Virus record (IMG/VR): IMGVR_UViG_3300042468_000170
Span: 1 to 22,875 of that record
DNA from: a virus
Direction: 5' to 3' (one strand)
Length of the DNA: 22,875 bases
A program made the position numbers and the translations under genes. Numbering within the stretch: the stretch's first letter is position 1; every line of letters begins with the position of its first letter. Below the pieces are notes generated by a model that made no database searches, was not told the origin of the DNA, and worked only from the letters and a program-made list of their open reading frames with translations. Below, in pieces: positions 1 to 22,875 of this stretch.

Positions 1-2
1 AG

Positions 3-227
3 ACCAGACCTAGCAACGGGGTCAAAGCAGGTTATAAAAAGAAGCAAGTTTGTGATATCTGCGGCTTTAAATGCATATATCATACTCAGATGACCGTGTT
101 CCACATAGACGGAGACCTCAGAAATACTGCGTTTAGTAATCTGAGGTCTATCTGTTTGAACTGTATCGAGGTCGTTAAACGACAAAAAGTTACATGGAAG
201 CGCGGTGACTTACAAGTTGACTATTGA
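3..227 (+). CDS. HNH endonuclease-like protein, 5'-truncated
   Basis: The open frame enters from the left edge and ends with TGA at 225-227; its start lies outside the window. The visible 74 residues carry a paired CxxC arrangement typical of zinc-stabilised HNH nucleases: CDICG, then FHIDGDLRNT, then SNL, then CLNC. The H-x-D-G-D...N...NL...CxxC order is that of the beta-beta-alpha-metal fold. The usual histidine straight after the last cysteine is replaced by isoleucine, so nuclease activity is uncertain. Small free-standing HNH proteins are common in T4-like phages, as homing or accessory nucleases. Its last 18 bases overlap the end of the convergent dNMP kinase gene. It could also be a non-catalytic zinc-finger DNA-binding protein. 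Confidence 0.6.
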   Translation, partial: TRPSNGVKAGYKKKQVCDICGFKCIYHTQMTVFHIDGDLRNTAFSNLRSICLNCIEVVKRQKVTWKRGDLQVDY

Positions 228-842
228 ATCGATCTTTCTGTGTAATTCATCAATAGTTCCATTGTTCTCTATATGATGATCGTATTCTAATCCCACGCTA
301 CTATATTCGCTAGCATGTACGTTAGATGATTCTAGAATTTTCATTGCTTCGGGATAGCCCTGCGCATAATAACCTTTTGAATAAGTCAAGGCAGCATCAT
401 GCCAAGGTGGATTATCTCCCCTAGATACTCTGACAGTGATTCCCCCTAGACGCTTGATAGATTTCAATTCGTTAGGAAATCTGCAATCGCTGATAACGAT
501 ATCGTCTTTAGCCGTTCTTAATTTGTTTTCAATGCTAGCGATCCAGATATCGTCATGGAATGCCCTACGGCCTACTTCAGTACCCCATTGCTGTAGTACC
601 CATCTAGGGGTAAGATGTCTGATATCTAAACGCTCTGCCCACCAAGAATCAACTTGATCTCGCCACTCGCGACTACTCTTGGTAGTGCCTTCTAGCATTT
701 CACGATCCCAATTAAAGATACTTGCGACCGCATCTTTTAGTGGGCCTGCGTAACTCATACGTTTAAAGCCCTTGAATGTGATCAAGTAGTCAGCAATTGT
801 ATCTTTGCCGCTACCTATAAAACCTGAGACTCCTATAATCAT
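210..842 (-). CDS. 1: T4 gp1-like deoxynucleoside monophosphate kinase
   Basis: This 210-aa protein is predicted to phosphorylate dNMPs to dNDPs for phage DNA synthesis. The N-terminus has a P-loop, GFIGSGKDT (residues 7-15). Further on come an aromatic/basic segment (RHLTPRWVLQQWGTEVGR), a Walker-B-like strand (DIVISDCRFPNE) and an acidic/basic lid region, in the order seen in T4 gp1 (241 aa). Here the protein is about 30 aa shorter. The ATG is preceded by a purine-rich Shine-Dalgarno (AGAGAG) and by a very good sigma70-type promoter at 870-898, so it is probably expressed early, independently of the late genes upstream. Its 3' end overlaps the convergent HNH gene by 18 bp. Confidence 0.88.
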   Translation of the reverse strand: MIIGVSGFIGSGKDTIADYLITFKGFKRMSYAGPLKDAVASIFNWDREMLEGTTKSSREWRDQVDSWWAERLDIRHLTPRWVLQQWGTEVGRRAFHDDIWIASIENKLRTAKDDIVISDCRFPNELKSIKRLGGITVRVSRGDNPPWHDAALTYSKGYYAQGYPEAMKILESSNVHASEYSSVGLEYDHHIENNGTIDELHRKIDSIVNL

Positions 843-869
843 GGTAACTCTCTTTCAAATAGAAAGATT

Positions 870-898
870 ATTGTACATTGAAAAATATAGTTTGTCAA
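870..898 (-). promoter_or_regulatory. sigma70-type promoter for dNMP kinase
   Basis: On the minus strand the sequence reads TTGACA, a 17-base spacer, then TACAAT. The -35 is a perfect match and the -10 matches 5 of 6. The predicted transcript starts near 863, giving a leader of about 20 bases that contains the Shine-Dalgarno. It lies in the 69-base gap after the glycosyltransferase-like gene. Confidence 0.8.
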
Positions 899-911
899 TC
901 AAATATTTTTC

Positions 912-2048
912 CTATTTAAAAAAATTAATAACTTTGTCATGTAATGAATCATAAGGTCTAGTCCAGAATAGTTCACGATTGTGTACCAAAATATCTCTGT
1001 CTTTTTTATATAATTCATGTAGTTCATCGATTGAGAGATCAAGTAGTTTTTTGGCTGAGTTGGCATATGAGTCGAAACGCTCGTCAGTATTAGGTAGCGT
1101 GTCGTAACTATAATCTATCCAATCTGGAAGTTTAAATCCATATGATCGTATGTCATCTACTAAGCCCATATAACCGAATGGTAATATGAAATGACCCTTG
1201 ATTAATGGATCCCAAGTTTTCTCTGTTATGGATCTGTACTTTATTGTCTCATCAAAAAAGTTCTGATTACCAGTGATCGTCTCACAGTACATACTAAAAT
1301 ATGTACCTTGATAATAATGATTGGCGATAGGATACCAGCCACCATTATTCAAGAACTTATCAGTATGAGGGTTTTCTGTTTCTAATATTAACCCTTTTGA
1401 GAAATCACTATAGTGACCATCCTTTGGATACATGTCTATCAACTTTTTTAATTTTTTTCTGAATTTAAATCTAGGGTGATCAAACGTTTGATATATCCTA
1501 TTGGGGCACAAATATTTTCGTATCGAATTAGTCTTTTTATCCGTTATCTTTTCTATAGGTCTTAATTCAAAATTCTTGATATTAGCACCTTGTACATACA
1601 ATCGTTCTCTAAGGTTGATTCTATTATAATCTGTGAAATATATCTTTTGTCTATTCCACAAAAAATCATAACTTATCTCTGTATCTAGGGCAAAGTTAGT
1701 ATGTACTATAGCAAACTCATTGGGTATTTCTTGTTGTAATATTTTTCTAGCAAATAGAAAATAGTTTCTATCAGGAAAGCAATGATCTATGTGAAAAATA
1801 TGTAATATTAAAAGTTTCTGATGTGGACTTAGATTCAAGTCTTTGATTTGTTGAACTTTGTCATATATTTGATCTTGACCAAATATATCATGACCATGGA
1901 TAGCGATTATATCTGCATCTTTTATATTGCTAGTATGTTTAAAATCATTTGACTCTATATCAAACTGCAGGAAGTTTTTATAATAACATCCTATAACCTT
2001 ATCAAAACTATGCGGGAATCCTGTACCTGGATTGTAAATTTTCAACAT
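912..2048 (-). CDS. glycosyltransferase-like protein (GT10-like C-terminus)
   Basis: This 378-aa protein has no signal peptide or clear membrane segment. Its C-terminal half has an ITEKTWDPLIKG...PFG stretch (residues 274-292), followed by a segment about the chain end position and an LPDWIDYSYD stretch. This is the pattern of the nucleotide-sugar-binding half of fucosyltransferase-like (GT10-type) enzymes in phages and bacterial surface-polysaccharide loci. The N-terminal half is not recognisable. The gene starts 6 bases after the gp13-like stop, with AAGG ten bases upstream of the ATG and no promoter of its own, so it is probably co-transcribed with the late neck gene. It is visibly more AT-rich than the neck genes and may be an accessory insertion. 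Possible substrates are host surface glycans or a virion protein; this is inference. Confidence 0.45.
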   Translation of the reverse strand: MLKIYNPGTGFPHSFDKVIGCYYKNFLQFDIESNDFKHTSNIKDADIIAIHGHDIFGQDQIYDKVQQIKDLNLSPHQKLLILHIFHIDHCFPDRNYFLFARKILQQEIPNEFAIVHTNFALDTEISYDFLWNRQKIYFTDYNRINLRERLYVQGANIKNFELRPIEKITDKKTNSIRKYLCPNRIYQTFDHPRFKFRKKLKKLIDMYPKDGHYSDFSKGLILETENPHTDKFLNNGGWYPIANHYYQGTYFSMYCETITGNQNFFDETIKYRSITEKTWDPLIKGHFILPFGYMGLVDDIRSYGFKLPDWIDYSYDTLPNTDERFDSYANSAKKLLDLSIDELHELYKKDRDILVHNRELFWTRPYDSLHDKVINFFK

Positions 2049-2054
2049 ACGGTA

Positions 2055-2840
2055 TTAACCTTGTATCCAAGTCAATGGTTGGCTGTAATCTTGATACTTG
2101 CGCAGGTCTTCTAATAGTCTTTCTTGATCTGCTTTACCTTCTGCTTTCATAGCAGTACCATTCAAACTTGTGCCGCCACCGGGGCCTGCGATAGTACCAA
2201 ACTTCTCGCGGGCTTCACCGATGATAATCTTGAGTTGTGCTAAGATAAAATCTGCTAGCCAGATACCTGCGCCCGGATCTTGCAATATCTCAGTCTCAGG
2301 TCTAGTCATATCTGCCCAGATCAACACACGCTCACCTGTGCCCTTGAAGTCGCGCACAGTACGCAATACTTTAGTGACAGGGTTAAAAGTATAAGTGACA
2401 TAACCACCAAACATACGTGCCGCTAATTCTACATAACCAGCATAGAAATCATATGTAGCCATGCCACCTGTGTAGTTATAGTTCAATAGGTAAGTGTTAA
2501 GAATAGCACTACTGAATGGGTCAAAACTTGTGCTTGAAGGGCCTGTCTCAAGACCTACTGTTCTACGGAAGATAGCACGAACGTTAATAAATTCACTTGG
2601 AAGTGTATATGTATCAACGTTCTTGATGATAGTCATCAAGGTGTAACCTTCTTGCGTAGAATTCTGCGCACGTTGTCTATACGTCTTAATAGCATAGTCA
2701 TACGCCGCTTCATAATGTTGCGGATCTAATTCTAGATCAATGATGTCACCACCTAAGCGTAACCTTAGGTTGTCGAACATCGCATCTTTTAGTTGCTGTA
2801 AATTAGCGTTAGTTGGGGTTGATAGTGGATCCGCAGCCAT
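2055..2840 (-). CDS. 13: T4 gp13-like neck / head-completion protein
   Basis: This 261-aa protein looks like the T4-type neck protein that closes the portal after packaging. The N-terminus (PLSTPTN, then LRLRLGG, then a YDYAIKTYRQRAQN helix near residue 50) matches the head-to-tail adaptor pattern of T4-like marine phages. It is followed by a YTLPSEFINVRAIFRR strand and a LLNYNYTGGMATYDFYAGY segment. The end is a charged helix with a polar tail. T4 gp13 is 309 aa. gp14- and gp15-like genes sit nearby at 4750-7857 but on the other strand, so the T4 order 13-14-15 is kept as a set but split by an inversion or insertion. A gp14 identity was considered, but the protein at 4750 fits gp14 better. 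A late box lies 22 bases upstream, with GGAA as the Shine-Dalgarno. Confidence 0.62.
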   Translation of the reverse strand: MAADPLSTPTNANLQQLKDAMFDNLRLRLGGDIIDLELDPQHYEAAYDYAIKTYRQRAQNSTQEGYTLMTIIKNVDTYTLPSEFINVRAIFRRTVGLETGPSSTSFDPFSSAILNTYLLNYNYTGGMATYDFYAGYVELAARMFGGYVTYTFNPVTKVLRTVRDFKGTGERVLIWADMTRPETEILQDPGAGIWLADFILAQLKIIIGEAREKFGTIAGPGGGTSLNGTAMKAEGKADQERLLEDLRKYQDYSQPLTWIQG

Positions 2841-2862
2841 GTTATATTCCGATTAATAGTTG

Positions 2863-2870
2863 TATTTATC
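2863..2870 (-). promoter_or_regulatory. late promoter box GATAAATA (gp13-like gene)
   Basis: The minus-strand GATAAATA differs from the T4 late consensus TATAAATA at one base. With transcription starting about six bases after the box, the leader is about 17 bases and contains GGAA. It sits between the MazG stop and the gp13-like ATG, separating an early operon from a late gene. Confidence 0.6.
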
Positions 2871-2875
2871 GGATT

Positions 2876-3325
2876 TTAAAGGTCTCCCTCTTTTCGATTC
2901 TCGCTATAGTAAACGTCAAAGTGTCCGCCCGGGTATCGTGCTTCAAGTTTCTTGACGTTTTCAGCGACAACATCATTAGGGTCGAGATTCAATGCACGAC
3001 ATGCATTAACCCAATACCACATGATATCACCTAGTTCACGCTTCATGTGAAAGTGCGCTTCTTCATTGAGGGGCTTGCCCTGAAACACAATCTTCTTTAC
3101 GATTTCTTGAAACTCACCTGTCTCGCTACCAAGACCGATAGCACCACAAAGCAATAATGGTACATTGATATCTGGACCATGAACATACTCACCGTTCGGA
3201 CCATATGCTTCGTAATTGCCATCGATTCTGTCTAACACATTCATAAACGTAGTAAGATCATTACTTTGTTTACTAGTAACTGCTTCAACAAATTCCATAT
3301 ACTTGTTTAAATCTACATTATTCAT
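2876..3325 (-). CDS. mazG: MazG-like nucleoside triphosphate pyrophosphohydrolase
   Basis: This 149-aa protein carries the all-alpha NTP-PPase metal site: E68-x-x-E71 (GSETGEFQE) and E97-x-x-D100 (RELGDIMWYW). The expected downstream KKLEARYP segment is also present. MazG-type enzymes hydrolyse (d)NTPs to monophosphates; in phages they are linked to nucleotide-pool adjustment or ppGpp-related effects, but the substrate cannot be told from sequence. The ATG overlaps the stop of the 64-aa upstream gene by four bases (ATGA), which implies translational coupling. It is the last gene of the operon that starts from the promoter at 4681-4709. Confidence 0.88.
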   Translation of the reverse strand: MNNVDLNKYMEFVEAVTSKQSNDLTTFMNVLDRIDGNYEAYGPNGEYVHGPDINVPLLLCGAIGLGSETGEFQEIVKKIVFQGKPLNEEAHFHMKRELGDIMWYWVNACRALNLDPNDVVAENVKKLEARYPGGHFDVYYSENRKEGDL

Positions 3326-3516
3326 ACTAACTCCTTGAACATTTTTTTTCTACCTTCTTCACCTAGGATACTATCAAATATCTCTTTAGTACGTTGCATC
3401 ATTGCACATGCCAACATTAGTTGATCATTAGCGTTCTCTGTTGACAATATAGCAGTATCTATGATTGTCATCATAGTTTCCATTCTTTTACCTAACGGAT
3501 CAAATGATTCTTCCAT
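3322..3516 (-). CDS. small protein of unknown function (64 aa)
   Basis: This is a short, mostly helical, acidic-to-amphipathic protein with several methionines (METMMTIID, LACAMMQRT). No domain was recognised. It is accepted as a gene because it is tightly packed in an operon: its ATG overlaps the upstream stop by one base (TAATG), and its own stop overlaps the mazG start by four bases. The length and position suggest an accessory or regulatory partner of its neighbours, but nothing shows a function. Confidence 0.6.
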   Translation of the reverse strand: MEESFDPLGKRMETMMTIIDTAILSTENANDQLMLACAMMQRTKEIFDSILGEEGRKKMFKELV

Positions 3517-4649
3517 TAGAATGCCTTTAGGATAATCATGTTTTCATTGAATCGACCGTTAGGTGTAGTCGATACAGCCTTGATGTCTTTGAAGTACTTA
3601 CGTGCCGCGGGCTTACTTCCCATGACTTCTTTGATTTGCACTTCGGGCTTACGTAGTGTCTTAGTCTCAGAATTCTTAGTGCAGAACCCGATAACACTGT
3701 TACCTTTGACAGTCAAACTCTTGCCATATTCATCAGCAACTAAGTGAATCAACTTACGCTTCTTAGTATCATAGACCCAAGCCTCAGCACAACCATGCAA
3801 CTTTGTAGATGGTACACTGACCAACTCAAGTTTCTCAAGTTTGAATGTCTTGAGATACTTGAGGCTACGCACAATCTTTTCGATCGGCACTGCTTTCTTA
3901 GCACGTGGCTTTCGCCCTGCCTTTTTAATATTGACGTATGAATTGAGGTCAGAGATAACCTTCTCAATCACGCCGATTATGTTGCGAACCTGTACCTTAC
4001 CTAAATGTGAATATGCTTCGTTCAACTGCTCATCTTTACCTGCTTGCAACTCGGTATACTCATCCAGTTTACGTTGCCAAGCACTAGTCAAAATATTGAT
4101 ATGTTGCGGCAACACATTGTATTGTGTCAACACACTGACCGGATTGATGTTGCTTTCTTTCTTGCAACCACCTAGAATATATTCATCCCACTGCCCCTCA
4201 AGTTCTCCACCTGCTTCTAGAGCCTTCTCACGCATACGCTCTTGAATGTTCGGCTTGATGACCACAGTAGTAGTTACCTGTTCTGCTACTACCTCTTCCT
4301 TATCTTCCGTCAACAAACGTTCGATTTCTGAGGACAGTTTATTGATCGTATTCTCATCGTTGTATCCGCGCAACACGCATCGTGCCACGAATCCATAAGT
4401 AGTAGTCACATTGCTATCGCTTACACGGCGAAATGCTTTTGCTTCAGTAATCTTGCCTGTAAAGTCAAGATATTGGGCAATAAATTCTTTAGCATCCTTC
4501 TTATCGTAGAAGTGATGATACCATGTTAGTGCTTCACCCAAACTATGTTTAGCGTTTTCTACACTAAAATCGGGTTCGGGTCCAAAATACTTAGCGTCTG
4601 CATCCCTGGGATTCAAGGGCTTGATTTCATGCGTTTTAGTCTTGACCAT
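3516..4649 (-). CDS. conserved-looking phage protein of unknown function (377 aa)
   Basis: This is the first gene of the 4649-2876 operon. The start is placed at the ATG at 4649 because GGAG lies six bases upstream and a sigma70-type promoter ends just before. An in-frame TTG at 4709 would put the promoter inside the gene. The N-terminal third is helical (LGEALTWYHHFYDKKDAKEFIAQYL). A charged middle follows, then a basic linker with GRKPRAKK that resembles an AT-hook-like or nucleic-acid-binding tail. The C-terminal 130 residues are beta-rich (AEAWVYDTKKRKLIHLV, GNSVIGF) and end in MIILKAF. No family was recognised. An early-expressed nucleic-acid-associated role is only a guess from the basic linker and the promoter type. 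Confidence 0.75.
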   Translation of the reverse strand: MVKTKTHEIKPLNPRDADAKYFGPEPDFSVENAKHSLGEALTWYHHFYDKKDAKEFIAQYLDFTGKITEAKAFRRVSDSNVTTTYGFVARCVLRGYNDENTINKLSSEIERLLTEDKEEVVAEQVTTTVVIKPNIQERMREKALEAGGELEGQWDEYILGGCKKESNINPVSVLTQYNVLPQHINILTSAWQRKLDEYTELQAGKDEQLNEAYSHLGKVQVRNIIGVIEKVISDLNSYVNIKKAGRKPRAKKAVPIEKIVRSLKYLKTFKLEKLELVSVPSTKLHGCAEAWVYDTKKRKLIHLVADEYGKSLTVKGNSVIGFCTKNSETKTLRKPEVQIKEVMGSKPAARKYFKDIKAVSTTPNGRFNENMIILKAF

Positions 4650-4680
4650 AGTAGTCTCCAATGCTATTATCAATTTACTT

Positions 4681-4709
4681 ATTCTATCACCCTGTCTGAT
4701 AAAAGTCAA
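4681..4709 (-). promoter_or_regulatory. sigma70-type promoter for the unknown-unknown-mazG operon
   Basis: The minus strand reads TTGACT, a 17-base spacer, then TAGAAT; each hexamer matches 5 of 6. Transcription would start near 4674 and give a 25-base leader holding GGAG at 4656-4659. It is divergent from the late box at 4738-4745 in the same 100-base gap. Confidence 0.78.
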
Positions 4710-4737
4710 GCCCTTTGTAAGTCATTGATTCTAAACG

Positions 4738-4745
4738 ACTAAATA
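4738..4745 (+). promoter_or_regulatory. late promoter box ACTAAATA (gp14-like gene)
   Basis: The box is identical to the one upstream of the BppU-like gene (21172-21179). It ends only four bases before the ATG at 4750, so the predicted start of transcription falls on the start codon. No Shine-Dalgarno is visible. The mRNA may be leaderless. Confidence 0.5.
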
Positions 4746-4749
4746 CTGT

Positions 4750-6471
4750 ATGCCCAAATTATCGCTATATCACCCAACGAAAACTAACGATTATAAATTC
4801 TTCGACAGGACGATTTCGGAGCAACTTACTGTGGGTGGAACTGACCTTTATATCCACAAATATATGGGCCCGTCTGCACAGACACCAAGTGCAGACTACA
4901 CTCAACCGCAGTATGTCAGTCCTGATCCTACACAGATACAAGACTTATTGTTCTTAGAAAACCGCGATAGGGTTTATGATCCAAATATCTATAGATTGCG
5001 TGGACATTATAGCGTACAGAATCTAGACTTTGATTTAAGTCAGTTTGGATTATTCTTAAACAATGACATCATCTTTATTGCCGTTCATTATAACGACATG
5101 ATCGATATCATTGGTCGTAAACTAATGGTAGGTGACGTATTAGAATTACCTCACTTACTAGATTACAACCCATTAAAAGAATCAATACCGGTAGCATTGA
5201 AGCGTTTCTATAGCATCACCGATGCTAACTTTGCTAGCGAAGGTTTCAGTCAAACTTGGTATCCACACTTATGGCGTATCAAGTGTGAGCCATTAGTAGA
5301 TAGTGAAGAATTTAGCAATATACTCAAAGAGCCAATCAACAAAGACAATTATCTTGGTGATTGGGATCCTACTAAAGTATATCCGCCTGGTTATGTAATA
5401 AGTTATGGTGACAAGAACTACATCAGTAAGATAGAAGTTCCTGTAGGAATATATCCCCCAAATGAAACATATTGGGAATTAGATCCTAATCAGAATCTCA
5501 AAGATATCTTATCAACATATAACAAGAATCTTGATGTTAATAATGCGCAACTTGAAGAAGCAAAACGTATAGTACCTAAAGCAGGTTACAACAACAAAGA
5601 CCTATATGTCGTTCCAACATATGGAATATATGAAAGCAACAACACATTATCAGGCAAACTGAATCAGCCGGCGCCACCTATCAATGTTGTGACATATAGT
5701 GGTGGAGCACCTAACACAGGTTCTTATGGTACTGTAGTCTACATGCGCAATCCTAAATATAAGAATCCTAGCGCAGGTATCAAAGTCAGTAAAGAATTAT
5801 TGAAGAGCATATGGGATATGACTGCTGACATGGATTTCACTAAGATGGATATCCATGTACAAACAAATATGGAAGTCATGGAAAGTGCTCCTGCAGTCCT
5901 CAAAGAAGGTAGTGGTTCAAGATCGCTAGAAGGTAATAAAGTATTATCTGTCATGTCACTTGGTCCAGTTACTGGTCCATATGGTACTGCTGACAATACA
6001 TATGCTACTGCTGACGCAGATCCAACTCAACCAGGATTTACTGGTACTATCAGTACACAAATGGATTGGCGTGCAGACTGCGATCCTGCATATCAGTATA
6101 TCAGTCGCGCAAGTCCAAGAAGTTTCGGTTATGAAGCAGGTTATCTATCAGGAGATGGTACTGCCCCTAACGGTTATCCAAGTGGCGCAGGCATTGCGTT
6201 CCCGCAAAATCCTCAAGTAGGTGATTACTTCTTGCGCATCGATTATATGCCGCAGATATTATATCGTTGGGACGGAAAATTGTGGATTCGTATATCAACT
6301 AATGTACGTACAGACACTGGATTCACAGCGGACGACCAAGCACAGAAGTCTCAATTCATCAATAATGAAGCAGAGATATATAACAACAATACAGGTAACT
6401 TGATACCATCAGCACAACCATTATCAAGTATCTTACAATTAGCACCGAACAACTTACCCCCATTACCATAA
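4750..6471 (+). CDS. 14: T4 gp14-like neck protein, greatly enlarged
   Basis: This 573-aa protein is a head-tail neck component by weak but ordered resemblance to T4 gp14 (256 aa). The shared elements are TDLYIHKY (31-38), then LENRDRVYDPNIYRL (69-83), then DLSQFGLFLNNDIIF (95-109), then MVGDVLELPHL (126-136). A region ending in LWRIKCEPLVDSEEF (174-188) corresponds to the gp14 C-terminal strand. Residues 203-246 look like an inserted CBM5/12-type carbohydrate-binding module (GDWDPTKVYPPGYVISYG...YI...YWEL). The rest is Gly/Thr/Pro-rich. Near the C-terminus a VGDYFLRIDYMPQILYRWDG segment is followed by a proline-rich tail. It is followed after 9 bases by the gp15-like gene, as in T4. No Shine-Dalgarno precedes the ATG. 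Confidence 0.65.
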   Translation: MPKLSLYHPTKTNDYKFFDRTISEQLTVGGTDLYIHKYMGPSAQTPSADYTQPQYVSPDPTQIQDLLFLENRDRVYDPNIYRLRGHYSVQNLDFDLSQFGLFLNNDIIFIAVHYNDMIDIIGRKLMVGDVLELPHLLDYNPLKESIPVALKRFYSITDANFASEGFSQTWYPHLWRIKCEPLVDSEEFSNILKEPINKDNYLGDWDPTKVYPPGYVISYGDKNYISKIEVPVGIYPPNETYWELDPNQNLKDILSTYNKNLDVNNAQLEEAKRIVPKAGYNNKDLYVVPTYGIYESNNTLSGKLNQPAPPINVVTYSGGAPNTGSYGTVVYMRNPKYKNPSAGIKVSKELLKSIWDMTADMDFTKMDIHVQTNMEVMESAPAVLKEGSGSRSLEGNKVLSVMSLGPVTGPYGTADNTYATADADPTQPGFTGTISTQMDWRADCDPAYQYISRASPRSFGYEAGYLSGDGTAPNGYPSGAGIAFPQNPQVGDYFLRIDYMPQILYRWDGKLWIRISTNVRTDTGFTADDQAQKSQFINNEAEIYNNNTGNLIPSAQPLSSILQLAPNNLPPLP

Positions 6472-6480
6472 GAGTAACAC

Positions 6481-7857
6481 ATGGCACAATTTTTTTACGA
6501 CAATCAGATACGCAGATTTTTATTACAGTTCGCTAAGATTTTCAGCAACTGGTATGTGACTAAAGGCAAAGACCCTAACGGCAACGATATACTTGTACGT
6601 GTGCCGGTAATGTATGGAGATCAAAGTAGATTAGTTTCAACTGCAATTGCTAACAATAGTGCAAGCACACTACCGAGTGCACCTATCATAACCTATTGGA
6701 TAACTGGATTAGAATATAATCAAAGTTGGATGCAGAATCCTACATACATTGAAAAGGTAAATGTTAGACAACGTGCTTATAATACAGAGACACAAAGTTA
6801 TGAGCAAGTGCAAGGACAGGCATTTACAGTCGAACGATTGATGCCTGTACCTTATACATTACGTATGCAAGTTGACTTCTGGACTACTAATTATAATCAA
6901 AAATTACAATTGATTGAACAGTTAGGTACTGTTTTTAATCCTAGCCTTGAAATACAAAGCACTGACAACTTTGTTGACTGGACTAGTTTAAGTGTTGTAT
7001 ATCAAGATGGTCTTACATTTAGTTCGCGTAGTATTCCGCAAGGCACAGGTAATCCAATCGATGTATTGAGTTGGAAGTTTTATATGCCTATATGGTTAAG
7101 CACAAGTACTAAACTCAAAAAGATGGGTGTTATCAATAAAATTATTGCTAGCATATTTAAGGGAAACGCATTACAAGACATGCAAGATGATGATTTGTTA
7201 TTAGGTACTAGACAAAAGATCACACCATATGGATATAAATTATTATTAATAGGCAATAGATTACAATTATTACCTCAAGATAGCGCATTCTACCCACCTA
7301 ATACTGACTTGAATGACCCCACACCTCCTAACACAAATCTATATTGGTCTAGTTTATTAAATGTATACGGAGCATATAAACCGGGAATCAGTCAAATATG
7401 GTTACAAAATCCATATATGGAAGATGACATAGTAGGCACCATAGTACTTGATCCAGTAGATGATAGATTATTGATATATGACATCGATCCAGATACATTA
7501 CCACAAAATACATTGAATCCAGTAGATGCTGTGGTTAATCCTCAGTTGCAAGGACCAAATGCAGGTCTGCCCGGGCCAGTGAATGGGCGTAGATACTTGA
7601 TCGTAGAAGATATAGGAATGGCAGGTACGACTACGACTGCTTGGGGTGATCTTGTGGCAGAAGCGAATGATATCATACAATATGACTCTACAACCGGTGA
7701 TTGGTTTGTTAGTTTCGATGCCGGTGCATCGACTACTGTAGAGTATGTTACCAATCTAACTACTAATATCCAATATCGTTATGTAGAGCAAGAAGGTCAA
7801 TGGATGAAATCGTATGAAGGTTGGTACGATCAGGGCGACTATAGTATTGTAATCTAA
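6481..7857 (+). CDS. 15: T4 gp15-like tail terminator / sheath stabiliser with C-terminal extension
   Basis: The first 200 or so residues match T4 gp15: FFYDNQIRRFLLQFAKIFSN at the start (T4 has a YFYNSSFRRY...LFSN start), then LVRVPVMYG, VERLMPVPYTLRMQVDFWT and VLSWKFYMPIWL. gp15 caps the tail and joins it to the neck, so this gene marks a contractile-tailed phage. T4 gp15 is 272 aa; here there are 458 aa. The extra C-terminal domain of about 200 residues includes GRRYLIVEDIG, NDIIQYDSTTGDWFVSFD and a MKSYEGWYDQGDYS end. The ATG follows the gp14-like stop by nine bases with AAGAG as a weak Shine-Dalgarno, so the two are one operon. Confidence 0.8.
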   Translation: MAQFFYDNQIRRFLLQFAKIFSNWYVTKGKDPNGNDILVRVPVMYGDQSRLVSTAIANNSASTLPSAPIITYWITGLEYNQSWMQNPTYIEKVNVRQRAYNTETQSYEQVQGQAFTVERLMPVPYTLRMQVDFWTTNYNQKLQLIEQLGTVFNPSLEIQSTDNFVDWTSLSVVYQDGLTFSSRSIPQGTGNPIDVLSWKFYMPIWLSTSTKLKKMGVINKIIASIFKGNALQDMQDDDLLLGTRQKITPYGYKLLLIGNRLQLLPQDSAFYPPNTDLNDPTPPNTNLYWSSLLNVYGAYKPGISQIWLQNPYMEDDIVGTIVLDPVDDRLLIYDIDPDTLPQNTLNPVDAVVNPQLQGPNAGLPGPVNGRRYLIVEDIGMAGTTTTAWGDLVAEANDIIQYDSTTGDWFVSFDAGASTTVEYVTNLTTNIQYRYVEQEGQWMKSYEGWYDQGDYSIVI

Positions 7858-7875
7858 GCAATAGAGTGTTATACT
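7847..7875 (+). promoter_or_regulatory. candidate promoter giving a leaderless nudix mRNA
   Basis: TTGTAA, a 17-base spacer, then TATACT. The -10-like box ends six bases before the ATG at 7882, so the usual +1 would be the A of the start codon. It overlaps the end of the gp15-like gene. There is no Shine-Dalgarno before this ATG. Confidence 0.5.
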
Positions 7876-7881
7876 CTAGAT

Positions 7882-8298
7882 ATGAAAAACACTTCGGCAG
7901 GTTTATTCTTTTACAGTAAAAATACGGGTAGATTCTTATATCTATTGCGTAATGATGCCAATCATAGTTGGGGCGTGCCGGGCGGTAAGGTAGAAGAAGA
8001 TGAAACGTTGTTTGAAGGATTAGAACGCGAATGTGTAGAAGAGATTGGACATTTTCCAAAAGATGCCAAATTGATTCCTATACAGAAATTTGTCAATAAG
8101 ACTTTCACTTATCACACATTTTTCTGTTCAGTAGATGATGAGTTCATTCCTGTATTGAATGATGAGCATATCGGCTATGCTTGGGTAGGTGAGAATCAAC
8201 ATCCTAAACCAATGCATCCCGGATTGTTTAGCACAATCAATATTGATATTGTGAAAGAAAAATTAAAAAATCTTACTGAAAATAAAAACGGGGCTTAA
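7882..8298 (+). CDS. Nudix hydrolase
   Basis: This 138-aa protein carries a complete Nudix box: G35, E41, then R49-E50-C-V-E53-E54-I-G56 (the G-x5-E-x7-REUxEExGU pattern). It follows a canonical SWGVPGGKVEEDET entry loop. The family hydrolyses nucleoside diphosphate-linked compounds; in phages the suggested roles are cleaning oxidised nucleotides or decapping/ADP-ribose turnover, and the substrate is not readable here. The N-terminal strand (TSAGLFFYSK...RFLYLLRN) and length fit single-domain family members. The stop codon TAA lies inside the terminator palindrome, so the last codons form the stem. A promoter candidate lies directly upstream with no leader, suggesting expression separate from the late gp14-gp15 mRNA. 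Confidence 0.9.
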   Translation: MKNTSAGLFFYSKNTGRFLYLLRNDANHSWGVPGGKVEEDETLFEGLERECVEEIGHFPKDAKLIPIQKFVNKTFTYHTFFCSVDDEFIPVLNDEHIGYAWVGENQHPKPMHPGLFSTINIDIVKEKLKNLTENKNGA

Positions 8299-8310
8299 GC
8301 CCCGTTTTTA
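8283..8310. terminator. bidirectional rho-independent terminator, 28-bp perfect palindrome
   Basis: A perfect inverted repeat of TAAAAACGGGGCTT and its complement gives a GC-rich stem with A/T tracts on both sides, so it has a U-tract in either direction. It lies between the plus-strand nudix gene, whose stop codon sits at its centre, and the end of the minus-strand gene at 8331. It serves both convergent operons. Confidence 0.93.
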
Positions 8311-8330
8311 CTGAGATGAATCATCTCTCA

Positions 8331-8648
8331 TCACATAGCAAAAAGCATCTTTACTGCTTCGACACCGGTCGCACCTAAAACTGCGGCCGCTCCCATTAGC
8401 ATCCATTTTATCTTTTCAATACCAGATATCTTTTCTGCTAACTCGTCATGAGATTTTTTATTACTCTCTTGAAATTCTTTGAGAATAATTTTAGTCTCAT
8501 CCATGTTCCTGTCTAGGCAGTCATGCAAGTCTTTAACCTCGACTTTAATCTCGTCAATCTTCTCATCCAGATTTCTAAACTGGACTTGAAGTACCGCGAT
8601 CTCAGTCTCGGCTTGTTCTACACGTTTAACTGCGCTTGCATTAGACAT
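8331..8648 (-). CDS. coiled-coil protein with C-terminal membrane segment (XhlA-like, possible lysis accessory)
   Basis: This 105-aa protein has a long heptad-rich, highly charged helix over residues 8-78 (AETEIAVLQVQFRNLDEKI and on). It is followed by a basic KIKW and one hydrophobic segment at about 82-98 (MLMGAAAVLGATGVEAV). The shape matches XhlA-type hemolysin/holin-accessory proteins: soluble coiled coil and a single C-terminal anchor. No lysozyme or classical holin was seen next to it, so a lysis role is inferred from architecture only; a tail-associated or membrane-tethered assembly factor is possible. It starts 6 bases after the upstream structural gene, with AAGG about 11 bases before the ATG, and is probably part of that late operon. 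Confidence 0.65.
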   Translation of the reverse strand: MSNASAVKRVEQAETEIAVLQVQFRNLDEKIDEIKVEVKDLHDCLDRNMDETKIILKEFQESNKKSHDELAEKISGIEKIKWMLMGAAAVLGATGVEAVKMLFAM

Positions 8649-8654
8649 GATTTA

Positions 8655-9638
8655 TTAAGCCTTATTAATAGTTACGATAGGATAAGGTTGTCCACCGTAT
8701 GTATTAGCGGCATATGCAGTATTGAATGTCGAGAACGCAGGACTTGAATTGTTGATATTTGCTGTCTCATTAGGTAGAGCAGTAACACCCGAATTGGCAG
8801 TGAACAACTCAGCAGTATGATCGCTCAATGATTGAACATATACTGTTGATGTGTTTGCATATGTACCTTGGATATTGAAAGTATTTGGCAACAATGCTGT
8901 GTTTGCTACGTTTGCAGTATAGCAAGCGGCAGTCAAACCACTAGTTGAACCAGTGACTAGATACTTCTGCTTACCTTTCTGACGAACGATGAAACCTGCT
9001 TCTGGATTACCATAGATATATGCACCATCAGTTACGTTTGCTGTAGCATTGGCTGCAAATGTTGCGAATACAGCATTTGCATTTGCGATATCATCAATAG
9101 TACCAAGAATCACACCTGCGTCTGTGTACACGATTGTACCATCAGTCAATGTGTTTGCAAAGTCAGTACCGACACCATCTAAGTTTGGACTGTCGTCTGC
9201 ACAAGTTATTGTGCCTTCACCAGTGATACCGATACATACACCAACTAATACTTGGTTACCATATAGTGCTGTGTTACCACCGACTACTGAATATGTGTTT
9301 GCTGAACCATCTGGGTTGTTGAAATATGCATCTACTAAACCAACTGTTGCTGACACTGTAACAGGGCCCGCACCCGATAAATTAACCGGTGTGTATGTTG
9401 GATTTGCTGATAATTCTGTTGCTGATACTGTGAAAGTAGTTGCTGACAATATTTGCAGTATCCAGTAAGTTGTACCTGCAACTAAGCCACCGATATTGCT
9501 TGCTGGAATGAATGGCATACCTGCAATGATACCTAGATTAGTTAAGTTTGATGATGTAGTGACTACTTCTGTTGAGGCATTAGTAGCAGTTAAAACTATG
9601 ACTGCTTGAGCCTTTGCGATTTTTAATGGACGTCCCAT
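8655..9638 (-). CDS. modular Thr/Ala-rich virion structural protein
   Basis: This 327-aa protein is rich in Thr, Ala, Asn, Gly and Val, with few charges and repeated beta-strand modules, typical of exposed virion or tail-fibre-related proteins. The LVAGTTYWILQILSATTFTV element (53-72) recurs in part in the tail fibre upstream (LVAGTTYSV). A module at 141-210 (GVGTDF...L..G..I...G..LGTIDDIANA...ANA) is shared with the 174-aa protein encoded next to it. The N-terminus MGRPLKIAKAQ is basic. The ATG has AGGAG seven bases upstream and a 75-base structured leader behind a late box. This points to strong late expression. The exact position in the virion is not known. Confidence 0.7.
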   Translation of the reverse strand: MGRPLKIAKAQAVIVLTATNASTEVVTTSSNLTNLGIIAGMPFIPASNIGGLVAGTTYWILQILSATTFTVSATELSANPTYTPVNLSGAGPVTVSATVGLVDAYFNNPDGSANTYSVVGGNTALYGNQVLVGVCIGITGEGTITCADDSPNLDGVGTDFANTLTDGTIVYTDAGVILGTIDDIANANAVFATFAANATANVTDGAYIYGNPEAGFIVRQKGKQKYLVTGSTSGLTAACYTANVANTALLPNTFNIQGTYANTSTVYVQSLSDHTAELFTANSGVTALPNETANINNSSPAFSTFNTAYAANTYGGQPYPIVTINKA

Positions 9639-9675
9639 TTGTTTTCTCCTGTTGATTGCGAGTTCTAGTCGCTAC

Positions 9676-9710
9676 GCAGTGGGTACTGCATAAACTCTCA
9701 CTATGAGAGT
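9676..9710 (-). other. two tandem stem-loops in the 5' leader of the structural gene at 8655-9638
   Basis: Reading the minus strand, ACTCTCA / TAG / TGAGAGT (9710-9694) forms a 7-bp stem with a 3-base loop. GCAGT / ACCC / ACTGC (9689-9676) forms a 5-bp stem with a 4-base loop. The first begins about three bases after the predicted late transcription start. Such terminal hairpins commonly protect mRNAs from 5'-dependent decay; that role is inferred. Confidence 0.5.
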
Positions 9711-9718
9711 GTACAAAC

Positions 9719-9726
9719 TATTTATC
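9719..9726 (-). promoter_or_regulatory. late promoter box GATAAATA (structural gene 8655-9638)
   Basis: The minus-strand late-type box lies in the 102-base gap between two structural genes. The predicted start near 9713 gives a leader of about 75 bases with two hairpins and AGGAG. This is the longest predicted leader in the window. Confidence 0.6.
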
Positions 9727-9740
9727 TTTTTTGCGTAATT

Positions 9741-10265
9741 TTATGATCCTGATGTACCTGTATCAGCGTGTGGCATACCAAGTTCAGTGATACTAAATTC
9801 ACTACCAGCACCGCCACCAGTTGTTAGAAACGCTACTACATTTCCTTGACCGCAATAAACGCTATTATAACTATCATTAGCAGAAAAAATTGCTGACTGT
9901 TGTGTAGCAATTGCGTAAGGAACACCTGCATTATTGAAAGTGTATGCAACATTTGATAGTGCTACTCCTGCATTAGCAGTAAGCGTTAAACTAGTAGCGT
10001 TTGCAATACTTGATATGATTCCAACTGTTGTTCCAGTTGTGTTACCTATCCAACCACCTACTTCAAGTTGAGTGTCAAATGCTGTTCCAACTCCAGTTAC
10101 TGTTGCACTGTTAGTTGCTGCCGTTGCTGTACCAGTACCAGCTACTCTAGGGTAACCGGTAACCGCGTGAATACCTACACCCGTAGTTGATATTCTAATC
10201 TTGTCTGTAGCAATATTAGCTGATTGCTGTGATACTAAATTACCTGTATATACGTATGATGCCAT
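9741..10265 (-). CDS. small modular virion structural protein
   Basis: This 174-aa protein is rich in Ala, Thr, Gly and Val. Residues 43-110 form a module (ATVTGVGTAF..L..GGWI...G..VGIISSIANA...ANA...AYTF) that aligns with residues 141-210 of the next gene product. GVGT-x-F modules of this kind occur in phage tail and fibre-associated proteins. The C-terminus is flexible (GGGAGSEF, then ADTGTSGS). AGGA lies eight bases before the ATG and a late box lies further upstream, directly after the tail-fibre stop. It is probably a virion decoration or fibre-associated protein; nothing specifies which. Confidence 0.65.
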   Translation of the reverse strand: MASYVYTGNLVSQQSANIATDKIRISTTGVGIHAVTGYPRVAGTGTATAATNSATVTGVGTAFDTQLEVGGWIGNTTGTTVGIISSIANATSLTLTANAGVALSNVAYTFNNAGVPYAIATQQSAIFSANDSYNSVYCGQGNVVAFLTTGGGAGSEFSITELGMPHADTGTSGS

Positions 10266-10283
10266 TTTCGTTATCCTATTTTG

Positions 10284-10291
10284 TATTTATT
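10284..10291 (-). promoter_or_regulatory. late promoter box AATAAATA (gene 9741-10265)
   Basis: The late-type box lies just past the stop of the tail-fibre gene. The predicted start near 10278 gives a leader of about 13 bases, almost entirely made of the Shine-Dalgarno and spacer. Confidence 0.55.
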
Positions 10292-10292
10292 T

Positions 10293-11576
10293 TTAAATTC
10301 TTCCAACCATTACTTCGACAAAACCGTCGCCGTCGTCAACTTTATTTTCTATCGCTTTACCTATAACTGTACCTATCTTAGGAGTGCCTGTAACAACTTT
10401 AGCCAATCCATTTCCTGCACTAACAAGCATATCACCTTTACTTACTTTGCCGATAACTTTGACCGGTATGCGGCCTACCAAGGCTAAAATGACGGGGAAC
10501 TGAGTTCGTAAGTCACCGTTCATCACATAAGAAGGGTTAGTAGAAACTACCCCTGCTAATTTGTTAGTTTCTATGCCGGCAATTGTAACTTCTTTTTCAC
10601 CACCGAACTCTAATACAGTACCGGGTAGATATGCTTTGTCAGCAGAATAATATTCTGCAAGGTCAGCATAAGTCGCTGTCAATCTTGAGCCTGAAGTTAA
10701 AGTCCAGTTACCAGTGATAGTACCTGCTGTTGTGTTACCTCCAGTAGTGATCGCGGTTGTTACTGTTGTTTGTAAATTAGCATTACCAACAATTGTTAAT
10801 TGATTTGTATTATAGTTCCATGTGAAGTTGCTGTCTCCGGCAAAATCTGTACCTGAATTATACTGTACGCTATATGTTGTTCCTGCTACCAATCCACCAT
10901 TTGCTGTTACAGTATTGAATATCACAATACCTGAGTCTGTAGGATACACTCCATATCCTGAAGTATTTTCACCAGAAACTAATCCTGAATCAGTATATAA
11001 ATCATATAGTTGTAGATTGCCGGGCACTGTCTTTAGGAAGAAGACGTTACCATTTAAATTAGTTGCAAAACCACCTGCACCTGTTATACCATTGATCGTG
11101 ACTTCAACACCTTGTGCGAATGGATATGGTTGTGATAGAGTAATTCTACCAGGATTAGCGGCACTGATTGTTTCTATATTTTGTGCTACTATTCCTTTTG
11201 GAGACCATGATAATCCACCGGATCCATCAGTAGTTAATACATAACCTATAGCACCGCCTTCAATAGATACGTTTGTGACGTTGCCTAGATTTACAAATCC
11301 GCCATTTACCCAATTATTACCATCATATACTAACACTTGACCATTGGCTAGTGTAGATGAATCAATGGATATATTACCATTCACACCTTCTATCTGATCG
11401 AACGATATCTCACTATATGCAGTAAGAACTTCGATGTTTTCAATGTTGCCGGTGGTTTTGCCTATGAACAGTCGTCTTTCATCGGTAGCGAAACCAAACT
11501 CGGCCTCGTCTAATTGTGGGAGATCAACGAGATCACCCGCGCGTTGTTGTATTTTTGAAATTTGTATAATAGACAT
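10293..11576 (-). CDS. tail fibre protein
   Basis: This 427-aa protein has three parts. The N-terminal segment MSIIQISKIQQRAGDLVDLP with LDEAEFGFATDERRLFIGK is the baseplate-attachment motif found in many phage fibre proteins. The middle is a repetitive beta-rich shaft (GNVTNVSIEGGAIGYVLTTD, then AGTTYSVQYNSGTDFAGDS). The C-terminal domain begins ADLAEYYSADKAYLPGTV, followed by KLAGVVSTNPSYVMN and a small beta barrel (VGRIPVKVIGKVSKGDMLV). That last domain is common at the ends of marine phage fibres and resembles self-cleaving or trimer-forming Peptidase_G2-type tips. It probably contributes to host recognition. A late box lies 28 bases upstream; no clear Shine-Dalgarno is seen. Confidence 0.8.
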   Translation of the reverse strand: MSIIQISKIQQRAGDLVDLPQLDEAEFGFATDERRLFIGKTTGNIENIEVLTAYSEISFDQIEGVNGNISIDSSTLANGQVLVYDGNNWVNGGFVNLGNVTNVSIEGGAIGYVLTTDGSGGLSWSPKGIVAQNIETISAANPGRITLSQPYPFAQGVEVTINGITGAGGFATNLNGNVFFLKTVPGNLQLYDLYTDSGLVSGENTSGYGVYPTDSGIVIFNTVTANGGLVAGTTYSVQYNSGTDFAGDSNFTWNYNTNQLTIVGNANLQTTVTTAITTGGNTTAGTITGNWTLTSGSRLTATYADLAEYYSADKAYLPGTVLEFGGEKEVTIAGIETNKLAGVVSTNPSYVMNGDLRTQFPVILALVGRIPVKVIGKVSKGDMLVSAGNGLAKVVTGTPKIGTVIGKAIENKVDDGDGFVEVMVGRI

Positions 11577-11603
11577 AGTTGTACATGTACCAAGTAGTAC
11601 AAC

Positions 11604-11611
11604 TATTTATG
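11604..11611 (-). promoter_or_regulatory. late promoter box CATAAATA (tail fibre)
   Basis: The minus-strand late-type box has a predicted start near 11598, giving a 22-base leader. A 9-bp inverted repeat (11576-11584 with 11597-11605) overlaps the box and the start codon, but most of its 5' arm would not be transcribed. Confidence 0.55.
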
Positions 11612-11619
11612 CTATTATG

Positions 11620-12309
11620 TTACAAGAACTGCGTATAATATTTGTCTAGTCTAGTATACCATAGATCAGTATACTTGTCAAAATCAGCACCCTCTATTAT
11701 GAATTCTTGATATTCATTTGCGGCTGAACACATGAAAATAACGCCCTTACGTATTTTAGTGCCCCAGACTTCATTGTGTGCTGTTGCATAGGCCGCAGTC
11801 TGCACAAAATAGTCTTCGATCCACTCACGCTTCTTGGGCTTGTTCGTCTGCTTGTGGTCCATTATCGCTTCTTGACCACCATGGACACCTACTAAGTCTG
11901 TGGTCCCTGCATAAACTTCAGGAAAGTATAAAGATACTTCCGTGCCCCAGAACTCGGTGCAGTTGGATAGTCCTTTAGATATGATTGAATGTGCCATCTG
12001 ATGGCTTTGGATACTGTATGGATTGCTACCGGGCTCACCTGTGACTCCTGTCTTTACATAGTTCTCAAGCCACTTGTGCATTCGTGTTCCACGACCAGCG
12101 GCTTCAGTAGTGATCTGTTGAGCCTTCTCAGGTCCAACACGCTTGCGCCACTCATGTAACGCTTTCTTGCTCTCTTCAGATTTTGTAGCATCTAAGATAG
12201 TTGTCACGCTAGGAACAGCATGACCATCGGGAGTCATATATTTTCTTGAGCCGTTAATGGTCTCGCGTTTTAACTCTTTATATGGGAATTTATCAGGTGT
12301 ATAAATCAA
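11620..12309 (-). CDS. MGME1-like PD-(D/E)XK exonuclease
   Basis: This 229-aa RecB-family nuclease has RGTRMHKWLE (H78), E124 in GTEVSLY, AGTTDLVG (D138), IMDHKQT (D151-x-K153) and QTAAYA (Q170). This is the full metal-binding set of MGME1/Cas4-type single-strand exonucleases. A role in phage recombination, repair or host DNA breakdown is likely. The N-terminal PDGHAVPSVTTILDATK is typical of the phage version and argues against starting at the internal ATG (residue 25). The frame therefore appears to start at a TTG that overlaps the iscA stop (TTGA), implying coupling to iscA. Start-codon choice is the main uncertainty. Confidence 0.82.
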   Translation of the reverse strand: MIYTPDKFPYKELKRETINGSRKYMTPDGHAVPSVTTILDATKSEESKKALHEWRKRVGPEKAQQITTEAAGRGTRMHKWLENYVKTGVTGEPGSNPYSIQSHQMAHSIISKGLSNCTEFWGTEVSLYFPEVYAGTTDLVGVHGGQEAIMDHKQTNKPKKREWIEDYFVQTAAYATAHNEVWGTKIRKGVIFMCSAANEYQEFIIEGADFDKYTDLWYTRLDKYYTQFL

Positions 12310-12626
12310 ACTCTAAAACTCTCTCCGCATCCACAGCGGTCTTTTTCATTAGGGTTGATGAATTCAAAGCCTTCATTCAACCCTTGTCTTTTATAGTCTA
12401 TGGTCATTCCTGTTAGATAAACAAATGATTTTGGATCGATAAACACTTTAAATTCTTCATAATCAATAACATGATCATGTTCAACGTGGTTATCCACAAA
12501 CTCTAATACGTAAGCAAGTCCAGAACATCCTGTAGTCTTGACACCAATTTTGATGCCTAGACCTTGACCACGTTTATTGAGATGGTGTTTAATTTTTGTT
12601 TTTGCTATCTCAGTCAAAACAATCAT
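12306..12626 (-). CDS. iscA: A-type iron-sulfur cluster carrier (IscA/ErpA/HesB family)
   Basis: This 106-aa protein keeps all three cluster-binding cysteines at family positions: C34 (TTGCSGLAY), C98 and C100 (DRCGCGESF), which match E. coli IscA C35/C99/C101. FINPNEKD before the CxC is also diagnostic. A-type carriers deliver Fe-S clusters to apoproteins. As a phage auxiliary gene it may support host or phage Fe-S enzymes; the next gene is a Cas4/MGME1-like nuclease, a group in which some members bind Fe-S. The ATG has no Shine-Dalgarno but has TATAAT exactly six bases upstream, so the mRNA may be leaderless. Its stop overlaps the exonuclease start. Confidence 0.93.
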   Translation of the reverse strand: MIVLTEIAKTKIKHHLNKRGQGLGIKIGVKTTGCSGLAYVLEFVDNHVEHDHVIDYEEFKVFIDPKSFVYLTGMTIDYKRQGLNEGFEFINPNEKDRCGCGESFRV

Positions 12627-12632
12627 TTGTAT

Positions 12633-12660
12633 ATTATACTTGATAAAAAGTTAATTACAA
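12633..12660 (-). promoter_or_regulatory. candidate promoter giving a leaderless iscA mRNA
   Basis: The minus strand reads TTGTAA, a 16-base spacer, then TATAAT. The -10 is perfect and its last base is seven bases before the A of the ATG, which would be +1. The -35 is the same TTGTAA seen for nudix. It overlaps the end gap of the 12662-13000 gene. Confidence 0.55.
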
Positions 12661-12661
12661 G

Positions 12662-13000
12662 TTATTTGGTCATTGCTGACTTAGCCATCTTTGCGACGAC
12701 TTCTTTACTTTGCTCAGGAGGAGGGGCTTCGGCTTGTGCTGGTTGTTGTGGCTCTAAGCCTTTGAATACTACTGTGTCACCTTCTATGTTACTCACTACA
12801 TTTTTTAGTGGTTTATTTTGAATCATAGAATATAGATCGTTAGTTGAAAAAGTAAGATCAAACTTCCTAAAATAGGTCAATAGTTTATCTACTGTCCAGT
12901 TGTCTGTAATCTGCTGGTTTTCCAATGCGGTTTTAAGTTGATCGGTAGCGGCGATCAACTTAACTAACTTCGGATCATTGACGAATTCATAGAGGTACAT
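12662..13000 (-). CDS. conserved phage protein, possible virion/prohead component (112 aa)
   Basis: The N-terminus MYLYEF resembles those of two other proteins in this cluster (MRLNEL, MKINEL). Residues 35-70 (NWTVDKLLTYFRKFDLTF, then NDLYSMIQ) and the PLKNVVSNIEGD segment form the folded part. The tail is Pro/Gln/Ala-rich and ends in VAKMAKSAMTK. I have the impression of similar proteins in T4-like marine phages but cannot name a function. The ATG follows the upstream stop by one base with GAGG four bases before, so it is translated with the 13002-13706 gene. Confidence 0.65.
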   Translation of the reverse strand: MYLYEFVNDPKLVKLIAATDQLKTALENQQITDNWTVDKLLTYFRKFDLTFSTNDLYSMIQNKPLKNVVSNIEGDTVVFKGLEPQQPAQAEAPPPEQSKEVVAKMAKSAMTK

Positions 13001-13001
13001 T

Positions 13002-13706
13002 TTACCTCAACTCGCGACCAACTCCGCCTGCTGGTTCTGTTTCTGGTTCTTCTTCTGGTGCAATCTCTGCATCCATTTCAGCACCGGCAACTTCTTCACC
13101 ACCGGGGGTAGATGTAGCCGCAACGTCAGTAACAGCCATTTCTTCACCGCCTGTTGGAGGTGCACCTAATGCTTCAGGGCTACCAACACCAGTCAATGCA
13201 TTCATAGCATTTTGCATTTCAGATTTGCTCTGACTCAATGTTTGATTCAATGTAGTTAACGCGGTGCTTGCTGCCTGATTGAATGCACCTGATTCGTTGA
13301 CACCGATCTCTGATTGAATGCTGTCTGTCAATGCAGGTAGTTCTTTGACTAACATATCATTGACTTCTTCAATCATTTTCTGAAGGCTGTCGAGCATATC
13401 TTGTGCTGCCAAGATAACCTGTGATTTTTCTACCTGCTCGTTTTCAACAACGATTCTAGCAGATTTAGTATTTTTATAATGCTCTGTCAATGCTTGAGCC
13501 ATGAATACTAATTTCATGTATGAAGGATGCGTGTGGTTCTTGTAGAAATCAGGACTTGATTTTGCTTCCTTGATCAGTCCAACTACCTTCTCTAGCATAG
13601 TTTTAGCCTGTGCGCGATTCAGTCTTGATGTATCAAAACTGAAACCGAAGTTGGCCTTAAGAGCCTGTGACGCTGTGTGTGTTTTGTCTAGTTCGTTGAG
13701 TCTCAT
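13002..13706 (-). CDS. conserved T4-like marine phage virion-associated protein, scaffold-like
   Basis: This 234-aa protein is largely helical: RLNRAQAKTMLEKVVGLIKE, YMKLVFMAQALTEHY and VVENEQVEKSQVILAAQDML, followed by MLVKELPALTDSI. A Gln/Ser/Ala-rich coiled region comes next, then a long acidic, Gly/Pro/Glu-rich tail (EEPETEPAGG). Helical core plus acidic tail resembles internal scaffold or prohead-core proteins. Similar proteins are widespread in T4-like cyanophages, where I recall them as virion-structural; this is from memory, not a search. It starts MRLNEL, a possible capsid-targeting tag. A late box lies 25 bases upstream of the ATG, with GGGA as a weak Shine-Dalgarno. Confidence 0.7.
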   Translation of the reverse strand: MRLNELDKTHTASQALKANFGFSFDTSRLNRAQAKTMLEKVVGLIKEAKSSPDFYKNHTHPSYMKLVFMAQALTEHYKNTKSARIVVENEQVEKSQVILAAQDMLDSLQKMIEEVNDMLVKELPALTDSIQSEIGVNESGAFNQAASTALTTLNQTLSQSKSEMQNAMNALTGVGSPEALGAPPTGGEEMAVTDVAATSTPGGEEVAGAEMDAEIAPEEEPETEPAGGVGRELR

Positions 13707-13730
13707 GGTTAATTCCCATATTAATAGATA

Positions 13731-13738
13731 TATTTATC
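13731..13738 (-). promoter_or_regulatory. late promoter box GATAAATA (gene 13002-13706)
   Basis: Late-type box, minus strand, with predicted start near 13725 and a 19-base leader. The leader can form a weak TTAAT/ATTAA stem that leaves GGGA in the loop. Confidence 0.58.
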
Positions 13739-13743
13739 AGTAA

Positions 13744-14205
13744 TCAATACTTTTCGTCTTGATATTCCTGATACTTTTTAGTCTGCAAATGCATAGAAAG
13801 TGAGGTGTAGCCCTGAATCTCTTTTAACGCATTTTTTCTCCTGAGTTTTTCCTCTTCTAGTTTTGCTAGATAAATGAACTTATCAGGAATTTCCCTTTTA
13901 TTCATCAATTTTTTATGCTGTGCTATAGCGACATCTAATGCCCCTATAATCTGGTCTAATTCTCTTAGTCTTTTTGTCTCTTTACATTTCTTATTCTTCT
14001 CAAATACGCAATGAGTCACTGCATATTTAAGGCTAGAAAACTCATATTCAGGGGCATACGGATCATTGATAGTTACTATCTTAAATATTCCGTCCTCTTT
14101 AGGAACAATGATATATGTTCCAAACAGGTTATAACTCCCGTCATACTCCTTGACGATAAAGATATCCTTTATCTTTTTGGCTAGATAAGACTTATTCATA
14201 TTCAT
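13744..14205 (-). CDS. phage protein of unknown function (153 aa)
   Basis: This is a lysine-rich protein. An N-terminal beta region (DIFIVKEYDGSYNLFGTYI, then GIFKIVTINDPYAPEYEF) is followed by two charged helices (RLRELDQIIGALDVAIAQHK, then IYLAKLEEEKLRRKNAL). No family was recognised. Two ATGs six bases apart (14205 and 14199) are both possible; the more distal TTG at 14214 is less likely. The gene overlaps the end of the upstream gene by about 14 bases and has no well-placed Shine-Dalgarno, so translation is probably coupled. It sits in a late cluster. Confidence 0.65.
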   Translation of the reverse strand: MNMNKSYLAKKIKDIFIVKEYDGSYNLFGTYIIVPKEDGIFKIVTINDPYAPEYEFSSLKYAVTHCVFEKNKKCKETKRLRELDQIIGALDVAIAQHKKLMNKREIPDKFIYLAKLEEEKLRRKNALKEIQGYTSLSMHLQTKKYQEYQDEKY

Positions 14206-14644
14206 ATTTAACAAAATAAATGTTCCTTTTTTCCAAAGTTATATCTAACCTATCTCCTGTATTGTGCCATTGACTATCACATTGAATCATAGGTACTTCT
14301 GAACAGTCTTTATATAAAGACCCTAGATCACTGACCCCATCTTCAAATACACTTTGATGTTGCACCTCAAACACGAATTTCCATACAGGAACAGTTTTCT
14401 TATCTGTAAGCATAGTACCGAAATAATGCTCCTTACTAAAGTCTATTTCTAACCGTATAGGATCTTCAATGATATCGGGCTGTGCGCGTAATGATATGAC
14501 TTGCAATATAGTATCGAAATTGCATTGTGTGTTACGTTTTCTATACCATGCATTTGTATCTGTTATATCATCACCCGGTCTAGCACGATTCAATACTCCT
14601 GTCTTTGTGATATCGAATAGTGTGTAGCAGGTAATCCTGTGCAT
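14192..14644 (-). CDS. conserved phage protein of unknown function (150 aa)
   Basis: A compact protein starting MHRITCYTLFDITKTGVLNR, with a NFDTILQVISLRAQPD segment in the middle and an FVFEVQHQSVF region later. It ends in a beta strand (ERNIYFVKYEYE). Proteins with this start and order appear conserved in T4-like aquatic phages, but no role is known to me. The ATG has no Shine-Dalgarno; a late box CTTAAATA ends five bases before it, placing the predicted transcription start on the ATG. It comes directly after a strong terminator, so it begins a new transcription unit. Confidence 0.72.
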   Translation of the reverse strand: MHRITCYTLFDITKTGVLNRARPGDDITDTNAWYRKRNTQCNFDTILQVISLRAQPDIIEDPIRLEIDFSKEHYFGTMLTDKKTVPVWKFVFEVQHQSVFEDGVSDLGSLYKDCSEVPMIQCDSQWHNTGDRLDITLEKRNIYFVKYEYE

Positions 14645-14649
14645 GTCTT

Positions 14650-14657
14650 TATTTAAG
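14650..14657 (-). promoter_or_regulatory. late promoter box CTTAAATA (gene 14192-14644)
   Basis: The TAAATA core ends five bases before the ATG, so a start six bases after the box would be the A of ATG. It lies just after the U-tract of the terminator at 14660-14688. Confidence 0.45.
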
Positions 14658-14659
14658 GC

Positions 14660-14688
14660 AAAAAAAAGACCCGAGAATAAATCTCGGG
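14660..14688 (-). terminator. rho-independent terminator after the small structural gene
   Basis: On the minus strand CCCGAGA, a 5-base loop, then TCTCGGG form a 7-bp stem followed by TC and eight T residues. It lies 29 bases after the stop of the 14717-15097 gene. Confidence 0.92.
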
Positions 14689-14716
14689 CCCTTTATGCTT
14701 CAACTTAAACTAATGA

Positions 14717-15097
14717 TTAGTTAGTGAAAGTTGCTGAGGCTGATACAGTTACAGCATTTGCCCAAGCGGGACCTGTAGCTGATTCTAATGCAGTTACTAG
14801 GGTAGCAGTTGTCCATGCACCTGTTGGGTATACAGCGAATGCTAATGTGTCGTTAGATGCGTCTGTGTATTCATAGATGTAGATAGTTGCTAACTGCTGA
14901 ATTGTTTGAACTGCTGAGTTAACTTGAGTAGTTGTCAAAGCACCGTTTGCAGTTGCAGTGAAGAAGTCCAACTTTGGACCTTGTGGCTGAACTGTTAATG
15001 CTGAAGAAACTGCGTTAACGCCTGTGTTTGTGTAATCTGGCTGATCTAACCATAATACTGGTTTTAGGTCGCCATTAACTCTTGTAAATTGTGCCAT
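14717..15097 (-). CDS. small, probably abundant virion protein (126 aa)
   Basis: This protein is rich in Thr, Ala and Val, with MAQFTRVNGDLKPVLWLDQP at the start. A helical TTTQVNSAVQTIQQLATIYI segment and a beta-rich end (VTVSASATFTN) follow. Start at 15097 is chosen because AGGAG lies eight bases upstream; extending to 15139 would read through the 5' leader. It stands alone as a unit with a late promoter, a hairpin leader, a good ribosome site and a strong terminator. This is the arrangement expected for a highly made virion protein, for example a decoration or minor tail protein. No domain identity can be given. Confidence 0.7.
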   Translation of the reverse strand: MAQFTRVNGDLKPVLWLDQPDYTNTGVNAVSSALTVQPQGPKLDFFTATANGALTTTQVNSAVQTIQQLATIYIYEYTDASNDTLAFAVYPTGAWTTATLVTALESATGPAWANAVTVSASATFTN

Positions 15098-15117
15098 TTT
15101 AAAATCTCCTAATGTTG

Positions 15118-15134
15118 TGAGACCTACTGTCTCA
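15118..15134 (-). other. 5'-terminal stem-loop in leader of gene 14717-15097
   Basis: TGAGAC / AGTAG / GTCTCA on the minus strand makes a 6-bp stem with a 5-base loop. It can be extended by TTG/CAA across a two-base bulge if transcription starts slightly earlier. It begins at about +2 of the predicted late transcript. Confidence 0.55.
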
Positions 15135-15140
15135 TACAAT

Positions 15141-15148
15141 TATTTATG
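15141..15148 (-). promoter_or_regulatory. late promoter box CATAAATA (gene 14717-15097)
   Basis: Late-type box with predicted start near 15135, giving a 38-base leader that contains a terminal hairpin and AGGAG. Confidence 0.62.
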
Positions 15149-15174
15149 CCTGGCACAAAAAAATGCTGGTTTGG

Positions 15175-16347
15175 CTAGCGTTGGCCAGCCAAATTTTGGC
15201 GGCTAAAGCCCATTCTATCTACAAATTTCAAGCCATTTGACACAAAACCTTCTTGGCTTTGCTGGCCACTCTGTAGATAGCCCTTGACTGGACTTTGCTC
15301 TGCTTGCTTTGCTAGTTGTTCGACTACTTGATTCTTGAGGTTATATACAGCGACCCATATATTGAACAGACCTTCTATGCCTGCTTTGTTGGCATTGATA
15401 TGATCTGATAACTTCTGTTTCATGCTAGGAGTCATAGGGCGGCTCTCAAAGTAGTCCATGAAGTCGCTTGCTAGATTGCTTAGATCACCCGATACGATCT
15501 TTTTATTGATATACGTTGTGAACAATTGATTAAATGTATTACGTGCTTGCGGAGCCTGCATCAATTTCTTTACTGCATTTCCATATTGCTTTACAGCAGA
15601 CTTAGCATTATTGACTAGCCCTTGATCTAGTTTCACTGAAGGGACTATAGGCATAGCACTAGGAATTATAGCGACATCGCTATTGTTCTTTAACTGACCT
15701 ATGCTACCGTTCAACGGAGTTGATTCATCAGTAGTAGCGGCATCAGCAGGAATAAATTGATGCACCGCGATACCAGCAGTCTTGCCTGTGATGAGTTTAC
15801 CTATCTCGCTATCAGCATCTACTGTATATGCTATACCGTTAGGATTCGCTTTAAATTTATACAAACCGTTTTGTTCTTTAAGCGGTTGCCCGAATAACAT
15901 GTCGCCCCAGTAGTAGCCCTGAGTTCCTTCACTTGCCTTCTGTAGACCGGCCCAAATGTTTGTAATGATATTATTAAGTTCACCACGGTCAACCCCCCTC
16001 GCTCTATCGTACTCTATGAATTGTTCTGGGCTGTATACTTTTCTTCCTGACAGGTCCTTCTTATTGAACATATGCTTATCCATGATGCTGAATTTTCTAT
16101 CAGGACCATGGCCAAATATTAATGCGGGATATCCGTCCCACTTAATAGTGATTGTTTTAGGATTCTTAGCAGTAGCAAGTATCGAACTGATAGCCTGATT
16201 TGCACCTGCAACATCTGACAATATTACTAGGTCTTCAGGGTGATCTAAGTGGCCTTTGCCCTCACGCAATAGTCTAGCATCTTCGTCAAATTGACGAAAT
16301 CTTTCTTTCATATGTTGAAAGAATTCCGGTTCGTTCTTAAACTTCAT
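15175..16347 (-). CDS. KWDG nucleotidyltransferase (ligase)-like phage protein, DUF6267-type
   Basis: This 390-aa protein contains ITIKWDGYPALIFG (K69-W-D-G72), the motif-I pattern of the DNA/RNA ligase and capping-enzyme superfamily in which the lysine is adenylated. A YYWGDMLFG stretch (residues 145-153) could be motif III and AGIAVHQF (191-198) a degenerate motif IV. I associate this layout with the phage family DUF6267, from memory. No motif V is obvious, so activity is uncertain. The C-terminal 190 residues are helical. Start at 16347 is chosen: it lies one base after the upstream stop, so translation is likely coupled; the TTG further up overlaps the previous gene. Function unknown; an RNA/DNA end-joining or modifying role is inference. 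Confidence 0.6.
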   Translation of the reverse strand: MKFKNEPEFFQHMKERFRQFDEDARLLREGKGHLDHPEDLVILSDVAGANQAISSILATAKNPKTITIKWDGYPALIFGHGPDRKFSIMDKHMFNKKDLSGRKVYSPEQFIEYDRARGVDRGELNNIITNIWAGLQKASEGTQGYYWGDMLFGQPLKEQNGLYKFKANPNGIAYTVDADSEIGKLITGKTAGIAVHQFIPADAATTDESTPLNGSIGQLKNNSDVAIIPSAMPIVPSVKLDQGLVNNAKSAVKQYGNAVKKLMQAPQARNTFNQLFTTYINKKIVSGDLSNLASDFMDYFESRPMTPSMKQKLSDHINANKAGIEGLFNIWVAVYNLKNQVVEQLAKQAEQSPVKGYLQSGQQSQEGFVSNGLKFVDRMGFSRQNLAGQR

Positions 16348-16348
16348 T

Positions 16349-17650
16349 TTATTTGTCTTGTTTTCTACCTTGATCTGAAACAGCCCATGCAATATTTGCT
16401 ATATCAGTCAAATCTTTATTAAGAGTTCCTGCCTTATAACTTTGCGGCATGCGCTTTAATATATCATCTACTTGTTGTTGTGAAGATCCAAAACTTATTC
16501 CTCTCAAGAAACCTTTCATGAAATTATCACGCAACCATGAACCAATGCTGGGCTTACCTGTTCCCGCTGCCGGTGCACCGGCTGCGGCTGGTTGAGCACC
16601 TGCGGCTGGTGCGGCTGCTGGTTGACCTGGGCGCTTAAACACTCCCTTGATCTTATCCATGATACCTTCATCAGTTTTCAAGAATCTATCTCTATCTTCT
16701 CTTTCTTTTCTCTTCTTAGCAAGCAGACCTTGGATACGGTTAACTGCTAATTCAGGATCATATCCTGCTTTCTTTAATGCATTTCTAAACTTCTCAGAAG
16801 AATGCATTTTATGATATATCTCCGTGAGTCTATCTTCACCTATACTCTCTTGTATAGTCTTCTGCTTATTGCCTTTAGCATACTGACCCATGAACTGCTG
16901 ATGTAAGTTCTTAACATCATAACCTGCATTATTTGCTTTAAGAATTTTATCACCTACTCTTATTAGATAATCTTTATTAAGACTTACTTTACCTAAATCG
17001 GCGGCGATCTCTTTTGCCATCTTGCTTTCAGGAGGAAGAGGTTTAGTTCCGGCTGGCTGTAACTTTCTCATCGCGCTAACGATCTTATCTACATTAACGT
17101 CAATTTCTGGTTTTGCCGCACCTTGCTTTTGACCAGTTGCGATTGCGGCGTCGCCAGGAGCCTTGACTTTTGCACCAGGTGCTGCCGGAGCCGGGTTGGG
17201 CTTTCCAGTTTGCGGGTCATAACCATTCGGTGCGGCTGCGATCCTGGCTTGTGTGGCTGCATTAGGGCTAGCAGGTGCGCCACCTGCTGCCGGCGCCGCA
17301 CCTGGTGTCTGACCTGCGGCTGCTGGTTGTGCTCCTGCACCGCCTGCTCCAGCACCTGCCGCACCTGCTTGTCCAGCACCGGCTGCGCCGCCCGGGGTGC
17401 CCAAATCTGAAGAAGTAGTATCAACTAAACCTTGCTGTATGGCTGTGTTTAATGCATTTGCACCTCTAGAAACAAACTTCTTAATAAAGATGTCCTGTGC
17501 TAACTGGTCTTCTGGGCTTAAACCAGACTTCTTGGCTCTTGCCATAGCACTACCCACGCCTTGTGTGTTAGTTGGCTGTGCTATCGCGCTGGCTGCTTGT
17601 CCTGCTTTTCCTAACATGTTTTGAAACATGTTTAATTCATTGATCTTCAT
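16349..17650 (-). CDS. Ala/Gly/Pro-rich low-complexity protein, possible internal virion protein
   Basis: This 433-aa protein starts MKINELNMFQNMLGKAGQAA, similar in its first six residues to MRLNEL of the 13002-13706 product. A short helical part is followed by a long Ala/Gly/Pro/Gln-rich linker (about residues 85-180) and a folded helical core (KIVSAMRKLQPAG, LNKDYLIRVGDKILKANNAG, YHKMHSSEKFRNALKKAGYD). A basic segment (AKKRKEREDRDRF), a second Ala/Pro-rich linker near 343-367 and a C-terminal helical domain complete it. The linkers make these stretches much more GC-rich than the rest. A good Shine-Dalgarno (GAGGA) precedes the ATG. The gene overlaps the upstream stop by 14 bases and is followed one base later by the KWDG gene. 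No enzymatic motif was seen. Confidence 0.7.
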   Translation of the reverse strand: MKINELNMFQNMLGKAGQAASAIAQPTNTQGVGSAMARAKKSGLSPEDQLAQDIFIKKFVSRGANALNTAIQQGLVDTTSSDLGTPGGAAGAGQAGAAGAGAGGAGAQPAAAGQTPGAAPAAGGAPASPNAATQARIAAAPNGYDPQTGKPNPAPAAPGAKVKAPGDAAIATGQKQGAAKPEIDVNVDKIVSAMRKLQPAGTKPLPPESKMAKEIAADLGKVSLNKDYLIRVGDKILKANNAGYDVKNLHQQFMGQYAKGNKQKTIQESIGEDRLTEIYHKMHSSEKFRNALKKAGYDPELAVNRIQGLLAKKRKEREDRDRFLKTDEGIMDKIKGVFKRPGQPAAAPAAGAQPAAAGAPAAGTGKPSIGSWLRDNFMKGFLRGISFGSSQQQVDDILKRMPQSYKAGTLNKDLTDIANIAWAVSDQGRKQDK

Positions 17651-17885
17651 CTTTCTTCCTCAGTGATTTAGCGAATCGATGCGCATCCTTACCCTTGATA
17701 GCACTTAATAGTTTCTTTTCAAGGATTTCCGCTTTTTCTGGAGAATATTGTCGGTTCATCAATTCAATCAGATTGATGGCGCTAGTGATGACATTATGAG
17801 CCCTGCTCTCAATTACATGGTTCATGTCGCGGTTATTACCGATAATTTCCAGTTCTTCTAAAAGGCTACGTGTACGCTTTTGCAT
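17637..17885 (-). CDS. small helical conserved phage protein (82 aa)
   Basis: This basic, fully helical protein contains RTRSLLEELEIIGNNRDMNH, then ESRAHNVITSAINLIELMN, and ends KSLRKKDEDQ. Similar short proteins occur near virion genes in T4-like marine phages, in my recollection, without a named function. AAGGA lies seven bases before the ATG. A late box precedes it, so it heads the late unit that continues with the Ala/Gly/Pro-rich protein (14-base overlap) and the KWDG protein. Confidence 0.7.
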   Translation of the reverse strand: MQKRTRSLLEELEIIGNNRDMNHVIESRAHNVITSAINLIELMNRQYSPEKAEILEKKLLSAIKGKDAHRFAKSLRKKDEDQ

Positions 17886-17901
17886 ATATTATTCCTTAAA
17901 G

Positions 17902-17909
17902 TATTTATC
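17902..17909 (-). promoter_or_regulatory. late promoter box GATAAATA (gene 17637-17885 and downstream)
   Basis: Late-type box in the 38-base gap after the helicase gene. The predicted transcription start near 17896 is the first A of AGGA, so the 11-base leader is only the ribosome-binding site and spacer. Confidence 0.62.
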
Positions 17910-17923
17910 TGGAAACGGATGTT

Positions 17924-19345
17924 TTATTTCTTAAGTGAAGCCAATAAACTCTTGAGTTTTGCGCTCTGTACGTCGGGTACGACCTTGCTAGACTCAGGGG
18001 TTATCTCCCCTGTTATAGGGTCAGTTTTTTCAATAACTGTGCTTGCTCCCACTTCGCTTGTAGCCTTGATTTTAGCCAGTAACTGAGTTCCTGAGGGTTG
18101 TGCCTTGTATGATTCATCGGTACCATCGTCTGTGATACGCAATGTTTCTACATCGAATTTAAGTTCAATCTTCTGACCTACGCCTGAACTGCTACGTGTC
18201 TTCATCAATTGAATCTGATAAAGTCCACGCTCACGCATACTACGGCTAGTAAAGATACCAAACACATTGTCCGCAGTATTAATCTTCGAAATACCACCTG
18301 AGATATGACTGTGATCAAATTCAATCTCTTCAACTGCGCTACGATTCAACTGACTTGCTGTGACAAATAGTACATTCAGTTCCTTTGCTAGATTACGCAA
18401 TTCTTCTGACACATACTTGTCTTTAACAAACAAGTCACTAGGGCTGACTTTTGCGCTGACAGGCATGATCAAATCAAGATAGTCAATACACAAGAAATCC
18501 ACACGAACACCTGTTTGAATCTGCAATTCTTTAACATATGCTCTAATATCGTTAACATTACTTTGTGCCGGCATATACTTGATTCGTAGATGACCTGCTT
18601 TCTTTGCAACCATCTTGACCTTCATCTCAACATTATCAATGTCTTTGAAAATCTCACGGCTGCTTGTGTCAGTCATCATACTATCGATACGCATTGAACA
18701 TAGACCTTCACTCAATTCAAGTGTGATATACACACCACTGAGACCTGCTTGTGCCCAATTCACTGCCAAGTTCTGCATGATCAAACTCTTACCTGAACCT
18801 GAACCACCTGCAAAGATTTGTAGTTCACCGCGATTGAAGCCACCATATAACTTTTGATCAAGAACTGGCCAGCCTGTGCTGTTCTGACCGTTATTACTTT
18901 TCAATGCCATCAATCTCGCTCTAGGATCAGCAAAGTAATCAGTACCCATATCTTTCTGTAGAGAAATCTGAACTGCATCTTTGATCAGTTTCTCTACAGG
19001 TTCATACTCACCCTTCTCTAGCAAATCTGCCGATTTAAGGATAGCCCTCTCAAGTGCTTGTCGTTTCGTGAACGATTCGAATTCTTCTAGGAACCAGTCA
19101 TAATGACCTTCATCTAATTCATCTAGCCTATCAACAGATACGTCAGTCGTTGCCTTGATCTGTATAGGTTCAGGCATGACGTTATATTTTTTAGTATGTT
19201 CTATGATGAATTCAGCGACTGGTCTCAATCTACGATCAAAGTGTTCTGCATTCATGATGTTCATGACACGGGTATATAACTCTGCGTTCGTTACCATCAT
19301 TCTTAAAAACAATGTCTGTACATCAATGTTGAAGTCGTTTATCAA
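17924..19345 (-). CDS. 41: T4 gp41-like replicative DNA helicase (DnaB family)
   Basis: This 473-aa RecA-like hexameric helicase has Walker A GGSGSGKS (K186, near residues 180-187) and Walker B FLCIDYLDL (D288). A TASQLNRSAVE sensor segment and a basic arginine-containing stretch (FTSRSMRERG, MKTRSSSG) follow. The N-terminal 130 residues are the helical domain that interacts with primase. T4 gp41 is 475 aa, so length is normal. It unwinds DNA ahead of the lagging-strand machinery. It starts at a TTG with AGAGG seven bases upstream and overlaps the gp61-like primase gene by 23 bases, so the two are coupled. A Ser/Pro/Thr-rich tail ends the protein (PITGEITPESS). Confidence 0.95.
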   Translation of the reverse strand: MINDFNIDVQTLFLRMMVTNAELYTRVMNIMNAEHFDRRLRPVAEFIIEHTKKYNVMPEPIQIKATTDVSVDRLDELDEGHYDWFLEEFESFTKRQALERAILKSADLLEKGEYEPVEKLIKDAVQISLQKDMGTDYFADPRARLMALKSNNGQNSTGWPVLDQKLYGGFNRGELQIFAGGSGSGKSLIMQNLAVNWAQAGLSGVYITLELSEGLCSMRIDSMMTDTSSREIFKDIDNVEMKVKMVAKKAGHLRIKYMPAQSNVNDIRAYVKELQIQTGVRVDFLCIDYLDLIMPVSAKVSPSDLFVKDKYVSEELRNLAKELNVLFVTASQLNRSAVEEIEFDHSHISGGISKINTADNVFGIFTSRSMRERGLYQIQLMKTRSSSGVGQKIELKFDVETLRITDDGTDESYKAQPSGTQLLAKIKATSEVGASTVIEKTDPITGEITPESSKVVPDVQSAKLKSLLASLKK

Positions 19346-20303
19346 GTTGTTTCCTCTTAATCTCTAATTTTATTTTGCTATTAGTCGCTGATTGCAAGAT
19401 ACTTAGCAATGTAGCGAGTTTGCCATATTTTATTACTGCGTCATTTACGTCTTTGATTCCAGTTTCCCAACTAGGAATACTTACATAGAAACCCAGTTCT
19501 AATGCACGATTGATAACGTCCATACCACTTTTGTCCTGATCTGGTACAACGATTATCTTTTTATTCAGTTGTTTTAATAATTCTGCTTGTTCTTCACTGA
19601 TGCCGTTAGTAGTCAACGCACAGCCATCTATGCTCAATGCATCGAATATACCTTCAGTCACGACACATGCTTGCCACTCTGGTTTCTGTAAATCGTAACC
19701 AAACAAATATCCAGGTTGTTGCTCACTAATGAATTTAGGTTTACGATCATCTAAGTATCTACTAGTGTGTCCTACTACCTTGTTTTCAAACGTGAAAGGT
19801 ATGATGATTCGATTCGCTTGACGACCTTCTTCATCAGGAGTACACATGTAGGGGAACCTACTGATATCTACTTTACGTTTAGTTAGATACTCTATAAAGA
19901 CTTCGTGTTTAGGATTGTTTGTGTCTATCAATTCAGCATCAGGCAAATTCATCTCTTTGAATTTTACCTTTTTCTTTTCTTTTTTTACCTTTACAAAATC
20001 TAACAAATCTTTGTGTTGTAAACTCTCAAAACTATATTTGTTGATATCGTCAATGTCCATACCACACCAAGCCAACAATTGCTTTGTATTCTTAGTGAGT
20101 GGTTTGCCTAGCGTGAACCCAGATTTAAATCCGCAGTTAAAACAATGATAACTCCAGTTGTCGGCATCGCTGAATTTGATACCACCGCGTCCGCGACGGT
20201 CAACGCTATGCCCGCGATAGTGGCAGCACACAGCGTTGAAACTGTGCCAGCCGCTTTGCGTTAGTTTTTTCTTACCAGGAATGACTTGAAGTATATCAAA
20301 CAC
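19323..20303 (-). CDS. 61: T4 gp61-like DNA primase
   Basis: This 326-aa primase makes RNA primers for Okazaki fragments and partners the gp41-like helicase. An N-terminal zinc-binding region is formed by C26-C27-H28, H32 and H53-C54-x-x-C57. A TOPRIM-type catalytic core has E217 (VVTEGIFDALS), D255-x-D257 (VPDQDKSG) and D285 in the KDVNDA segment. T4 gp61 is 342 aa. The start is a GTG at 20303, with TATAAT six bases before it and no properly spaced Shine-Dalgarno. The end overlaps the helicase start by 23 bases. Confidence 0.93.
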   Translation of the reverse strand: MFDILQVIPGKKKLTQSGWHSFNAVCCHYRGHSVDRRGRGGIKFSDADNWSYHCFNCGFKSGFTLGKPLTKNTKQLLAWCGMDIDDINKYSFESLQHKDLLDFVKVKKEKKKVKFKEMNLPDAELIDTNNPKHEVFIEYLTKRKVDISRFPYMCTPDEEGRQANRIIIPFTFENKVVGHTSRYLDDRKPKFISEQQPGYLFGYDLQKPEWQACVVTEGIFDALSIDGCALTTNGISEEQAELLKQLNKKIIVVPDQDKSGMDVINRALELGFYVSIPSWETGIKDVNDAVIKYGKLATLLSILQSATNSKIKLEIKRKQLDKRLQH

Positions 20304-20309
20304 ATTATA

Positions 20310-20337
20310 ATTATATCACCTTGCTACGTAAAAACAA
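20310..20337 (-). promoter_or_regulatory. candidate promoter giving a leaderless primase mRNA
   Basis: The minus strand reads TTGTTT, a 16-base spacer, then TATAAT. A second TATAAT follows immediately. With the first box as -10, +1 is the G of the GTG start codon. The -35 is weak. AAGGTGAT lies too far upstream of the GTG to serve as its ribosome site. Confidence 0.48.
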
Positions 20338-20351
20338 AGTGTATCGGCAAC

Positions 20352-21152
20352 TTATCTTGCCAAAATGTTTGATACTATTCCGGTATTACTTGTGAATACC
20401 ATTCTTATGAATGGGTGAAATCCATGTATCGTGTACCCTACAGTCTCAGTAGTTTCTAAGTATTCATCTGAACTTATAGGATACCAATCTGTAAGTTGGC
20501 TATTGAATGTACCTTCTATAGCAACTTCACCATTGAACTCATGTAAATGGGCCTGCAATGTCAACACTGGATTGTCATTAGTATTGATGACTGAACTATA
20601 ATATGTATTAGCATTTGACAATACGTTGTTTATGCTGTTGTTACTATCTAAGTTAGGGAAAGGTTGTCCTGTCGGGATAGTAACCATTTCGCTAGGAACG
20701 AAACTAGGAAGTACGCTGTCTACTACATTGATCTGACCACGTGCGCCTGCCGCAGGGTCAACGAATACAGGATATCCAAACTGTCCTACAGGAATCTCTA
20801 AACTATAGTGACACATCTGCGCAGGTATGTCTTCGATTTCGGCTGCATTGAGTTGCAGATATGCGATACCTGTCAATGGAAGTTCCAATGTCAATGCTTT
20901 CTTTATTAATACTTCTGTACCATCATAATTTATGATGCGACAAGTTATCACTTTTCCTGTGATATCCACTGGTTTCTGCTCTTGGTTCAAGAACTGAAAC
21001 TGTAATTTGTTATCTACACCTTTATGTAGATTCATGGTTTTTGCGTATACTGGCATAAAGGCCCTCGGACTGTTTCCTGATAGTAGGACGACAATCTGGC
21101 GCTGGGTGAAAATGAATGCTGGTGTTGAATATCTAACTGTATTAATCGTCAC
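20352..21152 (-). CDS. baseplate/tail structural protein with BppU-like N-terminal domain
   Basis: This 266-aa protein starts at a GTG at 21152, supported by AGGAG nine bases upstream and a late box. An upstream ATG at 21242 would run through the promoter. Residues 41-120 (GVDNKLQFQFLNQEQKPVDI, then VITCRIINYDGTEVL, ending in CHYSLEI) follow the immunoglobulin-like pattern of phage baseplate-upper-protein N-terminal domains. The remainder is beta-rich and ends in HPFIRMVFTSNTGIVSNIL. It probably sits at the baseplate or joins fibres to it; exact location unknown. It is a separate late unit with only a 48-base gap before the primase start. Confidence 0.7.
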   Translation of the reverse strand: MTINTVRYSTPAFIFTQRQIVVLLSGNSPRAFMPVYAKTMNLHKGVDNKLQFQFLNQEQKPVDITGKVITCRIINYDGTEVLIKKALTLELPLTGIAYLQLNAAEIEDIPAQMCHYSLEIPVGQFGYPVFVDPAAGARGQINVVDSVLPSFVPSEMVTIPTGQPFPNLDSNNSINNVLSNANTYYSSVINTNDNPVLTLQAHLHEFNGEVAIEGTFNSQLTDWYPISSDEYLETTETVGYTIHGFHPFIRMVFTSNTGIVSNILAR

Positions 21153-21171
21153 AGATTGTCGCTCCTGTATG

Positions 21172-21179
21172 TATTTAGT
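21172..21179 (-). promoter_or_regulatory. late promoter box ACTAAATA (BppU-like gene)
   Basis: Same 8-mer as at 4738-4745. The predicted start near 21166 is the first base of AGGAG, giving a 14-base leader. It is divergent from the TATAAATA at 21215-21222. Confidence 0.6.
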
Positions 21180-21214
21180 CGCATAAAAATAAAATATTTT
21201 ATTGGCAACCCAAT

Positions 21215-21222
21215 TATAAATA
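21215..21222 (+). promoter_or_regulatory. exact T4-type late promoter box TATAAATA
   Basis: A perfect TATAAATA whose last base is seven bases before the ATG at 21230. The predicted start is two bases before the ATG. No Shine-Dalgarno is present. Confidence 0.6.
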
Positions 21223-21229
21223 ATCTTCA

Positions 21230-21613
21230 ATGACGATTTCAAAAGATTTTTTTAAGAAGTTAACCGACAATCACCCCTTTATAACGGTCGTTTCCTTTGC
21301 CAGCCAAGATTATGTGGGAATAATGCAGAACCGAGATGATCAATGTACTAGCATATATGATTATGGTTCTATAGTAGATGTAAAGGTAAAAGAGTTGTTT
21401 CTAGAGTTAGGCGAGGTCTGGTGGTGGGAAAGTAACCGTCAGATACCTATCAATATTTTCCTCAAGGAAGAATGGAATCTATTCAAGCCCTATCTGAGGA
21501 CATTTAACAATAAGAATTTAACCGTATTACACGGCCCTATAGTGAGCCTAAACGAACTTAACAAGCGCAAGACAAAGCGCCGTAGTATAACGTTAGTTAA
21601 GCGGCTTCCTTGA
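21230..21613 (+). CDS. phage protein of unknown function (127 aa)
   Basis: This basic protein appears conserved in aquatic phages, in my recollection. It has an SFASQDYVGIMQNRDD strand region near the N-terminus and a Trp-rich EVWWWESNRQIPINIFL motif near residues 62-78. The LRTFNNKNLTVLHGPIVSLN segment is followed by a basic end (KRKTKRRSITLVKRLP). It may bind nucleic acid or be a small virion assembly factor; no family can be named. It is the only plus-strand gene in this part of the window, with its own exact TATAAATA box. Its end overlaps the convergent deformylase gene by 21 bases. Confidence 0.7.
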   Translation: MTISKDFFKKLTDNHPFITVVSFASQDYVGIMQNRDDQCTSIYDYGSIVDVKVKELFLELGEVWWWESNRQIPINIFLKEEWNLFKPYLRTFNNKNLTVLHGPIVSLNELNKRKTKRRSITLVKRLP

Positions 21614-22090
21614 TCGCTTCTTTCTGCGATTTTTAGCCATTTCTAGGCTGAGTTTTCCTACCCTAGTGTCAAAACAAACCCCATTCAAATGATCAGACTC
21701 ATGCTGATAGACTCTAGATATTAGTCCTGAAAACTCAGTCTCTATAATTCCACCCAACGCATTCTGATATTTGACTTTGATAGTGTCTGCTCTTCTGACA
21801 CGCAACCATAATTCAGGAAAACTTAAACAACCTTCTTGATCCATGATGTTGCCATCTGCTTCTATGATCTCAGGATTGATACAAGCATATAATTTGTCTT
21901 TATTGCCCATGACAAAAATACGTTTACTTAAACCCACCTGCGGTCCTGCTAGACCGATACCGTTGCTCTCTATCATGATCCTAGCCATGTCTTTGATGAT
22001 ATCGCTAGGGTCTCCGTCAGTCTCAAAGTCCCATGGTTCTGCGGTCAATCTTAATATAGGATCATTTTCTTTAACTAATTGTAAGTTCAT
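21593..22090 (-). CDS. def: peptide deformylase
   Basis: This 165-aa enzyme removes the formyl group from N-terminal methionine of new proteins. All three signature motifs are intact: GIGLAGPQ (44-51), EGCLS (86-90) and QHESDHL (129-135). C88, H130 and H134 are the metal ligands and E131 is the catalytic glutamate. The GP in motif 1, instead of the usual AA, is a variation. Phage deformylases are known in T4-like marine phages as auxiliary genes, thought to aid maturation of abundant proteins. The C-terminus is a short basic tail (NRRKKRSRKPLN). The ATG overlaps the end of the DnaE-like gene by 20 bases; there is no clear Shine-Dalgarno, so coupling is likely. Confidence 0.95.
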   Translation of the reverse strand: MNLQLVKENDPILRLTAEPWDFETDGDPSDIIKDMARIMIESNGIGLAGPQVGLSKRIFVMGNKDKLYACINPEIIEADGNIMDQEGCLSFPELWLRVRRADTIKVKYQNALGGIIETEFSGLISRVYQHESDHLNGVCFDTRVGKLSLEMAKNRRKKRSRKPLN

Positions 22091-22679
22091 TGGATAACAA
22101 ATTCATGTGTACTACGACCAGATGCGCATACGCCACCGCATGCGACTTCTTGAAACTATATGTACCTTCTTCTTTGTCCCATATAGTCTTATTCACTTCT
22201 GACCAAGGTAGTCCTATCAGATGTTTTTTACCCGGTCGTATAACGGCTAAGAACATTGCTAGTCTTGGTATACTATTTACTGGTTCAGGCATCTTACGCA
22301 AACTATTATAATGATTACCCAAGTGTATCAACTTTTCTACAAATGAAGGATCGTTTAATTTATTCCAGTCTGGTTCAGCCATCAACTCTACAAGATGTTT
22401 TTCATCACGCACATTCTTATAAACGTGTACATTGAGCATGTCGATTTTCATATAGCCACGTTCTTCTGCGTCTACATAATCGATAGATGCCATATCATTG
22501 ACAGGGTCGTAAGGTATATCTGTTACATAAACGCCTGTCGCATGTTTACGTATAGTAGATTGATGATTAGCATAGTTGGAAACTTTAGCATTGCGCATTG
22601 CGGCAGAGGTATGACTAATCTTTTGCAAAATCAATTCACGATCTGCAAAGTCAATATCAATATCACTCTTAAATTTCAT
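22071..22679 (-). CDS. miniature DnaE (DNA polymerase III alpha)-like protein
   Basis: This 202-aa protein carries several signatures of bacterial C-family DNA polymerases in the right order. They are DIDIDF (residues 6-11), like PDxDxDF with the catalytic aspartates; RKHATGVYVTD (44-54), like KHAGGVVIA; GYMKIDML (75-82), like GLVKFDFLGL with the third aspartate (D80); FLAVIRPG (143-150), like ALFRPGPL; and SFKKSHAVAYAHLVV (175-189), like FNKSHSAAYALVSY. Bacterial DnaE is about 1,160 aa and spends about 150 residues between the first and third aspartates; here it is about 70. PHP domain, most of the fingers and the beta-binding end are missing. Neighbouring frames hold no further DnaE sequence, so this is a compact gene rather than a fragment of a split one. 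It starts 3 bases after the upstream stop. Function unknown. Confidence 0.6.
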   Translation of the reverse strand: MKFKSDIDIDFADRELILQKISHTSAAMRNAKVSNYANHQSTIRKHATGVYVTDIPYDPVNDMASIDYVDAEERGYMKIDMLNVHVYKNVRDEKHLVELMAEPDWNKLNDPSFVEKLIHLGNHYNSLRKMPEPVNSIPRLAMFLAVIRPGKKHLIGLPWSEVNKTIWDKEEGTYSFKKSHAVAYAHLVVVHMNLLSNELTIS

Positions 22680-22682
22680 AAA

Positions 22683-22875
22683 TTATTGCCATCTTAATTC
22701 AAACCAAATTGCATCTTTAGGGTCACGGAATCTATATTCTGCTACGTGATCGTAGTTATAAGAAACATCGCTAACATCCTGAACAGTATGACTTATAAAA
22801 GTCTTGCAGTTTTGTTTTGCCCAATCGGCGGCTTCATCAAAATGCTTTTCAGCCTCTGCATAAGGTATATTTGCA
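22683..22875 (-). CDS. protein of unknown function, truncated by the window edge
   Basis: Only the last 63 codons are visible; the start lies beyond position 22875. The visible part has an acidic helical segment (YAEAEKHFDEAADWAKQNCK) and a C-terminal beta-type end (EYRFRDPKDAIWFELRWQ). Similar small phage proteins ending in a DA-x-W-F-x-LRW motif are familiar to me, with no assigned role. It reads into the DnaE-like gene with a 3-base gap, so they probably share an operon with deformylase. Confidence 0.65.
   Translation of the reverse strand, partial: ANIPYAEAEKHFDEAADWAKQNCKTFISHTVQDVSDVSYNYDHVAEYRFRDPKDAIWFELRWQ

Follow-up and report, generated by a model that had tools for sequence, protein, structure and literature searches.

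The gene at 15175-16347 on the minus strand of the window, a 22,875-nucleotide stretch of viral DNA (positions 1 to 22,875 of IMG/VR record IMGVR_UViG_3300042468_000170), encodes a 390-residue protein of the DUF6267 family that, judging by structure models, almost certainly combines a ligase-type fold with an intact catalytic site. The plus strand of the same interval is rich in stops in the translated frame. Taken as a whole, our tentative reading is that the product is a late-made, capsid-internal, self-adenylating polynucleotide ligase that would be injected with the DNA. The modelled fold and the catalytic set of DUF6267 are well supported, and adenylation, encapsidation, injection, ligation and substrate are steps that we infer. 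In the sources searched, DUF6267 (PF19782), which corresponds to phrog_455 and to T4-GC 71 of cyanophages, is known so far only as a family without a function, and DUF6267, DUF6433, phrog_455 and T4-GC 71 were met by name in no paper of the literature searched, which covered few subscription papers and preprints.

A preliminary description of this DNA, made from the letters alone, had proposed DUF6267 as one of several candidate families, and this guess was correct: PF19782 matches residues 33-387 at E 2.4e-38 (132.9 bits against a cut-off of 27, with profile positions 3-373 of 376 covered), and phrog_455 matches at E 8.7e-21. Profiles of ATP-dependent DNA ligase (PF01068) and of the RNA ligase families PF09414 and PF09511 gave no match to the protein up to E 1, the whole window held no PF01068 candidate, and sequence searches of the protein against NCBIfam and the PDB returned nothing. 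A profile search of the PDB brought up viral fusion proteins within the helical insert at a best E of 0.35, which were taken as chance matches.

Searching with tblastn linked the window protein to 83 phage records, mostly cyanophages, every match lying below 60% identity, and identity to the DUF6267 proteins of isolates was at most 27.5% among the 40 matches listed. Relatives were assembled from five viral-contig scans with different member seeds, at most the best 80 loci being taken per scan, and one scan of bacterial and archaeal assemblies (loci L001-L080 and L084-L420); 420 open frames match the family profile, 402 with a near-complete domain were retained, and 296 of these are distinct. 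There is also a short form of about 300 residues with a smaller insert, one member of which matches PF19782 at E 7.5e-79; the short form (L307-L387, L421 and L422) has neither the LxE junction described below nor a cytidylyltransferase neighbour in view. A marine long-form query matched 468 phage records (368 Synechococcus, 61 Cyanophage, 24 Prochlorococcus and others), and because these counts lie close to those of UvsX (375 Synechococcus and 61 Cyanophage records; totals compared, records unpaired), they suggest that DUF6267 may be nearly universal in T4-like cyanophages.

The catalytic positions are the firmest feature of the family. All 296 distinct relatives share K69, D71, G72, P74, G79, K91, D149, P169, Y174, H196, N281, K338, E366, G367, V369 and K374 with the window protein, and the catalytic positions hold even where identity to it falls to 19%. 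Along the chain, K-x-D-G, K, D, (H), E-G-x-V and K follow one another as, on our reading, motifs I, Ia, III, IIIa, IV and V do in covalent nucleotidyltransferases; the assignments follow from order, predicted strands and fold. All coordinates here being on the minus strand, motif I is K69-W-D71-G72 (16132-16143), with K69 as the proposed adenylated lysine; the position of motif Ia, placed by order and predicted strand, is K91 (16075-16077); motif III is G148-D149 (15901-15906), G148 being present in 295 of the 296; H196 (15760-15762) stands at the position of motif IIIa; motif IV is E366-G367-F-V369 (15241-15252); and K374 (15226-15228) is the lysine of motif V. Between motifs IIIa and IV, the model and the alignment place a helical insert (residues 241-349; 15301-15627) that contains the invariant N281 and K338.

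The preliminary description had drawn attention to KWDG, GDMLFG and AGIAVH, and all three are present in the minus-strand frame 16347-15175, at residues 69-72, 148-153 and 191-196, respectively; K69, whose lack of conservation it had named as grounds for rejection, is kept in every one of the distinct relatives. Its proposal of GDMLFG as motif III holds in that the acidic D149 is invariant, with the reservation that D stands in place of the usual E. Its choice of AGIAVH as motif IV had to be abandoned because residues 191 and 192 vary (A in 44 and G in 219 of the 296 relatives), only H196 being invariant, and the EGFV of residues 366-369 was assigned as motif IV instead, with K374 as V. The aspartate of motif III and the single lysine of the motif V stretch were counted against a ligase reading, and the polypeptide, which extends 16 residues beyond K374, has no OB or C-terminal domain after motif V.

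An AlphaFold2 model of the window protein built with 64 relatives reached a pLDDT of 92.8 and a pTM of 0.87. Among its best 50 VIA-align matches, the first 36 are polynucleotide ligases by title (Z 7.6 to 5.0), headed by Naegleria RNA ligase at 7.6; row 37, at Z 4.8, is not a ligase, and mostly unrelated proteins follow, together with two poxvirus replication-complex entries and a capping enzyme. The model of a 297-residue short relative (pLDDT 90.8) gave ligases in 50 of its best 50 matches, 13 rows having Z of at least 8, all of them Naegleria RNA ligase, with a best value of 9.2 over 180 residues at 3.7 Å; the first tally includes three chains of end-joining complexes that we take to be ligase IV, and the second was counted in the same way. 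Since models without a clear match typically peak at Z 7 to 8 and the window model stays below 8, weight is placed on the uniformity of the ligase list, and Foldseek against the PDB yielded no match under E 0.001 for either model. Where residues 2-291 of the short model align with 143-339 of the Naegleria ligase, the distance to the end of the range is 26 residues for E265 and 14 for K277, against 27 and 13 for E312 and K326 of the Naegleria enzyme, which are mutated in entry titles; going by the ends of the ranges, we infer that the modelled E265 and K277 may correspond to them. Profile-profile comparison of DUF6267 with T4 RnlA, RnlB and gp30 was not significant, by a method of low power here, as its controls reached only 21% (RnlA-RnlB) and 0.1% (RnlB-gp30). 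The predicted fold is nearest to the nucleotidyltransferase domains of ligases, in line with the adenylation domain that the preliminary description had expected, and its reading of a covalent nucleotidyltransferase fold is supported both by the invariant motif set of PF19782 and by the ligase-type models.

The gene closes a minus-strand run (17885-15175) in which an 82-residue protein (17637-17885; phrog_11854, 'virion structural protein', E 1.5e-14) is followed by an Ala/Gly/Pro-rich protein (16349-17650) and then by DUF6267. As first described, the last two are directly adjacent, with the upstream frame ending at 16349, the ATG at 16347 and one base between them. The 82-residue protein is present in 69 of the 80 best window-like loci, and the Ala/Gly/Pro-rich protein has a tblastn match in 43 of these 80, its place being covered in 73. 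Seventeen nucleotides upstream of the first gene (17885) lies a late-promoter-like ATAAATA (17902-17908, minus). This heptamer shows no overall excess in the window (8 seen, 9.6 expected), and all seven minus-strand copies lie no more than 100 nt upstream of one of 25 hand-chosen gene starts on that strand, a zone that takes in 10.9% of the positions and 24.6% of the 7-mers made up of A and T alone.

Conservation of the site was seen at the head of the run, where WTAAATA occurs within 60 nt before the first gene in 53 of the 66 window-like loci with enough sequence; the distinct upstream sequences number 34, of which 26 have it, and chance would give 0.032 per locus. The next minus-strand copy (15141-15147) lies past the DUF6267 gene, ahead of the gene that follows. 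Within 150 nt directly upstream of DUF6267, late-promoter-like sites were found in none of 78 window-like (5.3 expected), 78 pelagiphage-like (1.1) and 74 short loci (1.7), in 15 of 78 P-RSM6-like (5.1), in 3 of 49 S-PM2-like (2.2) and in 6 of 32 other loci (1.4). As far as sequence can tell, the late site of the window lineage heads the gene run and not DUF6267 itself.

Elsewhere in the window, on the minus strand, are genes for a dNMP-kinase-like protein (210-842; E 2.8e-11), a MazG-type pyrophosphohydrolase (2876-3325; E 6e-10), an iron-sulphur cluster biosynthesis protein (Fe-S_biosyn, 12306-12626; E 5.3e-19), a peptide deformylase (21593-22090; E 2e-39) and a 202-residue product (22071-22679) that matches phrog_11778 DNA polymerase over profile positions 4-194 of 197, a short or split polymerase piece; a NUDIX hydrolase (7882-8298; E 6.7e-15) is encoded on the plus strand.

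Evidence for a place inside the capsid comes from the N-terminus. In the window lineage, the conserved domain starts KGHLDHPED and is preceded by a variable extension closing with [LIVM]-x-E and a single further residue. In the window protein, this extension, a proposed capsid-targeting propeptide, comprises residues 1-29 (16261-16347, minus), and the junction reads LLRE29|G, with G30 leading into the conserved domain; residues 26-29 are those with pLDDT below 50 in the model. The 79 window-like members have 43 distinct extensions, 20-30 residues long from the methionine and forming 18 clusters at 50% identity, which are not independent events since the members are related; in all 43, [LIVM]xE stands two residues ahead of the conserved K (mean of shuffles 1.6, maximum 7), and the residue after E is A in 19, D in 12, G in 11 and S in 1. 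Counted otherwise, the motif is present in 36 of 36 distinct junctions and 45 of 45 distinct upstream segments of this lineage.

The same junction recurs in some other lineages, namely in 18 of 19 junctions and 20 of 20 pro-segments of pelagiphage-like members (shuffle maximum 8; 4 frames unparsed) and in 15 of 27 junctions and 15 of 20 pro-segments from bacterial-assembly loci (shuffle maximum 5; 3 unparsed). It was found in none of the 25 P-RSM6-like, 10 S-PM2-like and 38 short distinct junctions, P-RSM6-like proteins starting with M-A at the very junction position, and the S-SM1 protein has a different N-terminus with no LxE junction; capsid targeting by this signal is thus not family-wide. 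Because 37 of 143 open frames of one relative have some LxE plus a small residue within their first 45 residues, the motif means little in a single protein, and the weight lies on its fixed place.

Comparable junctions occur in T4, whose record names gp23 and gp24 as cleaved by gp21; the two proteins read FLTE|A and LLRE|S, which we take to be the exact cut positions. The gp23 homologue of a 244-kb relative reads LLAE|S at the start of its match to mature T4 gp23, with three more LxE earlier. Some DUF6267 relatives, several of them from assemblies, start MHNFKSFITES or MKSYKQFLIEA, similar to the MKTYQEFIAEA of T4 ipII/ipIII. For T4 ipI, a precursor of 95 residues and a mature form of 76, as given in an excerpt of the source (PMC3012670), imply a cut after ITE19. 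On this sequence pattern, DUF6267 is probably capsid-internal in the window lineage, and late expression and a virion role, both guessed beforehand, gain support from the conserved late-promoter-like site and the junction of prohead-protease type. Three other minus-strand products of the window, the Ala/Gly/Pro-rich protein and those of 13002-13706 and 12662-13000, start MKINEL, MRLNEL and MYLYEF, respectively, resembling the MAKINELLRE of T4 gp24, and may be further capsid-targeted proteins; the product of 13002-13706 also matches phrog_14154, a virion structural protein (E 3.3e-11).

The explanation that we favour joins these lines of evidence as follows. DUF6267 of the window would belong to the ligase superfamily as a divergent covalent nucleotidyltransferase with a single domain, made late; its N-terminal extension would steer it into the prohead, the phage prohead protease would trim it after E29, and the trimmed protein would be packed with the DNA and then injected. 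The nucleotide charged onto K69 would most likely be AMP derived from ATP, and the enzyme would close breaks with 3'-OH and 5'-phosphate ends in nucleic acid, either as infection begins or while the head is being filled, breaks in phage DNA being favoured over RNA only just. Covalent nucleotidyl transfer is, on the models, highly probable, and end joining somewhat favoured; our initial slight leaning towards DNA over RNA as substrate was brought down to an even balance by a kinase-like neighbour in pelagiphages.

This neighbour is one of the points that speak for an RNA ligase repairing RNA, such as nuclease-cut tRNAs, whether virion-delivered or made late, a reading that we regard as rather unlikely. 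RNA repair often relies on a pair of kinase and ligase, and the pelagiphage HTVC008M encodes, two genes downstream of DUF6267, a P-loop kinase-like protein (L083:9730-10392; Zeta_toxin E 3.1e-13, AAA_33 E 3.8e-11), relatives of which are present in 54 of the 80 best pelagiphage-like and 6 of 33 assembly loci; this lends some weight to RNA repair, as do the nearest folds of the short relative, namely Naegleria (9.2), T4 Rnl2 (7.5), fungal Trl1 (7.0) and trypanosome REL1 (6.9), while among its best 50 matches no entry with DNA ligase in its title exceeds Z 6.4. However, the kinase-like gene was not found in the best window-like (0 of 80), P-RSM6-like (0 of 80), S-PM2-like (0 of 64) and short loci (0 of 80), its Zeta_toxin/AAA_33 match names no polynucleotide kinase, and a separate PF09414 RNA ligase already occurs in one of the three window-like records searched, which are possibly incomplete. 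The kinase-like protein of HTVC008M starts MIPFILKEG, which resembles a capsid-targeting start. A different partner raises the prospect, in our view improbable, of a nucleotidyltransferase that is no ligase and that, with a cytidylyltransferase-like protein, modifies protein, sugar or nucleotide, perhaps carried in the virion as T4 Alt is. Of 65 S-PM2-like members, 54 have such a domain fused to DUF6267; in other groups it is encoded no more than 1.5 kb away, in 78 of 80 P-RSM6-like and 51 of 80 pelagiphage-like loci (best 80 each) and in 16 of 33 assembly loci; in S-SM1 its gene, T4-GC190, overlaps the DUF6267 homologue by 14 nt, and an excerpt of the virion study (PMC3037559) gives its product as detected in S-SM1 virions and not detected in those of S-PM2. 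The S-SM1 finding was also counted for encapsidation in our favoured reading, and the S-PM2 one against it. The S-SM1 product starts MKKFSAFLNEA, and within the first 16 residues LxE followed by a small residue appears in 48 of 76 distinct partner N-termini (a count with no shuffle control), the 20 pelagiphage ones listed having none. The fusion of S-PM2 appears as two family frames in an older record (L292) and as a single 591-residue frame in LN828717 (L082), and since the later record has one frame, the separate T4-GC71 and T4-GC190 counts for this phage may be an artefact. Against a non-ligase role, no partner was seen in the best 80 window-like or the best 80 short loci, of which 15 and 16, respectively, had less than 1.5 kb downstream in view, though PF01467 occurs somewhere in 6 of 10 window-like records; the nearest folds, moreover, are those of polynucleotide ligases. 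A dead or structural reuse of the ligase fold in the capsid would fit the late site and the maturation junction, but with catalytic positions unchanged across so divergent a family it is very improbable.

A further alternative concerns the replication fork. Excerpts of two reviews describe T4-like cyanophages as having no recognised DNA ligase: homologues of g30 were not found in cyanomyoviruses (PMC2984593), and most jumbo phages of the cyanophage type have no known ligase but a stand-alone ligase DNA-binding domain, AAX44695.1, suggested to recruit the host ligase (PMC7824862). This domain is DUF6433, and together with DUF6267 it might form a split replicative ligase, the missing one of T4-like cyanophages, which we consider doubtful. 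DUF6267 lies between the gp41 helicase and gp61 primase genes in P-RSM6, S-PM2, P-HM1 and S-SM1; DUF6433 is found in 474 phage records, close in number and make-up to the 468 of DUF6267; and all seven named genomes have both genes and no ligase of PF01068, PF01653, PF09414 or PF09511, the last searched with T4 as a positive control. Co-occurrence is weak proof, however, as both are common genes of one clade, and DUF6433 is absent from eight of eight window-like records, all possibly incomplete, as well as from fragments G011 and G017. The match of DUF6433 to gp30 falls at the N-terminus as expected but lacks significance (E 0.046, against 0.015 for an unrelated control), the short-form gene of P-SSM2 and S-SM2 is not near gp41 or gp61, and the extension and late site point to a late role in the window lineage. 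A canonical DNA ligase was present in one of the ten window-like records searched, which are possibly incomplete; like the separate RNA ligase noted above, it tells against our favoured reading. DUF6433 homologues of S-SCSM2R and S-SCSM1 (H101-H103; about 175 residues matched) are annotated 'DNA ligase', the query being only the proposed DNA-binding domain.

Altogether, the late-made, injected ligase remains our favoured reading for the window lineage, and DUF6267, with its predicted ligase fold and its presence in hundreds of genomes, becomes a named candidate for the ligase missing from cyanophages. The widest claim, that T4-like phages infecting cyanobacteria, SAR11 and other bacteria share a previously unrecognised ligase family, which is capsid-loaded, processed and injected in several lineages and which, with DUF6433, is the missing replisome ligase of marine cyanophages, is an unlikely one in its entirety. 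We know of no packaged polynucleotide ligase in a tailed phage; if capsid targeting is true, a catalytic nucleic-acid enzyme would be added to the known injected phage proteins, and the targeting signal would come and go within one family.

Among known systems, the closest solved fold for both models is the Naegleria RNA ligase (NgrRnl), which has the same I-III-IV-V order of motifs; in most rows only its residues 143-339 are aligned, at about 9% identity, and DUF6267 differs from it by the helical insert. T4 Rnl2, fungal Trl1, trypanosome REL1 and archaeal RNA ligases share with DUF6267 the fold class (Z 5.5-7.5 for the short model) and a nucleophile motif of the form Lys-x-(D/H)-G; unlike these enzymes, DUF6267 has no C-terminal domain after motif V and no match to PF09414 or PF09511. 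With T4 gp30 and the ATP-dependent DNA ligases, whose motifs take the forms KxDG, GD/GE, EG-x-V and K, DUF6267 has this order in common (T4 ligase Z 5.7 for the window model), whereas its polypeptide, unlike gp30, carries no DNA-binding or OB domain and does not match PF01068. Within its own family, the window lineage stands apart from other DUF6267 in having the N-terminal extension with its LxE junction and in being without the cytidylyltransferase neighbour. In this extension, it resembles T4 ipI, ipII, ipIII and gp24, in which an N-terminal segment ending in [L/I]-x-E likewise precedes the mature protein; these T4 proteins are not called ligases in their annotations, whereas DUF6267 is a predicted enzyme of 360 residues.
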